Source of the DNA: Myxococcus stipitatus
GTDB lineage: Bacteria; Myxococcota; Myxococcia; Myxococcales; Myxococcaceae
Length of the DNA stretch: 64,000 nt
Assembly: GCF_038561935.1 (NCBI RefSeq)
Contig: NZ_CP102770.1
Location: forward strand, 1,302,001 to 1,366,000
Direction of reading: 5' to 3'
Part shown: in pieces, positions 1 through 64,000 of the stretch
Position numbering within the stretch: position 1 is the stretch's first letter
How the letters are laid out: each line of letters starts with the position of its first letter
Notes under the pieces: generated by a model
Seen by the model: only the letters and a program-made list of their open reading frames with translations
Told to the model about the DNA's origin: nothing
Database searches by the model: none
Made by a program: the position numbers and the translations under genes

Positions 1-339
1 GTTGCCCGTCGTGGAGACGTGGAAGAAGAAGTTGTTCTGCCCCCAGTTCAACAGGCTGCCGTTGAAGGGCGCCTTGAAGCGGCCTTCCTGGTCTCCGCCG
101 GGAAGATTGCGAAGCGGCGTCTCGGTGAAGGTCGGGAGGAGCGTGGTGTTGACGGTGAAGAGCGGGATGCCCTCGTACTGGAGCGAGGGCTCGAGACAGC
201 TCCCCCGCGTCCCTCGGAAGGAGACCGTCTTCAGCTTGAGCATGTAGTCCCGGGCGAGGCCCGCCGCGGAGGCGTCCTCCGGGAGGCCAGCCATCGTGAT
301 GCACACGAGGGCCGTGAGGCAGGTCCTGAGAAGGTTCAT
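1..339 (-). CDS. Exported protein of unknown function, 3' part outside the window
   Basis: An ATG at 339 (minus strand) opens a frame that runs without a stop for 113 codons to the first base of the window, so the C-terminus is missing. The first 25 or so residues (MNLLRTCLTALVCITMAGLP...ASA) form a short Sec-type signal peptide, which supports this start. The rest has no motif I can assign; a segment at about residues 93-107 is rich in Asn and Phe (LLNW, NNFFFH). It lies 31 bases downstream of the 528-aa lipoprotein gene on the same strand and may be co-transcribed with it and with the exported protein beyond. Codon use is typical of the window. That it is a real exported protein is fairly secure; its function is unknown. 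Confidence 0.65.
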   Translation of the reverse strand, partial: MNLLRTCLTALVCITMAGLPEDASAAGLARDYMLKLKTVSFRGTRGSCLEPSLQYEGIPLFTVNTTLLPTFTETPLRNLPGGDQEGRFKAPFNGSLLNWGQNNFFFHVSTTGN

Positions 340-370
340 GGAATCACCAGAAGGGAGTGGAGCCCCGTAA

Positions 371-1957
371 TCACAGGGGCTCGGAGGAGCGGAGCGCGAC
401 GTCATGGGCGATGGCCGCGGCACGCACGCGGCCGGCGGCGAGGTGCTGCTCGATTTCCTGAAGCAGCGTCGCGTTCACCCCCGCGGTGCGCATGGAGGCG
501 ATGTTCAGGCGCATGGTGCCGGGGAGGGTGGTGTTGACGTAGTTGCGGGACTTGGAGAACTGGAGCGCGAGGGTGTTGCAGCCCGTGCCCATCCAAGGCG
601 TGGCGGCGGCCTTGGCGCAGACGGACTCGAGCTGGAGGATGCTCTCGTGCTCCTGGAGCTTGCCGGCGAGGAAGTAGAGGCGAAGCTTCGTGCTGCGAGG
701 AGGCAGCTTGCCGACCTCGGTGACGCGGGCGGTGGTCTCGGCGAGGAACTGGGTGGAGGCGGCGAGGTTGGTGTTCTGGACGATGGTCTGACGCGTGGCC
801 TGGTCGGCCTGGAGCGTCATGAGGGCCGTCTGGCGTCGGCGGATGCCGTCGAGCGTCTTGGTGACGATGTCGCCGGTGCGCACGTAGCGCGAGTCGGCGT
901 AGGCCTGGATGCTGGCGAGCACTTCCATGGGCTCGTCGGCGAGCTTGGGGCGCGCGACGTTGTGCGTGCGGATGAAGTCGAAGTGGGGCTCCAGCTCCTC
1001 CTCGAACTCGTCATGGACGCGGGCCAGCTGGCGCGAGAGGCGGAAGGCCTCGAGCTGGAGCTGCTGCGGGGCGATGCTCTCCGCGCGGTGGAGCTGGACG
1101 AGCTCCAGCTGGACGTTGGGGAGTGTCGCGAGCGTGGCGGTGGAGGCCTGCTGGACGAGCGTGTTGAGGCGGGCGAGGAGGATGGGCTCGTTGGTGCGGT
1201 AGGTCTCGAACTGCGTCACCAACGCGGCATAGGCGGGCTGGTGGGTCTGGAGCTTCGCCTGGTGGCGGTCCAGCAGGGACTGGATCTCCTGCATCGTCTC
1301 GCGCTGGTGGGCGAGGTCCGCCTGGATGGGCTTGCCCTCCGCCTCCGCCTTCGCCTTCAGCAGCTCCGGGAGGGTGGAGTTGAGGATGTTGCGGTTGCTG
1401 GTCTCCACCCGCCGGATGGGCGCGTGGTAGCCGTTGACCATCTCGTTCGCGATGTCGCGAATCTTCCGGAGGCTCTGCTCGAAGGAGGTCGCGGTGACGT
1501 CCGGCGAGTTGGCGGTCCGGTAGAAGACGGCGATGCGGTCGACCTGCTGGTTCCAGGCGTCGAACTGGTCCGGGCTGGTAGCTGCCTCGACCCAGAGCAC
1601 GGGCGGGTACTTCATGCAGGCTTCCCAGGCCCGCTTCTTCTCGGCCTCCGTGGGGTTGCCGGGATTCTCGGCGAGGACGATGCAGTTGGACCGGATGCTG
1701 TCGAGGACACCCTGGTACAGGTCCGCCGGCTCCCGTGTGCTGGAGCAGGTGGTGGGGATGACCTTGTAGTCCGGCCGATACGCGCAGATGGCGGGAGTCG
1801 AGGCGGCCCGGGTCACCGTCGCGGTGGGGCCGGGCTCCTTGTTGGCGGAGGTGGGAGGAGACTCGGGTGACGTCTGCTGTCCGCAGCCGGCGGCGAGCAG
1901 GAGCGCGGCGAAGGGCACGAAGCCGTGGCCGCGGATGAAGCGCAAGGGCGAAGTCAT
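371..1957 (-). CDS. Large predicted lipoprotein, helical, unknown function
   Basis: The 528-residue product starts with a lipoprotein signal: a basic N-terminus, a hydrophobic stretch and a lipobox LAAGC with the lipidated Cys at residue 25, followed by a Ser/Pro/Thr-rich linker to about residue 55. The body is dominated by long amphipathic helices rich in Leu, Gln, Glu and Arg (roughly residues 130-470), suggesting a helical bundle or coiled coil. Several Cys lie near both ends (for example in the CAYRP, TTCSS, NCIVL, EACMK and VCAKA segments) and could form disulfides in the periplasm. A weak AAAGGA-like ribosome site lies about 15 bases upstream. It is 66 bases downstream of the exported protein gene ending at 2024 and probably in its operon. 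I do not recognise the family. Confidence 0.8.
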   Translation of the reverse strand: MTSPLRFIRGHGFVPFAALLLAAGCGQQTSPESPPTSANKEPGPTATVTRAASTPAICAYRPDYKVIPTTCSSTREPADLYQGVLDSIRSNCIVLAENPGNPTEAEKKRAWEACMKYPPVLWVEAATSPDQFDAWNQQVDRIAVFYRTANSPDVTATSFEQSLRKIRDIANEMVNGYHAPIRRVETSNRNILNSTLPELLKAKAEAEGKPIQADLAHQRETMQEIQSLLDRHQAKLQTHQPAYAALVTQFETYRTNEPILLARLNTLVQQASTATLATLPNVQLELVQLHRAESIAPQQLQLEAFRLSRQLARVHDEFEEELEPHFDFIRTHNVARPKLADEPMEVLASIQAYADSRYVRTGDIVTKTLDGIRRRQTALMTLQADQATRQTIVQNTNLAASTQFLAETTARVTEVGKLPPRSTKLRLYFLAGKLQEHESILQLESVCAKAAATPWMGTGCNTLALQFSKSRNYVNTTLPGTMRLNIASMRTAGVNATLLQEIEQHLAAGRVRAAAIAHDVALRSSEPL

Positions 1958-2023
1958 GGCAATGAGAGTCCTTTCGGGTCGGCTTGGGGCCGCCCGTCGG
2001 AGATGTCTGGGATTGAGGCGCGG

Positions 2024-3010
2024 TTACGGCGTGAGCCAGGGCGCGAGCTGCAGTCGGGCCAGGTCGAGCTTCTGCTGGGCGGCGACGACGGCGAGCGCTG
2101 CGGCCTGGTACTGGGCCTGGTATTGGGCGCGAGCGGCGGGAGTGGAGCGGCCGGCGAGCTTGTCGATGACGACCTTGGCCTCGTCACCGAGGAAGTCGCG
2201 CACCGTCTTCAGCGAGCCGTCGGGGTGGGTGTAGTCACCAGGCCCGCCGAGGGTGCCGAGGTTGAAGAAGAGCTGGTTGAGGAGCTCGCGGTCGGCGTCG
2301 GTGAGGAGGAGCTCGGGAGGAGTGCCAGCGGGCTGCTCGCAGGTGATGGCAACCTTGAGGAGGACGTTGGAGGAGTCCATGGACTTGGCGCGCAGGTCCA
2401 TCATCGTCTCGGTGGTGAGCTCGGCGTAGAAGCGGTTGGAGAGCTCGCCCATGAAGTTGTAGGCGGTGCTGAAGTCGAGGAGGGCCTCGAGGTTGTTCCG
2501 CTGGAGCGTCTTCGCCGCGAGGTCTGCCTGGAGGTCCTGGATGAGCGTCTGGGCCTGGGAGGAGGAGTCGACGTCGACCTGGTTCCAGTCGATGTTGAGG
2601 GAGACGCGGCAGGTGTCCGCGAAGGAGGCGATGGAGGTCCAGGTGGAGGAGTCCTTGAGCTCGATGCTGGTGAGGAGCTGGCGGTCGAGGCCGCGGAGGA
2701 CGATGGACGGGGTGGAGAGGAAGGAGTAGCGCGTGGCGCTGCCGCCGACGGGAGTGAGCATGACCTCCAGCGGGTACTGGGTGGAGCAATTGCCAGACAG
2801 GGTGCGCTGGACGACGGTGCGCATGGGGACGGCCGTCATGAAGTCCGTGCCAGTCAATGTCTGGGTAGGGATGGAACAGCGGGTCAGCCGCCCGGCGGTG
2901 GGAGTGCAGCGCGCGGGGGAGATGACGTCGATGACCGTGGTCTGCGCCAGTGCGGCACCACCGCACAGCGAAGATACGAGGAGGGCTCCAAACAGCAGCT
3001 GTCTAGGCAT
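2024..3010 (-). CDS. Sec-exported protein of unknown function
   Basis: The chosen start at 3010 gives 328 residues beginning with a clean signal peptide (MPRQLLFGALLVSSLCGGAALA, cleavage before QTTV). A longer frame from 3199 would put about 60 charged residues before this signal and is rejected. The N-terminal half is Thr/Ser-rich with Cys pairs (ARCTP, TRCSIP, GNCSTQ, DTCRV) and looks like a beta-rich extracellular domain. The second half is helical, ending in an Ala/Gln/Leu-rich segment around residues 290-325. It is first of three minus-strand exported genes and diverges from the ECF sigma gene across 401 bases. No known domain is visible; the architecture (beta-rich head, helical tail) is all I can state. 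Confidence 0.75.
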   Translation of the reverse strand: MPRQLLFGALLVSSLCGGAALAQTTVIDVISPARCTPTAGRLTRCSIPTQTLTGTDFMTAVPMRTVVQRTLSGNCSTQYPLEVMLTPVGGSATRYSFLSTPSIVLRGLDRQLLTSIELKDSSTWTSIASFADTCRVSLNIDWNQVDVDSSSQAQTLIQDLQADLAAKTLQRNNLEALLDFSTAYNFMGELSNRFYAELTTETMMDLRAKSMDSSNVLLKVAITCEQPAGTPPELLLTDADRELLNQLFFNLGTLGGPGDYTHPDGSLKTVRDFLGDEAKVVIDKLAGRSTPAARAQYQAQYQAAALAVVAAQQKLDLARLQLAPWLTP

Positions 3011-3242
3011 GGGGCTTGCGTTCCAAGAAGCGCGAGCACGTGCGAGCTGTCCCTGGAACGAGGCACTGTCACCGCACCGGCTCACGAAGAGTCGAGGTTT
3101 TTGGAGAAACAGGCCCCTGCGAGCGGAACCATACCTTGTCGTGCCGGAATCGGCGAGGAAGTTGTGGTGTTGTTCTATTGCTGTCCGCGTGTGAGTCATT
3201 CCACGCGAGGTGCGCAGGCAGCCCGCAGGGCGCCTGGTTTCG

Positions 3243-3267
3243 TCACACTGTGATGAGCGGGGTTACA
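3243..3267 (+). promoter_or_regulatory. 25-base element shared with the multicopper oxidase operon, upstream of the sigma gene
   Basis: Within the 401-base divergent region 3011-3411, which holds no gene, sits a perfect 11-base palindrome (TCACACTGTGA, 3243-3253). It continues as TGATGA-type sequence and, after five unconserved bases, GTTACA (3262-3267). The same arrangement (TCACA-S-TGTGATGA, five bases, GTTACA) occurs in reverse complement at 14473-14497. The downstream edge is 145 bases before the sigma-factor ATG here and 144 bases before the first lipoprotein ATG there. It could be an operator of a metal-responsive regulator or part of an ECF promoter. Which of these it is cannot be told from sequence; the conservation itself is directly visible. 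The rest of the gap shows nothing I can name. Confidence 0.6.
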
Positions 3268-3411
3268 CCCGAGGGTGGCCCGCCGCGGGCCAACTCATGA
3301 GAATCGTTGGTGCGCGCCTCGGGTACGCGACTTGCCTTGTGCACGGGCTCGGCCCGGCGCATTCATGGAGATGCGTGGCACGGGGCTGCTGAAGGTCAGA
3401 GGAGGGAAGGG

Positions 3412-3993
3412 ATGAACGCAGTGGAGCAGGGTGGCGTGGAGGCGATGCGGGAAGAGGGCGACGTGGTGACGCGGGCCCTGGTGGAGAATCACCGGCAGTT
3501 CCTCGCCTTCGTGGAGCGGCGCGTGGGCAACCGCGCGACGGCGGAGGAGATCCTCCAGTCCGCCTTCGTGAAGTCGTTGGAGAAGAGCGGCACGCTGTCC
3601 GACGCGGAAGGCGCGGTGACGTGGTTCTACCGTCTGCTGCGCAACGCGATGGTGGACCACTACCGTCGCCAGCAGGTGGAGGGGCGCGCGCTGGAGCGCG
3701 AGGCTCGGGAGGCCGAGGAGCCGTCCGAGGACCCGGAGCTGAAGCAGGCCGTCTGTGCGTGCGTGGGCAAGCTGCTGCCCACCCTCAAGCCCGAGTACGC
3801 GGAGATGGTGCGCCAGGTGGACCTGGAGGAGCGCGCCGTGCCCGACGTGGCTCGCGAGGCGGGCATCACCCCCAACAACGCGGGAGTGCGGCTGCACCGC
3901 GCCCGGCAGGCCCTGAAGAAGCAGCTGGAGCGCAGCTGCGGCTCCTGTGCGTCCCACGGCTGCTTGAACTGCTCCTGCAAGTCACACGCTTGA
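3412..3993 (+). CDS. CorE-like ECF sigma factor with Cys-rich metal-sensing tail
   Basis: The 193-residue protein has sigma region 2 at about residues 20-90 (AEEILQSAFVKSLEK, WFYRLLRNAMVDHYRR) and region 4 at about 118-172 (LEERAVPDVAREAGITPNNAGVRLHRARQALKK). Beyond region 4 is a short tail with five Cys (176, 179, 184, 187, 189) and His 182 and 192; a CxC pair (115, 117) lies in the linker between the two domains. As I recall, both features mark the CorE family of M. xanthus, whose Cys-rich domain senses copper directly without an anti-sigma factor. No anti-sigma gene is adjacent here. The start at 3412 has a strong GGAGGGAAGG ribosome site; an upstream in-frame start at 3307 lacks one. The nearby Cu-ATPase and multicopper oxidase support a copper role; cadmium or zinc (as in CorE2) remains possible. 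Confidence 0.88.
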   Translation: MNAVEQGGVEAMREEGDVVTRALVENHRQFLAFVERRVGNRATAEEILQSAFVKSLEKSGTLSDAEGAVTWFYRLLRNAMVDHYRRQQVEGRALEREAREAEEPSEDPELKQAVCACVGKLLPTLKPEYAEMVRQVDLEERAVPDVAREAGITPNNAGVRLHRARQALKKQLERSCGSCASHGCLNCSCKSHA

Positions 3994-4061
3994 GCGGGCG
4001 GCGGTCCGGACGCCTGGCGGTGAGAAAGCCCTTGCCCAAGCACGGGCCCCGCCATTAATTC

Positions 4062-4091
4062 TCGGGGAGGCGCTGAGGGGCGCCTTCCCGA
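4062..4091 (+). terminator. Hairpin downstream of the sigma gene
   Basis: TCGGGGAGGCGC (4062-4073) pairs with GCGCCTTCCCGA (4080-4091) over 12 positions with one wobble pair and a six-base loop. It sits 69 bases after the sigma-factor stop and before the next gene at 4194. There is no clear T tract on the plus strand (the 3' flank is A-rich), so the hairpin is certain but its role as terminator is inferred. Confidence 0.5.
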
Positions 4092-4193
4092 AAAGACGAC
4101 GTCACCCTCGCTTCATCCCGCTGGACCGACAGTTTCCGAACAGTTCCTTCCACGGCCCATGACACGGGTGGGGCCGCCGATGAGGGACCTCGC

Positions 4194-5186
4194 ATGGAAA
4201 CCGTCTCACCCTCCCCAGAACCGCTCTCCCTCGACGAGTGCAAGGTCCGCGCTTCGCTCCTGCTGAAGGGGCTGAACTCGGCCGACTCGGCGCGCGCCGC
4301 GCAGGCGGCGGAGCGCTTCCGCTCGCTGCCCGCCCTCTCCCGGCTGTCCCTGGGCGAGGTGCTCGCGCGGCGGGACTCCCTCCTGCGCAAGCACGCGCTC
4401 GCCGTCATCGCGCACGAGCAGGGGTACACCTCGTGGAGCGCGCTGAAGCACGCGTGGGACGCGCGAGCGGCGCCTCGCGTCGACTTCGAGCAGCTCCTCT
4501 CCCGCGTGGGCGGCCTCTTCCTCAACCGCTGGTTCTCCTCGTACGAGGAGGCCGTCGCCTCGCTGCGCCAGGAGGGCGGCCACCTCTTCCCCTTCCGGGA
4601 GCAGTTCTTCATCTGCGAGTCCCCGCTCCTGAAGGTCCTGGGCGCGGAGCCGTCCGATGCGGACTGGGAGCGGATGGGGCCCAACTGGCTGGAGCCTCGG
4701 GATGCGCAGGCCCAGGCCCGGCTCGAGCAGCGCCTCCTCCGGCTGTGCCGCGAGGACGCGTCCCACCCTCTTCACCCCACAAGGAAGCCCGCCATGTCCT
4801 CCGCCGAGTCCTCTTCACCCACTGGAAGTCGAGCGCGCCGCGCGGACCTCAAGCGCGAGTACAAGGAGAATCCCCCGGCCATGGGCGTGTACGCCGTGCG
4901 CAACCTCGCCAATGGCAAGGTGCTGGTGGGCGCGAGCCTCAACGTCCCGGGCATGCTCAACCGCATCCGCTTCGAGCTGACCAGCGGCATGCCTCGCGTC
5001 CCCGCGCTGCTGGCGGACTGGAACCGCTACGGGGAGAGCCAGTTCTCCTTCGACGTGCTGGACGTGCTGGAGCCGCCCGAGGAGCCGGGCGCGGACCTGA
5101 AGGAGGCGCTCCTGGTGCTGGAGCGGCTGTGGCTGGAGCGCCTCAAGCCCTACGGGGACGCGGGCTACAACGAGCCCCCCAAGTAG
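4194..5186 (+). CDS. Fused protein: ankyrin-associated N-terminal domain plus GIY-YIG-like domain
   Basis: The 330-residue frame joins two parts. Residues about 10-90 carry a pattern (ARAAQAAERFRSLPALSRLSLGE...LRKHALAVIAHEQGYTSWSALK) common at the N-terminus of ankyrin-type proteins, without ankyrin repeats following. From residue 201 the sequence matches the stand-alone GIY-YIG-like family of about 120 residues: GVYAVRNLANGKVLVGAS, then LNRIRFEL, ADWNRYGESQFSFDVLDVL and LERLWLERLKPYGDAGYN. Met201 (base 4794) is itself preceded by an AAGGAAG ribosome-like site at proper spacing, so a second translation start or an ancestral gene boundary is plausible. The GIY motif reads GVY...VLVG, so nuclease activity is uncertain. 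The frame starts at ATG 4194; no strong ribosome site precedes it. Confidence 0.75.
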   Translation: METVSPSPEPLSLDECKVRASLLLKGLNSADSARAAQAAERFRSLPALSRLSLGEVLARRDSLLRKHALAVIAHEQGYTSWSALKHAWDARAAPRVDFEQLLSRVGGLFLNRWFSSYEEAVASLRQEGGHLFPFREQFFICESPLLKVLGAEPSDADWERMGPNWLEPRDAQAQARLEQRLLRLCREDASHPLHPTRKPAMSSAESSSPTGSRARRADLKREYKENPPAMGVYAVRNLANGKVLVGASLNVPGMLNRIRFELTSGMPRVPALLADWNRYGESQFSFDVLDVLEPPEEPGADLKEALLVLERLWLERLKPYGDAGYNEPPK

Positions 5187-5220
5187 CCCGGCGAGCGTCG
5201 GCCGGCTCCCCCGTCGTGGC

Positions 5221-5242
5221 GCGGAGGCGCCGGAGCCTCCGC
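5221..5242 (+). terminator. GC-rich hairpin after the GIY-YIG gene
   Basis: GCGGAGGC (5221-5228) and GCCTCCGC (5235-5242) form a perfect eight-base stem with a six-base loop, 35 bases after the stop codon and 89 bases before the Cu-ATPase start. There is no T tract, so this is a hairpin that may act as a terminator rather than a proven one. Confidence 0.4.
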
Positions 5243-5330
5243 GGCGGGGGCGGGTGCGCACCCTTCCTGAAAATCACCTGTAAGAGTCGGCGGGGATTTG
5301 CGTTGGCCGGGGTGAAAGGAGAGCCGCACC

Positions 5331-7823
5331 ATGAACCGCCACACCCATTCAGGCTCCCACCCCACTCACTCCCACGAAGGGCACCCTCCCACCCCGAGTG
5401 AGGGAGCGCAGGCCATCGACCCCGTCTGTGGGATGAAGGTGGACTCGCTCGCTCCCAAGGGCGGCCGCCTGGAGCATGGCGGGCGGACGTACTTCTTCTG
5501 CAGCCCCAAGTGCCGCGAGCGCTTTGGCGCGGAGCCGGAGCGCTACCTCGCGCCCGCCTCGGAGAAGAAGGAGGAGCCCGCCGCGCCCGCCGGGACGATG
5601 TACGTGTGCCCGATGGACCCGGAGGTGCGTCAGGACCACCCGGGCGCCTGCCCCAAGTGCGGCATGGCGCTGGAGCCGGAGACGCTCGCCGTCCCCGAGA
5701 CGCGCGTCGAATACGTGTGCCCCATGCACCCGGAGGTGGTGCAGGACCATCCGGGCGCGTGCCCGAAGTGCGGCATGGCGCTGGAGCCTCGCACGGTGCT
5801 GCCGGAGGACGTGCCGGACCCGGAGCTGAAGTCCATGTGGCTGCGCTTCCGCGTGGGCATGGCGCTCACGGTGCCGCTGCTGGTGCTGGCCATGTCGGAC
5901 ATGATTCCGGGGCAGCCGGTGCAGCACGCGGTGCCCGCGTCCGTGCTGGCCTGGGCGCAGCTGGTGCTCGCCACGCCTGTCGTGTTGTGGGGCGGCTGGC
6001 CCTTCTTCCAGCGCGGCTGGGCGTCGCTCGTCAACCGGCACCTCAACATGTTCACGCTCATCGCCCTGGGGACGGGCGCGGCGTATGTCTTCAGCGTCTT
6101 CGCGACGCTGTTCCCGCAGGTGCTGCCGGAGACGCTGCGCACGGGGCATGGGGGCTCGGCGCCGCTGTACTTCGAGGCCGCCGCCGTCATCGTCACGCTG
6201 GTGGCGTTGGGGCAGGTGTTGGAGCTGCGGGCCCGGCACGCGACGTCGGGGGCGCTGCGGGCGCTGTTGAGCCTGGCGCCGCCGGTGGCTCGGCGGATTC
6301 GCGAGGACGGGCACGAGGAGGACATCCCGCTGGCACATGTGCACCCGGGCGACAGGCTGCGCGTGCGGCCCGGTGAGAAGGTGCCGGTGGATGGCGAGGT
6401 GTTGGAGGGCGCGAGCGCCGTGGACGAGTCCATGGTGACGGGCGAGTCGCTCCCGGTGGAGAAGACGCGGGGCGAGAAGGTGACGGGCGGCACGGTGAAC
6501 GGGACGGGCTCGTTGGTGATGCGGGCCGAGCGCGTGGGCAAGGACACGCTGCTGTCGCGAATCGTCCAGCGGGTGAGTGAGGCGCAGCGGACGCGGGCGC
6601 CGATTCAGCGGTTGGCGGACCAGGTGGCGAGTGTCTTCGTGCCGGTGGTCATCGTGGTGGCGGTGCTGACGGCGGTGGTGTGGGGCGTGTGGGGGCCGGA
6701 GCCCAAGGGCATCCATGCGCTGGTGAACGCGGTGGCGGTGCTCATCATCGCCTGCCCGTGTGCGCTGGGATTGGCCACGCCCATGTCCATCATGGTGGCG
6801 ACGGGGCGGGGGGCTCAGGCGGGGGTGCTCATCCGGGATGCGGCGGCGTTGGAGCGGCTGGAGAAGGTGGACACGCTGGTGGTGGACAAGACGGGCACGC
6901 TCACCGAGGGCAAGCCGCGTCTGGTGGCGGTGGAGGTGGCGGAGGGCTTCGACGAGGCGACGCTGCTGCGGTTGACGGCGAGCCTGGAGCGCGGAAGCGA
7001 GCACCCGCTGGCGGAGGCGATTGTCGCCGGCGCGAAGGAGCGGGGCGTGGTGCTGACGGCGGTGGAGGACTTCCGCTCGGAGACGGGCAAGGGCGTGGTG
7101 GGCCGGGTGGATGGCGTGGAGGTGGCGTTGGGCAACGCGGCGCTGATGACGTCGCGGGGCGTGGACGCGGGGGCGCTGACAGCCCGGGCCGAGTCGCTCC
7201 GGGGTGAAGGCCAGACGGTGGTGTTGGTGGCGGTGTCGGGGAAGGCGGCGGGCCTGTTGGGTGTCGCGGACCCGGTGAAGGACTCGACGCCGGAGGCGCT
7301 GGCGCTGCTGCGGGCGGAGGGCCTGCGGGTGGTGATGCTGACGGGTGACAGCCGCACCACGGCGGAGGCGGTGGCGCGCAAGTTGGGAATCACCGAGGTC
7401 ATCGCCGGGGTGTTGCCCGACGCGAAGGGCGACGCGGTGAAGCGGTTGCAGAAGGAAGGCCGCGTGGTGGCGATGGCGGGGGATGGTGTCAATGACGCGC
7501 CAGCGCTGGCCCAGGCGGATGTGGGCATCGCGATGGGGACGGGCACGGACATCGCGATGGAGAGCGCGGGGGTGACGCTGGTGAAGGGCGACCTGCGCGG
7601 CATCGCTCGGGCGCGGAGGCTGAGCCAGGGGGCGCTGAGCAACATCCGGCAGAACCTGTTCTTCGCCTTCATCTACAACATGCTGGGGGTCCCGCTGGCC
7701 GCGGGCGTGCTGTACCCGGTGTTCGGCCTGCTGCTGAGCCCCATCTTCGCCAGTGCCGCCATGAGCCTGTCGTCGGTGTCCGTCATCGTCAACGCGCTCC
7801 GGCTGAAGCGGCTGAAGCTTTAG
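5331..7823 (+). CDS. copA: Cu+-exporting P1B-type ATPase with YHS and two heavy-metal-binding domains
   Basis: This 830-residue inner-membrane pump exports Cu+ (or Ag+) from the cytosol using ATP. The order is: His-rich start (residues 1-25), YHS domain (about 28-74, CGMKV...[12 protein letters not shown]), two zinc-ribbon-like metal-binding repeats (91-116 and 128-153, each [21 protein letters not shown]), then membrane helices. Actuator motif TGES, the transport motif CPC (475-477), phosphorylation motif DKTGTLTEG (Asp 519), SEHPL, and hinge GDGVNDAP follow. The last helices hold YN and MxxSS, typical of the P1B-1 (Cu+) subgroup. There is no classical CxxC ferredoxin-like domain; the YHS and ribbon repeats replace it. 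An AAAGGAGAG ribosome site precedes the ATG. The CorE-like sigma gene 1.3 kb upstream is a likely regulator, although the 25-base shared element is not evident here. Confidence 0.95.
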
Positions 7824-7836
7824 TTCGCTGAGTCAC

Positions 7837-7867
7837 GAGGTCACCGGCTTCACGGGCCGGTGACCTC
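7837..7867. terminator. Long hairpin between convergent genes
   Basis: GAGGTCACCGGC (7837-7848) and GCCGGTGACCTC (7856-7867) form a perfect 12-base stem with a seven-base loop, between the Cu-ATPase stop and the convergent immunity gene. It overlaps the last codons of the latter (stop at 7850-7852). No T tract follows on either strand; probably a shared bidirectional transcription stop. Confidence 0.55.
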
Positions 7868-8428
7868 CGTGAACTTCACGCCCGTGATGTCCGCATGCTC
7901 CAGGGCCTTCTTGAGGTCCTCGGACACGAGCAAGGCCACGGTCCAGCCCCAGGGGCGGAACACCTTGAAGCCTTCCGTCTTCGTGGGGTCGATGCGCATC
8001 CCCGCGACAGAGGAGTAGGTCCCCACCTTCTCGGGCATCCCGTCCTCAGGGGTCCAGTAACGCACCTCTTCACTTGCGTCGTCGTCGATGCACCTCACCA
8101 ATCGAGTGGCGTTGAGAATGAAGTGCTGCTCGGGTTGGGTGTCGAGCTCCACCGGGATGAGCTGCACGTCATCGGGCGCCAGCTCGGTGAAGAGAGAGGC
8201 GGCCCTGGTATGGACGACGGGGACGCTGAATGCCGCATGGGAGTAGTCCAGCGGCTTGCCGGTGGTCTTGATGGGGACCTTGATGCGCCCTGGCGAGTGG
8301 GCCCGCTGGCCAATCCTGAACTGCCACGGGTCATCGAGCTTTCGACCCTGTTCATCGAGCGGATGCCCCAGGTCCCACCGGCCGGGGAGGTACGCATCAT
8401 CGGTCAGTTTGAAGAACCGCATCGACAT
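7850..8428 (-). CDS. Immunity protein, Imm11 (DUF1629)-like
   Basis: The 192-residue cytosolic protein resembles the Imm11/DUF1629 family, which in myxobacteria neutralises the toxin encoded just upstream. Typical features are the N-terminal MRFFKL with a following DDP.W segment, the VP.V.....LF..L..DDVQLIPVE core, a middle ILNATRLVRCIDD segment and the C-terminal FRPWGWTVALLVSEDLKKALE..DITGVKFTEV. It starts 15 bases after the toxin stop and has its own strong ribosome site (GGAAGGATG), so the two are clearly a pair; such pairs are normally cotranscribed so that immunity always accompanies toxin. No signal peptide is seen, as expected if the toxin acts in the cytoplasm. Family assignment is from recognition of pattern, not from a search. 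Confidence 0.8.
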   Translation of the reverse strand: MSMRFFKLTDDAYLPGRWDLGHPLDEQGRKLDDPWQFRIGQRAHSPGRIKVPIKTTGKPLDYSHAAFSVPVVHTRAASLFTELAPDDVQLIPVELDTQPEQHFILNATRLVRCIDDDASEEVRYWTPEDGMPEKVGTYSSVAGMRIDPTKTEGFKVFRPWGWTVALLVSEDLKKALEHADITGVKFTEVTGP

Positions 8429-8443
8429 GAGCCCATCCTTCCG

Positions 8444-9799
8444 TCATTGGGCGCGAGTCACCAGTCGATTGAGTCTGGACCCTGGTTTTGCAATCTCGCG
8501 AGCCAGGACACCGAGGATTCTCGTCAGGGCCTCTCGGCAGCGCTCGATGCTCTTGCAGGACGTGGTGGCCTCGTCCAACCGCTCGTAGACTTCCTCATGG
8601 TACTCCCTGGGATGGGGCCCCTGGTGGCCTGGGACGCGGAGCTGATTCGCCGCGTCGTCGAGCGACATGCCGGCTCGGTCGAAGATCTCCTGGTACCTTG
8701 GTGTCCAGGGGCCGCCGTTGTTGGTGGACTTGCTGAACTTGTCCGAGGCGATGTGGTGCCAGGGGCCTTCCGTGTCCAGGAGAGCCGAACTGCTGGCGCT
8801 CGTCCCTTGGGCTGCCATGGCCAACGCACCAGGTGCGAGTGCGATGGTGATGGCCCCTTCCATGGGAATGGCCACCGCGAGGACTGTCTCGACGGCCGTG
8901 AAGCGAAAGCCCCCCTGCGTTTCGGCGATTCGTGCTGCGTGTACCGAGCCAGGAAGTCCGCGTGCCTTGGTGGCCAGGCCCGCGGTGCTCCCGATGGCCG
9001 CGGTCGCGAGCATGACGAAGACGCGTGCGGCATTCTCGCCCAGCACCTCGCCGTACCTTTCGCCCGCCGTGCGGACCTCATCGAAGGTCGTGGCGACCGA
9101 GACTTCCTCGGCCAGTTGGTGCCACCCGGTGAGCAGATTCAAGACGGTGTCCACGCGCAGGTAGGCAATGAGGCACGCCGTCAATGTCGCGGCCACGCCC
9201 TTGCTCACGGGCTCCGGCAATAACCAGAGGCCGAGATAGACGGCCATGGCCGTGACGAGGGTGTTCCGCACAGCGATGGGGTCCACCATCTCCCTCAAGG
9301 CCTCCTGGGTTTCCTCCATGACTGAGCTCATGGCGAAGTGCAGGGCGAGGGTCCGCCTGGCCTCGTCATCCAGGGTGGGCCTCTCTTCCAGCAGGTGCAG
9401 GCAGTCGTGGGTTCGTTGCGTCCGTTCGCACCAGCGGCCGTAGGTGCGCGTGAGTTCCGAGTCCGCTCCAGGCCGCTCGTCCTCGGTCGATGGAATGTCG
9501 GAGCCAATGGCCATGAGTCCGAGACGCCCGCGTGCACTGGCGTACGCGTCCTCCTCTGGGGCCCAGAACAACCGCCGAGCGTCTGCTCGAGGATGCGTGG
9601 TCTGGGGAACGTCTCGGCCCCACCTGGCCACGGCTTCTTCGAAGTCGTCGTCGTCCAGCTCTACTGGTTCCTCGGCACCCGAGCGCGGGGTGAAGATGAT
9701 GGGCGCAGCCCGGCCAGTCTCGAGGCGCACTGCTCTTGTCGCGCTACCACACCCAGCCAACATCGTGAGCAGCACGGGAATCAACCATCGGAATGACAT
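8444..9799 (-). CDS. SitA-like lipoprotein polymorphic toxin with AHH-type nuclease C-terminus
   Basis: The protein (451 residues from ATG 9799, which has a GGGGAG ribosome site; the upstream ATG at 9817 does not) begins with a lipoprotein signal, lipobox LAGC with Cys 17. A central hydrophobic stretch (roughly residues 195-330, with several segments long enough to cross a membrane, such as VYLGLWLLPEPVSK and VFVMLATAAIG) precedes a C-terminal domain of about 100 residues. That domain starts WHHIASDKFSKS and holds LDDAANQLRVPGHQGPHPREYHEEVYERL, matching the AHH HNH-type nuclease family. This layout fits the SitA toxins of M. xanthus, which are lipoproteins passed between kin by outer-membrane exchange. 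The Imm11-like gene follows 15 bases downstream. Delivery by outer-membrane exchange is inferred by analogy. Confidence 0.82.
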   Translation of the reverse strand: MSFRWLIPVLLTMLAGCGSATRAVRLETGRAAPIIFTPRSGAEEPVELDDDDFEEAVARWGRDVPQTTHPRADARRLFWAPEEDAYASARGRLGLMAIGSDIPSTEDERPGADSELTRTYGRWCERTQRTHDCLHLLEERPTLDDEARRTLALHFAMSSVMEETQEALREMVDPIAVRNTLVTAMAVYLGLWLLPEPVSKGVAATLTACLIAYLRVDTVLNLLTGWHQLAEEVSVATTFDEVRTAGERYGEVLGENAARVFVMLATAAIGSTAGLATKARGLPGSVHAARIAETQGGFRFTAVETVLAVAIPMEGAITIALAPGALAMAAQGTSASSSALLDTEGPWHHIASDKFSKSTNNGGPWTPRYQEIFDRAGMSLDDAANQLRVPGHQGPHPREYHEEVYERLDEATTSCKSIERCREALTRILGVLAREIAKPGSRLNRLVTRAQ

Positions 9800-9953
9800 G
9801 GGGTGCTCCCCTGACACCGAAGTCCATCCTCGCCGCGAGGTTGCGCAATGCCATGGCGAGGGGAGAAGTGTCCTGGGGCTGCATTGACACGGGGGGCGCG
9901 CGGATGGAGGGCTTGGACTGCCGGACTCGCGGTGAGGGGATTAGAGTGGGGGC

Positions 9954-11045
9954 ATGAGCTCCCGCGAGGAGGCGCGCACCCCGGGTGCGGCCGCTGGCCA
10001 TGTCTCCGTCGTCCACCTGCCGAATGCCTGGTTCATCCTGTGTACGTCGCGAGAGCTGGGCGACAAGCCTCTCTCCCGCATGCTTCAGGGCACGCCGCTC
10101 GTCCTCTTCCGCGGGGAGGGTGGCAAGCCCGGCGCCCTCATGGACCGCTGTCCTCACCGCAACGTTCCCCTGTCCCTGGGACGCGTGACGCAAGGCCAGC
10201 TCCAGTGCGGCTACCACGGCTGGCGCTTCGATACCGGCGGCCAGTGCCGCGCCATCCCGGGCTTCCTCGGCGAGCCCGAGGCCCGCTCCCGCTGCGTGAC
10301 GTCCTACGCGACGCGCGAGCAGGATGGCTTCATCTGGGTCTACTCCACTCCAGGCGTGGAGCCCGCGACGGAGCCCTACCGCTTCCCCCTGCTGGATGCC
10401 CGCGAGTACACCACCGTGCGGCGCATCCTCCGCGCGCCGGGCTCGCTGCACGCCACGCTCGAGAACACGCTCGATGTGCCGCACACGGCCTACCTCCACG
10501 GCGGCCTCTTCCGCACCGAGGAGAAGCGCAACGAGATTGAAGTCGTCGTGCGCCGTAGCGCCGACCGCGTGGAGGCCGAGTACATCGGCGAGCCTCGCCC
10601 CAGCGGCGTCGTGGGTCGACTGCTGGCCCCGGGCGGCGGCGTGGTGCAGCACTTCGACCGCTTCCTCATGCCGTCCATCGCGCAGGTGGAATACCGCATC
10701 GGCGATGCCAGCCACATCATGGTGACCTCGGCGATGACGCCCGTGTCCGACTGGGACACGATGGTCTACGCCGTGGTGACCTTCCGGCTGCCCCTGCCTC
10801 GCTGGCTGCTGCGCGCCGTGCTGCCCGTCGCCATGCCCGTCGCCCTCCACATCTTCAGCCAGGACGCGCGCATCCTGAAGACGCAGACGGAGTCCATCCG
10901 CCGCTTCGGCACGGAGACCTATGCCTCCACCGAGATTGACGTCCTCGGCCCCGGCATCCTCCGCCTGCTGCGCGCCGCCGAGCGCGAGAAGCCCGGTGCG
11001 GTCGGCGACGCCGTGCATGAGACCCGGCTGAAGATGCGGACCTGA
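9954..11045 (+). CDS. Rieske-type non-heme iron oxygenase, alpha subunit
   Basis: This 363-residue protein carries an N-terminal Rieske [2Fe-2S] centre: C66-P-H68, sixteen residues, C85-G-Y-H88. It also has a mononuclear iron site (E170, D174, H177, H182 in ENTLDVPHTAYLH), the hallmarks of ring-hydroxylating or O-demethylating oxygenases that use O2 and electrons from a reductase. About 360 residues is the size of the single-component alpha subunits (VanA, PobA, KshA and sterol-acting types). No reductase or ferredoxin gene is adjacent, so electrons must come from elsewhere. The ATG at 9954 follows a purine-rich stretch; it diverges from the toxin gene by 154 bases and converges on the multicopper oxidase gene with a gap of 10 bases. 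The substrate cannot be told from sequence. Confidence 0.88.
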   Translation: MSSREEARTPGAAAGHVSVVHLPNAWFILCTSRELGDKPLSRMLQGTPLVLFRGEGGKPGALMDRCPHRNVPLSLGRVTQGQLQCGYHGWRFDTGGQCRAIPGFLGEPEARSRCVTSYATREQDGFIWVYSTPGVEPATEPYRFPLLDAREYTTVRRILRAPGSLHATLENTLDVPHTAYLHGGLFRTEEKRNEIEVVVRRSADRVEAEYIGEPRPSGVVGRLLAPGGGVVQHFDRFLMPSIAQVEYRIGDASHIMVTSAMTPVSDWDTMVYAVVTFRLPLPRWLLRAVLPVAMPVALHIFSQDARILKTQTESIRRFGTETYASTEIDVLGPGILRLLRAAEREKPGAVGDAVHETRLKMRT

Positions 11046-11055
11046 GCACCGCGCG

Positions 11056-12525
11056 TCAGCCGTGTCTGCCTCCTGGCGAAGCAGGCTCGGCGCGGGGCAC
11101 CGTGTTCACGTCGATGCCGTCCCGGCTCAGCTCCTCCGACGTCGCCGCGATGGACTGCGTGCCGGGCGGGTTGTCGTACCACCCCGGGTCTCCCTCGCCC
11201 GTGAGCCGCTCGCGCACCTTCACCACGGTGAACATGCCCCCCATCGTGATGTAGTCGTACTTGCCCTTCGCGCCCACCATCGGGATGGAGTTCTTCGGCA
11301 CGGGCATGCCCATCTCCGCCATGTCGCCCATGCCCGTCTGTCCCATCGTCATGTAGCCGGGCAGCAACGTCCGCACCTTCGCGTCCAGTCCTCCGGGATT
11401 CACGCCAATCACCACCGGCAGGTCATGGCCCATCTGGTTCATCAGGTGGTGCGTCATGTGGCAGTGCATGGCCCAGTCCCCAGGCGCGTCCGCGACGAAC
11501 TCGATGGTCCGGGTGCTTCCCACCGGCACCAGCACCGTCGTCTCCGGCCACTGCGCGGACGGGGGAATCGGGCCCGCATCCGTCTCGGTGATGCGGAAGT
11601 GATAGCCGTGCAGGTGGATGGGGTGGTGGTCCATCGCGCTCAGGTTGCCCATCCGGATGCGCACCCGCTCCCCCTGCTGCACCACCAGCGGCTCCGTCCC
11701 CGGGAACGCCTTGGCGTTGAACGTCAGCAGGTTGAAGTCCGTCATCTCGTTCGGGTCCGGCCGCCGGGCCCCGGGCTCCACCTTCCACTCATGCATCAAC
11801 AGCGCGAAGTCGCGGTCCACGCGCGGGCCCACCGGACGACGCGGATGCATGATGAACAACCCCACCATGCCGAGCGCCATCTGCGTCATCTCGTCATGGT
11901 GCGAGTGATACATGCCCGTGCCGTGCTGGCGGATGGTGAACTCGTAGCGGTACGTCTCCCCCGGCGCGATGGACTTCTGGTTGAGCCCCCCCACGCCATC
12001 CATCCCGTTGGGGAGAATCAACCCGTGCCAGTGCACCGTGGTCGGCGCCGGCAGCCGGTTGGTGACGTAGAAGCGCACCCGGTCTCCCTCCACCACCTCG
12101 ATGGTGGGCCCGTGCACCTGGCCGTTGTAGCCCCAGCAGTTCGCCTGGATGCCCGGCGCGAACTCGTGCTCGACCTCCTCGGCCACCATGTGGAAGACCT
12201 TCACGCCGTCCACAACCTTCCACGGCAGCTTCGTCCCGTTCGGCACGATGACGGGCCGATAGTCGCGGCCCGGCAGCCCAGGCGACAGCCAGTCCTTGCG
12301 CACGGGCGCGGGGGCTCGACGCGCGGGAGCGCTCGGTGTCGACTGCTGCGCCTGCGCCAGGTTGCCCCGTAGGAGCAGCGCCCCGCCCGCGAGCGTGGCC
12401 CCCGCGCTCGCCAGCATGCTCCGCCGGCTCATCCCCGCGGGGGGCGTCTGCTCGGACGAGGTCGTCTCCAGCGTGTCGTCGGTCTCCCCCGGAGCCGGGG
12501 AGGAGTCAGGAGGAAGTCGGTTCAT
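11056..12525 (-). CDS. Tat-exported multicopper oxidase (CuoB-like)
   Basis: The 489-residue protein starts at ATG 12525, which overlaps the stop of the upstream gene (ATGA). A twin-arginine signal (SRRSMLASAGATLAGG, about residues 33-60) follows an unusually long Ser/Thr/Glu-rich N-terminal leader. Four copper-binding regions are visible: H165-W-H167, H207-S-H209, H300-HPIHLHG, and H354-C355-H356 with H360 and M365, giving a complete type 1 site (Cys 355, axial Met 365) and the trinuclear cluster. Such oxidases convert Cu+ to the less toxic Cu2+ in the periplasm. A Met-rich region near residues 385-425 (MTMGQTGMGDMAEMGMPVP) may bind extra Cu+. It is the last gene of a three-gene operon whose promoter region shares an element with the sigma gene. 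Confidence 0.93.
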   Translation of the reverse strand: MNRLPPDSSPAPGETDDTLETTSSEQTPPAGMSRRSMLASAGATLAGGALLLRGNLAQAQQSTPSAPARRAPAPVRKDWLSPGLPGRDYRPVIVPNGTKLPWKVVDGVKVFHMVAEEVEHEFAPGIQANCWGYNGQVHGPTIEVVEGDRVRFYVTNRLPAPTTVHWHGLILPNGMDGVGGLNQKSIAPGETYRYEFTIRQHGTGMYHSHHDEMTQMALGMVGLFIMHPRRPVGPRVDRDFALLMHEWKVEPGARRPDPNEMTDFNLLTFNAKAFPGTEPLVVQQGERVRIRMGNLSAMDHHPIHLHGYHFRITETDAGPIPPSAQWPETTVLVPVGSTRTIEFVADAPGDWAMHCHMTHHLMNQMGHDLPVVIGVNPGGLDAKVRTLLPGYMTMGQTGMGDMAEMGMPVPKNSIPMVGAKGKYDYITMGGMFTVVKVRERLTGEGDPGWYDNPPGTQSIAATSEELSRDGIDVNTVPRAEPASPGGRHG

Positions 12526-13940
12526 GGGGTCGCTCCGTGGCCGTCGTGAGAGGGCGGGTGGCCCTTCGCGGGGGTGGGTGGGGCGGAAGGCGCGCCGGGG
12601 AGCTGCCCGCCCACGAGCTGCTCCAGGTCCGCGCGCGCCATCCAGTAGTCGCGGATGGTCTCGATGTACGTGCGGTATGCGCCAATCTGCTCGCGCTTCG
12701 CCTCGAGCAGCACGTACAGGCCTATCTGCATCGCGTTGTATTGAAGCTGCGACTGCTCGACGACCTGCTCCCGCAGCGGGAGGATGCCGCGCTGGTAGCG
12801 CTCGGCGACACCTCGCAGCGTCATCACCCGAGCCCTCGCGGCGCGCACCTCCGAGCGGGCGTTGATGGACAGCTCCGCCAGCCGGCGCTCGCCTTGTCGA
12901 TGCTGCGCCTCCAGCCTCGCGATGAGCGCCTGCCGCTGGTCGAAGATGGGCAGGTCCACGCTCAAGGACGGCCCCAGGAGCTTGGGACCGTCCGGGTCTC
13001 CATGGAGGCTGGCGCCTACGTCCACGCGGCCGATGTAGCGCGTGCTCCTCGCCAGCTCGAGCGCGTTCCACAGCGCGCTGACCTGCTTGCGAGCCGCGTC
13101 GATGTCCAGCCGCTGCTTCACGGCGCGCGACTCCAGCTTCTCCAGCGACACCTCCTCGGTCGGAGGCGCGGGCAGCTTCTCCTCGATGCGCCAGCCCGTC
13201 CGCGCACCCCACAGCCCCATGAGCTGGTTGAGGTGCTCCCGCTCCTCCACGAGCGCGAGCTCCTCCCTCGCGAGGTCGAGCCGCGTCTCCTCGGCGAACG
13301 CCTTCTCGGTGACGAGCGCCAGGTCGTTGATGTTGCCCTGTCCGTACTGGAGCGTCGCCAGCTCGGCCGCGGCGTCGGCGGCCACGAGCACCATGCCGCG
13401 CAGCTCCACGAGCTGCTGCCGCGCCTGCACCTCGCGGTACGCCTTGCGCACGTCCGCCGCGACCCGGAGCGCCTCATGCGCGACGCGCAACGTCTCCGCG
13501 TCGAACTGCTCCCGGGCGACCTTCTTGCGCAGCGGCATCGTGAACAGCTCGAGGAAGCCCTGCACCAGCGAGAACTCCGTCTCCATCTCGCCGTCACGGG
13601 TGAGCGGAATGCCCAGGCCGATGCCCAGCGACGGATTGGTCAGCAGCCCCGCCTGCACCAGGTCCGCCTGGGAGACCCCCAGGTCCTCGTAGGTCGACTG
13701 GAGCGCGGGGTTGTTGAGCAGCGCCACCTCCACCGCGCGGTCCGAGGTGAGCGGCCCCTTCAGCAGCTCGTCGAGGTGGTGCTCGACCTGCGCGTCCTCG
13801 GGTGTGCCCTGGTTCCAGCGCGTCTTCCGCCCGATGCGTTCCTCGACGAGCGCGGCCACCTCCGTGTGTCCGCGCTCCTTCTGGACCGTGGCGCAGCCGC
13901 TGGCGAACAGCAGCGCGCCTGTGGTGATGACGAGCCTCAC
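12522..13940 (-). CDS. TolC-family outer-membrane efflux lipoprotein
   Basis: A GTG start at 13940 overlaps the upstream stop (GTGA) and gives 472 residues opening with a lipoprotein signal (VRLVITTGALLFASGC). Two long helical repeats, each with an ALLNNP- or AL-type motif typical of outer-membrane factors (DRAVEVALLNNPALQSTYEDLG near the start; SLSVDLPIFDQRQALIARLEAQ in the second half), identify the TolC/CusC fold. The C-terminus ends in a His- and Pro-rich tail (PPTPAKGHPPSHDGHG) that could bind metal. It is sandwiched between a metal-binding lipoprotein and a multicopper oxidase with overlapping codons on both sides, implying coupled translation. No RND pump or adaptor is in this operon; it might act with the RND system encoded from 15615 or with another pump. 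Confidence 0.9.
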   Translation of the reverse strand: MRLVITTGALLFASGCATVQKERGHTEVAALVEERIGRKTRWNQGTPEDAQVEHHLDELLKGPLTSDRAVEVALLNNPALQSTYEDLGVSQADLVQAGLLTNPSLGIGLGIPLTRDGEMETEFSLVQGFLELFTMPLRKKVAREQFDAETLRVAHEALRVAADVRKAYREVQARQQLVELRGMVLVAADAAAELATLQYGQGNINDLALVTEKAFAEETRLDLAREELALVEEREHLNQLMGLWGARTGWRIEEKLPAPPTEEVSLEKLESRAVKQRLDIDAARKQVSALWNALELARSTRYIGRVDVGASLHGDPDGPKLLGPSLSVDLPIFDQRQALIARLEAQHRQGERRLAELSINARSEVRAARARVMTLRGVAERYQRGILPLREQVVEQSQLQYNAMQIGLYVLLEAKREQIGAYRTYIETIRDYWMARADLEQLVGGQLPGAPSAPPTPAKGHPPSHDGHGATP

Positions 13941-14329
13941 GGATGCCCTCCGTGCTGGCCGTGTCCCCCATGCCCTCCGTCCGTGCCCGCGTCCTGGCCC
14001 TTCGTCGGCGTCAGTTTCATGCCGCACTTGGGGCACGTCTCGCCGGGCTTGTCGGACTGGACCTCGGGGTGCATCGGGCACGCGTAGGCGGCGGTGCCCG
14101 CATCCGGGGCGGAGGAAGTGTCGGCTTCCGGATGATGCGCGTGAGGCCGTGAAGGCGCGGCGGGTGGAGGCGTGGAGGGCGGGGCCGCGAGCGCGCTCGG
14201 GAGGGCGGCGGGCGGGGCCTCGGGCGCATCGGGGCTCGAGGGGTCCACCGATGGGGCGAGCCGCTTGGGCTCGGAAGCACAGGCGGCGAGCGTGAAGACG
14301 CTCGCGAGTACACACAAGAAGGGACGCAT
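13937..14329 (-). CDS. Small lipoprotein with heavy-metal-binding zinc-ribbon-like domain
   Basis: The 130-residue product (ATG 14329) has a lipoprotein signal (MRPFLCVLASVFTLAACAS, Cys 17 at the lipobox). A long Pro/Ala/Ser linker follows and then a CPMHPEV..DKPGETCPKCGMKL module near residues 82-107, the same domain that occurs twice in the Cu-ATPase. It ends in a Gly/His tail (GGHGGHGQHGGHP) that probably binds metal. An upstream in-frame start at 14380 would place 17 residues ahead of the lipobox signal and is less likely. It is the first gene of the operon that continues into the TolC-like and oxidase genes, and the shared 25-base element lies 144 bases upstream. A periplasmic or outer-membrane copper sponge or chaperone is the natural inference. 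Confidence 0.85.
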   Translation of the reverse strand: MRPFLCVLASVFTLAACASEPKRLAPSVDPSSPDAPEAPPAALPSALAAPPSTPPPAAPSRPHAHHPEADTSSAPDAGTAAYACPMHPEVQSDKPGETCPKCGMKLTPTKGQDAGTDGGHGGHGQHGGHP

Positions 14330-14472
14330 GTCGGACCTCGGCGTGGCGCGAAGGCGCGCCGCCACGAATCGAGGTCCCATTCAGCAAGCCCCAGGCCACA
14401 TCGCTGGCAGGCACAACTCCCCGAACTGACGGCGGATACACGTCAGAGGCGCTGTGTCGGGTCCCGCATCCC

Positions 14473-14497
14473 TGTAACTGGCGTCATCACACTGTGA
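14473..14497 (-). promoter_or_regulatory. Second copy of the shared 25-base element, upstream of the copper operon
   Basis: In the 364-base gap 14330-14693, read on the minus strand, TCACAGTGTGATGA is followed by five bases and GTTACA. Outside the five-base spacer and one S position it is identical to 3243-3267. It points toward the metal-binding lipoprotein gene, so both copies have the same orientation relative to their genes. Apart from this the gap holds no convincing reading frame; it lies between the 3' end of the amidase gene and the copper operon. Confidence 0.6.
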
Positions 14498-14693
14498 GCC
14501 GCGGGGTGATGCCCGGCTGTTCACCGACGCACGGGTCATCCGGTGTTGGGTCCACCCGCCGGTGCGAGTCCCTGTCCGCGAGTCATCCCCTCCGCCGCTC
14601 GGGCGCACGCGCCGGAAAGACGACGCGCGGGAGAGGACCCCTTGGAAGGCCCTCGCCCGCGCGAGTCACGACAGGTGCTTCAACGGCCTGGGC

Positions 14694-15515
14694 TCAGGAG
14701 ATGCCCTTGCGCAGCCGGGCCCAGTCGAAGTTGGGGGCCGGGTCGTTCTTGCGGCCCTTGGGCACCGCCACGTCGGCGTGGCCCACGATGTTCTTCATGG
14801 GCACGTCGTACTTCTGCTTCAGGTGGCTGGTCAGCTGCGTGAGGGCCTTGTACTGCGCCTCGGTGAAGGGCGTCTTGCCGCTGCCGTCGTTGACGATTTC
14901 GATGCCGATGGAGCGGGCGTTCATGTCCGTGGGGACGCCGTGGAGCTCGCTCTTGCCCGCGTGCCAGGCGCGCTTGTCGTCACCGACGAGCTGGTAGATC
15001 TTCCCGTCGCGGTCCACCATGTAGTGCGCCGACACGCCGCTCTTCGGGTTGCGCATCCACGACATGTCCGCCTTGCCGTCGTTGGAGGCGGTGTGGTGCA
15101 TGACGATGGAGTCGATGTCCTTGCCGTTGCGCGAGTCGTAGTTCGGCGAGGGCGCGCTGATGACGGCGGGCTTGGTGCCGTTGCCCGGCGTGGTGGGCGT
15201 CGTCGGCGTGGTCGGCTTCGCCAGCGCCTTCTTCAGCGCCGCCTGGCTCTGCTCACCGTAGTAGCCGGTGGTGGGGAGTTTTTTGTCACCCTGGAACTTT
15301 TTCAACGCAGCTTCAGTCTGCGAACCAAAGATGCCGGGGCCCGAGGCCACCTGGGCCTTCGTCATGTAGCCCAGCTTCACGAAGGCATCTTGAAGTTGCT
15401 TCACCTTCGGGCCGCTGTCGCCCTTGCGAAGGCCCGCGGGAGGAGCGGAGACAGTGCTGCTGGTGGCCGTGGCCGTCGTGCGCGCCGAAGTGGCAGTGGA
15501 AAGACGGATGCTCAT
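14694..15515 (-). CDS. N-acetylmuramoyl-L-alanine amidase with peptidoglycan-binding domain
   Basis: The 273-residue protein has a PG_binding_1 domain at about residues 28-97 (LRKGDSGPKVKQLQDAFVKLGY...FGSQTEAALKKFQ...YGEQSQAALKKAL), a Thr/Pro linker, and an Amidase_2 domain from about 120. The amidase part carries the expected zinc site residues: His in IVMHHTAS and His in IVGHADV, with Asp in the following KNDPAPNFDW. Such enzymes cleave the amide between MurNAc and the stem peptide. No hydrophobic signal peptide is evident; the N-terminus is Ser/Thr/Ala-rich (MSIRLSTATSARTTATATSS), so export route is unclear and a phage-lysin-like or self-lysis role is possible. It stands alone between the copper operon and the RND operon and is not obviously part of either. 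Confidence 0.88.
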   Translation of the reverse strand: MSIRLSTATSARTTATATSSTVSAPPAGLRKGDSGPKVKQLQDAFVKLGYMTKAQVASGPGIFGSQTEAALKKFQGDKKLPTTGYYGEQSQAALKKALAKPTTPTTPTTPGNGTKPAVISAPSPNYDSRNGKDIDSIVMHHTASNDGKADMSWMRNPKSGVSAHYMVDRDGKIYQLVGDDKRAWHAGKSELHGVPTDMNARSIGIEIVNDGSGKTPFTEAQYKALTQLTSHLKQKYDVPMKNIVGHADVAVPKGRKNDPAPNFDWARLRKGIS

Positions 15516-15614
15516 GTTGGGGCCCCGGTGAGAGAGGAATGTGGAAACACGAAATTGTCGAAGCTTTGGGGTGAAAGTTGCCGAAGGCAGGCATTGAGGT
15601 GTTGTGCCTACCTC

Positions 15615-18600
15615 TCAAGACACCCCATTCCGTTCATCGGCCACATTTCTCGTGAGCCTGTCTTTGACGCCCTGCACAAATGCGTAAAAAGTGGGCAACA
15701 CCAGCAGGGTGAAGAGCGTGGAGGTGATGAGTCCACCGACCATGACCACCGCGAGGGGCCGCTCAATCTCCGTCCCGTGCAAAGGCAACACAAGCAAGGG
15801 CAGGAGGCCGAGGATGGCGGTGGCCGCGGTCATCAGCTTCGGGCGCACGCGGCCCAGGCTGGCTTCACGGATGGCCTGGTCGAAGGGCTTGCCGCGCGCG
15901 AGCAGGTCCTTGGTCTGTGACACCAGCACCAGGCCGTTCTGCACCGCGATGCCAAACAACCCGATGAGGCCCACGAGGCTGGAGACGTTCCACGTCTCGC
16001 CGGCGATGAGCAGCGCGAGGATGCCGCCGACGAAGGCATCCGGGAGCGTGGCGAGGATGACGAGCGCCTCCGCCACGGAGTCCAGCGCGAGGTAGAGCAG
16101 GATGAACACCGCGAGGATGGCGACGGCGATGGCCATGGCCAGGGACTGCGCGGCGCGCTGCTGGCTCTCCACGCGGCCGCCCACGTCGATGAAGTAGCCG
16201 GTGGGCAGCTTCAGCTCCGCGGCCAGCCGCTCGCGCACCTCGGCCGCGGTGCTGCCCAGGTCGCGTCCGGACACGCTGGCCTCCACCGCCAGCCGGCGAC
16301 TGCCCGCCTCGCGCCGGATGCTGCCCGCACCGAAGGTCTCCTCCAGGGTGGCCAGCTGGCTGAGAGGGATGCGGGTGCCGTCGTGTCCATCCACCAGCAG
16401 GTTGCGCAGCGCCTGGAGGTCGCCTCGGCGGTGGTCGGCCAGTCGCAGCACCAGGTCATGCCGCCGCTGGCCCTGCCACACCTGCGAGGACTCCTCGCCC
16501 ACCAGTCCCACGCGCACGGCCCGGATGACGTCGCCCGGCGTCAGTCCCACGCGCGCCACCGCGGCGCGATTCACGGTGATGCGAAGCTGTGGCAGGCCGC
16601 TGAGCTTCTCGACGCGCAGGTCCTCCACGCCGTCCACCTGCGCGAGGAGGGCGCGCGCCTTCTCCCCCAGCGCGGCGAGCGTCTCCAGCTCCGGGCCGAA
16701 GATGCGCACGGACAGGTCCGCGGGGCTGCCGCCCAGGCCCTCGTCGATGCGCATGCCCAAGGGCGTGGTGAAGAGCACGTTGACGCCGGGCACCTTCGCC
16801 ACCGCCGCGCGCATCGCGTCCTCCAATTCCTCCAGCCCCCGTCCACGCTCCTTCTTGAGCACCACGAGCACGTCCGACACCGTGTGCGGCATCGGGTCCT
16901 CGGTGCGCTCCGCGCGACCGGTGCGGCGCACGACGTCGTCCACCTCGGGGAAGCCGAGCAGCACGTCCTCCACCAGGTGGTTGAGCCGGTCCACCTCCTC
17001 GAGCGAGGCCTCGGGCGGCAGCACCGTCTGGAGCAGGAACGCGCCTTCGTCCAGGCGGGGCATGAAGTCGCTGCCCACCGCGAAGGCGAGGCCCAGCGCC
17101 GGAATCGTGATGACCAGGGCCACCAGCCGCACCAGCCCCGCGCGGTGCATGCAGCGCTCCAGCAGGGGCGCGTAGACCTCCTTGACCTTGCGGATGAGCC
17201 ACACGTCCTCGGGCTGTCCGGGGCGCGGGGCCTTGAGCAGCAGCGCGGAGGCGACGGGCACCAGCGTGAGGGCCAGGGCCAGCGACGCGGCGAGGCACGC
17301 CACCACCGCGGCGGCGAGCGGCTGGTACATGCGCCCCTCGATGCCCGTCATCGCGAACAGCGGGATGAAGACGGACACGACGATGAGCGTGGCGAAGGCG
17401 ATGGGGCGCCCCACCTCCAGCGAGGCGGAGAGCGCCTCCTCGCGCACGGACTTGCGGCCCGCGCCCTCGCGCAGGTCGTGGATGATGTTCTCCGTGACGA
17501 TGATGGCCGCGTCCACCAGCAGGCCCACGGCGATGGCCAGGCCGCCCAGCGTCATGGTGTTGATGCCGATGCCGCCGAGCTTCAGGAGAATCCCCGCGAG
17601 CGCCAGGGACAGGGGCAGGGTGAGCGTGACGATGAGCGCCGCGCGCCAGTCCCCGAGCAGCCCGAAGAGGATGAGCACCACCAGCAGCGCGCCCAGCAGG
17701 ATGGCGCGGCTGACGCCTCCGAGAGAGGCGTCCACCAGCTCCGACTGGTCATAGACGACGCGCAGCTGCACGCCCTGGGGCATGGCCCCCGACAGCTCGC
17801 GGATGGCCTCTCGCACGCCCTTCGCCACGAGCTGCGTGTCCGAGCCGAACTGCTTGATGACCCGGCAGCTCACGACCTCGCCCTTGAGCCGGTGCGCAAT
17901 GCCTCGGCGCACCGCGGGGCCTTCGCGCACGTCGGCCACGTCCGCCAGCAGCACGGGAGTTCCCGCGCGCAGGGCGACCACCGTCGAGTTCAAGTCCTCC
18001 ACCGTCTGCGCGCGCCCCACCGCGCGCACGGTCCACTCCATGGGGCCCTGCACCACGAAGCCTCCGGACGCGTTGAGGTTGGCGCCCTCCAGCGCGTGCT
18101 CGACTTCGTTCAGGGTGACTCCGCGCGCCACCATCTGGTCGGGGTCCAGCAGCACCTGGAACTGGCGCAGGTAGCCGCCCAGCCGCTCCACGCCCGCGAC
18201 GCCGGGCACCGCGAGCAGCCGGTTCTTCACCTCGAACTCTGCCAAATCCCTCAGGGCCATCAGGTCCGCGGCGCCGGGCTCCGCTTCGAGGGTGAACTCG
18301 AACACCTCGTTGAGCCGTCCCGTGAGGCTGGAGACGAGCGGGGCGTCGGTGCCCGGGGGCAGCTCGCCCTGGGCCTGGGAGACACGCTCGGCGACGTACT
18401 GGCGGCTGCGGAAGTAGTCCGCGTCGGGCTCGAACTCCACCGTCACCTGGGTGACGCCCAGTTGAGACGTGGAGCGGATGCGGCGCACCTCGGGCAGGCC
18501 CGCGAGCGCCACCTCCATGGGAATGGCCACCGCCGTCTCCAGCTCCTCCGCGCCCATGGCGGCGTTCTGGACGATGACGTTGAAGATGGGCGCGGACAGG

Positions 18601-18746
18601 TCCGGGAAGACGTCGCGCCGCAGCCCGTGCAGCGACACCGCGCCGAAGGCCGACAGCGCCAGGGCCAGCACCACGGTGAGGCCGGGCCGCGCGAAGGACG
18701 TGCGCAGCACCCGGGCCACCATCGAGCTCTGGGGCTCAGTGGCCAT
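15615..18746 (-). CDS. Heavy-metal efflux RND transporter (CzcA/CusA family)
   Basis: This 1043-residue inner-membrane pump exports metal ions through a tripartite complex using the proton gradient. It has the duplicated RND plan: 12 transmembrane segments and two large periplasmic loops. The fourth helix reads LAIAVGLLVDAAIIVTEN, with Asp 412 and Glu 419. It lacks the additional Asp of the DFG motif of zinc/cobalt/cadmium CzcA, and on this point is closer to CusA-type pumps. Specificity is therefore uncertain, monovalent copper or silver being possible. It begins at ATG 18746, overlapping the membrane-fusion gene by 11 bases; an internal ATG at 18722 is an alternative. It is last in a four-gene operon (21672 to 15615), 99 bases before the amidase gene on the same strand. 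Confidence 0.94.
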   Translation of the reverse strand: MATEPQSSMVARVLRTSFARPGLTVVLALALSAFGAVSLHGLRRDVFPDLSAPIFNVIVQNAAMGAEELETAVAIPMEVALAGLPEVRRIRSTSQLGVTQVTVEFEPDADYFRSRQYVAERVSQAQGELPPGTDAPLVSSLTGRLNEVFEFTLEAEPGAADLMALRDLAEFEVKNRLLAVPGVAGVERLGGYLRQFQVLLDPDQMVARGVTLNEVEHALEGANLNASGGFVVQGPMEWTVRAVGRAQTVEDLNSTVVALRAGTPVLLADVADVREGPAVRRGIAHRLKGEVVSCRVIKQFGSDTQLVAKGVREAIRELSGAMPQGVQLRVVYDQSELVDASLGGVSRAILLGALLVVLILFGLLGDWRAALIVTLTLPLSLALAGILLKLGGIGINTMTLGGLAIAVGLLVDAAIIVTENIIHDLREGAGRKSVREEALSASLEVGRPIAFATLIVVSVFIPLFAMTGIEGRMYQPLAAAVVACLAASLALALTLVPVASALLLKAPRPGQPEDVWLIRKVKEVYAPLLERCMHRAGLVRLVALVITIPALGLAFAVGSDFMPRLDEGAFLLQTVLPPEASLEEVDRLNHLVEDVLLGFPEVDDVVRRTGRAERTEDPMPHTVSDVLVVLKKERGRGLEELEDAMRAAVAKVPGVNVLFTTPLGMRIDEGLGGSPADLSVRIFGPELETLAALGEKARALLAQVDGVEDLRVEKLSGLPQLRITVNRAAVARVGLTPGDVIRAVRVGLVGEESSQVWQGQRRHDLVLRLADHRRGDLQALRNLLVDGHDGTRIPLSQLATLEETFGAGSIRREAGSRRLAVEASVSGRDLGSTAAEVRERLAAELKLPTGYFIDVGGRVESQQRAAQSLAMAIAVAILAVFILLYLALDSVAEALVILATLPDAFVGGILALLIAGETWNVSSLVGLIGLFGIAVQNGLVLVSQTKDLLARGKPFDQAIREASLGRVRPKLMTAATAILGLLPLLVLPLHGTEIERPLAVVMVGGLITSTLFTLLVLPTFYAFVQGVKDRLTRNVADERNGVS

Positions 18747-19929
18747 GGTGGTCGCCTCCGCCCGCGGACTTCTCCACCTCCGCCTTGAGGAGGAAGGCCC
18801 CGTCCACCACCACCTGCTCGCCGACCTTCAGCCCGGAGAGAATCTCCACGTGGTCTCCGAGTGTGCGCCCCCGGCCCACCTCGCGCCGCTCGAACGAGCC
18901 GCGCTCCGCGGTGGGCAGGAAGACGACCCAGCCGTTCTCCAGGCGCTGGAGTGATGCTGCCGGCACGGTGGTGATGGTGCCGTCGGGGCTGCCCAGGGGG
19001 ATGGACGCGGTGGCGGACATGCCGGGCTTGAGCAGGCCCTCCGGATTGTCCAGCACCAGTCGCACGGGGATGGTGCGCGAGGACGCATCCACGCGCTGCC
19101 CCACGTGGCCCACCTTCGCGGTGAGCTCCTTGCCCGGGAAGGCGGCGAAGGTGACGCGCGCCTCGGTATCCTTCTGGATGCGCACGGCGTCGCGCTCGAA
19201 CGCGTGGACGATGAGCCACAGCGAGCCCAGGTCTCCGATGCGGAAGAGGGGATGCTCCGCGTCCGCCATCTGTCCCATCCTCGCGTCGCGCTCGATGACG
19301 GTGCCGTGGATGGGCGCGCGCAGGATGAAGCCCGGGGTGCCCGCGCCTCCCCGCAGCTCGTCCTCGCTCGCGCCCAGGGCCACCAGCTCGGCGCGGGCGG
19401 CGGCGACCTCCGCCTCCGCGCTGGCGGCCTCCGCGTCCGCGGCCTGCACGTCCTTCCGCGCGACGATGCGCTCGGCGGCGAGCGTGCGCTTGCGCTCCGC
19501 CGTCTGTCGCGAGGCGGCGGCCTTCGCCTGGGCGGCCTGGAGGGCCGCGCGGGCCTTGCCCAGCTCGGGGCTGCGCAGCTCGGCGAGCTTCTCGCCCTGC
19601 TTCACCTGCTGGCCCGTGGTGACGAAGACGGTGCCCACGCGGGCGGAGATGGGGGAGGCGACCTCCGCGTAGGCGTCCTCGCTGAAGGTCAGCTCCCCGA
19701 GCGCGGTGACGTTGTCTCCTCCCGGACGCGCGGACGCGGGCGCGGTGGTGACACGCAGGTCCCGGAGCATCTCCGGCGCGATGTGGACGTGGGACTCGTC
19801 GTGGTCCTCGTCGTGGCCCTTGGCCTCGGCGTGGTCGTCGTGCGCGTGTTCGTCCTCCTTGCCCGCTGACTCGCGCTTGCAGGCGGCGAGGAGGAGGAGG
19901 GTGGACAGGAGGAGGGACGAGGGCTTCAT
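18736..19929 (-). CDS. RND efflux membrane-fusion (adaptor) lipoprotein, CzcB-like
   Basis: The 397-residue periplasmic adaptor links pump and outer-membrane channel. A lipobox LAAC (Cys 17) is followed by an unusually acidic, His-rich stretch (about residues 24-50, with nine His) that likely binds metal ions. Then come the biotinyl-lipoyl-like and helical-hairpin regions (EVASPISARVGTVFVTTGQQVKQGEKLAEL; long Ala/Glu/Arg helices at about 118-170), the second lipoyl half (PGFILRAPIHGTVIERDARMGQ) and beta-barrel domain (SLWLIVHAFERDAVRIQKD). The ATG overlaps the stop of the upstream TolC gene (ATGA) and its 3' end overlaps the pump gene, so the three are translationally coupled. The His-rich start supports a metal rather than a drug substrate. 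Confidence 0.93.
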   Translation of the reverse strand: MKPSSLLLSTLLLLAACKRESAGKEDEHAHDDHAEAKGHDEDHDESHVHIAPEMLRDLRVTTAPASARPGGDNVTALGELTFSEDAYAEVASPISARVGTVFVTTGQQVKQGEKLAELRSPELGKARAALQAAQAKAAASRQTAERKRTLAAERIVARKDVQAADAEAASAEAEVAAARAELVALGASEDELRGGAGTPGFILRAPIHGTVIERDARMGQMADAEHPLFRIGDLGSLWLIVHAFERDAVRIQKDTEARVTFAAFPGKELTAKVGHVGQRVDASSRTIPVRLVLDNPEGLLKPGMSATASIPLGSPDGTITTVPAASLQRLENGWVVFLPTAERGSFERREVGRGRTLGDHVEILSGLKVGEQVVVDGAFLLKAEVEKSAGGGDHHGH

Positions 19930-21152
19930 GGGAGGACTCCTGTCTCGACGGCGAGCCGCACCCGGGCGAGCGCGGCCTGGAGGTGGCTGTCGAGCAGCGC
20001 GATGCGCGTCTCGAGGGTTTCACGGCGGACGAGGAGGAGCTCCGCGAGGTCCATCTCCCCGGCCTCGTAGGACTTGCGCGCCAGGGCTTCGTTCTCGTCC
20101 AGGAGGGGCAGGGCGTCGCGCTCGAGGACCTCGAGGGACTGCTGGCGCTTCGCGTCGCGGATGCGCGCGGCCTCCACCTGGACGTCGCGCGCCCTGCGAG
20201 CGTCCTCCAGCGCCGTGCGCAGCCGCCGCACTCGCGCGTCCTGCGTCACGGTGTCCTCCTGTCCTCGCGAGAAGACAGGCAGCGGCACGCTGAGGGTGCC
20301 GAGCACCGCCGACTCATCCACCTCGCTCTCGTAGCGCACGCCCACGCTGACGTCGGGCCAGCGCTGGCTCCTGCCCAGGCGCAGCTCCGCCTCCGCCTGC
20401 GCGAGCCCTGACTCCAGCGCGACGATGTCCGCGCGCTCGTGAGACGAAGGCGCGGGCACGGGAAGCGACGCGAGCTCACGGAGGCTGCCGCGCACCGTGA
20501 GTGGCTCATCGAGAGGGAGTCCCAGCAGCACGCGCAGCTCGCTGAGCGAGATGTGCTCCTCACCCTCGGCCACCGCCACCTCGGCGTGGGTCCTGGCGAG
20601 CGCCACCCGCGTCACGTTGGCGTCGACGACGGGGACGTCGCCCGCGTCGAGGCGCTTCTTCGTGGACTCGGCCAGGTGCTTCGCGGCCTCTTCCGTCTCG
20701 TGCATCAGCCGCGACAGCTCGCGGGCGTGGAGCGCGCGGAGGAAGGCCGCGCCGACTTCGCCGAGCACGCGGCGCTCGGTGTCGCTCTTCTCGGCGCTCT
20801 GCCTCGCGAGGCCCGCGCGCGCGGACTCCCGTCGCGCGCCTTGCTTGCCGCCCAGCTCGAAGGGCTGGCTGAGGCCGATGGAGAACTGGGTGCCGCGCTT
20901 GCCCGCGTCGAGCTTGCGAGGGCCCACCTCCGCGCTGAGCGTGGGGTTCTCGCGCAAGAGGGGGCTGGTGCCGGCGACGGGGCCCTGGGCCTCGGCGACG
21001 AGTCCCTCCGCCTCCAGCAGGGCGGGGGCTCGCGCGCGGGCGAGGGTCAATGCGTCTTGGAAGGACAGCTCGGAGGGAAGGGCGGTGCTGGCGCGTGGCC
21101 AGACGAGGGCCGCGGCGAGCACACAGGCCGCCGTCGCGGAGAGGTTGGGCAC
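19926..21152 (-). CDS. RND efflux outer-membrane factor, TolC family (CzcC-like)
   Basis: The 408-residue protein has a signal peptide (MPNLSATAACVLAAALVWPRASTA, no lipobox), and two structural repeats with the outer-membrane-factor helices (LSFQDALTLARARAPALLEAEGLVAEAQG; later SGLAQAEAELRLGRSQRWPDVSVGVRYESE). It ends in a second-repeat helix with LARKSYEAGEMDLAELLLVRRETLETRIALLDSHLQAALA. It forms the exit duct of the tripartite system with the two downstream genes, with which it overlaps (ATGA at 19926-19929). Ninety-seven bases separate it from the Cys-rich small gene upstream; a 6-bp stem (21194-21208) lies in that gap and may trim or attenuate the transcript. Confidence 0.92.
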   Translation of the reverse strand: MPNLSATAACVLAAALVWPRASTALPSELSFQDALTLARARAPALLEAEGLVAEAQGPVAGTSPLLRENPTLSAEVGPRKLDAGKRGTQFSIGLSQPFELGGKQGARRESARAGLARQSAEKSDTERRVLGEVGAAFLRALHARELSRLMHETEEAAKHLAESTKKRLDAGDVPVVDANVTRVALARTHAEVAVAEGEEHISLSELRVLLGLPLDEPLTVRGSLRELASLPVPAPSSHERADIVALESGLAQAEAELRLGRSQRWPDVSVGVRYESEVDESAVLGTLSVPLPVFSRGQEDTVTQDARVRRLRTALEDARRARDVQVEAARIRDAKRQQSLEVLERDALPLLDENEALARKSYEAGEMDLAELLLVRRETLETRIALLDSHLQAALARVRLAVETGVLP

Positions 21153-21249
21153 GGAGATGACCTCGCGAAAGGAAGGCGAGCGTCAGGCGGGAGGTGCCCG
21201 GAGGGCACACGTCACCCGGAGGCGCTCGTGTGATGCGGTGGGGGATTCC

Positions 21250-21672
21250 TCAGACGTGCCGGGGCTTGGGCACGTGAAGGATGCCGTCCGGGTCCGCCGA
21301 CGCGGGCGTGTCCTCGTCCTGGGCGACGAGCGGGGGCCTGTAGGACTCCAGCCAGAAGAGAGGGTGCGCGGTGGGGGCCGCCACCGCGCGTACATGTCCA
21401 CAACAGGTACAGTCAGCGCAGTCCGAGGCGCACTGGCCACGCTCATCGTCATCTGGACAACGCAGCTCGCAGACCGCGTCCGCCCTGTCGAAGAGGGCCA
21501 GGCTCAGGCCGCTCTCCATCGGGGCGAACAGCAGCAGGCAGAGGCACAGCCAGACGCGCGCCAGCACGGCCTCGGCTTCTAGCACGGCCCCGCACATCGC
21601 GCACGCGGCCGCGCGCTCAGCGTGAAGTCGAGTGGACTCCGGCGCGGGTGGAAGGCGCCGGGAGTCCCTCAC
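21250..21672 (-). CDS. Small Cys-rich membrane/exported protein, CzcI-like, head of the RND operon
   Basis: This frame (up to 140 residues from a GTG at 21672; Met26 at 21597 is an equally plausible start) has one hydrophobic segment (LARVWLCLCLLLFAP). A cluster of Cys follows (AVCELRCPDDDERGQCASDCADCTCCGH: eight Cys in under 30 residues), and it closes with ESYRPPLV and DPDGILHVPKPR. Small exported proteins with a C-terminal DP.....P.R motif often precede heavy-metal RND genes (CzcI type). The Cys cluster is unusual for them and suggests thiophilic metal binding, such as Cu+, Cd2+ or Hg2+. The gene starts six bases after the stop of the cysteine-synthase-like gene, so both may be cotranscribed. 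I am fairly sure that it is real and unsure of its function. Confidence 0.6.
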   Translation of the reverse strand: MRDSRRLPPAPESTRLHAERAAACAMCGAVLEAEAVLARVWLCLCLLLFAPMESGLSLALFDRADAVCELRCPDDDERGQCASDCADCTCCGHVRAVAAPTAHPLFWLESYRPPLVAQDEDTPASADPDGILHVPKPRHV

Positions 21673-21678
21673 GTCCGC

Positions 21679-22647
21679 TCAGGCCGCGCCGCCCGGAGTC
21701 GCCGGCTGCGGGTGCTGAATCAGCTCGGTGGAGAAGTAGCGCTCCATGCGGTCCGGGAACACCGTCACCACCTGCGCGCCCGGGCCCAGCCGACGCGCTG
21801 CTTCCACGGCGGCCACGTAGTTGAGGCCGGAGGAGGGGCCCACGGGGAAGCCTCGGCGGATGAGGGCGCGCGCGGTGCGCATGGCCTCGTCGTCCGACAC
21901 GTCCAGCTCCACGCGGCCCGGCATGTCCGCCTCGCGGTAGAGCTTGGACATGCCGTCCACCACGCCGGGGACGCGAGGGCTGAAGCTGCAGCACTCGATG
22001 TCACAGCCCAGGCCCGCGATGGGGCGCGCGATGAACGCCGTCACCGGACAGCCCGCTTCCGCGAAGGCCTGATACAGGCCCACCACGGTGCCGCCCGTGC
22101 CCACGCCGCTCACCACGCCGTGCACCAGCCCGCCGGGAATCTGCGAGAGCACTTCCTGGCCCGTCCACACGCGATGGGCCTCGGCGTTGTCGGGGTTCTC
22201 GAACTGGCGCGGCGCGAAGGCCTTGCGCTCGCGGGCAATCTCCTCCGCCTTGAGGATGGCGCCGCGCACGCCGGCTTCCTTCGGCACCAGCACCACGTTG
22301 CCGCCGTACGCGCGGATGGTGAGCACGCGCTCGCCGGTGACACCCTCGGGCATCACGGCCGTGAAGCGCACGCCCATCTGCGCGCTGGCCAGCGCCAGGG
22401 CGATGCTCGTCGAGCCGCTGGACGCCTCCACCACCTCGCCACCCGGGCTCAGCTCGCCCAGGCGCCACGCCTTCTCCAGCATGTAGCGCGCGATGCGGTC
22501 CTTCGTGGAACCACTGGGGTTCAGGAACTCCAGCTTGCACCAGATGGTGGGGCCGTCCGCCTCCAAGCGGACTGGAACGAGGGGGGTGGGGGCGATGGCT
22601 TGCAGGAAGCGGCCATCCGCGGGCAGCGGGCGACAGGGAGGACGCAT
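21679..22647 (-). CDS. PLP-dependent cysteine synthase-family enzyme
   Basis: This 322-residue fold-type II PLP enzyme carries the cofactor lysine in NPSGSTKDR (Lys 49), the substrate loop SSGSTSIAL (77-85), and the phosphate-binding GTGGT (183-187). Members make cysteine from O-acetylserine or O-phosphoserine and sulfide, or cystathionine from homocysteine. The active-site loop and length fit the O-acetylserine sulfhydrylase/cystathionine beta-synthase catalytic core with no regulatory CBS domain. Two adjacent Cys occur (DIECCSF). It heads the strand that runs into the Cys-rich protein and RND operon. A link between cysteine supply and thiol-based metal defence is possible but only inferred. 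It diverges from the kinase gene by 66 bases. Confidence 0.88.
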   Translation of the reverse strand: MRPPCRPLPADGRFLQAIAPTPLVPVRLEADGPTIWCKLEFLNPSGSTKDRIARYMLEKAWRLGELSPGGEVVEASSGSTSIALALASAQMGVRFTAVMPEGVTGERVLTIRAYGGNVVLVPKEAGVRGAILKAEEIARERKAFAPRQFENPDNAEAHRVWTGQEVLSQIPGGLVHGVVSGVGTGGTVVGLYQAFAEAGCPVTAFIARPIAGLGCDIECCSFSPRVPGVVDGMSKLYREADMPGRVELDVSDDEAMRTARALIRRGFPVGPSSGLNYVAAVEAARRLGPGAQVVTVFPDRMERYFSTELIQHPQPATPGGAA

Positions 22648-22713
22648 GAGACTTCCCTATCGCGAAATGCCTCCGCCCGTTAGCGTCCTGAACGCCTCGT
22701 CCTTTCTCATTCC

Positions 22714-24288
22714 ATGAGTTGGCTGCTTGTCCTGGAAGGAAGCACTCCCGGAATGGAGATGGATGTGGCGAGCCCTGGGGCCGACGGCTACGAAGGGCGC
22801 CTGGCCCCGCACACCATGAGTCCTCCTCCCCCGCTCATCCTCAATGTCGACGCCGACGCGAGCACGCGCGCGCTGACGAGCCGCATCCTGGGGCTCGCGG
22901 GCTTCCAGGTGAGGGAGGCGGGCTCTGGCGCGGAGGCCCTGGCCCTGGCGGACGAGCACACCGACCTGGTCATCCTCGAGGTCCGCCTCCCGGACGTCCG
23001 AGGGCGCGAGGTGTGCCGCCAGCTGAAGGCCTCGCCTCGCACCCGAGGGATGCTCGTCCTCCAGTTGTCCGCGCAGGCCATGGCACCGGGCGACCAGGCG
23101 CTCGATGTGCGGCACGGCGCGGATGGCTACCTGGCGACGCCGGTGGACCCGGAGGAGCTCGTCGCGCAGGTCCAGGCCCTGCTGCGGCTGCGGCGGGCCG
23201 AGCGTGAGGTGCACACGCTGTCGATGGAGGTCGCGCGGCAGCGCCAGCTGCTGGACATGGCGATGGCCTCCGCCGCGGACCCCATTGCCCTCTATGACGC
23301 CACCGGCCGGCTGCTCTTCGCGAACCAGGCGGCGCTCGTGTTCGCGGTGCGCGGGGCGCACGATGTCCTGGCCCCGGTCCTCACGCTGGAGGAGCAGGAG
23401 GCGAAGGACCCGTCCCTGGCGCCCTACTTCCGGTTGATGGACGCGGCGCTGCGCACGGGCGAGGTGCAGCGCGGCACCTTCACCGTGCCGACGCCACCGG
23501 GCCCGCGTCACTTCGACTTCACGCTGTCGCCGACGACGGGCGCGGATGGACGCGTGGCCGCGCTGATGGCCACCGCGCGCGACGTCACCCAGGCGCGAGG
23601 CGAGGAGGAGTTCCGCGAGCAGTTCATCGGCATGCTGGGGCATGACCTGCGCAATCCGCTCAACGCGCTGTCCATGTCCGCGCAGCAGCTCAGGCGCAAG
23701 GGCAACCTGGACGAGCGCCAGACGGCGCTCACCGAGCGCATCCTCACCAGCGCGGACCGGATGAACCGGATGATTCGCCAGCTCCTGGACTTCGCTCGCG
23801 CGAGGCTGGGCGGGGGCGTCCCGGTGGTGCCGTCCGCGTGCGACGTGTTCGACATCGCCCACCGCACGGTGGACGAGATGCGTGCCAGTCACCCCGGGCG
23901 GAAGCTGGTGCTGGAGGTGCTCGGGCAGGGGACGGGCGCGTGGGATGGGGACCGGCTGGAGCAGGCGTTCAGCAACCTGCTGGCGAACGCGCTCAAGTAC
24001 AGCCCCGCGGACAGCCCCGTGCGGATGTGGGGCGAAGCGCGCGAGCGGGACGTGGTGCTGCGCGTCCACAACGTCGGTCCCCCCATTCCGCCCGAGGATG
24101 TGCCGCACGTCTTCGCCGCCTGGCGCCGAGGGACACGCGCCGTGCAGCACGAGTCGGGCGCTCCCTCCGGCCTGGGGCTGGGGCTCTACATCACGCGTCA
24201 AATCCTGCTGGCCCACGGCGGCGAGGTGTCGGTGGAGTCCAGCCTGGCAAGCGGGACGACGTTCACGGTGAGACTGCCCCGAGGTTGA
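22714..24288 (+). CDS. Orphan hybrid sensor kinase: degenerate receiver, PAS-like, histidine kinase
   Basis: This 524-residue cytosolic protein has an N-terminal receiver-like domain (about residues 40-165), a PAS-like sensor (about 183-300), a dimerisation domain with the phospho-accepting His 310 in FIGMLGHDLRNPLNAL, and an ATPase domain with N (FSNLLANALKYS), G1 and G2 (SGLGLGLYIT) boxes. In the receiver the residue at the phosphorylation position is Glu 89 (DLVILEVRLPD), where Asp is usual, and the conserved Lys is Thr 142. It therefore probably cannot be phosphorylated and might sit in a constitutive on-like state. There is no transmembrane segment or neighbouring response regulator, as is common in myxobacteria. 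Starts at 22753 or 22816 are possible; 22753 has an AAGGAAG site ten bases upstream. Confidence 0.88.
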   Translation: MSWLLVLEGSTPGMEMDVASPGADGYEGRLAPHTMSPPPPLILNVDADASTRALTSRILGLAGFQVREAGSGAEALALADEHTDLVILEVRLPDVRGREVCRQLKASPRTRGMLVLQLSAQAMAPGDQALDVRHGADGYLATPVDPEELVAQVQALLRLRRAEREVHTLSMEVARQRQLLDMAMASAADPIALYDATGRLLFANQAALVFAVRGAHDVLAPVLTLEEQEAKDPSLAPYFRLMDAALRTGEVQRGTFTVPTPPGPRHFDFTLSPTTGADGRVAALMATARDVTQARGEEEFREQFIGMLGHDLRNPLNALSMSAQQLRRKGNLDERQTALTERILTSADRMNRMIRQLLDFARARLGGGVPVVPSACDVFDIAHRTVDEMRASHPGRKLVLEVLGQGTGAWDGDRLEQAFSNLLANALKYSPADSPVRMWGEARERDVVLRVHNVGPPIPPEDVPHVFAAWRRGTRAVQHESGAPSGLGLGLYITRQILLAHGGEVSVESSLASGTTFTVRLPRG

Positions 24289-24417
24289 GCAACCCCGGAG
24301 CAAGCCGCCCGGCTGGGGAGTACCCGGGCCGCACGTGTGGGCACGCTGTCCTCGGGTGCGACGCGCGCGTTGACGACGGCCTGTACCTGTGTTCAGGCTC
24401 GGTCCGGAGAGGTGCGC

Positions 24418-27400
24418 ATGCCCCCGCAAATCAGCCTCGACTTCGCCGCCGAATGTGAGGCGCATCCGGCGCTGGCGAGCTTCCATCCCGTGGTCCGCCG
24501 GTGGTTCGCCGAGCGCCTGGGGGAACCCACGCGTCCGCAGATTGAAGGCTGGCCGCTCATCCAGGCCGGGCATGACGTGCTCATCGCCGCGCCGACGGGC
24601 AGCGGCAAGACGCTCACCGCGTTCCTCGCGGCGCTGGACTCGCTGTTCCGCCTGGCGCTGGAGGGGGGACTGGAGGACCGCACGCAGGTGCTCTACGTGT
24701 CGCCGCTCAAGGCGCTGGGCAACGACGTGCAGAAGAACCTGCTCCAGCCGCTGGAGGAGCTGCTCACGCGGGCGCGCGCGGAGGGCTACACCCCGAAGGA
24801 CCTGCGCGTGCAGGTGCGCAGCGGGGACACGCCCGCGTCCGAGCGCTCGCAGATGGTGCGCCGGCCGCCGCACATCCTCATCACCACGCCGGAGTCCTTC
24901 TACCTCTACCTCACCGCCGAGCGTGCCCGGGCGACGCTGCGCGGGGTGCGCACCGTCATCGTCGACGAAATCCACGCGCTCGCGCGGGACAAGCGCGGCA
25001 GCCACTTCACGCTGTCGATGGAGCGGCTCAAGGCGCTCACGGAGGTGCGTCCGCAGCTCATCGGCCTGTCCGCCACGCAGAAGCCGCTGGACGCCATCGC
25101 GGGCTTCCTCACGGGGGCATCGCACCTCGAGTGCCGCAAGGTGGAGGTGGGCCACCTGCGTCCGTGGGATTTGACGCTGGAGATTCCCGACGCGGAGCTG
25201 TCCTCGCTCGCGAGCCACGAGATGTGGGGCCAGGTCTATGACCGGCTGGTGGCGCTGTCGGGCGCGCACCGCACCACGCTCATCTTCGTCAACACGCGGA
25301 AGATGGCGGAGCGCGTGGCGCATGACCTGGGGGAGCGCCTGGGCGAGGGCCTGGTCGCGGCGCACCACGGCAGCATGGCGCGCGAAATCCGGCTGGCCGC
25401 GGAGGAGAAGCTGAAGGACGGGCGGCTGCGCGTCATGGTGGCCACCGCGTCGCTGGAGCTGGGCATCGACGTGGGCAACGTGGACCTCGTCGTCCAGCTG
25501 GGCACCACGAAGGCCATCTCCGTGCTGCTCCAGCGCGTGGGCCGCGCGGGCCACCACAAGGCCGCCATCTCCAAGGGCATCCTCTTCGCGATGACGCGCG
25601 ACGAGCTGGTGGAGTGCGCCGCGCTCCTCAACGCCGTGCGGGAAGGGGACCTGGACCGGGTCATCATTCCGCAGAAGCCGCTGGACGTGCTGGCGCAGCA
25701 GGTGGTGGCCGCGTGCGCGTGCGAGGAGTGGGACGAGCGCGCGCTGTTCAGCCTCTTCAAGCGGGCGCACCCGTACCGGGACCTGACGTGGGAGGAGTAC
25801 CAGTCCGTGCTGGAGGTGCTGTCGGAGGGCGTCGCCGACCGGCGCGGCCGCGCGGGCATCCACCTGCACCGCGACCGTGTGAATCAGCGGCTCAAGGGCC
25901 GGCGCGGCGTGCGCATCACCGCGCTGACCAACGGCGGCGCGATTCCGGACACCTTCACCTTCAGCGTCACCGCCGAGCCGGAGGGCAAGGTGGTGGGCAC
26001 GCTGGATGAGGACTTCGCGGTGGAGTCGTCGCCGGGAGACGTCTTCCTCCTGGGCAGCACCGCGTGGCGGATTCAGCGGGTGATGGGGAGCACCGTCGTC
26101 GTGGAGGACGCGCGAGGCGCCGCGCCCAACGTCCCCTTCTGGCGAGGCGAGGCCCCGGGCCGCACCGACGAGCTGTCGCTCCAGGTGGGCCGGCTGCGCG
26201 AGGACCTGCTCGCGCGCGACGACGCGGCCCTCTTCCTGGAGAAGGACCTGCGCATGCCACCGCCCGCGGTGGACGCGCTCCTGGGCTACCTGCGGCTGGG
26301 GCGGAAGATGCTGGACGCGATGCCCAGCCAGAACCTCGTGGTGGCCGAGCGCTTCTTCGATGAAGCGGGCGGCATGCAGCTCATCATCCACGCCCCCTTC
26401 GGCAGCCGCATCAACCGGGCCTGGGGCATGGCGCTGCGCAAGCGCTTCTGCCGCTCGTTCGACTTCGAGCTCCAGGCCGCAGCGACGGAGGACGGCATCC
26501 TCTTGTCGCTGGGTGAGCAGCACTCGTTCCCGCTCGCGGACATCTTCGACTTCCTGCACCCGGACAACGTGGAGGAGGTGCTGGTGCAGGCGGTGCTCCA
26601 GTCTCCGCTGTTCGGCACGCGCTTCCGCTGGGTGGCCACGCGGGCGCTGGCGCTGAACCGGATGATGAGCGGCAAGCGCGTACCGCCCAACCTCCAGCGC
26701 GCGCGCAGCGAGGACCTGCTGGCCGCTGTCTTCCCGGCGCAGGTGGGCTGCCAGGACAACCACGGCGGCGGCGACGTCGAGCTGCCGGACCATCCGCTGG
26801 TGAAGCAGACGATGGACGACTGCCTCCACGAGTCCATGGACGTGGAGGGGCTGCGCGAGGTGCTGCGGCGCATGAAGGATGGCCGCATCCGGCTGGAGGC
26901 CCGCGACGTGCCGGAGCCGAGTGTCCTCTCGCACGCGATGATTCACAGCCAGCCGTACACCTTCCTCGACGATGCACCGGCCGAGGAGCGCCGCGTGCGC
27001 AACGTGGCCCTGCGCCGCGCGATGCCGGCCGAGGACGCCGCGGCCTTCGGCGCGCTGGACGCCGCCGCCATCGCCACCGTCGTGGAGGACGCCTCGCCGC
27101 CCATGCGCGACGAGGACGAGCTGCACGACATCCTCCTCCAGTGGGTGTTGGTGCGGGACACGGAGGTGCCTCGGGGCCTGGCGGAGCCGCTGTTCCAGCA
27201 GGGCCGGGTGGCGTGGCTGGAGCTGGCCGGGGGACGCTTCCTCGTCGCGGCGGAGCGGGGCAGCTCGGTGCGGGTGCTCTTCCCGGACGCGGTGACGGTG
27301 CCGCCGCTGCCGGTGCTGGCGCATGACCGGCCCATGGAGCGCGAGGCCGCGGTGCTCCAGGTGGTGCGCGGGCGCATGGAGAACGTGGGCCCGACGACGG

Positions 27401-28761
27401 TGGCGGAGCTGGCCCGGCTGTGCGTGCTGAGCGAGGACGACGTCAACGCGGCGATGTACCAGCTGGAGATGCAGGGCACGGTGCTGCGCGGACAGTTCCG
27501 CCCTCGGGAAGCGCCGCTCGCGCCCGGAGAGACTCCCGAGCTGGAGTGGTGCGACCGGCGTCTGCTCCAGCGCATCCACCGGATGACGGTGGGGCGGCTG
27601 CGCCGCGAAATCGAGCCGCTGAGCGGGCGCGACTTCATGCGCTTCCTCTTCCGGTGGCACCACATGGAGGACGTGGAGGCGCTGCGCGGCTCCACGGGGT
27701 TCCTCAAGGCGGTGCGGTTGCTCCAGGGCTACGAGGCCCCGGCCTCCGCATGGGAGCGCTTCCTCCTGCCCGCGCGCATGCGGGGCTACACGCCGGACCT
27801 GTTGGAGCGGGCTTGCTACGGAGGCGAGGTGGCCTGGGGCCGGCTCACGATGAAGGAGCCGAAGCCCGTGGCGGGGCCTCGCCGGGGGGCGCCGGTGCCG
27901 CCGCCGGAGCCGGAGACGCCCGCGCCCACGCGCTCGCGGGCCTCGCCTACGCGCAATGCGCCGCTGACCTTCGCGCTGCGAGAGGACCTGGAGTGGATGC
28001 TCGTGGCGGCGCGGCCCCATGCGGTGCTCGCGGATGGAGACGTGTGGACGCCGCCGGACCTCAGCGTCGCCGCGAAGGACGTGGTGTCGGTGCTGGAGCG
28101 GCGCGGTGCGTGCTTCTTCCAGGAACTGGTGTCGCGAGCGCGGCGCCTGCCGTCGGAAATCGAGGACGCGCTGTGGGAGCTCGTCGCCCGGGGGCTGGTG
28201 ACGGCGGACGCGGTGCAGAACCTGCGCATCCTCCAGAGCCCCGCGCACCGCAAGCGCCAGAAGCTGTTGCAGCGAGGCGGCCCCGGACGCTGGAGCCTGC
28301 TCGCGCCCGCGGAGCCGAAGACCTCGGACGAGGTGCTGGACGGGCTGGCGCGCTTGTTCCTCCAGCGCTACGGCATCGTCTGGCGCGACCTGGTGATGCG
28401 CGAGGCACTGGCGCCCACGTGGCGTGAGCTGCTGTTCGTGTACCGGCGGATGGAGGCGCGAGGTGAGGTGCGCGGAGGACGCTTCGTCGCGGGCTTCGTC
28501 GGAGAGCAGTTCGCGCTGCCCGAGGCGGTGGACATGGCGCGTGCGGTGCGGCGGCAGCCTCCGTCCGGCGTGCGGATTCAAATCTCCGGCGTGGACCCGC
28601 TCAACCTCACGGGCGTGGTGACTCCCGGGCCGCGCGTGCCCGCCATGCCGAACAACGTCGTCACCTACGTCGACGGGGTGCCCGGGGGCGTGGATGCCCA
28701 GGCGGACGAGTCCGAGGACGAGGCCGGCGAGGACTCAGAGGGCGTCGCCCAGCCGAGCTGA
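24418..28761 (+). CDS. lhr: Lhr-type large ATP-dependent helicase
   Basis: The 1447-residue protein (ATG 24418 with a GGAGAGG site) matches the long Lhr family of about 1500 residues, superfamily 2 helicases that unwind DNA or RNA-DNA hybrids and act in DNA repair. Motifs are in order: Walker A APTGSGKT (about residue 58), PLKALGND, DEIHALARDKRGSH (Asp 183), SATQ, HHGSMARE, and QRVGRAGHH (372). The middle part (FAVESSPGDVFLLGSTAWRIQRV) and winged-helix region belong to the conserved Lhr core. The long C-terminal third, with further winged-helix repeats (VAELARLCVLSEDDVNAAMYQLEM) and a VFLQRYGIVWRDLV-like segment, is the Lhr C-terminal domain. It ends in an acidic tail. It is monocistronic and converges on the phosphoesterase gene with only 8 bases between. 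Confidence 0.93.
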   Translation: MPPQISLDFAAECEAHPALASFHPVVRRWFAERLGEPTRPQIEGWPLIQAGHDVLIAAPTGSGKTLTAFLAALDSLFRLALEGGLEDRTQVLYVSPLKALGNDVQKNLLQPLEELLTRARAEGYTPKDLRVQVRSGDTPASERSQMVRRPPHILITTPESFYLYLTAERARATLRGVRTVIVDEIHALARDKRGSHFTLSMERLKALTEVRPQLIGLSATQKPLDAIAGFLTGASHLECRKVEVGHLRPWDLTLEIPDAELSSLASHEMWGQVYDRLVALSGAHRTTLIFVNTRKMAERVAHDLGERLGEGLVAAHHGSMAREIRLAAEEKLKDGRLRVMVATASLELGIDVGNVDLVVQLGTTKAISVLLQRVGRAGHHKAAISKGILFAMTRDELVECAALLNAVREGDLDRVIIPQKPLDVLAQQVVAACACEEWDERALFSLFKRAHPYRDLTWEEYQSVLEVLSEGVADRRGRAGIHLHRDRVNQRLKGRRGVRITALTNGGAIPDTFTFSVTAEPEGKVVGTLDEDFAVESSPGDVFLLGSTAWRIQRVMGSTVVVEDARGAAPNVPFWRGEAPGRTDELSLQVGRLREDLLARDDAALFLEKDLRMPPPAVDALLGYLRLGRKMLDAMPSQNLVVAERFFDEAGGMQLIIHAPFGSRINRAWGMALRKRFCRSFDFELQAAATEDGILLSLGEQHSFPLADIFDFLHPDNVEEVLVQAVLQSPLFGTRFRWVATRALALNRMMSGKRVPPNLQRARSEDLLAAVFPAQVGCQDNHGGGDVELPDHPLVKQTMDDCLHESMDVEGLREVLRRMKDGRIRLEARDVPEPSVLSHAMIHSQPYTFLDDAPAEERRVRNVALRRAMPAEDAAAFGALDAAAIATVVEDASPPMRDEDELHDILLQWVLVRDTEVPRGLAEPLFQQGRVAWLELAGGRFLVAAERGSSVRVLFPDAVTVPPLPVLAHDRPMEREAAVLQVVRGRMENVGPTTVAELARLCVLSEDDVNAAMYQLEMQGTVLRGQFRPREAPLAPGETPELEWCDRRLLQRIHRMTVGRLRREIEPLSGRDFMRFLFRWHHMEDVEALRGSTGFLKAVRLLQGYEAPASAWERFLLPARMRGYTPDLLERACYGGEVAWGRLTMKEPKPVAGPRRGAPVPPPEPETPAPTRSRASPTRNAPLTFALREDLEWMLVAARPHAVLADGDVWTPPDLSVAAKDVVSVLERRGACFFQELVSRARRLPSEIEDALWELVARGLVTADAVQNLRILQSPAHRKRQKLLQRGGPGRWSLLAPAEPKTSDEVLDGLARLFLQRYGIVWRDLVMREALAPTWRELLFVYRRMEARGEVRGGRFVAGFVGEQFALPEAVDMARAVRRQPPSGVRIQISGVDPLNLTGVVTPGPRVPAMPNNVVTYVDGVPGGVDAQADESEDEAGEDSEGVAQPS

Positions 28762-28769
28762 GGCCCGGC

Positions 28770-29591
28770 TCACGCGGAGGGCAATCGACGCTCGAGCAGC
28801 ACCGCGCGGCTGTCCACGTTGAGGACCTGGACCCCGCTCGTCAGCGTGGCGAGCGGGGATTCCCAGTGGGCGTGGCCGCAGATGACCAGCAGGCCCGTGC
28901 ACTTCTGGACACATTCGCGGATGAGGGGGCTGCCGCGCAGGTCGGTGCCCTCGACGTTGGGGCCCTGGTGCAGCACCAGCAGCTCGGGGCGCGCGCGAAG
29001 GGTGTCGCGGAGCAGCCCCAGCTGAGCGGCCTCCTCGCGCCGACCCGGCTTGTCGGAGTTGCCGATGATGGAGCCCACGCCTCCGAAGCGCAGGCCCTCC
29101 AGCTCCACCACTTCTCCATCGAGCAGGTGGATGCCGGGACGCTGCTGGAAGCGGGTCTGCTCGCGTGGGCCGCCGAACGAGTCGTGATTGCCCGCGACGC
29201 CCACCACCCAGCGGAAGTACCGGGCGAAGGACTGCCAGACGGAGCGCACGTCGCCCGAGGCTCCGCGCACATTCGCGCCAGGGGCCGAGTACAGGTCCCC
29301 CGCGAGCACCACCCCCACGCTCCCCGGCGGCGGCAGCTCGCCCAGCTCTCCGAGCAGCGCGACCTCGTCGGCCAGCATCTCTCCGAGCAGCGTCATCTCG
29401 CCATCGAAGACCCGATGGGGCGCGACACCTTGCAGGTCGGAGAGCACGAGCAGCGCGGCGACATCGTCGGGGAGCACGTCCACCGTGCCGCGCAGCAGCG
29501 GGAACCAGGCGGTGCGGGTTCCACCCCGAGGCGCGGCCTCGAGGTAGGGCCAGCGTTGGCTGGGGGATTCATCCAGGGTCAGGATTCGCAT
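28770..29591 (-). CDS. Calcineurin-like metallophosphoesterase with variant first motif
   Basis: This 273-residue protein carries the signature blocks of the metallophosphoesterase superfamily in order: SDLQG near residue 51 (usual D-x-H, here Gln in place of His), GDLYS (about 96), GNHDS (about 135), LHQGPN (about 208) and GHAHW (about 238). The two-metal centre therefore seems mostly intact but one ligand differs, which could lower affinity for one metal. Substrates of the family range from phosphoproteins to cyclic nucleotides and cannot be predicted here. There is no signal peptide, so it is cytosolic. It follows the DUF420 gene on the same strand after 49 bases and converges on lhr. Confidence 0.85.
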   Translation of the reverse strand: MRILTLDESPSQRWPYLEAAPRGGTRTAWFPLLRGTVDVLPDDVAALLVLSDLQGVAPHRVFDGEMTLLGEMLADEVALLGELGELPPPGSVGVVLAGDLYSAPGANVRGASGDVRSVWQSFARYFRWVVGVAGNHDSFGGPREQTRFQQRPGIHLLDGEVVELEGLRFGGVGSIIGNSDKPGRREEAAQLGLLRDTLRARPELLVLHQGPNVEGTDLRGSPLIRECVQKCTGLLVICGHAHWESPLATLTSGVQVLNVDSRAVLLERRLPSA

Positions 29592-29640
29592 GAGCGCCCA
29601 GGTCGGGCGCCTCTCCGCGTTCCTGACACCGGGAGTCTGC

Positions 29641-30201
29641 TCAGAGGATGCTGGGCGCGCTGCCGCGCAGCATGAAGAACACCACCACGCCCGTCACCGA
29701 CACGTACACCCAGATGGGCGCCAGCCACCGCGTCACCTTGCGGTGGCGGGTGAACTCCTTGCGCCACGCGAAGTAGAACGCCACCAGCGCCAGCGGCACC
29801 ACGCCCATGGACAGCAGCACGTGGCTGGCCAGGATGCACAGGTACAGTCCTCGCCAGTCGCCCACGTAGCGCGTGTCGCCGTGTACGTAGTGGTACGCGA
29901 GGTAGCAGACCAGGAAGAGCGCCGACGCCGCGAAGGCCGCCACCATCAAGTACTGGTGCACGCGACGCGCGCCCTTCTTGATGGCCACCCAGCCCGCGAT
30001 GAGCAGCGCCGCCGCCGTCGCGTTGAGGCTCGCGTTGACGGCTGGCAGGAAGCGCAGATCCACGCCCTCCACCCCCGCGCGCTGCCCCAGCAGGATCCAC
30101 GCGATGAATGCGAGTGCGACTGCGGAGATAATGCCAGTGAAAATATAGAAGGCCCGGTCAGTGACGCGGGGTTCCAGCGATGCAGACGGCGCGTTCGACA
30201 T
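29641..30201 (-). CDS. DUF420 (YozB/CtaM-like) integral membrane protein
   Basis: The 186-residue protein has five predicted transmembrane helices. The family pattern is clear: LPAVNASLNATAAALLIAGWVAIKKG, then ARRVHQYLMVAAFAASALFLVCYLAYHY, LCILASHVLLSMGVVPLALVAFYFAWRKEFTRHRKVTRWLAPIWVYVSVTGVVVFFML. Conserved His in VHQ, YHY, ASH and RHR could bind a metal or heme. In Staphylococcus aureus, a member (CtaM) is needed to mature an aa3-type terminal oxidase, which would put the protein at the inner membrane as an oxidase assembly factor. No oxidase gene is in this window. The start ATG 30201 diverges from the exported-protein cluster at 30372. Confidence 0.88.
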   Translation of the reverse strand: MSNAPSASLEPRVTDRAFYIFTGIISAVALAFIAWILLGQRAGVEGVDLRFLPAVNASLNATAAALLIAGWVAIKKGARRVHQYLMVAAFAASALFLVCYLAYHYVHGDTRYVGDWRGLYLCILASHVLLSMGVVPLALVAFYFAWRKEFTRHRKVTRWLAPIWVYVSVTGVVVFFMLRGSAPSIL

Positions 30202-30264
30202 GAGGGCCTATCTCTCGCGTCGCGCGCCCTGATGCAACCAAGGCCGTCTCATCTTCCAATGAAA

Positions 30265-30276
30265 CCGACATGTCGG
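30265..30276. promoter_or_regulatory. 12-base perfect palindrome in a divergent, locally AT-rich region
   Basis: CCGACATGTCGG is a perfect inverted repeat in the 170-base gap between the DUF420 gene and the five-gene exported cluster. An AT-rich stretch (about 30276-30330, including AAAAAATTA and TTGCATACT) follows, unlike most of the window. It is a candidate operator with promoter sequence between it and the GTG at 30372. Confidence 0.35.
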
Positions 30277-30371
30277 ATGAACGAAAAAATTAGCCTGACT
30301 GGATTCTCACCCTGTAATTCTTGCATACTCCGTTCCAGTCGCCCCCGACATTTCCTCTCCGGAGGTCCCCC

Positions 30372-32420
30372 GTGCTCGCCGAGCGTTGCCTCGCCATCAT
30401 GGCTGGCGTCGCCTTGTTACTGGCCCAACCTGCTTCCGCCCAAGAGGCGGCGGTTTGTGCGCCCGTCGCGAAGGTTCGTCCCGAAAGACATTTGAGGCAG
30501 CTCACCCTTGACCTGCTCGGCCGACCTCCCACGTGGGAGGAGTACAAGGCGGTCCAGGCCAAGGGGGCGGTGTCGCAGGAAGACATCCGCGCGATGATGG
30601 GCACGGAGGCGTTCTACACGCGCGTGCGCAACTTCCACCGCGCGCTCTTGCGCTCCAACATCAGCGCCAGCGTCTTCAACAACGGCAACTCGCGGCTGGG
30701 TGGCAACGGCAACACGACTCCGTTCGGCTTCGCGAACAACCCCACCGTGTCGCTGCGCGGAACCAACAACCAGACGTGCAACGCCGAAATCGAGCAGAGC
30801 ACGTGCCAGACGACGACGCAGGACCCGCACATCTTCGATGTGTTCCCGGTGCCGGGGCGCAAGTGCCATGACGACATGGGCGTGCCCATGCCCGTCAGCT
30901 TCGACTACGACACGAACTTCTACACGTGCACGGAGCTGGGGGCCGCCACGGGGAACGTGGCGACGGACTGCGACGCGCTGAAGGTTGCGCCCACGGAGGC
31001 GAACCCGTGGCCCCGCTACCGCTACTTCTGTGACAAGCGCGTGGTGAGCGGCGCCACCAAGTCCTATCTGTGCCTGCCGGACAAGACCAAGAACACCACG
31101 GCCGCGCTGACGAAGGAGATCGAGGACGCCAACAAGTACGTGGTGTCCTTCGACCATCCGGACCCCGCATCGAAGCCCGCACTCACGACGCTGAAGCGCT
31201 GCACGCTGGACCTGAACCTGAACAACAACATCCGGGGCTCCTACGTCTCCTCCTCGCGCGGCTGCATCCAGCGCGAGGGCTACGTGACGAAGCCCGCGGG
31301 GTACTGGGCGCCCCCGGGGGCGCCGGCGACGGTGAAGGTGTGCGCCATCGAGGCCCAGGAGCGCGACTTCAACCCCTGGACGCGCGACTCGTGTGAGACG
31401 GCCCGCTTCGTCAACGACCGCAGCTGCGGGTGCGGCGTGGGAATGCGCCGCTGCGAGGTCCCCAACATCGGAGCCGTGCCGACGGACCCGCTGTACGTGC
31501 GCAACGTGCATGACCTGCGCGTGGCCGCCATCAACGAGGAGCCGCTGCGCATCGCCGAGTCGGTCGTCCGCCTGGACGAGCCCTACTACAACATCCTCAC
31601 CACGCGCCGCTCCTTCGTGAACGGCCCGCTGGCGGAGTACTTCCGTCAGCGCCAGGGCGTGGGCGTCTTCAGCATCACCGCGCCCGCGCCGGTGGAGACC
31701 ATCCCCGCGGTGCCGTACAACGACAGCAGCACGTGGAAGGAATACACCCGCGACGAGGCCCACTCCGGCGTGCTCACGACGCCGTCGTTCCTCTACCGCT
31801 TCCCCACGCACCGCGCCCGCGTCGCCGAGTTCTACGAGGCCTTCCTCTGCAAGACCTTCGTCCCTGGCCCGGAGGCGTCCCTGCCCGCGCCCGAGGATGC
31901 GTGCAACCGCGAGAACAACCTGGCCAAGCGCTGTGGCTGCAACTACTGCCACGCCACCATCGAGCCCACGGGCGCGCACTGGGGCCGCTACGCCGAGCGC
32001 GCCGCGCAGTTCCTGCCGCCCACGCAGTTCCCCCGGTTCGACCCGAAGTGCCGCGACTGCGCCATCAACGGCGACACCAACTGCGGCGGCGAGTGCAGCC
32101 AGTACATCATGCAGGCGTACGACGGCGACGGCGCCAGCAGCCTGGGCCTGCTCAAGACGTACCTGTACCGCACGCCCGACGAGGAGCAGAACATCGAGGC
32201 GGGCCCGCGACTCCTGGTGGAGCGCATGTACCAGTCGGGTGAGCTGGAGCGCTGCACGGTGAAGCGCGTGTGGAACGAGTTCCTCGGCCGGCCGATGACG
32301 GCGGAGGAGCAGCGGATGTACCTGGCCCCGCTCGCCAGCGAGTTCGCAAAGAGTGGCCACCGCTTCAAGACGCTCGTGGAGCGCGTGGTGTCCACCGACG
32401 CCTACCGGAGGATTGACTGA
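30372..32420 (+). CDS. Exported CxxCH protein resembling DUF1588-type proteins
   Basis: A GTG at 30372, six bases after GGAGG, gives 682 residues with a signal peptide (VLAERCLAIMAGVALLLAQPASAQ). An earlier ATG at 30321 has no ribosome site. After the cleavage point comes RPERHLRQLTLDLLGRPPTWEEYKAV, a segment seen at the start of planctomycete-type DUF1549/DUF1592 proteins. The C-terminal half has GVLTTPSFLYRFPTHRARVAEFYEAFLC followed by CNYCH (Cys 523, Cys 526, His 527) with TIEPTGAHWGRYAE. This resembles the DUF1588 segment in which CxxCH binds heme c or a metal. Many further Cys (about 25) suggest disulfides. The end (WNEFLGRPMTAEEQ...LVERVVSTDAYRR) is a DUF1585-like closing. The gene overlaps the next by one base (TGATG). 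Confidence 0.75.
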   Translation: MLAERCLAIMAGVALLLAQPASAQEAAVCAPVAKVRPERHLRQLTLDLLGRPPTWEEYKAVQAKGAVSQEDIRAMMGTEAFYTRVRNFHRALLRSNISASVFNNGNSRLGGNGNTTPFGFANNPTVSLRGTNNQTCNAEIEQSTCQTTTQDPHIFDVFPVPGRKCHDDMGVPMPVSFDYDTNFYTCTELGAATGNVATDCDALKVAPTEANPWPRYRYFCDKRVVSGATKSYLCLPDKTKNTTAALTKEIEDANKYVVSFDHPDPASKPALTTLKRCTLDLNLNNNIRGSYVSSSRGCIQREGYVTKPAGYWAPPGAPATVKVCAIEAQERDFNPWTRDSCETARFVNDRSCGCGVGMRRCEVPNIGAVPTDPLYVRNVHDLRVAAINEEPLRIAESVVRLDEPYYNILTTRRSFVNGPLAEYFRQRQGVGVFSITAPAPVETIPAVPYNDSSTWKEYTRDEAHSGVLTTPSFLYRFPTHRARVAEFYEAFLCKTFVPGPEASLPAPEDACNRENNLAKRCGCNYCHATIEPTGAHWGRYAERAAQFLPPTQFPRFDPKCRDCAINGDTNCGGECSQYIMQAYDGDGASSLGLLKTYLYRTPDEEQNIEAGPRLLVERMYQSGELERCTVKRVWNEFLGRPMTAEEQRMYLAPLASEFAKSGHRFKTLVERVVSTDAYRRID

Positions 32421-33094
32421 TGCGCCGCCTGCTCTTGACCGCCGCGCTCGTCGTCCTGAGCGCCGGCTGCAGCAAGTCCGAAGAAGCGAAGTCCGGCCCC
32501 TCGCAGGACGGGACGCTCGAGCCGGTGGCCAACCCCCACCAGCCCGGGGACTTCGAGCCGCTGCCGGACCCGGAAGCCCAGGGCGGCAGCGTGGGTCGTG
32601 CTCCGCGCCGGCTCACCGTCGCGCAGCTGGATGCCGCCATCCAGGAAGCCGTGGGCCGCCGCTGGGGCGGAAGCGACGGCATCGATGCTCGGGCCACGTC
32701 GCTGGGCCGCGCTGACTTCGCGCTGGTCGCCAGCGAGAACACCGAGCCGAACCTGGTGTTCGCCAAGTTCCTGGAGGACGGCGCGCGTGTCGTGTGTATC
32801 GGCCAGGCCGCGGACGAGGTGAAGCTGACGGACGCGTCCAAGCGGACGCTGTCGCGGACGCTCCCTGGCACATGGGATGACCTGCGCAAGCTGTCGAGCG
32901 CGCAGGTCAACGAGTTCCTGGTCTACAACTCGCTGCGCTTCTGGGGGGCCCCTCTGGAGGGCGAGGAACTGACGAAGTGGGCTCGCTTCTTCACCCAGGC
33001 GGCTGCCCGGGCGGAGACGGCCAAGCGGCGGTCGGATGTGTTGGCGGTGATGTGCATCGCCATGCTGACCGATTCGCGGTTCATCACCTACTGA
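32420..33094 (+). CDS. Predicted lipoprotein, second gene of the exported cluster
   Basis: The 224-residue product has a lipobox SAGC (Cys 17, MRRLLLTAALVVLSAGCSKSEE), a Pro/Glu-rich linker to about residue 55, and then a folded part beginning APRRLTVAQLDAAIQEAVGRRWGG, which resembles the helical opening of DUF1592-type or DUF1587-type domains (RRLT..E...AI). Its C-terminal half (TLSRTLPGTWDDLRKLSSAQVNEFLVYNSLRFWGAPLEGEELTKWARFF) is helical. The start overlaps the stop of the preceding gene (TGATG), and 17 bases separate it from the DUF1501 gene, so it is coupled to both. No enzymatic motif is seen. Confidence 0.75.
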   Translation: MRRLLLTAALVVLSAGCSKSEEAKSGPSQDGTLEPVANPHQPGDFEPLPDPEAQGGSVGRAPRRLTVAQLDAAIQEAVGRRWGGSDGIDARATSLGRADFALVASENTEPNLVFAKFLEDGARVVCIGQAADEVKLTDASKRTLSRTLPGTWDDLRKLSSAQVNEFLVYNSLRFWGAPLEGEELTKWARFFTQAAARAETAKRRSDVLAVMCIAMLTDSRFITY

Positions 33095-33111
33095 AGCGCG
33101 GAGTGACTCCG

Positions 33112-34512
33112 ATGAAGAAGAATCGGTTTGACGAGAATCACCGTCCAGAGCGCCGCACCTTCCTCAAGGCCGCGGCGGGATTCATGGGCTCCACGCTGTT
33201 CGGTGGGGTTCCCTTCCGGGCCTTCGCGCAGGCGGCCACGCTGGCGCCGGCCGACCGCTGCTTCGTCTTCGTGTACTTCAACGGCGGCTGGGACCAGCTG
33301 TTGGCCTTCGACCCGAAGGACCCGGATGAGTTCACCCCGGACCGCGCGGCCGAGACGCGCATCCTCCCGGGCTACAACCTCATCAACGACCCGGCGCGCT
33401 TCTCCGCGATTCCCCTGCGTCCGGAGCTGCCGGGCGTGGGCCGGTCCAACATCGACTTCGGTCCCGCGGTGGGTCGCCTGGCGAACCACTTCGACCTGAT
33501 GACGGTGGTGCGCGGCATCAACATGAACACGCTGGGCCATGAGGTGGGCTACCGCTACTTCCTCACCGGGAAGATGCCCATCGGCAGCGCGGCGCGTGGC
33601 TCCTCCACGGCGACGGAAATCGTGGGGCAGATGAAGCCCCGCGTGCCCATCTCCAACATCGCCTTCAACGTGGAGTCGTACAACGACCGCTACCCCGGCT
33701 ACGCCAACGCCCTGCGCGTCAGCCGCAAGGACGACCTGCTGCTCACGCTCAAGCCCAGCTCCCAGCTGCTGGACAGCGACATCGAGAAGCAGCTCACCGA
33801 CTTCCGCGGCCAGCCCATCACCTGCGAGCAGGCCGCCTACGGCGCGCGCGGCGTGGGCACCACGTACCAGAACAGCCGCGACCAGATGCACCAGGTGATG
33901 GCGCAGCAGATGGAGTCGTCGTTCCGCTTCGAGGCCAACAACGCGGAGATGGAGGAGGTCCGCCGCCGCTACGGGCTGGACCAGAGCGGCCGCTACGACA
34001 CCGAGGCGGGCCGCGCCGCGATGGTGGCCACCGCGCTCAAGAAGGGCATCGCCCAGTGCGTCACCATCAACCTCACGGGCGGCCTGGACACGCACTTCGG
34101 CTCGCAGCTCGTCCATGCCTCCAATCAGCGCCGGGGCTTCGACGCGCTGGCCAGCCTGGTGGATGACCTGCGTGCGTCCGACCACCCGAGCGGCGGGAAG
34201 TTCATGGACCACACCACCATCATGGTGTTCTCCGAGTTCTCCCGCACGCCGCTCATCAACAGCGCGGGCGGCCGTGACCACCACCTGTGCAACTCCTGCA
34301 TGCTCATGGGCGCGGGCGTGAAGCACAACTACGTCTTCGGCCGCAGCGGTGACATCGGCATGTCGCCGGGCACGTTCGACCTGCGCAACGGCGCGTCGGA
34401 CCCCAACGGCGAGAACATCTTCCCCGAGCACGTCATCGCCACGGTGTTGGCGTCGGCGGGCCTGGACTACAGCATCACCCGCGTGGAGCCCCTCCGCCCC
34501 ATCCTCGCCTGA
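33112..34512 (+). CDS. Tat-exported DUF1501-family protein
   Basis: The 466-residue protein starts with a twin-arginine signal (PERRTFLKAAAGFMGSTLFGG, residues 12-35), which fixes ATG 33112 as start rather than the upstream ATG. The body matches DUF1501, an alkaline-phosphatase-fold family: FVFVYFNGGWDQLLAFDP near the start, VVRGINMNTLGHEVG, NLTGGLDTHFGSQ, TTIMVFSEFSRTPLINSAGGRDHH and a closing P-EHVIATVLASAGLD. Members in planctomycetes and myxobacteria are usually next to heme-motif proteins with DUF1549/1553 or DUF1588/1592 domains; that partner is present here two genes upstream. Catalytic activity of the family has not been established as far as I know. It is folded in the cytosol before export, suggesting a cofactor or metal. 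Confidence 0.88.
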   Translation: MKKNRFDENHRPERRTFLKAAAGFMGSTLFGGVPFRAFAQAATLAPADRCFVFVYFNGGWDQLLAFDPKDPDEFTPDRAAETRILPGYNLINDPARFSAIPLRPELPGVGRSNIDFGPAVGRLANHFDLMTVVRGINMNTLGHEVGYRYFLTGKMPIGSAARGSSTATEIVGQMKPRVPISNIAFNVESYNDRYPGYANALRVSRKDDLLLTLKPSSQLLDSDIEKQLTDFRGQPITCEQAAYGARGVGTTYQNSRDQMHQVMAQQMESSFRFEANNAEMEEVRRRYGLDQSGRYDTEAGRAAMVATALKKGIAQCVTINLTGGLDTHFGSQLVHASNQRRGFDALASLVDDLRASDHPSGGKFMDHTTIMVFSEFSRTPLINSAGGRDHHLCNSCMLMGAGVKHNYVFGRSGDIGMSPGTFDLRNGASDPNGENIFPEHVIATVLASAGLDYSITRVEPLRPILA

Positions 34513-34517
34513 ATCGC

Positions 34518-36077
34518 ATGCGCACCCATCCCCGAGCCTCCCGTATGACCGACGGGGGGCGGCGTGCCTCCCTCGTCTTCCTCCTCCCCCTCTGCGCCGC
34601 CGTCCTCCTCACCGCGTGCGGCGATGACTCCCTTCCGCTGGACCGGCCTCGGCCCACCTCCTTCCGGCCCACCGAGGTCCGGGCGAAGACGGCGTTGGCG
34701 TCGGCGCCGGGCTTCGCGGACCAGTCCGGTGGCGGCATCTTCGCCAACACGGCCGGCGGCGTGGTGCGTCTGCGGCTGGACGGCTCGCTCGCCGCGCTGG
34801 CGCCACACCCTGGCAACAGCGCCGCGCTGGGCCGGGTGAACGCCGTCTTCCGGATGGGGCCTCACAGCGCGCTGGTGGAGGCGGAGAACGGCCTCTTCCT
34901 CGCGGAGTCGGGGTGGCTCATCTCCCCGCCGTGGCGCGACGCGCTGGGCCTGGGCATCACCGCGACGACGCAGTCCGCGGATGGCGCGGTGTGGCTGGCG
35001 CATCCCACGGGGCTCTTCCAGCTTCGCGGCGGCGCGCTGTCCGCGCTGAAGGTGAAGGGCGAGGCGCTCACCGGCATCACCGCGCTGGCCGCGGCGCCCA
35101 CGGAGGACGGGTCCGCCGGGGTGTGGTTCCTGCGCGACGGGAAGCTGCACGTCGCGGTGGCCACCAGCCTGGTGAACTTCGAGGTGCATGAGGAGCGGCC
35201 GCCGCTGGAGAAGGGCGAGGTGGTGGAGGCCCTGGCGGGACTGGGCGCGGGCGTGGGCACGGCGGGCGAGCTGTGGCTGCTCACCAACCAGGGCTTGCTG
35301 CGCAGGCCGCGCGAGGGCTGGCGGCGGGTGTCCCTGCCGCAGCGGCCCGTGCAGCTGCTCGCGTCGGGGCGCTTCCTGTGGGTGAAGTCGAGCGACGCAC
35401 TCCTGTTGTTCGACGCGGAGTCCGACGAGTGGGGGCTCGCGCAGGGCCTGGACACGCGGGAGTTCCGCTTCCTGTCCGCGGACGAGAGCGGCTGTGCGTG
35501 GGTGCAATTGGGAGGCGAGACGGTGGCGGTGAGCCGCGCTCCGGCGCCGCGCGTGTCGGGACTCCACCAGGGGATGCAGGTGGTGGAGGACGGGCTGGTG
35601 GTGCGCGCGGTGATGCCGCCCGGCGTGGACCCGGAGGAAGTGGTGTTCCAGGTGGGCGGCGCGGAGTTCCCCGCCAGCGGCGAGGGCCCCGTGTACAGCC
35701 TGGGCGGCCAGGAGGCGGACGGCACGCCGAAGCCGTACTCCTTCGTGGGCCTGCCCTCGGGGCGTCAGTCGTTGAGCGTGGTGGCGCGCTTCCTGGATGG
35801 CACGGAGGCCAAGCGCCTGGTGCCCTTCGACTACCAGCCGGTGAGCACCGCGGCGCTGAGCTGGGCGACGGACATCCGCCCCATCCACCTGGCGCGCTGT
35901 GAGAAGTGCCACGCCACGGGCCCCGGCCGCGCGCTGAACACCTACGAGCTGTGGCGGGAGAACGCGACGCTCATCACCGCCGCGGTGAGAGACCAGCGCA
36001 TGCCCGCCGACGGGCCCTTGGACTCGCAGCTCATCTCCCTCATCCAGCGCTGGGCCGCGTCCGGCGCGAAGCCCTGA
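34518..36077 (+). CDS. Lipoprotein with propeller-like repeats and C-terminal CxxCH
   Basis: This 519-residue protein carries a lipobox LTAC (Cys 34 from ATG 34518; Cys 25 if ATG 34545 is used; neither start has a good ribosome site). Residues about 60-330 show repeating strands with Gly/Trp turns (SGGGIFANTAGGVVRLRLDGS, DGAVWLAHPTGLFQLRGG, GELWLLTNQGLLRRPREGW, GRFLWVKSSDALLLFD) as in beta-propellers of sensor type. The end holds RCEKCHATGPGRAL (Cys 461, Cys 464, His 465) and RMPADGPLDSQLISLIQRWAASGA, the layout of a compact c-type heme or planctomycete cytochrome domain. The His-Cys motif is intact. It begins five bases after the DUF1501 stop and is followed 15 bases on by the FG-GAP gene. 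Confidence 0.75.
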   Translation: MRTHPRASRMTDGGRRASLVFLLPLCAAVLLTACGDDSLPLDRPRPTSFRPTEVRAKTALASAPGFADQSGGGIFANTAGGVVRLRLDGSLAALAPHPGNSAALGRVNAVFRMGPHSALVEAENGLFLAESGWLISPPWRDALGLGITATTQSADGAVWLAHPTGLFQLRGGALSALKVKGEALTGITALAAAPTEDGSAGVWFLRDGKLHVAVATSLVNFEVHEERPPLEKGEVVEALAGLGAGVGTAGELWLLTNQGLLRRPREGWRRVSLPQRPVQLLASGRFLWVKSSDALLLFDAESDEWGLAQGLDTREFRFLSADESGCAWVQLGGETVAVSRAPAPRVSGLHQGMQVVEDGLVVRAVMPPGVDPEEVVFQVGGAEFPASGEGPVYSLGGQEADGTPKPYSFVGLPSGRQSLSVVARFLDGTEAKRLVPFDYQPVSTAALSWATDIRPIHLARCEKCHATGPGRALNTYELWRENATLITAAVRDQRMPADGPLDSQLISLIQRWAASGAKP

Positions 36078-36091
36078 CCCGAGTCACGTCC

Positions 36092-39000
36092 ATGAATCGA
36101 ATCGCTCGCGCGGCCCCTCTCCTCGCGCTCCTCGCCACCGCCTGCTCGGACGAGCTGGACCCGGCGCGTGAAATCCCGCCGCCTCCTCCCGTGGACCAGT
36201 GCACGGGGCTTCCTCCCGTCGCCCTGCGCGCCGAGCCCGCCCGCGTGCGCGTGGGCAGCCCCGTGGCGCTGGTGGCCTCGGGGGGCAGTGGCCAGTACCG
36301 CTATGTGCTCGAGGCGGGCGGCTCATCCGGGGAGCTGCGCGCGGACCGCTTCGTCGCGGGGCACACGCCGGGCCGGGACACGCTGGTGGTGGAGGATGCG
36401 CGCTGCCCCGGGGACGCGCGCGTCACGGTGGAGGTGCTGGCGCCCTTCGACATCGCGCCGGCTCGCGCGGACGTGCGGCCCCAGACGACCTTCCAGGTGG
36501 CGGCGCGGGGCCTGCTGGGACCGGCGACGTTCAGCCTGACGCAGAGCGGCTCCGGCGCCACGCTCTCTCCCGAGGGCCGCTACACGGCGGGCACCGGCGA
36601 GGGCCTGGACCTCATCACCGTGCGCGACTCGCAGACGGGTGACGAGGCGGTGCTCCAGTACAACGTGAGCCGGACGGCGCGGCTCGTGGGCGCGCCCGCG
36701 TACCTCGCGGTGCCGGCGGGCTCCTCCGCGCCGCTGGGCACGCGCGGTGGCAGCGACTCCGTGGTGTGGACGAAGGTGTCGGGGCCCGGGGCGCTCGCGC
36801 CTGGACGCGTCGTCTTCCAGCCGGGTGACACGGGCGCGGCGGTGCTGGAGGCGGCGGACCCGTTCACCGGCGACAAGGCGTCGGTGACGGTGGTGGTGAT
36901 GGACGAGCTGACGCGCCCGACGCAGGCGCACGGCCGGCTCAGCGATGTCGCCGCGCTGGTGGCGGCGGACTTCGACGGCGACGGCATCCAGGACCTCGCG
37001 GTGGGACAGCGCGAGAGCGACGTGGGCGCGCCCGTGAGCGGCGGGGCCGTGTTCATCTACAAGGGCGGCACGGGCGGGCTGGAGGCGAAGCCGCTGTGGG
37101 TGCTCAAGGGGGCCACCGAGTCCGCGTTCTTCGGCGAGGTGCTGGCCGCGGGTGACCTGGACGGCGATGGCCGCGCGGAGCTGGTGGTGTCCTCGCCCGG
37201 CGCCGACGTCGCCATCAACAACGCCGGCGCGGTGTACCTGTATACGTTCAAGGGCGGCTCCCCCGCGCCGCTGCGGTCTCCGCTCGCCGGACTGCTGGCC
37301 AGCTCCGCGTTCGGCGCGGGCCTGTCCGTGGCGGATGTGAACGGGGATGGGCGCATGGACCTGGTGGTGGGGACGCCCGCGGGAGACCTGGCGCCCACCA
37401 GCGCCATCCGCGCGCGCGGCACGGTGGACATCTACCTGTCCACCCCCAGCGCGCCGGTGCCGGACCTGCCGAGCATCCGCCTGGGAGGCTCGGACCTCTC
37501 GCGTGAGGGCGCTCCCATGGCGCGCTCGAGCACGGACCTGGGGCGCGCGCTGGTGGTGGCGGACTTCAACAAGGACGGGCGCCAGGACATCGCGGCGCTC
37601 AGCCGGGTGAGCCGCTACGCGGCGGACGGCACCATCCCGGGGATGCAGGTGACCGTCTCCGTCTTCTTCGCGCGCGCCGAGGGACAGCGCTTCCGCGCGA
37701 CGCCGGATGTGTACGTGCTGCCCGCCAACCTGGCGGACGGGACCGAGGGGACGTGGCGCCTGTCCTCCGTCGCGGGGGATGCGACGCGGCCTCCGCTGTT
37801 GATGGCGGTGGCGGACCGCGCGGACTCGCCGGACCTGAGCACCAGCGGAGGCGTGAAGTCCGGCGCGGACGCGGGCGGTGTGCTGCTGTTCGACTTGAGC
37901 GGCTTCGCGCCGACGGGGGACCCCGTGGCCACGCCTCCCCAGGTGAAGCGCGAGGAGGCCTTCGCGCGCATCTATGGCGATGCGTCCGGCATCGTCGCGG
38001 GCCGCGGCTTCGCGGTGCTGGACGTGGATGGGAATCCAGGGCCGGAGCTGCTGCTGGGCGCGCCGTACGCCGCGCCGCCCGCTCCGGGCAACACGACGCT
38101 GCGCTTCGGCGGCAAGGTGCTGGTGTACCCGCTGGCGACGCTGACGAAGGGCGCCCTCATCAACAAGCCGCTGTCGGCGCTCAACGGCGTGGCGAGGTCG
38201 GAGACGCTGGGCGCGGGGCTCGCGGCGTGGCGCTTCTCGGACGGGGAATCGCTGGCGGTCGTCGCGGGCCGCGCCTCCACGGACGAGGGCGTCTTCACCG
38301 GCCGGGTGGAGCTGTTCCGCAGGGCGGGGGCGTCGCTGACGGAGTGGACGCGCAGCACGTCCAACATCCCGGCGATGCCCAGCACGGAGCAGGTGGGCAG
38401 CCAGGTGGCGGTGACGGTGGGGCCTCGCGGGAGCGTGACGCTGCTGGGCGCCCCCGGTTGGTCCGGCCCGGGCGTCAACGCGGATGGCGACGCGATGAGC
38501 ATCGGCCGCGCCTATGTGCGCGACGCGGCCCGAGGCGCGACGGCCTTGGTGGTGGAGGAGGGCGCTCCCACTCCGCACAAGGCGGGGCGCTCCGTGGGCA
38601 CGGACGTGGCCTTCACGGACTTCAACGGGGACGGCATCCCGGACACCGCGGTGGGGGCGCAGACCTTCTTCGCGCCCGCCAGCAACAGCGCGGAGATTGC
38701 CGCGACCTACCACACGAACCGCGCGGAGTGCTTCACCGCGGGGACGCAGACCGTGGGCGGCGTGTTGGTTTCGCTGGGACAGGCGGACGGCACGTACAAG
38801 CCCGCCTACCGGCTGTGGGCGCCCAATCAAATCGCGGGCTGCGTGCCCGACACGGACGCGCGCTGCAAGCGCACGAACATGGGGCGCGGAATCGTGGGCG
38901 GCTTCGACTTCAACGGCGACGGGAAGCAGGACCTGGGCGTGCTGCGCGACAGGGGCATGGAGGTCTTCCTGGGCCGCGCGCCGGACGACGCGTCGCTCTC

Positions 39001-39832
39001 GAAGCTCACCATGGGGTGCAACCCCGTCTACTCGTGGCCGTCCATGGCCCTTCAAACCTTCGCGCCCACGAACCTGGGAGACATCAACGCGGACGGCTGC
39101 GCCGACCTCGCGTGGCGGTACGCGGAAGGGGCCCGCTCCGGTGTGGCCATCCTCCTGGGCTACGACGCGGGAGGCGCGAAGTGCGGTGGACGCGCGACGC
39201 CCACCGTGTGGCGCATCGCGGGAGACAACGAGGCGCAGCTCAACAACATGGGCCTGGGCGTGGCCATCGCCCGCGCGGGCAAGCTGATGCGCAACCCCAA
39301 TGGCACGGGGGACACGCGAGACTTCCTCGCCGTCAGCGCCTCCGCGGTGGTCGTCAACAGCGTCACGCAGCCCGCGGTGCTCCTCTTCGACCTGGCCCAG
39401 CTCGGGGCGGTGATGAGCAGCCGACAGGGCGCCAACCCGCCCTTCGTCGCGGGGGCGCTGGGGGATGGGCTGACCCCCGTGGTGGTGGTGCACCAGACGC
39501 GCGCGGTGTTCTTCGGCTCCTCGCTGGCGGGGGGATTGGACCTGTCGGGCGACGGCGTGGATGACCTGGTGGTCGGCGCGTATGGCGCCTCCGTGGCGTC
39601 GGATGGTGGCGGTGCCGTGTTCATCTACGCGGGCACTCCCAACATGGGCGGCGCGCTGTCGCCCTTCCTCACCGTGGTGGGGGATGTCTCGGAGCGCAGC
39701 CAGGTGGGGATGGAGGTCGCGCTCGCCCCTGGAAAGGGAGGAACTCCGCCCACGCTGGTGATTGGCGCGCCGGCGAGCTATCGGACGGGGACCCGGAACG
39801 GGACGGCGTACGCGCTGCCGCTGCGCTTCTAG
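36092..39832 (+). CDS. Large FG-GAP/VCBS-repeat surface lipoprotein
   Basis: The 1246-residue protein opens with a lipobox ATAC (MNRIARAAPLLALLATACS), which sets ATG 36092 as the start. After an N-terminal Ig-like region (about 35-275, VEVLAPFDIAPARADV, VTVEVLAP, YNVSRTARLVG) come at least nine FG-GAP blades with calcium-binding loops of the DxDGDGxxD type. These include ADFDGDGIQDLAVG, GDLDGDGRAELVVS, ADVNGDGRMDLVVG, ADFNKDGRQDIA, TDFNGDGIPDTAVG, DFNGDGKQDLGV, DINADGCADLAW and DLSGDGVDDLVVG. This is a seven-bladed-propeller or tandem-propeller fold typical of calcium-dependent adhesion or ligand-binding proteins. It is the fifth and last gene of the exported cluster. It is very GC- and Ala/Gly/Val-rich; the long antisense frame is a shadow. 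Confidence 0.85.
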   Translation: MNRIARAAPLLALLATACSDELDPAREIPPPPPVDQCTGLPPVALRAEPARVRVGSPVALVASGGSGQYRYVLEAGGSSGELRADRFVAGHTPGRDTLVVEDARCPGDARVTVEVLAPFDIAPARADVRPQTTFQVAARGLLGPATFSLTQSGSGATLSPEGRYTAGTGEGLDLITVRDSQTGDEAVLQYNVSRTARLVGAPAYLAVPAGSSAPLGTRGGSDSVVWTKVSGPGALAPGRVVFQPGDTGAAVLEAADPFTGDKASVTVVVMDELTRPTQAHGRLSDVAALVAADFDGDGIQDLAVGQRESDVGAPVSGGAVFIYKGGTGGLEAKPLWVLKGATESAFFGEVLAAGDLDGDGRAELVVSSPGADVAINNAGAVYLYTFKGGSPAPLRSPLAGLLASSAFGAGLSVADVNGDGRMDLVVGTPAGDLAPTSAIRARGTVDIYLSTPSAPVPDLPSIRLGGSDLSREGAPMARSSTDLGRALVVADFNKDGRQDIAALSRVSRYAADGTIPGMQVTVSVFFARAEGQRFRATPDVYVLPANLADGTEGTWRLSSVAGDATRPPLLMAVADRADSPDLSTSGGVKSGADAGGVLLFDLSGFAPTGDPVATPPQVKREEAFARIYGDASGIVAGRGFAVLDVDGNPGPELLLGAPYAAPPAPGNTTLRFGGKVLVYPLATLTKGALINKPLSALNGVARSETLGAGLAAWRFSDGESLAVVAGRASTDEGVFTGRVELFRRAGASLTEWTRSTSNIPAMPSTEQVGSQVAVTVGPRGSVTLLGAPGWSGPGVNADGDAMSIGRAYVRDAARGATALVVEEGAPTPHKAGRSVGTDVAFTDFNGDGIPDTAVGAQTFFAPASNSAEIAATYHTNRAECFTAGTQTVGGVLVSLGQADGTYKPAYRLWAPNQIAGCVPDTDARCKRTNMGRGIVGGFDFNGDGKQDLGVLRDRGMEVFLGRAPDDASLSKLTMGCNPVYSWPSMALQTFAPTNLGDINADGCADLAWRYAEGARSGVAILLGYDAGGAKCGGRATPTVWRIAGDNEAQLNNMGLGVAIARAGKLMRNPNGTGDTRDFLAVSASAVVVNSVTQPAVLLFDLAQLGAVMSSRQGANPPFVAGALGDGLTPVVVVHQTRAVFFGSSLAGGLDLSGDGVDDLVVGAYGASVASDGGGAVFIYAGTPNMGGALSPFLTVVGDVSERSQVGMEVALAPGKGGTPPTLVIGAPASYRTGTRNGTAYALPLRF

Positions 39833-39883
39833 CGAAACCCGGCGAGGCGAGCGGGAACGGTGACAGGTCACCGTGGGAGTTTC

Positions 39884-40297
39884 ATGGCAAGGGATTGGGA
39901 GCAGGAGTGGAGCCACGGCGAGCAGCGCGCGTGGCTGGATGCGCCGGATATCCTCTGCGCCCGTTTCCGAGGCGCCATCACCGAGGACACCTCGCGCTGG
40001 TCATGCGGCCTCTACGAGGCGCTCGCGGCGCGGGGGCGCTTCTACCTGGCGGCCGACATCGCCGACTCGCAGCTCAGCCCCGAGTCGCGCCGCTACCTGG
40101 TGTCCCACGCGAAGGCGGAGTGGTTCCTGGGCATCGTCTACATCGGCGCGGCGCTGGAGCAGAAGGCCACCACCAAGAGCTTGATGGTGGGCTCCATGCT
40201 GGGCGGAGGCCGGCCGCTGGACGTGCGCTATGCGGACTCACTCGAGGAGGCTCGTGCGTGGATTGCCGGCCACCGCGCGAAGTCCTCCGAGCGCTGA
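39884..40297 (+). CDS. STAS-domain-like small cytosolic protein
   Basis: The chosen ATG 39884 has a GGGAG site 6 bases before it and gives 137 residues; an upstream in-frame GTG (39860) is weaker. The sequence resembles small SpoIIAA/STAS-like proteins in myxobacteria: DILCARFRGAITEDTSRWSCGLYEALAARGRFYLAADIADSQLSPESRRYLVSHAKAEWFLGIVYIGAALEQKATTK, then a variable end (LEEARAWIAGHR). No phospho-accepting Ser in the classical anti-anti-sigma position is obvious. It follows the exported cluster by 51 bases and converges with the exporter gene by 8 bases. I infer the fold from the alternating strand/helix pattern and the EEARAWI ending; function is unknown. Confidence 0.65.
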   Translation: MARDWEQEWSHGEQRAWLDAPDILCARFRGAITEDTSRWSCGLYEALAARGRFYLAADIADSQLSPESRRYLVSHAKAEWFLGIVYIGAALEQKATTKSLMVGSMLGGGRPLDVRYADSLEEARAWIAGHRAKSSER

Positions 40298-40305
40298 CCC
40301 GCGCT

Positions 40306-41253
40306 TCAGCCCGGAGCGCTCTCCGGGGGCTTGGGCGCGCCCTGCTGCGGCAGCTTGTTGGCCAGCGCCGCGCCGCCCAGGATGAGCGTTCCGCCCACGA
40401 CGAGTGACAGCGTGAAGGGCTCGTCGAGGAACACGACGCCCATCACCACCGCCACCAGCGTGTCGAGCAGCGCCATGGCGCCCAGCGCCGTGAGCGAGAT
40501 GCGCGGCAGGAGCCAGTACAGGCACAGGTACGTGAAGGCCGTGCCGAACACCGCGAGGTAGAACACGGCGCCCATCGCGCGGGGCGTCCACTGCGCGGCG
40601 GAGTGCGGCTCCAGCAGGAGCGACAGGGCCATCAGCGGCACCGCGCTGCTGAGCGACTGGCCGAAGACGAGCGTCCGCGGCGGCACGTTCGTCATGAAGC
40701 GTTTGATGAGCACGTTGGCCACGGCGATGATGGCCACGGACAGGAGCGCCAGCCCCACGCCGAGCAGCACCTTGCCGGACAGCGCCATGCCCTGGAGGTT
40801 GGAGGACTGGAGAATCACCACGCCCCCGACGCCCATGCCCGCCGCCAGCAGCTTGCCCGGCGTCAGCGGCTGGTCCGGCATCAGCACGCGGCCCACGAAC
40901 AGCAGCCACACGGGGAAGGTGGAGAACAGCAGCGCCGCCCAGCTGGAGGGAATCCACTGCTGCGCGAAGAAGAGCAGCCCGAAGGGGAAGGCAAGCTGGA
41001 GCATGCCCAGCCCCGCGATGCGCTTCGCGGTGCGCGCGTCCAGGTGTCCCTTCAGCTGGGTGAAGGGCAGCATCACGAGCGCGGTGAGCAGCAGGCGCGC
41101 GCCCAGGAAGCGCAGCGGAGGCAGGTCCTCGAGTCCCACCTTCACCACGGACCACGTGGATCCCCACAACAGGAAGCAGGTGCAGTAGGCGAGGGCAATC
41201 TTCAGGGGACTGGCGGTCTTCACGGGGGTGCCAGTCGCGGTGGCGGAATCCAT
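40306..41253 (-). CDS. EamA-type drug/metabolite transporter
   Basis: This 315-residue inner-membrane protein has ten predicted transmembrane helices forming two EamA repeats. The first (LKIALAYCTCFLLWGSTWSVVKVGLEDLPPLRFLGARLLLTAL) begins with the family WGS-like signature and the second begins near residue 160 (VLLGVGLALLSVAIIAVANVLIKR) and ends with DEPFTLSLVVGGTLILGGAALANKL. Such transporters export amino acids, purines or other metabolites, or act as uptake systems, and the substrate cannot be predicted. The ATG at 41253 is well placed. It stands alone between the STAS-like gene and the polymerase gene. Confidence 0.92.
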   Translation of the reverse strand: MDSATATGTPVKTASPLKIALAYCTCFLLWGSTWSVVKVGLEDLPPLRFLGARLLLTALVMLPFTQLKGHLDARTAKRIAGLGMLQLAFPFGLLFFAQQWIPSSWAALLFSTFPVWLLFVGRVLMPDQPLTPGKLLAAGMGVGGVVILQSSNLQGMALSGKVLLGVGLALLSVAIIAVANVLIKRFMTNVPPRTLVFGQSLSSAVPLMALSLLLEPHSAAQWTPRAMGAVFYLAVFGTAFTYLCLYWLLPRISLTALGAMALLDTLVAVVMGVVFLDEPFTLSLVVGGTLILGGAALANKLPQQGAPKPPESAPG

Positions 41254-41325
41254 GCGGGCGTCGCCATAACATCCGCCTCGAAGGCATGCACGGTGCGTTG
41301 CGGGCGGGAGGCGGCCGGCCGGGCG

Positions 41326-42363
41326 TCACCCCGGCAGCCGCTGCCCGCGTTTCAGTGCGGGGGAGAACAAGTCCCCCACGGCGTCCAGGCGCTTGCGCAG
41401 CGTGCGGAGGTTGAAGCGCGAGGGGTCCAGCTTCGGCGTCACCTCACTCCAGCGCAGGGGCGCCGAGAAGGTCGCGGGCTCGCGGGCCCGCAGGGAGTAG
41501 GGCGCCACCACCGTCTTGCCCCGCGCGTTCTGTCCCGCGTCCAGGTAGAGCCGTCCGTGACGGGCGCGCACCTCGCGGACCGTGGTGGCGCGTGTCCCCA
41601 GCTGGTGCTCGAGCTCCTTCGCGAGGGCGTTGGCGTGTGCCCGGACCCGCGCGTAGGTGTGCCCGGGGGCCAGCGGCACCAGGACGTGCAGCCCGCGCTT
41701 GCCGGAGGTCTTGGGATGGCTCTCGAGGCCCTGTTGCTCCAGCAGCTCCCGCAGCGCGAGCGCCGCCGCCACCACGTCCGGCCAGCCCCCATCGCCCGGG
41801 TCCAGGTCCATGGCGAGGAAGTCCGGCCGGGAGAGCTGGGGGGCTCGGCTCAGCCACATGTGGAGCGTGAGCGCGGACTGGTTGGCGAGCCAGAGCAGGG
41901 GCTCCTCACCCGTCACATTCACGTGCCGCAGCGTCTTGTCCACGTGGCGCACGCGCAGCGTGGGGAGCCAGGCCGGCATGCCCGACAGCGAGTGGCGGAA
42001 GAAGCCCGGGGCGTCGATTCCCGAGGGCCACTGCTGCACGGCGATGGGCCTGTCCTCGAGGACGGGGACGAGCAGCGGCGCCACCTCTCGGTAGTACGCG
42101 AAGACGTCCGCCTTCGTCAGCCCGCTCTCGGGGAAGAGGACGCGGTCTCCGTGCGTGAGCCTCACGCGCCCTGGTTGTGTGCTGGACTCCTCGTGCGACG
42201 ACGGCGTTGCCCTGCGCGCGGCCTGGACCCTGGGCGCGCGCTTCTCGCCCGTGGCGGGTGTGGGCCTGGATGCGCGGCGGCGCGGGGCCCGCTCGCGCCG
42301 GTCGGTGTGGGGTCGTGGGTTGGGGTGTTTCACGGGCCAACGGTTGGCATCCCGCGAGGCCAT
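41326..42363 (-). CDS. Stand-alone LigD-type polymerase (primase-like) domain protein
   Basis: The 345-residue protein has a basic, unstructured start (1-65, rich in Arg, Pro and Thr) and then the polymerase domain found in bacterial NHEJ ligase D. Signature residues are the acidic metal pair in AMDLDPGDG (Asp 186 and Asp 188), TSGKRGLHVLVPL (219-231), and Asp 274 in LYLDAGQNARGKTVVAPYSLRARE. The domain adds ribonucleotides or deoxynucleotides during end joining. There is no ligase domain, nuclease domain or ku gene beside it. In myxobacteria such free-standing PolDom proteins may assist Ku with a separate ligase; that is inference. The alternative of a truncated full LigD is less likely because the ends look natural and codon use is normal. 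Confidence 0.9.
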   Translation of the reverse strand: MASRDANRWPVKHPNPRPHTDRRERAPRRRASRPTPATGEKRAPRVQAARRATPSSHEESSTQPGRVRLTHGDRVLFPESGLTKADVFAYYREVAPLLVPVLEDRPIAVQQWPSGIDAPGFFRHSLSGMPAWLPTLRVRHVDKTLRHVNVTGEEPLLWLANQSALTLHMWLSRAPQLSRPDFLAMDLDPGDGGWPDVVAAALALRELLEQQGLESHPKTSGKRGLHVLVPLAPGHTYARVRAHANALAKELEHQLGTRATTVREVRARHGRLYLDAGQNARGKTVVAPYSLRAREPATFSAPLRWSEVTPKLDPSRFNLRTLRKRLDAVGDLFSPALKRGQRLPG

Positions 42364-42523
42364 CGCAATGTCATGGGGTGAGCGCGGGGGGCAGGCCCGA
42401 GGGCGCGAGGTCTCGTCTGCTCGCCTCCCGGAAGGGCGGCCGGTCCAGGGCCTCGCGGGGCGGGTTGGACTTCGGGAAGAGGCTTCTCACATTGCATGCG
42501 TCCCTGGTGTGGAGGAAGTCGAC

Positions 42524-43012
42524 ATGGCCGAGAAGTCCGAGGTGGCACGGCTGCGCAGCCTGGCGCAGCTCGACGCGGACGCGGTGGGGGCCTACGACAC
42601 GGCGCTCTCTCGCATTCCAGAGCCGTTGGTCCGGGAGAGACTGGGCGAGTTTCGCGCCGACCACCTGCGCCATGTGCGGGAGCTCAATGCCTTCATCCAC
42701 CTCTTCGGCGGCGTGCCGCTGGAGCTGCGGCCGGACTTGAAGGGCGCGGCGATGAAGGGGCTGACCGCGATGTCCTGCATGATGGGCACCGAGGCGGCGC
42801 TGGTCGCCATGATGGGCAACGAGGAGTTCTCCAACCGGGCCTATGACCTGGCCCTGCGCTTCGACTGGAGCCCGGACGTCCGGGGCCTCATCGCGCGACA
42901 CCGCGAGGACGAGCGGCGTCACATCCTGTGGATCCGCGAGGCGGTCCGGACCCGGCCCTGGGAGAAGGAGCGGGCCTCCCTGGGCGAGGAGGGCTCCGAA
43001 GCCCAGGTCTGA
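42524..43012 (+). CDS. Ferritin-like protein, DUF2383 type
   Basis: The 162-residue start at ATG 42524 follows a strong GGAGG site eight bases upstream; the in-frame upstream extension has low-quality sequence. The protein is a four-helix bundle: LRSLAQLDADAVGAYDTALSRIPEPLVRERLGEFRADHLRHVRELNAFIHLFGG, then LTAMSCMMGTEAALVAMMGNEEFSNRAYDLAL and VRGLIARHREDERRHILWIREAV. The helices carry Glu/His pairs (DADAVGAYD, RADHLRHV, GNEEF, REDERRH) as in rubrerythrin-like or DUF2383 bacterioferritin-like families that bind iron pairs. A role in iron handling or oxidative stress is likely. It precedes the duplicated lipoprotein genes but is not obviously in their operon (70-base gap). Confidence 0.78.
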   Translation: MAEKSEVARLRSLAQLDADAVGAYDTALSRIPEPLVRERLGEFRADHLRHVRELNAFIHLFGGVPLELRPDLKGAAMKGLTAMSCMMGTEAALVAMMGNEEFSNRAYDLALRFDWSPDVRGLIARHREDERRHILWIREAVRTRPWEKERASLGEEGSEAQV

Positions 43013-43082
43013 GTCCTCGCGCTGATATATCCAGGGAGCCCTGTCGTTCTAGCCTCACGGACAAGGGTTGCCTGGAGGTGGC

Positions 43083-44612
43083 ATGAAGCGGTGGGTCATA
43101 CTCGCGGCGATGGTGGTCGTGGCGACGGGTTGTGCGACGGTGCGCAGCGACCTGGAGATTCCGGACCGGGAGGCCATCTACGACCGGCCCCTCGAGGAGG
43201 TGTGGCCGGAGGTTCGGGAGTTCTTCACGCGCAACGAGCTGCCGTTCCGCGAGGACCGGGGCAGCATGGTGCTGGAGACGGAGTGGCGGCAGGAGTTCGG
43301 CGGCTCGAAGATCGCCGGCTTCTTCCACCGCTACATGGTCGTGGGGCGGCGGGAGACGCCGACCGCGAGCAAGCTGCAGATCTTCCGCATCACCAAGAGC
43401 CTGAACAAGGCGCTGTCCATCAACGGCAAGGAGCTGGACTGGAGTCCTTCGCGCACCCTGTTCACGGGCGCGGGGAGCGCCGGTGGCGGCAATGGACCGC
43501 AGGAGACCAGCCCCGAGGACTGGGAGGAGGTCATCGCGGCGCCGCGAGGTGAGAACTCCTTCTTCGCGGAGTCGGGCCAGGGCCAGCGGGACCTGGTGAT
43601 GGAGTGGCGGGTGTTCCGCGATGTGGCGCCTCGGATGGCGAAGGAGGAGCGCGCGCCGAAGCCGGTGCAGGTGGCCAAGGCGCCCAACGCGACGAGCGCG
43701 CCCTCGCAGATGTCGATGGAGTGTGGCCTGCCCATCCTGGGCTTGGGCAAGCAGGCGAAGCCCGGCGCGGTGCTGCTGTTGGGCGAGCTGCACGGCACGG
43801 AAGAAGTCCCGCGCTTCGTGGCCCAGTCCGCATGTCAGGCCTTGGTGGCGGGCATCCCGGTGACGGTGGGATTGGAGCTGCCGCTGGAGAACCAGACGCG
43901 CGTGGACGCCTTCCTGGAGAGCCAGGGGAGCGAGGACGACTGGCTGAAGCTGATGGAGTCGCCGTTCTGGCGCAGCCCGTATCCGGATGGTCGTGGCAGC
44001 GAGGCGATGGCGAACCTGCTGGAGCAGCTGCGGCTCTTGCGTGCGCGGGGGCTGGACGTGGAGGTCTTCGTGTTCGACCACCCGAAGGCGAACGGGCAGG
44101 AGCGCGAGGACGCGATGGCGGCGACGGTCATCCACCAGGTGGAGTCGTCGCCCAAGCGCTTCCATATGGTGCTGTCGGGCAACATCCACTCGCGGACGAA
44201 GAAGGGGCTGCCCTGGGACGAGCAGCGCAGGCCGATGGGGTACCTGGTCAACGAGAGGCTGGACGACGTGGTGGCGCTGGACATGGCGTATGACAGCGGC
44301 ACGGCGTGGATCTGCTCGGTGGACGGCAAGGGCATTCGGGACAGGCTGGACTGCGGCGTGCGGGACACCAAGGGCCGCAACAACGGCGACCGGTACTTCA
44401 TGCACCTCTGGGGTTCGGCGAACGCGGAGGGCTACCACGGGGTCTTCTACGTGGGGCCGGTGAAGGCCTCGGAGCCCGCGGTGCATCGAGGAATGGGGCG
44501 ACCCGGCTCCAATGACAACTCCAACCATCCCGCTCGCGACGAGGCGCGGAGGCTGGCCTCGGTGCGTGACGATATGTCTGGAAACGCCCTTCGTTCTGGC
44601 TTCCCGCGGTGA
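43083..44612 (+). CDS. Two-domain lipoprotein with GELHG motif, first tandem copy
   Basis: The 509-residue lipoprotein (Cys 17 in VATGCATV) has an N-terminal domain (about 20-130, REAIYDRPLEEVWPEVREFFTRNELPFREDRGSMVLETEW), a variable middle (about 130-215) and a C-terminal domain starting LLLGELHGTEEVPRFVAQ. Glu 235 and His 237 there, a conserved GLELPLENQTRVDAFLES and a later SGNIHSRTKKG resemble the EreA/ChaN/TIKI superfamily of metal- or heme-binding esterase and protease-like proteins. The active site seems complete but no substrate is known. Compared with the next gene, one G is missing just before the ancestral stop (GTGCGTGAC against CGCGGTGAC), which adds 14 residues ending NALRSGFPR. 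The GGAGGTGGC ribosome site is identical in both copies. Confidence 0.8.
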   Translation: MKRWVILAAMVVVATGCATVRSDLEIPDREAIYDRPLEEVWPEVREFFTRNELPFREDRGSMVLETEWRQEFGGSKIAGFFHRYMVVGRRETPTASKLQIFRITKSLNKALSINGKELDWSPSRTLFTGAGSAGGGNGPQETSPEDWEEVIAAPRGENSFFAESGQGQRDLVMEWRVFRDVAPRMAKEERAPKPVQVAKAPNATSAPSQMSMECGLPILGLGKQAKPGAVLLLGELHGTEEVPRFVAQSACQALVAGIPVTVGLELPLENQTRVDAFLESQGSEDDWLKLMESPFWRSPYPDGRGSEAMANLLEQLRLLRARGLDVEVFVFDHPKANGQEREDAMAATVIHQVESSPKRFHMVLSGNIHSRTKKGLPWDEQRRPMGYLVNERLDDVVALDMAYDSGTAWICSVDGKGIRDRLDCGVRDTKGRNNGDRYFMHLWGSANAEGYHGVFYVGPVKASEPAVHRGMGRPGSNDNSNHPARDEARRLASVRDDMSGNALRSGFPR

Positions 44613-44628
44613 GTCTCCTGGAGGTGGC

Positions 44629-46086
44629 ATGATGCGATGGTCTGTGCTCGCGGTTCTGGCGGCTGCATTCGTGGTGACCGGCTGCGCGACCTGGCGCAGT
44701 GACCTGGAGATTCCGGACCGGGAGGCCATCTACGACCAGCCTCTCGAGACGGTGTGGCCGGAGGTCCGGGAGTTCTTCACGCGCAACGAGCTGCCGTTCC
44801 GCGAGGACCGGGGCAGCATGGTGCTGGAGACGGAGTGGCGGCAGGAGTTCGGCGGCTCGCGCATCGCGGGCTTCTTCCACCGGTACATGGTGGTGGGGCG
44901 TCGCGAGACGCCAACGTCGTGCAAGCTGCAGGTCTTCCGCATCACCAAGAGCACCGGCAAGACGCTGTCCGTCCCGGGCAGCGACCTGGGCTGGGGCCAG
45001 ACGGCGGGGAGGACCGAGGGCCTCTCTCCGGAGGACCAGGACGGAACCCTCGGTGCCCCGCAGGGAGAGGTTTCCGTCGCCGCGGGGTCGGGCCAGACGC
45101 AGCGCGACATGGTGATGGAGTGGCGGGTGTTCCGTGACGTGGCGCCTCGGATGGCGAAGGGCGAGGGCGCGGCGCAGCCGGTGATGGTGGCCCGTGCGCC
45201 CAATGCGACGAGCGCGCCTTCGCAGATGGCGGTGGAGTGTGGCCTGCCCATCCTGGGCTTGGGCAAGCAGGCGAAGCCCGGCGCGGTGATGTTGCTGGGG
45301 GAGCTGCACGGCACGCGCGAGGTCCCGCGCTTCGTGGCCCAGTCCGCGTGTCAGGCCGTGGTGGCGGGCATTCCGGTGACGGTGGGGTTGGAGCTGCCGC
45401 TGGAGAACCAGACGCGCGTGGATGCCTTCCTGGAGAGCCAGGGGAGCGAGGACGACTGGCTGAAGCTGATGGAGTCGCCATTCTGGCGCAGCCCGTATCC
45501 GGATGGCCGTGGCAGCGAGGCGATGGCGAACCTGCTGGAGCAGCTGCGGCTCTTGCGCGCGATGGGGCTGGACGTGGAGGTCTTCGTGTTCGACCACCCG
45601 AAGGCGAACGGGCAGGAGCGCGAGGATGCGATGGCGGCGACGGTCATCCACCAGGTGGAGTCGTCGCCCAAGCGCTTCCACATGATTCTCTCGGGCAACA
45701 TCCACTCGCGGACGAAGAAGGGGCTGCCCTGGGACTCGGAGCGCAAGCCGATGGGGTACCTGGTCAACGAGAGGCTGGACGACGTGGTGGCGCTGGACAT
45801 GGCGTATGACAGCGGCACGGCGTGGATCTGCTCGGTGGACAGCAAGGGCGTCCAGGACAAGCTGGACTGCGGCGTGCGGGACACCAAGGGCCGCGACAAC
45901 GGCGAGCGGTATTTCGTGCACCTCTGGGAGTCGACGAACGGGGATGGCTACCAGGGCGTCTTCTACGTGGGGCCCGTGAATGCGTCCTTGCCGGCGGTCC
46001 AGCGAGGGCTGGGGCGCCCTGGCTCGAACGACAACTCGCTGCACCCCGGGCGGGAAGGGGAGAAGGTGCTGGCGTCGACGCGGTGA
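44629..46086 (+). CDS. Two-domain lipoprotein with GELHG motif, second tandem copy
   Basis: The 485-residue paralog starts at ATG 44629 (an adjacent ATG at 44632 is possible) with the same CTGGAGGTGGC leader and lipobox (MMRWSVLAVLAAAFVVTGCAT). It aligns with the preceding gene over nearly its whole length. The N-terminal 100 residues and the C-terminal 260 residues are almost identical, while the linker (about residues 115-200) is strongly diverged and differs in length. The GELHG, GLELPLENQTRVD and SGNIHSRTKKG blocks are conserved. Here the reading frame stops after LASTR, probably the original end. Sixteen bases separate the copies, so they are likely one transcript. Confidence 0.82.
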   Translation: MMRWSVLAVLAAAFVVTGCATWRSDLEIPDREAIYDQPLETVWPEVREFFTRNELPFREDRGSMVLETEWRQEFGGSRIAGFFHRYMVVGRRETPTSCKLQVFRITKSTGKTLSVPGSDLGWGQTAGRTEGLSPEDQDGTLGAPQGEVSVAAGSGQTQRDMVMEWRVFRDVAPRMAKGEGAAQPVMVARAPNATSAPSQMAVECGLPILGLGKQAKPGAVMLLGELHGTREVPRFVAQSACQAVVAGIPVTVGLELPLENQTRVDAFLESQGSEDDWLKLMESPFWRSPYPDGRGSEAMANLLEQLRLLRAMGLDVEVFVFDHPKANGQEREDAMAATVIHQVESSPKRFHMILSGNIHSRTKKGLPWDSERKPMGYLVNERLDDVVALDMAYDSGTAWICSVDSKGVQDKLDCGVRDTKGRDNGERYFVHLWESTNGDGYQGVFYVGPVNASLPAVQRGLGRPGSNDNSLHPGREGEKVLASTR

Positions 46087-46153
46087 CAGCGGGGGCAGGC
46101 GGGCGGTGTCGAGGCTGCTGCGAGACTCGGCCCGCTGACGTACGCTGCCGCGC

Positions 46154-47536
46154 GTGAGCGACACCACTGTCTACCAGCCGGACTTCCTGTACGAGGGAGG
46201 CCGGCTCCTTGAAGGGCGCCCCCTGGCCGTGGGCGCCGATGGCCGAATCCTCCCGTCGTCGTCCGTGCCCGCCGGCGCGAGCGTCGTGCGCCTGCCGGGC
46301 CGGGTGCTCCTGCCGGGCCTGGTCAACGGCCACTCGCATGCCTTCCAGCGGCTCATCCGCGGGCGCACGGAGTATGTGGCCTCCGGGCGCGAGGCGGATG
46401 ACTTCTGGAGCTGGCGCGAGGCCATGTACCGCGCCGCCGAGTCCCTGGGGCCCGAGGACGTCTACGTCGCCTCCCGCCAGGTCTTCGTGGAGATGGCGCT
46501 GGCGGGCATCACCACGGTGGGTGAGTTCCACTACGTGCACCACCAGCAGGACGGCACGCCCTACGCGGACCGCAACGTGCTGGCCCATGCGGTCATCCGG
46601 GCCGCGCGCGACGCGGGCCTGCGCATCTGCCTGCTGCGCGTGGGTTATGCGCGCGCGGGCTTCCAGGTGGCGCCGAATCCGCGTCAGCGCCGCTTCATCG
46701 ACCCGGACGTGGACACGTTCCTCGCCACCGCGGAGTCGCTGGCCCGCGAGGTTCGAGGCGACTCGGCGGTGAGCGTGGGCCTGGCGCCGCACAGCGTCCG
46801 CGCGGTGACGAAGGAGTGGCTGAAGGTCATCGCCGGGGTGCGCGGCTTCCCCGTGCACATGCACGTGGCGGAGCAGCCGAAGGAAATCGAGGCGTGTCTG
46901 GCGGAGCATGGCCGGCGCCCGGTGGAGCTGTTGTCGGACCTGGGACTCCTGCGTCCGGACTTCACCGCCGTGCACGGCGTGCACCTGACGGCCGAGGAGG
47001 TGTCCATGCTGGGCGCTGGCCGCGCGACGGTGTGCGCGTGCCCGTCCACGGAGCGGAACCTGGGAGATGGCATCGTCCCGGCGGACGCGCTGGCGAAGGC
47101 GGGCGCGGGCATCAGCCTGGGCTCGGACAGCCAGGCGCACGTGGACCTGCTGGACGAGGCGCGTCAGCTGGAGGGGCACCTGCGGCTGTCGCGGCTGCGG
47201 CGCGCGGTGCTGGACCCGGGTGGTGGCGAGGTGTCGGGCCTGGCGGCGCGGCTGCTCGGCATGGCGACCGTGGAGGGGGCTCGCAGCCTGGGGCTGTCCA
47301 CGGGGGCGATCGAGCCGGGGGCTCCCGCGGACTTCTTCACGGTGGACATGGGGCATCCGTCGCTCGTGGGCGCGAGCCCGTCGTCGCTCCTGGCCTCCAT
47401 CGTCCTGGGCGCGGAGAAGTCGGCGGTGCGCGAGGTGGCGGTGGCTGGGCGGCTGGTGGTGCGAGACGGGCGCCATCCGCTCGCGGAGGAGAGCGGGCGC
47501 GCGTTCCAGACGCTCGCTCGTGCGCTGTACCCGTGA
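46154..47536 (+). CDS. hutF: Formimidoylglutamate deiminase
   Basis: The 460-residue cytosolic amidohydrolase converts N-formimidoyl-L-glutamate to N-formyl-L-glutamate and ammonia in histidine degradation. Signature blocks are NGHSHAFQRLIRGRTEY (metal-binding His), DDFWSWREAMY, TTVGEFHYVHH, PVHMHVAEQ, CACPSTERNLGDGIVPADAL and LGSDSQAHVDLLDEAR (Asp for catalysis). A GTG at 46154 begins the frame, with no clear ribosome site. No hutH, hutU, hutI or hutG gene is next to it, so the pathway genes are elsewhere or other enzymes supply the remaining steps. The next gene is an ArgE-like deacylase, transcribed in the same direction after 63 bases. Confidence 0.93.
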   Translation: MSDTTVYQPDFLYEGGRLLEGRPLAVGADGRILPSSSVPAGASVVRLPGRVLLPGLVNGHSHAFQRLIRGRTEYVASGREADDFWSWREAMYRAAESLGPEDVYVASRQVFVEMALAGITTVGEFHYVHHQQDGTPYADRNVLAHAVIRAARDAGLRICLLRVGYARAGFQVAPNPRQRRFIDPDVDTFLATAESLAREVRGDSAVSVGLAPHSVRAVTKEWLKVIAGVRGFPVHMHVAEQPKEIEACLAEHGRRPVELLSDLGLLRPDFTAVHGVHLTAEEVSMLGAGRATVCACPSTERNLGDGIVPADALAKAGAGISLGSDSQAHVDLLDEARQLEGHLRLSRLRRAVLDPGGGEVSGLAARLLGMATVEGARSLGLSTGAIEPGAPADFFTVDMGHPSLVGASPSSLLASIVLGAEKSAVREVAVAGRLVVRDGRHPLAEESGRAFQTLARALYP

Positions 47537-47599
47537 AAGGACAGGGGGCTGGCGCGGGGCGCCGCGCGGTGGCATGACGCGGCGACTGGAGGCTGTCCC

Positions 47600-48736
47600 A
47601 TGAGTGACACGCTGCCCGCGCTGCGGGCCACCCTGGCGGAGTTGGTGGCGATGGACACCACGTCCTCGCGACCCAACGCGCCGCTCATCGACTACGCGCA
47701 GGCGCGACTGGAGGCCGCGGGCTTCAGCGCGGAGCGCCAGCGGTACACCGATGACGCGGGCACGGAGAAGGTGAACCTGGTGGCCGTGAAGGGCGGCTCC
47801 GGGCGCGCGGCGCTCGCGTTGGTGGGGCACTCCGACTGCGTGCCCTTCGACGCGGCGTGGACGGACGCGCTGAAGCTGACGGAGAAGGAGGGCAAGCTCT
47901 ACGGGCGCGGCGCGTGTGACACGAAGGGCTTCATCGCCTGTGCGCTGCACGCCGCCCTGCGCGCCGAGCGACTCCAGGCTCCGCTGATGGTGGTGCTCAC
48001 CGCGGACGAGGAAGTGGGGCTGGTGGGGGCCAAGAAGCTGGTGGCCGCGGGTCTGGGCCGTGCGCGGCACGCCATCGTCGGCGAGCCCACGAAGCTCACG
48101 CCCGTGCGCGCGAACAAGGGCTACTGCCTGGCGGAGGTGGAGGTGCTGGGCAAGGAAGGGCACAGCGCGTATCCGGAGACGGGCGCGTCGGCCATCTTCC
48201 GCGCGGGGCGGTTCCTTCAGCGGCTGGAGCTGCTCGCGACGACGGTGCTGCGCGAGGAGCGGGACGAGGGCTTCCAGCCGCCGTTCACCACGGTGAACGT
48301 AGGCCTCATCCAGGGGGGCAAGGCGAAGAACATCCTGCCGGGCTCGTGCCGTTTCACGGTGGAGTGGCGGCCGATTCCGGGCCAGTCGACGCAGCGGGTG
48401 GCGGAGCTTCTGGAGTCCATCCGGCAGGAGCTGGTGCGAGACGAGCCCGCCTACGAGGCGCACATCCGCGTGCTGCGGACGGACCGGGGTGTGAACACGC
48501 GCGCGGACGCGGAGGTGGTGCGCTTCCTGTCCGAGGCCAGCGGCAACGAGTCCACGACGGTGCCCTTCGGCACGGAGGCTCCGCAGATGACGGAGCTGGG
48601 CGCGGAGGCCGTGGTGTTCGGGCCCGGAGACATCCGCGTGGCGCACCAGACGGGCGAGTACGTGCCCGTCGAAGACCTGGTGCGCTGTGAGGCCATCCTG
48701 GCCCGCGCCGTCGCGCACTTCTGCGGCGGACGCTGA
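47600..48736 (+). CDS. argE: Acetylornithine deacetylase-like M20 metallohydrolase
   Basis: This 378-residue protein belongs to the M20 family, closest to acetylornithine deacetylase (ArgE), which removes the acetyl group from N-acetylornithine in arginine biosynthesis. Metal-binding and catalytic features are GHSDCVPFD, YGRGACDTKGF (bridging Asp), LTADEEVGLVGA (catalytic Glu and metal Glu), GEPTKLTPVRANKG and a C-terminal VFGPGDIRVAHQTGEYVPVEDL (metal His). The dimerisation domain GHSAYPETGASAIFRAGRFL sits in the middle. In the HutF context, a deformylase of N-formylglutamate would also make sense, but HutG belongs to a different family, so ArgE is the better reading. The ATG at 47600 follows a weak ribosome site. 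Confidence 0.83.
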   Translation: MSDTLPALRATLAELVAMDTTSSRPNAPLIDYAQARLEAAGFSAERQRYTDDAGTEKVNLVAVKGGSGRAALALVGHSDCVPFDAAWTDALKLTEKEGKLYGRGACDTKGFIACALHAALRAERLQAPLMVVLTADEEVGLVGAKKLVAAGLGRARHAIVGEPTKLTPVRANKGYCLAEVEVLGKEGHSAYPETGASAIFRAGRFLQRLELLATTVLREERDEGFQPPFTTVNVGLIQGGKAKNILPGSCRFTVEWRPIPGQSTQRVAELLESIRQELVRDEPAYEAHIRVLRTDRGVNTRADAEVVRFLSEASGNESTTVPFGTEAPQMTELGAEAVVFGPGDIRVAHQTGEYVPVEDLVRCEAILARAVAHFCGGR

Positions 48737-49229
48737 GCCGAGCTTGCTTCATGACGTCGCGGAGCCCCTGCCGGGTGGTCCTGGCGGGGCGGGCCCATCG
48801 CTCCACGCAGGGGGCATGGGCCCTGTCCCCGATGGGGTGAGTGCCGCTGGAGGAAGTCGATGAGCACAGGGTTCCGGTCCACGAGACACACCCGCTCCCG
48901 CGCAACCTCCTCGTGCGGGTCGTGCTCGAGGCGGTGCTAAGCCTGGCGGACGAGGTGGACGACTCGATTGCGCGAGCCTGGCGTGAACGTCATGACACCG
49001 GTTGGAATGCCCTCCCCCGAGCTCGCGTAGAGGGGCGCGGCAGGCTCAGCGAGGCCATGAAGTCGGCCCCCCCCACCCAACGGGCCAGGGTGATGTAGCC
49101 AGGGCGTGTGCCGGGCGCATTCCTTCTTCGCGAAGTGAAGCCCCGTGCGGAGCGAATGGCTCCTGTTATTAAGTATCGGTGCCGCGCGGTGTCGGGTTTG
49201 CGCGCTGGCGCTTCCCCCTGGTGAACAAG
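48737..49229. other. 490-base region without a convincing gene
   Basis: Between argE and the FMN-reductase gene no frame has normal coding features throughout. A GTG-initiated frame on the plus strand at 48841-49098 (85 codons) has plausible G/C third positions only in its first half and no recognisable domain; it might be a decayed remnant. The sequence from 49100 to 49190 is less GC-rich (TGTTATTAAGTATCGG at about 49162-49177) and may hold the promoter of the downstream gene. No hairpin terminator, tRNA or repeat was found. Confidence 0.4.
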
Positions 49230-49832
49230 ATGAGCCACTCCGCCGTGTCGCCACGCAACGTCCTGTTCCTGCTCGCCAGCTCGCGTGAAGGGGGCAATGC
49301 CGAGCAGCTCGCTCGCAAGGCCGCGGAGGCGCTTCCCCCGGGCACGCTGACGGACTGGCTCCGGCTGGAGGACTCCCTGGTGGAGCCCTTCCGGGACCTG
49401 CGTCACGCGCCAGGGGGTTACTCGCGTCCGCCACCTCCAGAGCTCCGGGCGCTCGCCGAGCGCACCCTGGCCGCCGACGAGGTGGTCATCGTCGCCCCCG
49501 TGTACTGGTACAACCTGCCCTCGACCGCGCTGGCCTACCTGGAGCACTGGTCCTGGTGGATGCGCGTGCCGGAGCTGCGCTTCGCCGAGCGCATGCGGGG
49601 CAAGGTCCTCTCGCTGGTGACCGCCCACTCCTCCGAGGAGGACGACTCCGTCGCCAACCCGAGCTTGATGAGCCTCCAGATGAGCGCCGACTACCTGGAG
49701 ATGCGGTGGCGCGGTGGCCTCATCGGGCATGGCAACCGACCGGGCGAGGTGCTGCAGGACACGCGTGCTCTCTCGGCTGCCCGTGAGTTTCTCGTGCGTC
49801 CCCTGCCTGTCGTGAAAGGCGAGGCTGCCTGA
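49230..49832 (+). CDS. NADPH-dependent FMN reductase / flavodoxin-like oxidoreductase
   Basis: This 200-residue protein is a flavodoxin-fold enzyme. An N-terminal VLFLLASSREGGNAEQLARKAAEALP forms the phosphate-binding loop for FMN, VVIVAPVYWYNLPSTALAYLEHW matches the second flavin loop of NAD(P)H-dependent reductases, and EVLQDTRALSAAREF closes the domain. Members reduce flavins, quinones or azo compounds. The start is uncertain (ATG 49230, GTG 49221), with no strong ribosome site. It stands alone after the poorly coding gap and before the DUF2167 pair. Confidence 0.82.
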   Translation: MSHSAVSPRNVLFLLASSREGGNAEQLARKAAEALPPGTLTDWLRLEDSLVEPFRDLRHAPGGYSRPPPPELRALAERTLAADEVVIVAPVYWYNLPSTALAYLEHWSWWMRVPELRFAERMRGKVLSLVTAHSSEEDDSVANPSLMSLQMSADYLEMRWRGGLIGHGNRPGEVLQDTRALSAAREFLVRPLPVVKGEAA

Positions 49833-50011
49833 GTTCCACCCCCCCGACGCCCGCTGATTTGACGCGCGCTCCCGCACGCCATTAGGTTGCCGCGCCTTCG
49901 GAAGCCGGGGGGCCTCGCGGTGCGCTTTGGCGCACGCCGTGCCGTCAGTCCCTGTGGCGTGTCTCGTCCCCTCGGCGTTCCGTGTCGGAAAATCCCTGGA
50001 GGGGAAACTGC

Positions 50012-50914
50012 ATGCAGCGTGGGCGATGGTTGTTCGTGGTGTTGTCGATGGTGGCGATGAACGCGTGGGCCCAGGCGCCCGAGCAAGGCGCCGAGCAGGA
50101 GGAGGCCGCGCTCCCGTCGCTGCCCGAGCTGCACCCGAAGACGGGCGAGGTGGTGCTGGGCAACGGCATGGCGAAGATGGTGGTGCCCGCCAACTTCGGC
50201 TACCTCTCGCCCGAGGAGGCGGAGAAGGTCCTGGTGGAGGTCTGGGGCAATCCTCCGGGCTCCACGACGCTGGGCATGCTGGTGCCGTCGGACGTGGCGG
50301 TGGACTCTCCCGCGGGCTGGGGCGTCGTCATCTCGTACGACGATGATGGCCACGTGGAGGACGAGGATGCGGCGAGCATCGACTACGCGGACCTGCTCAA
50401 GGACATGAAGGAGGGCACCCGCGAGGAGAACAAGGAGCGCGCGAGCGCCGGCTACGGGACGGTGGAGCTGGTGGGTTGGGCCGCGCAGCCGCACTACGAC
50501 GCGGGGACGCGCAAGCTGTACTGGGCGCAGGAGCTGGCCTTCGGTGACTCGAAGGAGCACACGCTGAACTACAACGTTCGCGTGCTGGGCAAGGAGGGCG
50601 TGCTGGTGCTCAACGCCGTCTCCAGCATGGTGGCGCTGCCCCAGGTGGAGAAGGACATGCAGCAGGTGCTGGGCTTCACGCACTTCATGCCGGGCCACCG
50701 CTACGAGGACTTCGACCCCAGCACGGGCCGCGTGGCGGCGTACGGCATCGGCGGTCTGGTGGCCGGCAAGGTCGCCGCGAAGGCGGGCCTCTTCAAGGGC
50801 CTGCTCGCGGTGCTGGTGGCGGGCAAGAAGGCCATCTTCGCGGGCATCGCGGTCCTGGTCGTCGCGCTGGGCAAGCTGTTCAAGCGCGGCGGCGGCAACG
50901 ACGGCACGCCGTAG
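50012..50914 (+). CDS. DUF2167 membrane-anchored protein, first tandem copy
   Basis: The 300-residue protein has a signal peptide (MQRGRWLFVVLSMVAMNAWAQ), a periplasmic DUF2167 domain (TGEVVLGNGMAKMVVPANFGYLSPEEAEKVLVEVWGNPP, SYDDDGHVEDEDAASIDYADLLKDMKEGT, VLGKEGVLVLNAVS and FTHFMPGHRYEDFDPSTGRVAAYGIGGLVAGKVA) and a C-terminal transmembrane helix near residues 265-290 with a basic cytosolic end. The start at ATG 50012 has a GGAGGGG site eight bases upstream. DUF2167 proteins are usually linked to inner-membrane stress functions but their action is unknown. A paralog follows after a terminator. Confidence 0.88.
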   Translation: MQRGRWLFVVLSMVAMNAWAQAPEQGAEQEEAALPSLPELHPKTGEVVLGNGMAKMVVPANFGYLSPEEAEKVLVEVWGNPPGSTTLGMLVPSDVAVDSPAGWGVVISYDDDGHVEDEDAASIDYADLLKDMKEGTREENKERASAGYGTVELVGWAAQPHYDAGTRKLYWAQELAFGDSKEHTLNYNVRVLGKEGVLVLNAVSSMVALPQVEKDMQQVLGFTHFMPGHRYEDFDPSTGRVAAYGIGGLVAGKVAAKAGLFKGLLAVLVAGKKAIFAGIAVLVVALGKLFKRGGGNDGTP

Positions 50915-50940
50915 CCACCGGACGGATGTCGAAGAGAAGA

Positions 50941-50970
50941 GGCTCGGGACACTCCGTCCCGGGCCTTTTT
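50941..50970 (+). terminator. Strong rho-independent terminator between the DUF2167 paralogs
   Basis: GGCTCGGGAC (50941-50950) pairs with GTCCCGGGCC (50956-50965) across a five-base loop, with one mismatched pair, followed by TTTTT (50966-50970). It ends 25 bases before the next gene's ATG and the ribosome site (GGAAGGG, about 50981) is immediately after. Transcription from the first gene should mostly stop here unless read-through or a promoter within the short gap serves the second. Confidence 0.85.
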
Positions 50971-50994
50971 CGTCAACCCAGGAAGGGTCGTGAC

Positions 50995-51864
50995 ATGCAA
51001 CGTGGGCGCGCGTTGTTCGTGCTGGTGTCGTTGATGGCGATGAGCGCGTGGGCCCAGCCCCCTCCGTTCTCCCACTTGCGCCCGGCGGTAGGCGAGGTGG
51101 TGCTGGGCGACGGGCTGGCGAAGCTGACGGTGCCCGCCGACTTCGGCTACCTCACGCCCGAGGAGGTGGAGACGGTGCCGATGGAGCGCTGGGCCCGCCC
51201 TCCGGGCACCCGGATGCTGGGCATGGTGATTCCGTTGAGCCGCGACACGACGTCGCCGATGAAGAGAGGCTTCACCCTCGAGTACCTCCCCGACGGCCAT
51301 GTGGACGACCAGGATGCGGCGAGCCTCGACCCCGAGGTGTTGCTCACGCGACTGCGGAAGCACGTCCAGTCGGAGAGCGAGGAGCACATCCGCATGGGCC
51401 GAGGGGCGCAGGCGCTCTTGGGGTGGGCCTCGCCGCCGCGCTACGACGCGAGCACGCGCACGGTGTCCTGGGGCCTGGAGGTGGCTCACGAGGGCGTGAA
51501 GCTGACGCAGGTTCACTATCACGGCCGGCTGTTGGGAAAGGACGGCGTGCTGGTCCTCCTCGGTGACAGCTCCATGCTGTCGATGCCCCAGGGGGAGGAG
51601 GAGCTGAGGGCGGTGCTGGCGGCCATCCACTTCCTTCCCGGCCACCGCTACGAGGACTTCAAGCCCGGCACGGACCGCGTGGCGAGGGGCGGTGTCGGCG
51701 GCCTGGTGGCCCCGAAGGCGGACGGACTCAAGGGGTTGCTGGAGTCGCTGAAGGGCGGAACGAGGCTCCTCTACGTGGGCCTCGCATGCGTTGTGTTCCT
51801 GGTCGTCGCGCTGGGCAGGCACTTCATGCGCCCGGGGCGTGACGGCCGGAGCGCCGCGCCGTAG
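50995..51864 (+). CDS. DUF2167 membrane-anchored protein, second tandem copy
   Basis: This 289-residue paralog keeps the signal peptide (MQRGRALFVLVSLMAMSAWAQ), the core blocks GEVVLGDGLAKLTVPADFGYLTPEEVE, EYLPDGHVDDQDAASLDPEVLL, LLGKDGVLVLLGDSSM and FLPGHRYEDFKPGTDRVA, and a C-terminal helix (LLYVGLACVVFLVVALGRHF). It is more diverged than the first copy (charge-rich stretch YDDDGHVED in the first reads YLPDGHVDD here), suggesting relaxed or changed function. ATG 50995 follows GGAAGGG at about 50981. It is separated from the first gene by a terminator, so its own promoter may lie within or upstream of it. Converges on mfd. Confidence 0.85.
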   Translation: MQRGRALFVLVSLMAMSAWAQPPPFSHLRPAVGEVVLGDGLAKLTVPADFGYLTPEEVETVPMERWARPPGTRMLGMVIPLSRDTTSPMKRGFTLEYLPDGHVDDQDAASLDPEVLLTRLRKHVQSESEEHIRMGRGAQALLGWASPPRYDASTRTVSWGLEVAHEGVKLTQVHYHGRLLGKDGVLVLLGDSSMLSMPQGEEELRAVLAAIHFLPGHRYEDFKPGTDRVARGGVGGLVAPKADGLKGLLESLKGGTRLLYVGLACVVFLVVALGRHFMRPGRDGRSAAP

Positions 51865-51887
51865 GTCCCTGCTCTCCCGTTGAAGCC

Positions 51888-51926
51888 AAGAGGCTCGGAA
51901 CCCCTCTGGGTCCCGAGCCTCTTTTG
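51888..51926. terminator. Bidirectional terminator between the DUF2167 gene and mfd
   Basis: AAGAGGCTCGG (51888-51898) pairs with CCGAGCCTCTT (51913-51923), followed by TTGTTG on the plus strand and preceded by A-rich bases that give T residues on the minus strand. It ends both the plus-strand DUF2167 gene and the minus-strand mfd. Its stem repeats the GAGGCTCGG core of the hairpin at 50941, as if the two terminators were duplicated with the genes. Confidence 0.8.
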
Positions 51927-51943
51927 TTGCACGGACGCGCCGC

Positions 51944-54900
51944 TCAGTGGCGAGGCAGCGCGCAGTGGCCCAGGTCGCGAAGCACCTTGCGCGCCTCGGC
52001 GATGAGGTCGTGGCCCTGGACGCCCTGGGGCACGCGGCCGATGAGCTTCATGTCCGGCGTGAGGCGGTAGTAGCCCTTGGAGCGCTGCACCAGGGCGGCG
52101 ACCTTGGGGCCATCCAGCAGCGCATCCGCGCCCAGCGTCACCACCAGCCGCTGCGGGCCCACTTCCAGGCCGCGCAGCCGCAGCTCGCGCATGTCGATTT
52201 TCAGCAGCGTCAGCTCGGAGAGGTGGTCCACCTCGTCGGGGGCCTCGCCGTAGCGGTCCACCAGCTCCGCGCGCAAGTCGGTGACTTCGTCGGGGTGGCT
52301 GGCCTGGCTGAAGCGCTTGTAGAAGACGAGCCGCTGGTGCACGTCCGCGACGTAGTCGTCGGGGATGAGCGCGGGCATGGGCAGGGTGACGTCCGGCTCG
52401 ATTTGCACCTTGGGCGGCTGGCCCTGGAGCTCCGCGACGGCCTCTTCCAGGAGCTGCGCGTACATGTCGAAGCCAATCTCCGCGATGGCGCCCGACTGCT
52501 TCTCGCCCAGGAGGTTGCCCGCGCCGCGAATCTCCAGGTCGTGGCTGGCGATGGAGAAGCCCGCGCCCAGCTCGGTGAAGTTCTGGAGCACCTCCAGCCG
52601 GCGCTGCGCGTCGCGCGTCACCGCCCGGCGCGTGGGCACCAGCAGGTACGCATACGCGCGCTCCCGGGAGCGGCCCACGCGTCCTCGCAGCTGGTAGAGC
52701 TGCGCGAGGCCGAACTGGTCCGCGCGGTTCACAATCATCGTGTTGGCGCTGGAGATGTCGATGCCGCTCTCGATGATGGCGGTGCAGAGGAGGACCTGGT
52801 GCTTGCGCTCGGTGAACTCGAGCATCACCTTCTCCAGCTGCCCCTCGCCCATCTGTCCGTGCGCCACGCCGATGGAGAGCTGCGGCACCAGCTCTCGCAG
52901 CTGCTGCTCCATGGAGGGCAGCGACTCCACGCGGTTGTGCACGAAGAACACCTGCCCGCCGCGCGCAATCTCCCGCTCGATGGCCTCCTTCACCACCTGC
53001 GCGTCGTACTTCATCACGAAGGTGCGGATGGCGCGCCGGTCCTGCGGCGGCGTGGCGATGATGCTCATGTCGCGCACGCCCGACATGCTCATATGCAGCG
53101 TGCGAGGGATGGGCGTGGCCGTCAGCGTCAGCACGTCAATCTGGGAGCGCCACTTCTTGAGCGACTCCTTCTGCTTCACGCCGAAGCGCTGCTCCTCGTC
53201 GACAATCATCAGGCCCAGGTCCTTGAAGGCCACCTCGCCGCCCAGGAGCTTGTGCGTGCCGATGAGGATGTCGACCTTGCCCTCCTTGGCGCGCTTGAGG
53301 ATGTCGCGCACCTCCGGCGGCTTCTTCATGCCGGAGATGACCTCCACCGTGACGGGGTAGTCCTTGAAGCGCTTCTTGAACGAGAGAAAGTGTTGCTGCG
53401 CCAGCACCGTGGTGGGCACCAGCACCGCCACCTGCTTGCGGTCCAGCGTGGCCTTGAAGGCCGCGCGCATGGCGACCTCCGTCTTGCCGTAGCCCACGTC
53501 GCCGCAGACGAGCCGGTCCATGGGCTCCGGCTTCTGCATGTCCGACAGCACGTCGTCGATGGCCTTCGCCTGGTCCGGCGTCTCCTCGAACTCGAAGTCG
53601 GCCTCGAACTGGGCGAAGTAGCGGTCCGGCGCGCTGAAGGCATGGCCCGGATGCGCCTTGCGCGAAGCGGCGATTTGCAGGAGCTCCGCCGCCATCTTGA
53701 GCAGCTGCTCCTTGACGCGCTTCTTCGTCTTCTCCCAGCTCGTCGTGCCCAGCTTGTCGAGCTGGACGGACTCCGGATTGCCGCCGGTGAACTTCTGGAT
53801 GAGCCGCATGCGGCCCACCGGCAGGTAGATTTTGTCGCGGCCCGCGTACTCGAGGACGAGGAAGTCCCCGGGCACGCCATTCACCTCCATCTTCGTCAGG
53901 CCGGAGTAGCGGCCGATGCCGAAGTCGGTGTGGACGATGAGGTCGCCTTCCTTCAGGTCCTTGAAGCCCGCGGCGAACGCATCCAGCTTCTTGCCGCGCT
54001 TGATGCGGCGCCGCGCGCGGACGCCGAAAATCTCCTCGTCCGACAGCACCGCCAGCCCGCCCGAGCCATCCACGAAGCCCTGGCTCACCTCTCCCGTGAA
54101 GAGGTGCGCGAAGACGGACGGCTCATACAGCGCCGAGGCATCCGTCATGGGCTCGGTGTGCACCTTCACCATGACGTTGCGGTCGAGCAGCAGGCGCTTG
54201 AGCCGGTCCGCCTGGCTCAGCGTTCCGCATGCCACCGCGCACGCCACGCGCGAGTCGCGCCAGCGCTGCATCCGCTCCACCAGCGGGGACAGCGCGCCCT
54301 CCTCGCCGTGGTGCGCGAGGATGGCCTCTCGCAGGTCCTGCGTGCCGCCGAACTGGAAGAGGACCGGCGGCTTCTCGGACTGCGACAGCGACAGGCCACC
54401 ACCCTCGACGACGCGGAACGCGGCGAGCTTCTCCGCCACCGCCTCGCGCGAGAGGAAGTGCTCGGCCGGGGGACAGATGAGGTCCTTGCGCTCCTCGGCC
54501 GCGGCGAACGTGCGCTCCAGCTCATCCCACAGCGCGTCCGCGGCGCGGCCCAGCTCCAGCGGGTCGTCCAGGTAGAAGATGGGCGGCTGCGTGCTCCACG
54601 GGCCCAGGAAGTCGAACACCGTGGCCAGGCCTCCCTCGAAGAGGCCGGGGAGCAGCCCCTCCAGGCCGAAGCCGGGCAGGCCCTCGCGCAGCGCGTCCAG
54701 TCGCTCGCGCAGCTGGATGGTGGGCAGGTTGATGCGGTCGGCCACCGCGCGGGCGGCGGCCTCGGCGCGGGGACGGGTGTCCTCCGTGAGCAGCAGCTCG
54801 CGCGCGGGGACCAGGTCCACTTCCTTCAGCGCGTCCACCGTGCGCTGCGACTCCGGGTCGAACACGCGGATGGAGTCGATGGTGTCGCCGAAGAACTCCA

Positions 54901-55540
54901 GGCGCACCGGCTTGTCGTAGAGCGGGCTGAAGACATCCAAGAGGCCGCCGCGCACGGAGAACGTGCCCACGTCCTCCACCAGCGGGCTGTTCTGGTAGCC
55001 CATCCGCGCCAGCTTCCGCGCCAGCGAGTCGCGGTCGTAGTCCTGGCCCACGACCACGCGGTCCGTGAGCGCGGCCATGACGTCCGGACGCAGCACGCGG
55101 CGGTGCAGCGCGCGCAGGGAGAGCACCAGCACCGGGAAGCGGGTCCCGCGAGACAGGTGATACAGCGCGCCCAGCCGCTCGGTGACGGGGGCGGCGTCCG
55201 GGGAGAGCTCGTCGTACGGGAGCACCTCGTCGGCGGGCAGGCGCAGCACGCTCGGCTTCAGCAGGGTGCCTGTCCCGCCCAGGAAGAACGCCAGGTCGGA
55301 GGCCAGCGCATCCGCCGCCTCCTCGTCCGCCGCGACGCACACCAGCGGGGCGCGGGCCTCCCGGTGCAGCCGGGCCAGCACGTGGCCTCGGGCGGAGCCC
55401 TTGAGCCCCTGCGTCCGCACGCGGTGACCCGGGCGCAGCTCCGCCAGCAACCGGGTGAGGGTGTCACCCGCCACGAGAGGCACGCCGCCATGCTGCGCCG
55501 CCGCCTCGCCATCCAGCCTCTGAGTGAAAGGAGTGTCCAT
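51944..55540 (-). CDS. mfd: Transcription-repair coupling factor Mfd
   Basis: The 1198-residue ATP-dependent translocase removes stalled RNA polymerase at DNA lesions and recruits UvrA. Visible parts, in order, are the UvrB-like start (VAGDTLTRLLAELRPG, residues 20-130), the RNA-polymerase-interacting region (SPEVDLVVHTDFGIGRYSGLTKMEVNGVPGDFLVLEYAGRDKIYLPV, about 550-600), and the translocase motor. The motor shows Walker A VCGDVGYGKTEVAM near residue 680, a DEEQRFGVKQKE motif, TATPIPRTLHMS and a conserved QLRGRVGRS. The C-terminal D7 domain follows. The ATG 55540, with an AGGGG site, fixes the start; a longer frame from 55657 adds unlikely residues. It is divergent from the second orphan kinase. 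Confidence 0.96.
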   Translation of the reverse strand: MDTPFTQRLDGEAAAQHGGVPLVAGDTLTRLLAELRPGHRVRTQGLKGSARGHVLARLHREARAPLVCVAADEEAADALASDLAFFLGGTGTLLKPSVLRLPADEVLPYDELSPDAAPVTERLGALYHLSRGTRFPVLVLSLRALHRRVLRPDVMAALTDRVVVGQDYDRDSLARKLARMGYQNSPLVEDVGTFSVRGGLLDVFSPLYDKPVRLEFFGDTIDSIRVFDPESQRTVDALKEVDLVPARELLLTEDTRPRAEAAARAVADRINLPTIQLRERLDALREGLPGFGLEGLLPGLFEGGLATVFDFLGPWSTQPPIFYLDDPLELGRAADALWDELERTFAAAEERKDLICPPAEHFLSREAVAEKLAAFRVVEGGGLSLSQSEKPPVLFQFGGTQDLREAILAHHGEEGALSPLVERMQRWRDSRVACAVACGTLSQADRLKRLLLDRNVMVKVHTEPMTDASALYEPSVFAHLFTGEVSQGFVDGSGGLAVLSDEEIFGVRARRRIKRGKKLDAFAAGFKDLKEGDLIVHTDFGIGRYSGLTKMEVNGVPGDFLVLEYAGRDKIYLPVGRMRLIQKFTGGNPESVQLDKLGTTSWEKTKKRVKEQLLKMAAELLQIAASRKAHPGHAFSAPDRYFAQFEADFEFEETPDQAKAIDDVLSDMQKPEPMDRLVCGDVGYGKTEVAMRAAFKATLDRKQVAVLVPTTVLAQQHFLSFKKRFKDYPVTVEVISGMKKPPEVRDILKRAKEGKVDILIGTHKLLGGEVAFKDLGLMIVDEEQRFGVKQKESLKKWRSQIDVLTLTATPIPRTLHMSMSGVRDMSIIATPPQDRRAIRTFVMKYDAQVVKEAIEREIARGGQVFFVHNRVESLPSMEQQLRELVPQLSIGVAHGQMGEGQLEKVMLEFTERKHQVLLCTAIIESGIDISSANTMIVNRADQFGLAQLYQLRGRVGRSRERAYAYLLVPTRRAVTRDAQRRLEVLQNFTELGAGFSIASHDLEIRGAGNLLGEKQSGAIAEIGFDMYAQLLEEAVAELQGQPPKVQIEPDVTLPMPALIPDDYVADVHQRLVFYKRFSQASHPDEVTDLRAELVDRYGEAPDEVDHLSELTLLKIDMRELRLRGLEVGPQRLVVTLGADALLDGPKVAALVQRSKGYYRLTPDMKLIGRVPQGVQGHDLIAEARKVLRDLGHCALPRH

Positions 55541-55748
55541 GAGTGGACCCCTGAGGGCCGCAGGGTAATTAGGGGCGAGCCCCTGACAGGTCAACGACAG
55601 AGCGCATTGCGTGTCGTGTGTCGGAGGCGACGCGCGCGTGAGTGCTGTGTCCGCCACGTATCAGCCGTACCGGGGGTGGGTTGGCCGCCCGCCCGGGGCA
55701 AGAACTACTCTCCACCAAGGCATCGCTGGGGGGTGCCACACGCCAGCC

Positions 55749-57251
55749 ATGCAATCCGGCCGTTGCAACAGGGTGATGAACAACGGGGCGGGCGCGCCCC
55801 CCTCGGAGGCTGTGGTCGTGTTGCGCAGCGTTCGCTCCGCTGGGCACGGCATCCTGGACTTCGAGTGCGTCTCCGCGAATGCGCACGCCGAGCGCTGGCT
55901 GGGCCGGGAAGAGCGCTCCCTGGTGCGACAGCGGCTGCTCGAGGAGGCCCCCTGGGTGGGCGAATGTGGCCTGTTCGCCTCTTGTGTCCGTGTGGCGGTG
56001 CGCCGGGAGCCGGAGGTGGTGCGTGTGTCGCGCCAGTCCTCCGTGGGCACGGTGTGGATGCTGGCCCGCGTCTCTCCGTGGGAGGACGGCGTCGTCGTCT
56101 TCCTGGAGGATTTGACGGAGCGGATGGCGTCGGAGGAGGCGCTGCGCCGGGACCATGACCTGCTGCACGCGGTCATCGAGAGCGCCACGGACGCCATCTA
56201 CGTGAAGGACCTGGACGCGCGCTACGTGCTCATCAACCCGGCCACCGCGCGGGCCTTCAACCGGGCGCCGCAGGACATCCTCGGGCGCACGGACCTGGAG
56301 CTCCTGGGGGACACGGCGGCGCCCGCGGTGACGAACGACCGCGAGGTCATCGAGTCCGGTGTCACCGCGACCTACGAGGACGCGGACGGCGGGCCCGGCA
56401 GCGACCAGATATGGCAGACGACCAAGGGCGTGCTGCGCCGGGGCGACGGCACCGTCTATGGCTTGTTCGGCATCAGCCGGGACGTCACCGCGCGCCGCCG
56501 CCAGGAGCACGAGCGCGACGAGGAGGCCCGGTTCCAGGAGCGCTTCATCGGCGTGCTGGGGCATGACCTGGGAAACCCGCTGGCCGCGGTGAGGCTGTCC
56601 GCCGCGGCGCTCCTGGCGCAGCCCACGCTGACGCCCGAGGTGCGCCGCGTGGCCCAGCGCATCGACGGGAGCGCCGAGCGCATGGCGCGGCTGGTGAAAC
56701 AGTTGCTTGATTTCACGCGGGCGCGGATGGCGGGAGGCATTCCCTTGCGTCCGCGCGAGGTGTGCATGGCGTCGGTGTGTCGCCGCATCATCTCGGAGCT
56801 GGAGCCCGCGCACCCCGAGCAGCGCGTGGACCTGGAAGTGGACGGCGAGTGCCGAGGCGTGTGGGACGAGGAGCGGCTGGGGCAGGTGCTCTCGAACCTG
56901 GTGGGCAATGCGCTGCAGCACAGCCCGCGAGGCACCGCCGTGCGCGTGCGGCTGGCGGCGAATGACCCGCTGTTCCAGCGGGTGGAGGTCCACAACCTGG
57001 GGCCGCCGATTCCGGACTCGCTGCGTCCGCGCTTGTTCGCGCCCTTCCACCGCGCGGCGCCCGACCCCGGAGGGCCCAGGCCTCATCGTCACGGGTTGGG
57101 GCTGGGGCTCTACATCGTCTCGCAAATCGTCACGGCCCACGGCGGGTGGGTGGACGTCGCGTCCTCGCTGGATGCGGGCACGTGCTTCGCGGTGACGCTG
57201 CCTCGCATCGCCCAGGCGTCGGAGGAGTCTCCGCCGCCGCGCTGGGCCTGA
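55749..57251 (+). CDS. Orphan PAS-containing sensor histidine kinase
   Basis: The 500-residue cytosolic kinase (ATG 55749; ATG 55776 is an alternative) has an N-terminal PAS-like region (about residues 20-130, ending VVVFLEDLTERMASEEALRRD), a second PAS (LLHAVIESATDAIYVKDLDARYVLINPATARAFNRAPQDILGRTDLELLG), a dimerisation domain with His 272 in FIGVLGHDLGNPLAAVRLSAAAL, and an ATPase domain (NLVGNALQHSPRGT, HNLGPPIPDSLRPRLFAPFHRA, HGLGLGLYIVSQIVTAHGG). It has no transmembrane helix, no attached receiver and no response regulator next to it. Its catalytic half is close to that of the kinase at 22714. It is divergent from mfd by 208 bases. Confidence 0.9.
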   Translation: MQSGRCNRVMNNGAGAPPSEAVVVLRSVRSAGHGILDFECVSANAHAERWLGREERSLVRQRLLEEAPWVGECGLFASCVRVAVRREPEVVRVSRQSSVGTVWMLARVSPWEDGVVVFLEDLTERMASEEALRRDHDLLHAVIESATDAIYVKDLDARYVLINPATARAFNRAPQDILGRTDLELLGDTAAPAVTNDREVIESGVTATYEDADGGPGSDQIWQTTKGVLRRGDGTVYGLFGISRDVTARRRQEHERDEEARFQERFIGVLGHDLGNPLAAVRLSAAALLAQPTLTPEVRRVAQRIDGSAERMARLVKQLLDFTRARMAGGIPLRPREVCMASVCRRIISELEPAHPEQRVDLEVDGECRGVWDEERLGQVLSNLVGNALQHSPRGTAVRVRLAANDPLFQRVEVHNLGPPIPDSLRPRLFAPFHRAAPDPGGPRPHRHGLGLGLYIVSQIVTAHGGWVDVASSLDAGTCFAVTLPRIAQASEESPPPRWA

Positions 57252-57261
57252 GGCCCGGACT

Positions 57262-57582
57262 TCAGTCGCGGGCGTAGCGGGCGGCCGCGCGCAGGCGCAT
57301 CAGGTCATCGAGCGCGCCCGGGTCCACCAACTCCAGCGCCGCGGCGCCGGCGATGCCGGTGTAGCGGGCGCGGTAGTCCTCCTCGTCCTCTTCGTCGTCC
57401 TTGCCGTCGCCCTTGTCATCCCCATCCCCGCCGCCCTTGCCGTCGTCGGGGCGCAGGGACAGGGGCTCCGGCCGGGACAGCCCCGGCTCGATGCGGGGCG
57501 TGGACAGCGCGTCGGCTCGCAGGGAAGCAAGCAGGCCGGCGATGGCCAGGCAGAACAGCAGCGCGGTGGTGAAGGTCTTCAT
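57262..57582 (-). CDS. Small acidic exported protein
   Basis: The 106-residue product starts at ATG 57582 (GGAG site upstream) with a signal peptide (MKTFTTALLFCLAIAGLLASLRADA). It then has a low-complexity acidic segment (about 50-70: DDGKGGGDGDDKGDGKDDEEDEED) of Asp, Gly, Lys and Glu, and a helical end (GAAALELVDPGALDDLMRLRAAARYARD). The Asp/Gly stretch may bind calcium. It follows the cytochrome gene on the same strand after 73 bases. No family recognised; an exported, intrinsically disordered protein is likely. Confidence 0.7.
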   Translation of the reverse strand: MKTFTTALLFCLAIAGLLASLRADALSTPRIEPGLSRPEPLSLRPDDGKGGGDGDDKGDGKDDEEDEEDYRARYTGIAGAAALELVDPGALDDLMRLRAAARYARD

Positions 57583-57655
57583 GAGGGGCTCCGTTTCTCC
57601 CCTGGCCTGACGCACCGCGCGCGGGGTTATTCAGCGAGCCCCCCGGGACGGGGCG

Positions 57656-57979
57656 CTACTGCGCCTTCAGGGTGCGGATGTATCCCACCAGCGCGTCAAT
57701 CTGCGCGGCGGTGAGCTTCTCCTTGAAGGCCTTCATCTTCGTGTTGCGAGGAGAGCCGTCGGCAATCATCTGGCGGATGTCCGCGTCCGTCACGGACGCC
57801 TGCCAGGCGGCCTGGCTCATGTCGGCGAGCGACTCCTTCTGGCCCATCTTGGTCTTCGCCTTGCCGTCATCGCCATGGCAGGACTTGCACTTGGCCTTCC
57901 ACATGTCGCCCACGTCATCCGCCGCGAAGGCGTTCGGGGCCAGACACAGGCTCAGCACCACGACAAGCCGCTTCATCAT
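57656..57979 (-). CDS. Small periplasmic cytochrome c
   Basis: The 107-residue protein has a signal peptide (MMKRLVVVLSLCLAPNAFA), a CKSCH heme-attachment motif (Cys 31, Cys 34, His 35) and a probable Met 82 axial ligand in NTKMKAF. This is a class I cytochrome c of about 8-9 kDa after cleavage, with IDALVGYIRTLKAQ as the closing helix. It likely carries electrons in the periplasm to an oxidase or other acceptor. It is followed by the acidic exported protein gene and preceded, after 99 bases, by the GT-C-like gene on the same strand. Confidence 0.92.
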   Translation of the reverse strand: MMKRLVVVLSLCLAPNAFAADDVGDMWKAKCKSCHGDDGKAKTKMGQKESLADMSQAAWQASVTDADIRQMIADGSPRNTKMKAFKEKLTAAQIDALVGYIRTLKAQ

Positions 57980-58078
57980 CGCTACTGCCTCCTTGGGTGG
58001 ACGGGAACTGTCGCATGGAACGCGGTGCGCCGGGAGTACACCGGACGGCGGTGCAGGCGCGGGTGAAGTCCTCGACGC

Positions 58079-59776
58079 TCAGGGGCCTGGACGAGGCCAG
58101 AACGGCGCGGAGCTCCCGGGGGGCGCGAGCCAGACGGACTGGAGGAAGCGCGTGGCGTTGCGGTCCGCGTCGTCGCCCTGCGTGGTGAGGACGTGCGCGG
58201 TGGTGAGCACCAGGAGCGTCACGAAGCTGGCGACGAGGGACGCCCGCTCCGGGCCCTGCTGATCCTCCCGCGTGGCCAGGGCGGTGAGGACCCAACCGGC
58301 CACGGCGACGAGGACGGCGAGCAGCACCTTGCCCGCGAACGGCTGGGGCAGTCCCAGGAAGGACAGCACGGAGGGCGGGAAGAAGCCCGCGCGCAGCAGG
58401 GGCTCCGTCAGCCCCCCCAGGACGTTGGAGACGTCGTCTGGGATGTAGTTGACGAAGGTGGCCAGGCCCGTGGTGAGGATGGCCGCCGCGCACAGCATCG
58501 CGCCGATGCCCAGGCCCACCGCGTGTCCCCGCTCGCGCAGCCGCTCCAGCCAGAGTCCCGCGGGCAGGAGCAGGAAGGGCACCAGCCCCGTGAGGTGGCG
58601 AGGCCCCGTCGTCCAGCCCCACGAGTCATACGAGAACGAGGACGTGAAGTAGAGGTAGCCCAGGCCGAGCGCGGCCGTCATCCAGGCGCAGGCGCGTGCC
58701 TCGGCCGAAGCGCTTCCGCCGCGGAAGGAGAGCCGCGTCAGGCCGGGAATCGCGAGCAGCAGGAACGGGGCGAGCGTGAAGAGTCCGCGCAGCGGGGAGA
58801 TGAGCGACAGCGTGAAGGCGCGCGGGTCCGGCGTGCGGATGCCGAGGAAGCCGCCCAGGTGCCACGGCTGATAGCCGGAGTCGTTGAGGTACTTGTAGCC
58901 GCTGGTCAGCGGGTGGCCGAAGGTGGCCTGGTGGTAGAGCATGAGCGCCACCACGAAGGGCAGCGCGCCCAGCGTGGCGAGCCCCGCGGCGCGGCCCAGG
59001 CCCTTCAGTCGCTCGCGCAGGGGCGCCTCGCGGAAGAGGAACGTGAGCGCGGCGTAGAGCACCAGCCCGAGCACCCCGAGCGCTCCCGTGTACTCGGCCG
59101 CCACCGTGGCTCCGGCGCACGCGCCCGCGAGGAGGTAGCCGCGCTCCCGCCACTCGCCGCGCGCGCAGCGCCACAGCGAATAGAAGCCCGCGAAGAGCAG
59201 CACCGCGGTGGTCTGGTGGCTCATGAACAGCAGCGAGTAGCTGAACGCCAGCGAGCCCAGCCCGTACGTCACGGTGAGCGCATCCGCGACACGCGCGGAC
59301 AGGTTCTCACGCAGGTACTTCCGCACCAGCCACAGCAGGCCCAGCGTGGGCAGCACGGTGAGGAACAGGCGCGAGAAGAAGACGAGCGGCACCTCGGGCA
59401 CGGGGCCCGGGCGGGCCACCGCGCGCAGCACCGCATACACCGGCACGGCCGCGAACGACAGCAGCGGCGCCTTGCTGGGGTAGTACTTCCCATCCTTCAC
59501 GGACAGGTCGCCGACGTAGCCGCGCTCGCGCAGCACGGCGTTGATGTCGAGCGTGCCGTGCTCCACCAGCGAGATGCTCTGCCACAGCCGGCACAGCTCG
59601 TTGGGGGAGCGCAGGCCCGGGTGATACGGGAACAGCAGGAGGTACAGCGCGGCCAGGGCGGCCCACACCGCGCGCGGTGCGCCTCGCGCGGACGTCGCCG
59701 GTGTGGCTCCAGGAGCCGGTGCGGCGGGCTCGGACGGAGCGGGCGAAGGGGGCACGGGCCCTGGCGCCAGGCTCAC
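58079..59776 (-). CDS. Polytopic membrane protein, GT-C glycosyltransferase-like
   Basis: This 565-residue inner-membrane protein (GTG 59776 with GGGGAG upstream) has about 11-12 predicted transmembrane helices. The first periplasmic loop (SPNELCRLWQSISLVEHGTLDINAVLRERGYVGDLSVKDGKYYPSKAPLLSF) contains Glu and Asp residues where GT-C transferases that use polyprenyl-linked sugars keep their catalytic acids. The rest shows hydrophobic spans and a GGLTEPLLRAGFF-type late loop. A role in attaching or modifying a polysaccharide, lipid or protein is inferred from its place next to a GT2-methyltransferase and a Wzc-type kinase. It starts 34 bases after that upstream gene's stop. Confidence 0.75.
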   Translation of the reverse strand: MSLAPGPVPPSPAPSEPAAPAPGATPATSARGAPRAVWAALAALYLLLFPYHPGLRSPNELCRLWQSISLVEHGTLDINAVLRERGYVGDLSVKDGKYYPSKAPLLSFAAVPVYAVLRAVARPGPVPEVPLVFFSRLFLTVLPTLGLLWLVRKYLRENLSARVADALTVTYGLGSLAFSYSLLFMSHQTTAVLLFAGFYSLWRCARGEWRERGYLLAGACAGATVAAEYTGALGVLGLVLYAALTFLFREAPLRERLKGLGRAAGLATLGALPFVVALMLYHQATFGHPLTSGYKYLNDSGYQPWHLGGFLGIRTPDPRAFTLSLISPLRGLFTLAPFLLLAIPGLTRLSFRGGSASAEARACAWMTAALGLGYLYFTSSFSYDSWGWTTGPRHLTGLVPFLLLPAGLWLERLRERGHAVGLGIGAMLCAAAILTTGLATFVNYIPDDVSNVLGGLTEPLLRAGFFPPSVLSFLGLPQPFAGKVLLAVLVAVAGWVLTALATREDQQGPERASLVASFVTLLVLTTAHVLTTQGDDADRNATRFLQSVWLAPPGSSAPFWPRPGP

Positions 59777-59810
59777 GGTGACGAGCTCCCCGGGGCGCGG
59801 CCGTGGGCCT

Positions 59811-61160
59811 TCACGCGTCGGCCCCCGTGACGCGGGCCACGGCGAAGAGGCTCATGCCCACGGGCAGCTTCACGTGGGCCTCGGCGCGGGCGAACAGCGG
59901 GGCCAGCGTGTCGTAGAGCTTGAGCTGGAGCTTGGGCACCGAGCGGCGGCGCAACAGGCGGCTGTTGACGAACCAGCCGGGCATGCCCACCAGGTTCATC
60001 CACTCCAGCTTCTCCACCTCGAAGCCGTTCTCCTCCAGCACCGCGCGCAGCGTGGCCGGCGTGTAGCGGCGGTGGTGGCCCACGGCCTCGTCGATGCTGC
60101 CGAACAGCTGCTCCAGCGCGGGCACCAGGATGAGCACGCGCCCGCCGGGCGCCAGGATCTGCCGGAAGCGGCGCACCGCCGACGCGTCGTCGGGGATGTG
60201 CTCCAGCACGTTGGAGAGGACGATGGTGTCCAGCTGCTCGCCCTTGAGCGACTCCCAATCCGCGAGCGCCACATCGGACAGGTAGGGGCGCACGTGCGGC
60301 CGGCCTCGGAAGAGGTTCTTCAGCCGGTCCACGTAGAAGCGGTCCACCTCCAGCGCGATGAGCAGCTCCGCGCCGGACTCCAGCTCGCGGGTAATCGTGC
60401 CGATGCCCGCGCCAATCTCCAGCACGCGCCGGCCCAGGTGCTCGCGGAAGCGGCGGCCCAGCCACTGGTTGTAGTGGACCGCGCCGTCCATACGCTCCAG
60501 CGTGGTGTAGCCCTCGTGCTGGTTGTCGGCGTCGTCGCGCACGGTGGCGTAGCGCATCAGCGTGCGCAGCTGGGACAGGCGCGCCGCGCGGGGGCGGCGA
60601 GGCACGGCCTGGAGCGGCGGCAGGGAGACCTCGGTGAGCCGGAAGAGCTGCGCGGCCAGCTTCACCACCAGCTCCGCGTCCACCGCGTCGTCGTCGCTGG
60701 TGAGCGTGACGGAGCGCAGGGCCTCCGTGCGGAACGCGCGCACGCCGCTGAGCGGGTCCTTCACCGAGACGTCCGTGACGAAGCGGGTGACGTGGCCCAG
60801 CGCACGCTCGGCCCACGCCTCGGGGTCGAGCCCCACCGCGCCCCGGCGGCCGAAGACGGCGTCCGCGGTGTCGTCCTTCAACGGCCCCATCAGCGCCTGA
60901 TGTGCGTCCGGTGAGTAGGCGGCGTCCGCGTCCTGGAGCACCGTCATGGCGCTCGTCACCCGGGACAGCGCCGCGCGAATGGCCGCGCCCTTGCCTCCTT
61001 GGACGCTGAGAACCTGGAGGCCCGGCCTCGAGGCCACATCGGGCTGGCCGTCGCCGGCGAGGACGACTTCCGCGCGTCCCGCGAGCTCTCGGGCGAAGTG
61101 GGCAGCGGCATCCACGGTGGAGGAGTCGAAGGGGATGATGACCGAATGCTGGAAGCTCAC
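59811..61160 (-). CDS. Fused GT2 glycosyltransferase and SAM-dependent methyltransferase
   Basis: This 449-residue protein (from GTG 61160; an ATG at 61256 gives a 32-residue leader that looks non-native) combines two catalytic domains. The N-terminal half has a GT-A fold: HSVIIPFDSS, EVVLAGDGQPD, VLQDADAAYSPDA with the DxD pair (metal and nucleotide-sugar) and LSGVRAFRTEAL. The second half is a class I methyltransferase with motif I VLEIGAGIGTITREL (about residue 248), motif II region ALEVDRFYV and post-motif LSNVLEHIPDDAS. The fusion probably transfers a sugar and then methylates it (or a neighbouring group), both on the cytosolic face. It heads the minus-strand pair with the GT-C gene and diverges from the Wzc gene. 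Confidence 0.86.
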   Translation of the reverse strand: MSFQHSVIIPFDSSTVDAAAHFARELAGRAEVVLAGDGQPDVASRPGLQVLSVQGGKGAAIRAALSRVTSAMTVLQDADAAYSPDAHQALMGPLKDDTADAVFGRRGAVGLDPEAWAERALGHVTRFVTDVSVKDPLSGVRAFRTEALRSVTLTSDDDAVDAELVVKLAAQLFRLTEVSLPPLQAVPRRPRAARLSQLRTLMRYATVRDDADNQHEGYTTLERMDGAVHYNQWLGRRFREHLGRRVLEIGAGIGTITRELESGAELLIALEVDRFYVDRLKNLFRGRPHVRPYLSDVALADWESLKGEQLDTIVLSNVLEHIPDDASAVRRFRQILAPGGRVLILVPALEQLFGSIDEAVGHHRRYTPATLRAVLEENGFEVEKLEWMNLVGMPGWFVNSRLLRRRSVPKLQLKLYDTLAPLFARAEAHVKLPVGMSLFAVARVTGADA

Positions 61161-61375
61161 GGCGGGCTCACTAGCACAGGCGCCCCGGATGCGCGCGTTC
61201 CCGCCTCCAAGAAGGGTGTCCGGAGGGCTTCCAAGCAGTGGCGGAACGATGGACAACCCGCACCGGACACGGCACGCTCGAATCTGGTTTTCACGGGTGT
61301 GGGTGAAGGTCGGGGCCGGCGATTGCCGGGTCGCCGCCGCACCCAGGCGCTCGCAGGCTCCAGGAGAGACAAGTC

Positions 61376-63562
61376 GTGGATGGAACCGTGTTCGACCCGG
61401 CCGGTGGCACCAGTGGCCTGACGCCCGCGGGCTTGATGCTCCGCGTGCGGGCGCTGTGGCGACGCAAGTGGGTCGTGCTCGGTGTCGCGGCGGTGGTCGC
61501 GGTGCTGGGGGCCGTCTACACGCTGCGCCAGCCCAAGGTCTTCTCCGCCAGCACCTCGCTCATCATCGACGTGATGGCGCCTCGCTTCCTGGATGGCGAG
61601 GTGAAGGAGGTCATGGGCGAGGAGCGCGGCAACTACTGGTTCAACAAGGAGTACTACGCGACCCAGAGCGAAATCATCACCTCGCGCGCGGTGGCGGGCC
61701 GGGTGGTGGACAAGCTGGGGCTGTCCACGGACGCGGCCTTCCTGGGGCTTGCCGGCGTGTCGGACGAGAAGGCGCGTGTGCAGGCGATGCAGGGCGCGGA
61801 CGCGGTGGGGCTGTTGCAGAGCCGCATCCGGGTGATTCCCGCGAAGGACTCGCGGGTGATGAACATCGCGGTGGATGACGTGGACGCGGCGCGCGCGGCG
61901 CTGCTCGCCAACGAGGTGGCCGCCGCGTACATGGCGGAGAACCTGGCGCTCAAGCTGCGCATGACGGAGGACGCGCGCTCCTGGCTGGAAGGGCGGCTGG
62001 AGGACCTGGAGAGCCAGTCGAAGGTGAGCGAGCTGGCCGTCTACGACTTCAAGAAGGACGCGGACATGTTGTCCACGTCGCTCGAGTCGCGGATGAGCAT
62101 CGTGAGCGACCGCATCAACAGCTACAACCTCAACCTCACCGAGGTGAGCGCGCGCATCGCCGGACTGCAGGCGCGCGTGGAGGCCATCCAGAAGCTGCGC
62201 AAGGCATCGCCCGACGACGAGACGTGGGCGGAGGCGCTGCCGGGCGCGAAGGACGGCCCCATCCAGGACCTCAAGAAGAGCTACACGGAAGTGCGCGTGG
62301 CGTGCGCGGAGCTGTCCGAGCGCTACCTGCCCGAGCACCCCAAGCTCCTAGAGTGCCAGGGAAAGCTGGCGGTGATCCAAGCCGACTTCCTCAAGAGCCT
62401 GCGCAACGTGGTGCGCTCGGCGGAGACGGAGCTGGCGGAGGCGGAGGCGCAGCGCAAGAACCTGGTGAAGCTGTTGGACGAGGCCAAGGCCGAGGCCTTC
62501 CTCGTGAACAAGAAGTCCATCGAGTACGACCGCCTCAAGCGCGAGTCGGACAACAACCAGCGGCTCTACGAGCTGGTGCTCAAGCGGCTCAAGGACATCG
62601 AGCTGTCGGGCCTGCTGCGCACCAGCAACGTGCGCGTGCTGGACCTGGCGCGGCCCGTCTTCGTGCCGGTGAAGCCCAACGTGAAGCGCAACCTGCTGGT
62701 GGGACTGGTGATGGGGCTGCTCGCGGGCGTGGGCGTGGCGCTGCTGCTGGACCTGCTGGAGAACAGCGTGGCCACGCAGACGGACATCGAGGAGCGGCTG
62801 GGGTTGGCCTTCCTCGGCGTCATGCCGCGCATCGAGGGCAACCGGGCGCCGAAGGACCGCGACCTCTTCGTCCACCGCGAGCCCAAGTCCTCCGTGGCGG
62901 AGTGCTGCCGCGCCATCCGGACGAACCTGCTGTTCATGTCGCCGGACACGCCGTTCAAGACGCTGGTGGTGACGTCCAGCGGGCCGCAGGAGGGCAAGTC
63001 CACCACGGCCATCAGCCTGGGCGTGGCCATGGCCCAGAGCGGCAACCGGGTGCTGCTGCTGGACACGGACATGCGCAGGCCGCGGCTGCACCGCGCCTTC
63101 GGCGTGCCCAACGAGCTGGGCATCTCCTCGCTGGTGGTGGGCGAGGGCTCGCTCGACGCGGCGGTGAAGAGCACCGAGGTGCCCGGCCTCTTCGTGTTGC
63201 CGTGTGGCCCGCTGCCGCCCAATCCGGCGGAGCTGCTGCACACGCGCGCCTTCACGGAGCTGCTCAAGACGGTGGCGGGGAAGTTCGACCGCGTGCTCCT
63301 GGACAGCCCGCCCCTCAACGCGGTGGCGGACGCGGCGGTGCTGGCCACGCAGAGTGACGGCGTGGTGCTGGTGCTGAAGGCGGGCAAGACGAACCGCGAG
63401 GCGGCGCGGCGCGCGCTGCGCTCGCTGGCGGATGTGCAGGCGCGCATGTACGGTGCCATCCTCAACGACGTGGACCTGCGGGCGCCGCGCTACGGGGACA
63501 CGTACCTGGCCTATGGCCAGTACGGCGCCGAGGAGACGAAGGACCGGGTGGCGCAGTCGTGA
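61376..63562 (+). CDS. Wzc-type polysaccharide co-polymerase and tyrosine autokinase
   Basis: The 728-residue inner-membrane protein begins at GTG 61376 (GGAG eight bases upstream). It has a first transmembrane helix (residues 32-50), a large periplasmic region with coiled-coil helices (about 190-440), a second helix (NLLVGLVMGLLAGVGVALLLDLLE, about 442-465) and a cytosolic kinase. The kinase shows Walker A GPQEGKSTT (Lys 541) and Walker A' VLLLDTDMRRP. The C-terminal tail holds the autophosphorylated Tyr cluster (Tyr 706, 710, 713, 716). Such BY-kinases control chain length and export of exopolysaccharide together with Wza and Wzx/Wzy. The next gene overlaps it (GTGA), so it is the first gene of a plus-strand polysaccharide operon that continues beyond the window. 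Confidence 0.95.
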   Translation: MDGTVFDPAGGTSGLTPAGLMLRVRALWRRKWVVLGVAAVVAVLGAVYTLRQPKVFSASTSLIIDVMAPRFLDGEVKEVMGEERGNYWFNKEYYATQSEIITSRAVAGRVVDKLGLSTDAAFLGLAGVSDEKARVQAMQGADAVGLLQSRIRVIPAKDSRVMNIAVDDVDAARAALLANEVAAAYMAENLALKLRMTEDARSWLEGRLEDLESQSKVSELAVYDFKKDADMLSTSLESRMSIVSDRINSYNLNLTEVSARIAGLQARVEAIQKLRKASPDDETWAEALPGAKDGPIQDLKKSYTEVRVACAELSERYLPEHPKLLECQGKLAVIQADFLKSLRNVVRSAETELAEAEAQRKNLVKLLDEAKAEAFLVNKKSIEYDRLKRESDNNQRLYELVLKRLKDIELSGLLRTSNVRVLDLARPVFVPVKPNVKRNLLVGLVMGLLAGVGVALLLDLLENSVATQTDIEERLGLAFLGVMPRIEGNRAPKDRDLFVHREPKSSVAECCRAIRTNLLFMSPDTPFKTLVVTSSGPQEGKSTTAISLGVAMAQSGNRVLLLDTDMRRPRLHRAFGVPNELGISSLVVGEGSLDAAVKSTEVPGLFVLPCGPLPPNPAELLHTRAFTELLKTVAGKFDRVLLDSPPLNAVADAAVLATQSDGVVLVLKAGKTNREAARRALRSLADVQARMYGAILNDVDLRAPRYGDTYLAYGQYGAEETKDRVAQS

Positions 63563-64000
63563 GCACGTCCATGGTGGGAGCGGGGCTCCGGGTGCTTCAC
63601 CTGGGCAAGTTCTATCCGCCCGCGTCGGGTGGCATCGAGAGCCACGTCCAGACGCTGGCCCGCGCGCAGGCGGCGCAGGGCGCGCAAGTCGAGGTGCTGT
63701 GCGCCAACCACTCGTCGGACTCGGGGAACACGAGTCACGAGTTCCACGGCCGCAGTCCCACGCACGAGAGCTGGGACGGGCTGGTGCGCGTCGTGCGGCT
63801 GGGGCGTCGTGCCTCCGTGGCGCGCATGGACGTGCTGCCGGAGCTGCCCGGCGTGCTGCGGCGGATGCTGGAGCGGGGCGTGGACGTGGTGCACCTGCAC
63901 ACGCCGAACCCCACCATGTTGCTGGCGCTGGACCTGGTGCCTCGGCTGCCCACGGTCTTCATCACGCACCACAGCGACATCATCCGGCAGAAGGTGGCGG
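63559..64000 (+). CDS. GT4 glycosyltransferase, 3' part outside the window
   Basis: A GTG at 63559 overlaps the stop of the Wzc gene by four bases (GTGA). The partial product of 147 complete codons starts with an optional leader and then the GT-B N-domain of the GT4 (glycosyl transferase family 1-type) fold: LRVLHLGKFYPPASGGIESHVQTLARAQAAQG, VLCANHSSD, LVRVVRLGRRASVARMDVLPELPGVLRRMLERGVDVVHLHTPNPTMLLAL and VFITHHSDIIRQKV. This matches a retaining sugar transferase such as a mannosyl or glucosyl transferase in exopolysaccharide assembly. The catalytic EX7E and nucleotide-sugar site lie beyond the window. Confidence 0.9.
   Translation, partial: MSTSMVGAGLRVLHLGKFYPPASGGIESHVQTLARAQAAQGAQVEVLCANHSSDSGNTSHEFHGRSPTHESWDGLVRVVRLGRRASVARMDVLPELPGVLRRMLERGVDVVHLHTPNPTMLLALDLVPRLPTVFITHHSDIIRQKVA

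Follow-up and report, generated by a model that had tools for sequence, protein, structure and literature searches.

A 25-base element that occurs twice in the analysed stretch of DNA (64,000 nucleotides from Myxococcus stipitatus, hereafter the window) is very probably an upstream activating sequence (enhancer) for a CorR-type bacterial enhancer-binding protein of the CorSR copper system. The assignment was made from sequence comparison: the element consists of an inverted repeat and an extra half-site, lies upstream of matches to GG-N10-GC promoters and before metal-resistance genes, and is found in genomes that encode CorR. Since both copies stand upstream of sigma-54-type promoters, a role as an upstream activating sequence is most likely, rather than one as a promoter for a metal-dependent sigma factor.

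Two copies of the element and their conserved form

The two copies precede a CorE-like sigma gene and a lipoprotein-efflux protein-multicopper oxidase operon (Table 1). As given in the preliminary description of this DNA, both are present in identical orientation relative to the genes behind them, and 145 and 144 bases separate the element ends from the ATGs at 3412 (+) and 14329 (-), respectively. The likeness, which had been held to be far beyond chance, was borne out: with up to three mismatches, two matches were found in the window and none in each of 100 dinucleotide shuffles. The genome-wide motif search proposed in the same description returned only these two copies in 10.17 Mb at up to three mismatches, with further matches in relatives, and the reversed control pattern gave 0 matches in the whole 10.17-Mb genome. 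It is hardly credible that the two copies are alike by chance or derive from a recent duplication without function, even though they lie within 11 kb of each other, given the empty shuffles and the fact that the strict form of the element (TCACAS in front) is kept in 37 of the 145 genomes of the order, 36 of these in the family, whereas the sequence that separates it from the promoter is mostly variable in relatives.

Table 1 Features of the two window loci and of related sites and CorR genes in the same genome. Positions up to 64,000 refer to the window, larger ones to the genome or contig.
Feature	Position	Strand	Remarks
Element 1, predicted CorR site preceding the sigma gene	3243-3267	+	TCACACTGTGATGAGCGGGGTTACA
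Element 1, extra half-site TCACA	3243-3247	+	
Element 1, inverted repeat TGTGAT-N7-GTTACA	3249-3267	+	
Putative sigma-54 promoter, sigma gene	3321-3336	+	GGGTACGCGACTTGCC; 78 bases from element start; 9/13 consensus positions
CorE-like ECF sigma factor gene	3412-3993	+	193 aa; CXC in linker, Cys-rich C-terminus
Element 2, predicted CorR site preceding the oxidase operon	14497-14473	-	TCACAGTGTGATGACGCCAGTTACA
Element 2, extra half-site TCACA	14497-14493	-	
Element 2, inverted repeat TGTGAT-N7-GTTACA	14491-14473	-	
Putative sigma-54 promoter, oxidase operon	14398-14383	-	TGGCCTGGGGCTTGCT; 99 bases from element start; 11/13 consensus positions
Lipoprotein-like gene, heavy-metal binding domain (HMBD)	13937-14329	-	
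Outer membrane efflux protein (OEP) gene	12522-13940	-	
Multicopper oxidase gene	11056-12525	-	489 aa from ATG at 12525
Repeat site	6199609		23-base perfect palindrome before cupredoxin gene; sigma-54 match 9/13 at 97 bases
Repeat site	6200259		before CusCBA-like efflux set (OEP, CusB-like, RND) in CorR1 locus; no good promoter match
Repeat site	5752963		no metal genes or promoter match noted
CorR2 gene	~1,280,339-1,281,739		beside a CorS gene; ~20 kb left of window
CorR1 gene	~6,206,604-6,208,001 (L174 12605-14002)		closes cupredoxin-CusCBA locus

Comparison with relatives gave the conserved form TYACA-S-TGTGAY-N7-RTYACA, an inverted repeat with an extra half-site, in which TYACA-S-TGTGA makes a second palindrome that overlaps the inverted repeat. 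The pattern described from the two copies stands for these copies, but its fixed letters are not quite right: in relatives TGTGA is followed by T or C, the 'A' of 'TGA' is variable and GTTACA becomes RTYACA. Over 55 sites, the positions of TCACA are conserved in 52-54 and those of TGTGA in all 55, with few exceptions to RTYACA in the far arm; these sites were picked partly by promoter distance, so the matrix is no evidence for the phasing described below. At up to three mismatches the seed pattern matched in 42 of the 96 family genomes and in 8 of 26 genera, some of the three-mismatch matches looking spurious. Carriers of the strict form include Myxococcus eversor (G056), M. dinghuensis (G055), M. 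qinghaiensis (G065), Pyxidicoccus caerfyrddinensis (G054) and P. fallax (G057). In the neighbouring genus g6, which we guess to be perhaps Corallococcus-like, the element reads GTGTGAC-N7-GTCACAC behind TCACA. One site in locus L111 has the extra half-site on the promoter side, and this half-site is thus not a strict indicator of direction.

A related palindrome, TGTGAC-N7-GTCACA with an AT-rich centre, was seen in several genomes (L196 1501-1519, corresponding to 5752963 in the window's own genome, and G056, G062 and G065). The one copy read had neither metal genes nor a sigma-54 match, and this palindrome perhaps belongs to another regulator.

Putative sigma-54-type promoters downstream of the element

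Putative promoters of the -24/-12 type (GG-N10-GC) were scored over 13 positions of TGGCACGRNNNTTGCW, the consensus quoted in the available text of PMC3707914. From the matches behind the two elements, transcription is predicted to start near 3347 for the sigma gene and near 14372 for the oxidase operon. The preliminary description had laid weight on the equal distances to the start codons; because the distance from element start to putative promoter is 78 bases for the sigma gene and 99 for the oxidase operon, the leaders differ, and the near-equal 144 and 145 bases look coincidental. The place of the sigma-gene promoter is kept in relatives (76-78 bases from the element start); it is a weak match (9/13), the -24 part of which overlaps a possible ECF-type promoter. 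Another candidate nearer the sigma start codon, TGGCACGGGGCTGCT at 3376-3390, was rejected on account of a GG-GC spacing of 9 instead of 10 and variation at this place in three near relatives.

It is very unlikely that the element is itself the promoter of a CorE-like metal sigma factor, or that the sigma gene is transcribed from an ECF promoter in the conserved GGAAT...GGTACG block (3298-3327) and not from a sigma-54 one. GGAATC is conserved about 16 bases before GGTACG in the sigma/RND promoters, and M. xanthus copA is under both CorE and CorR-sigma-54 control according to the available part of PMC3707914, but neither element contains an AAC in the direction of the gene, such as the -35 regions of CorE promoters have in the accessible text of PMC3107203, the element is 78 or 99 bases away from the promoter, and the oxidase operon has no forward GGAATC block. 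Deriving a CorE motif from the upstream regions in L105 yielded nothing clear. The common regulator proposed earlier for the two genes is supported in the form of an activator that binds a palindrome; the alternative then offered, a metal-sigma promoter, is disfavoured by the lack of AAC and by the sigma-54-type promoters kept downstream in relatives.

An extra half-site with up to one mismatch was carried by 54 of 93 site-orientations, and the 39 without an oriented half-site were left out of the promoter count. Sigma-54 matches of at least 9 were present in 49 of the 54 oriented sites, all 49 at 76-78, 86-89 or 97-100 bases from the element start, as against 566 of 5000 random scans of 140 positions in random fragments of the loci that reached this score. 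The other five comprise three sites that score 8 (at 72, 76 and 78 bases), one that scores 7, and one in L111 with its match on the opposite side at 118. Further promoter types were seen at 56, 68, 97-98 and 118-119 bases. Thirteen promoter classes in the family, hand-picked as one per promoter type, cluster on a 10.5-base period (R = 0.86, p ~1e-5; p = 0.003 for the 7 distinct distances alone), which is the expectation if activator and polymerase must face each other. Helical phasing was not replicated outside the family (23 distances, p = 0.097).

A further conserved block was observed between element and promoter in relatives (window ~3288-3308, +, and 14440-14408, -), with the letters CAAC...GGAATCgtTG in front of the sigma/RND operon and GTC..TTC.GGG.GTTG in front of the oxidase operon, in roughly opposite orientations. 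It perhaps serves DNA bending; an IHF site within it was rejected, as it did not fit the IHF consensus when compared by eye.

Genes behind the element

The sigma factor of the window is 78% identical to the product of a G077 sigma gene that lies away from the CorE position and 60-61% identical to the sigma factor at the CorE position. A sigma gene also stands directly behind the element in L109, L128, L140, L141 and L118. In at least nine loci of relatives (L114, L117, L131, L132, L135, L136, L137, L138 and L207), the counterpart of element 1 is followed by membrane-fusion and RND genes and finally by the sigma gene, and the gene directly after the element in these loci encodes an efflux protein (Pfam for one). 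This arrangement bears on a further point of the preliminary description, namely that the element is absent from the Cu-ATPase and RND promoters of the window, which would split the metal genes into two regulons. The absence is confirmed: no third copy of the inverted repeat with up to one mismatch lies anywhere in the window, and hence none at the promoters of the Cu-ATPase (5331) or RND (21152, minus) genes. The split between sigma gene and RND genes is not general, however, given the relatives' efflux-RND operons that have the element in front and end with the sigma gene. In the whole genome the repeat TGTRAY-N7-RTYACA occurs at five places, four of which precede metal-resistance genes.

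The gene that follows the sigma gene in the window (4194-5186) is uncharacterised, with a weak endonuclease-domain match below the cut-off; a look-alike (L107 8735-9685) follows the orthologous sigma gene of G077.

CorR, CorS and their co-occurrence with the element

CorR proteins consist of a receiver, a sigma-54 activation domain and a Fis-type HTH (HTH_8). With genome lists drawn from matches above 600 bits, two groups were distinguished among the 96 family genomes, CorR1 in 14 (counting G049) and CorR2 in 40. The genome of the window encodes both on the same contig, and neither is adjacent to the elements, the paralogues lying at ~1.280 Mb and ~6.207 Mb. No CorS match was found in the 20 kb read around CorR1, for which reason its kinase may be the CorS encoded next to CorR2. 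The helix-turn-helix segment GNVT(R/H)AAERAGMERESLHRLLKR is common to most CorR1 and CorR2 proteins, with small changes in more distant ones, and is nearly identical in the two paralogues of this genome. Judged by co-occurrence, CorR2 is the likelier binder of the two.

Gene order in relatives places the element within CorSR loci. In L113 the genes for the oxidase CuoA, the kinase CorS and the enhancer-binding protein CorR follow in line, with the element between oxidase and corS. In G077 (L105 and L183) the order cupredoxin gene A-oxidase-kinase-CorR-lipoprotein-P-type ATPase is that of the published M. xanthus curA table, and the repeat stands before gene A (promoter match at 98 bases) and before corS (at 99). 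A CorR1 locus was also seen in L111, on a 147-kb contig (C2) of G069, where gene A, the efflux set, the oxidase operon and corS each have a predicted site in front; the CorR2 of this genome is on the main contig, and the 147-kb contig could be a mobile copper island.

Across the 96 family genomes, which are related and not independent, so that Fisher p-values overstate the association, strict element and CorR co-occur in 35; one genome (G031) has just the element, 12 have just CorR and 48 have neither. In other words, 35 of the 36 genomes with the strict element encode CorR, as do 12 of the 60 without it. The plain repeat TGTGAY-N7-RTYACAC is carried by 46 of the 47 genomes with CorR, G049 being the exception, and by 12 of the 49 without it; in the 11 genomes with CorR and the plain repeat only, one copy lies within ~3 kb of CorR. 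As for G031, which has the strict element without a CorR match, its sigma gene is on a contig of 3475 bases, and CorR2 would be expected past the contig end.

Neither CorR2 nor the element was found in five g6 genomes. G029, G021, G026 and G024 retain an intact efflux gene but have lost the DNA that holds element and promoter. In these genomes corSR was not seen next to the orthologous sigma gene, nor did a copy turn up anywhere else at the search threshold; G023 (L181), where the contig ends, was left out of this count. In the efflux-gene tree, G029 groups with element carriers (supports 0.73-0.91), apart from the clade of the remaining three genomes (1.0), making at least two losses likely. 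CorR2 has thus likely been lost together with element and promoter at least twice in this genus.

CorR loci of other families

Twenty CorR loci of other families and one locus around the element of G118 (350 kb and 20 kb, respectively) served as an outside set. G118 was chosen for having the strict element, and carries CorS and CorR on the same contig. The exact repeat was present in only 1 of the 20 other-family loci; the subsequent test at one mismatch, made with shuffle and spacer controls, gave 24 repeats in the 21 loci versus 0 in three shuffles. These 24 near-exact repeats have the spacer of 7, as compared to 0-1 repeats for each of 11 other spacers. Extra half-sites accompany 19 of the 24 sites (1% chance expectation), and 20 of the 24 have a sigma-54 match of at least 10 in at least one direction, against 1.6% per single random scan. 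The RESLHR residues of the helix-turn-helix segment are kept in all 21 loci.

The assignment to CorR is a prediction, and the element might instead serve as operator for some other regulator of palindromic sites, be it a different enhancer-binding protein, a CRP-like protein or a repressor, which shares genomes and loci with CorR by chance. The CRP operator is TGTGA-N6-TCACA. The half-sites TGTGA and TCACA resemble CRP-type letters, but their spacing here is N9 (TGTGA-N9-TYACA), and other spacers are not enriched near CorR genes. We consider such a regulator unlikely: although the CorR-less G031 keeps the element, the repeats of other families concentrate near CorR genes with spacer 7 only, the element was co-lost with CorR2 in two lineages, and the sites precede sigma-54 promoters, which need an enhancer-binding protein.

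Proposed mechanism and relation to known systems

By analogy with the family, CorS would sense excess copper in the envelope and phosphorylate CorR, which would bind the inverted repeat. The DNA would then loop, and the AAA+ domain of CorR would open the sigma-54 RNA polymerase for transcription of the lipoprotein-efflux protein-multicopper oxidase operon and the CorE-like sigma gene. The sigma gene would in this way be subject to an additional control through envelope sensing, and the result would be a cascade in which CorSR and sigma-54 act on an ECF sigma factor. CorSR would raise the level of a sigma factor belonging to a class that requires metal for its own activity. As a possible but doubtful extension, the site may be a composite CorR operator in which two overlapping palindromes have one of three half-sites in common, and through which an envelope copper sensor controls, via sigma-54, the gene for an ECF sigma factor that senses metal in the cytoplasm, such that the sigma regulon would need both envelope and cytoplasmic metal signals and myxobacterial operons would lose the operator together with CorR.

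Enhancers of NtrC-type activators are a well-known kind of site. The NifA site is TGT-N10-ACA. The present element is similar to NtrC/NifA-type upstream activating sequences in being a dyad upstream of a -24/-12 promoter, with activation at a distance, and differs from the NifA site by its TGT-N13-ACA spacing and the extra overlapping half-site.

The curA operon of M. xanthus is under CorSR control; putative sigma-54 promoters precede genes A, B, C and G, and CorS is a predicted periplasmic sensor (PMC3707914, available text). The present system resembles that of M. xanthus in the CorR orthologues with receiver, sigma-54 activation domain and Fis-type HTH, in the copper genes and in the sigma-54 promoters, and G077, with the same curA gene order, has the element before gene A and corS, as judged from sequence. 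In contrast to that account, as far as its available text goes, the site is defined here and also lies before a CorE-like sigma gene and a different oxidase operon. The CorE regulon of M. xanthus likewise comprises copper genes of the same kinds and involves a CorE-like sigma gene, but its promoters are of the ECF type with AAC in the -35 region (PMC3107203, accessible portion), whereas the present element is not a promoter and precedes sigma-54-type promoters. CorE-like sigma factors need metal to act, according to the portions of PMC3107203 and PMC8999054 available. No CorR operator was found in the available text of PMC3707914, and the literature search found no other paper on CorSR binding. 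CorSR control of copper tolerance in M. xanthus is already known and the CorR site seems undescribed; what appears to be new is the definition of the site by sequence, its extra half-site and its link to the CorE-like sigma gene. The site definition makes the CorR regulon readable from genome sequence across myxobacteria, would place the CorE-like sigma gene and CorSR in a single circuit, and offers exact promoters, start sites and mutations for testing.

Apart from the element, a gene set around a 528-aa protein was noted in two similar tandem copies, to the left of and inside the window (L176 5631-7208 and 13372-14958; window 371-1957).
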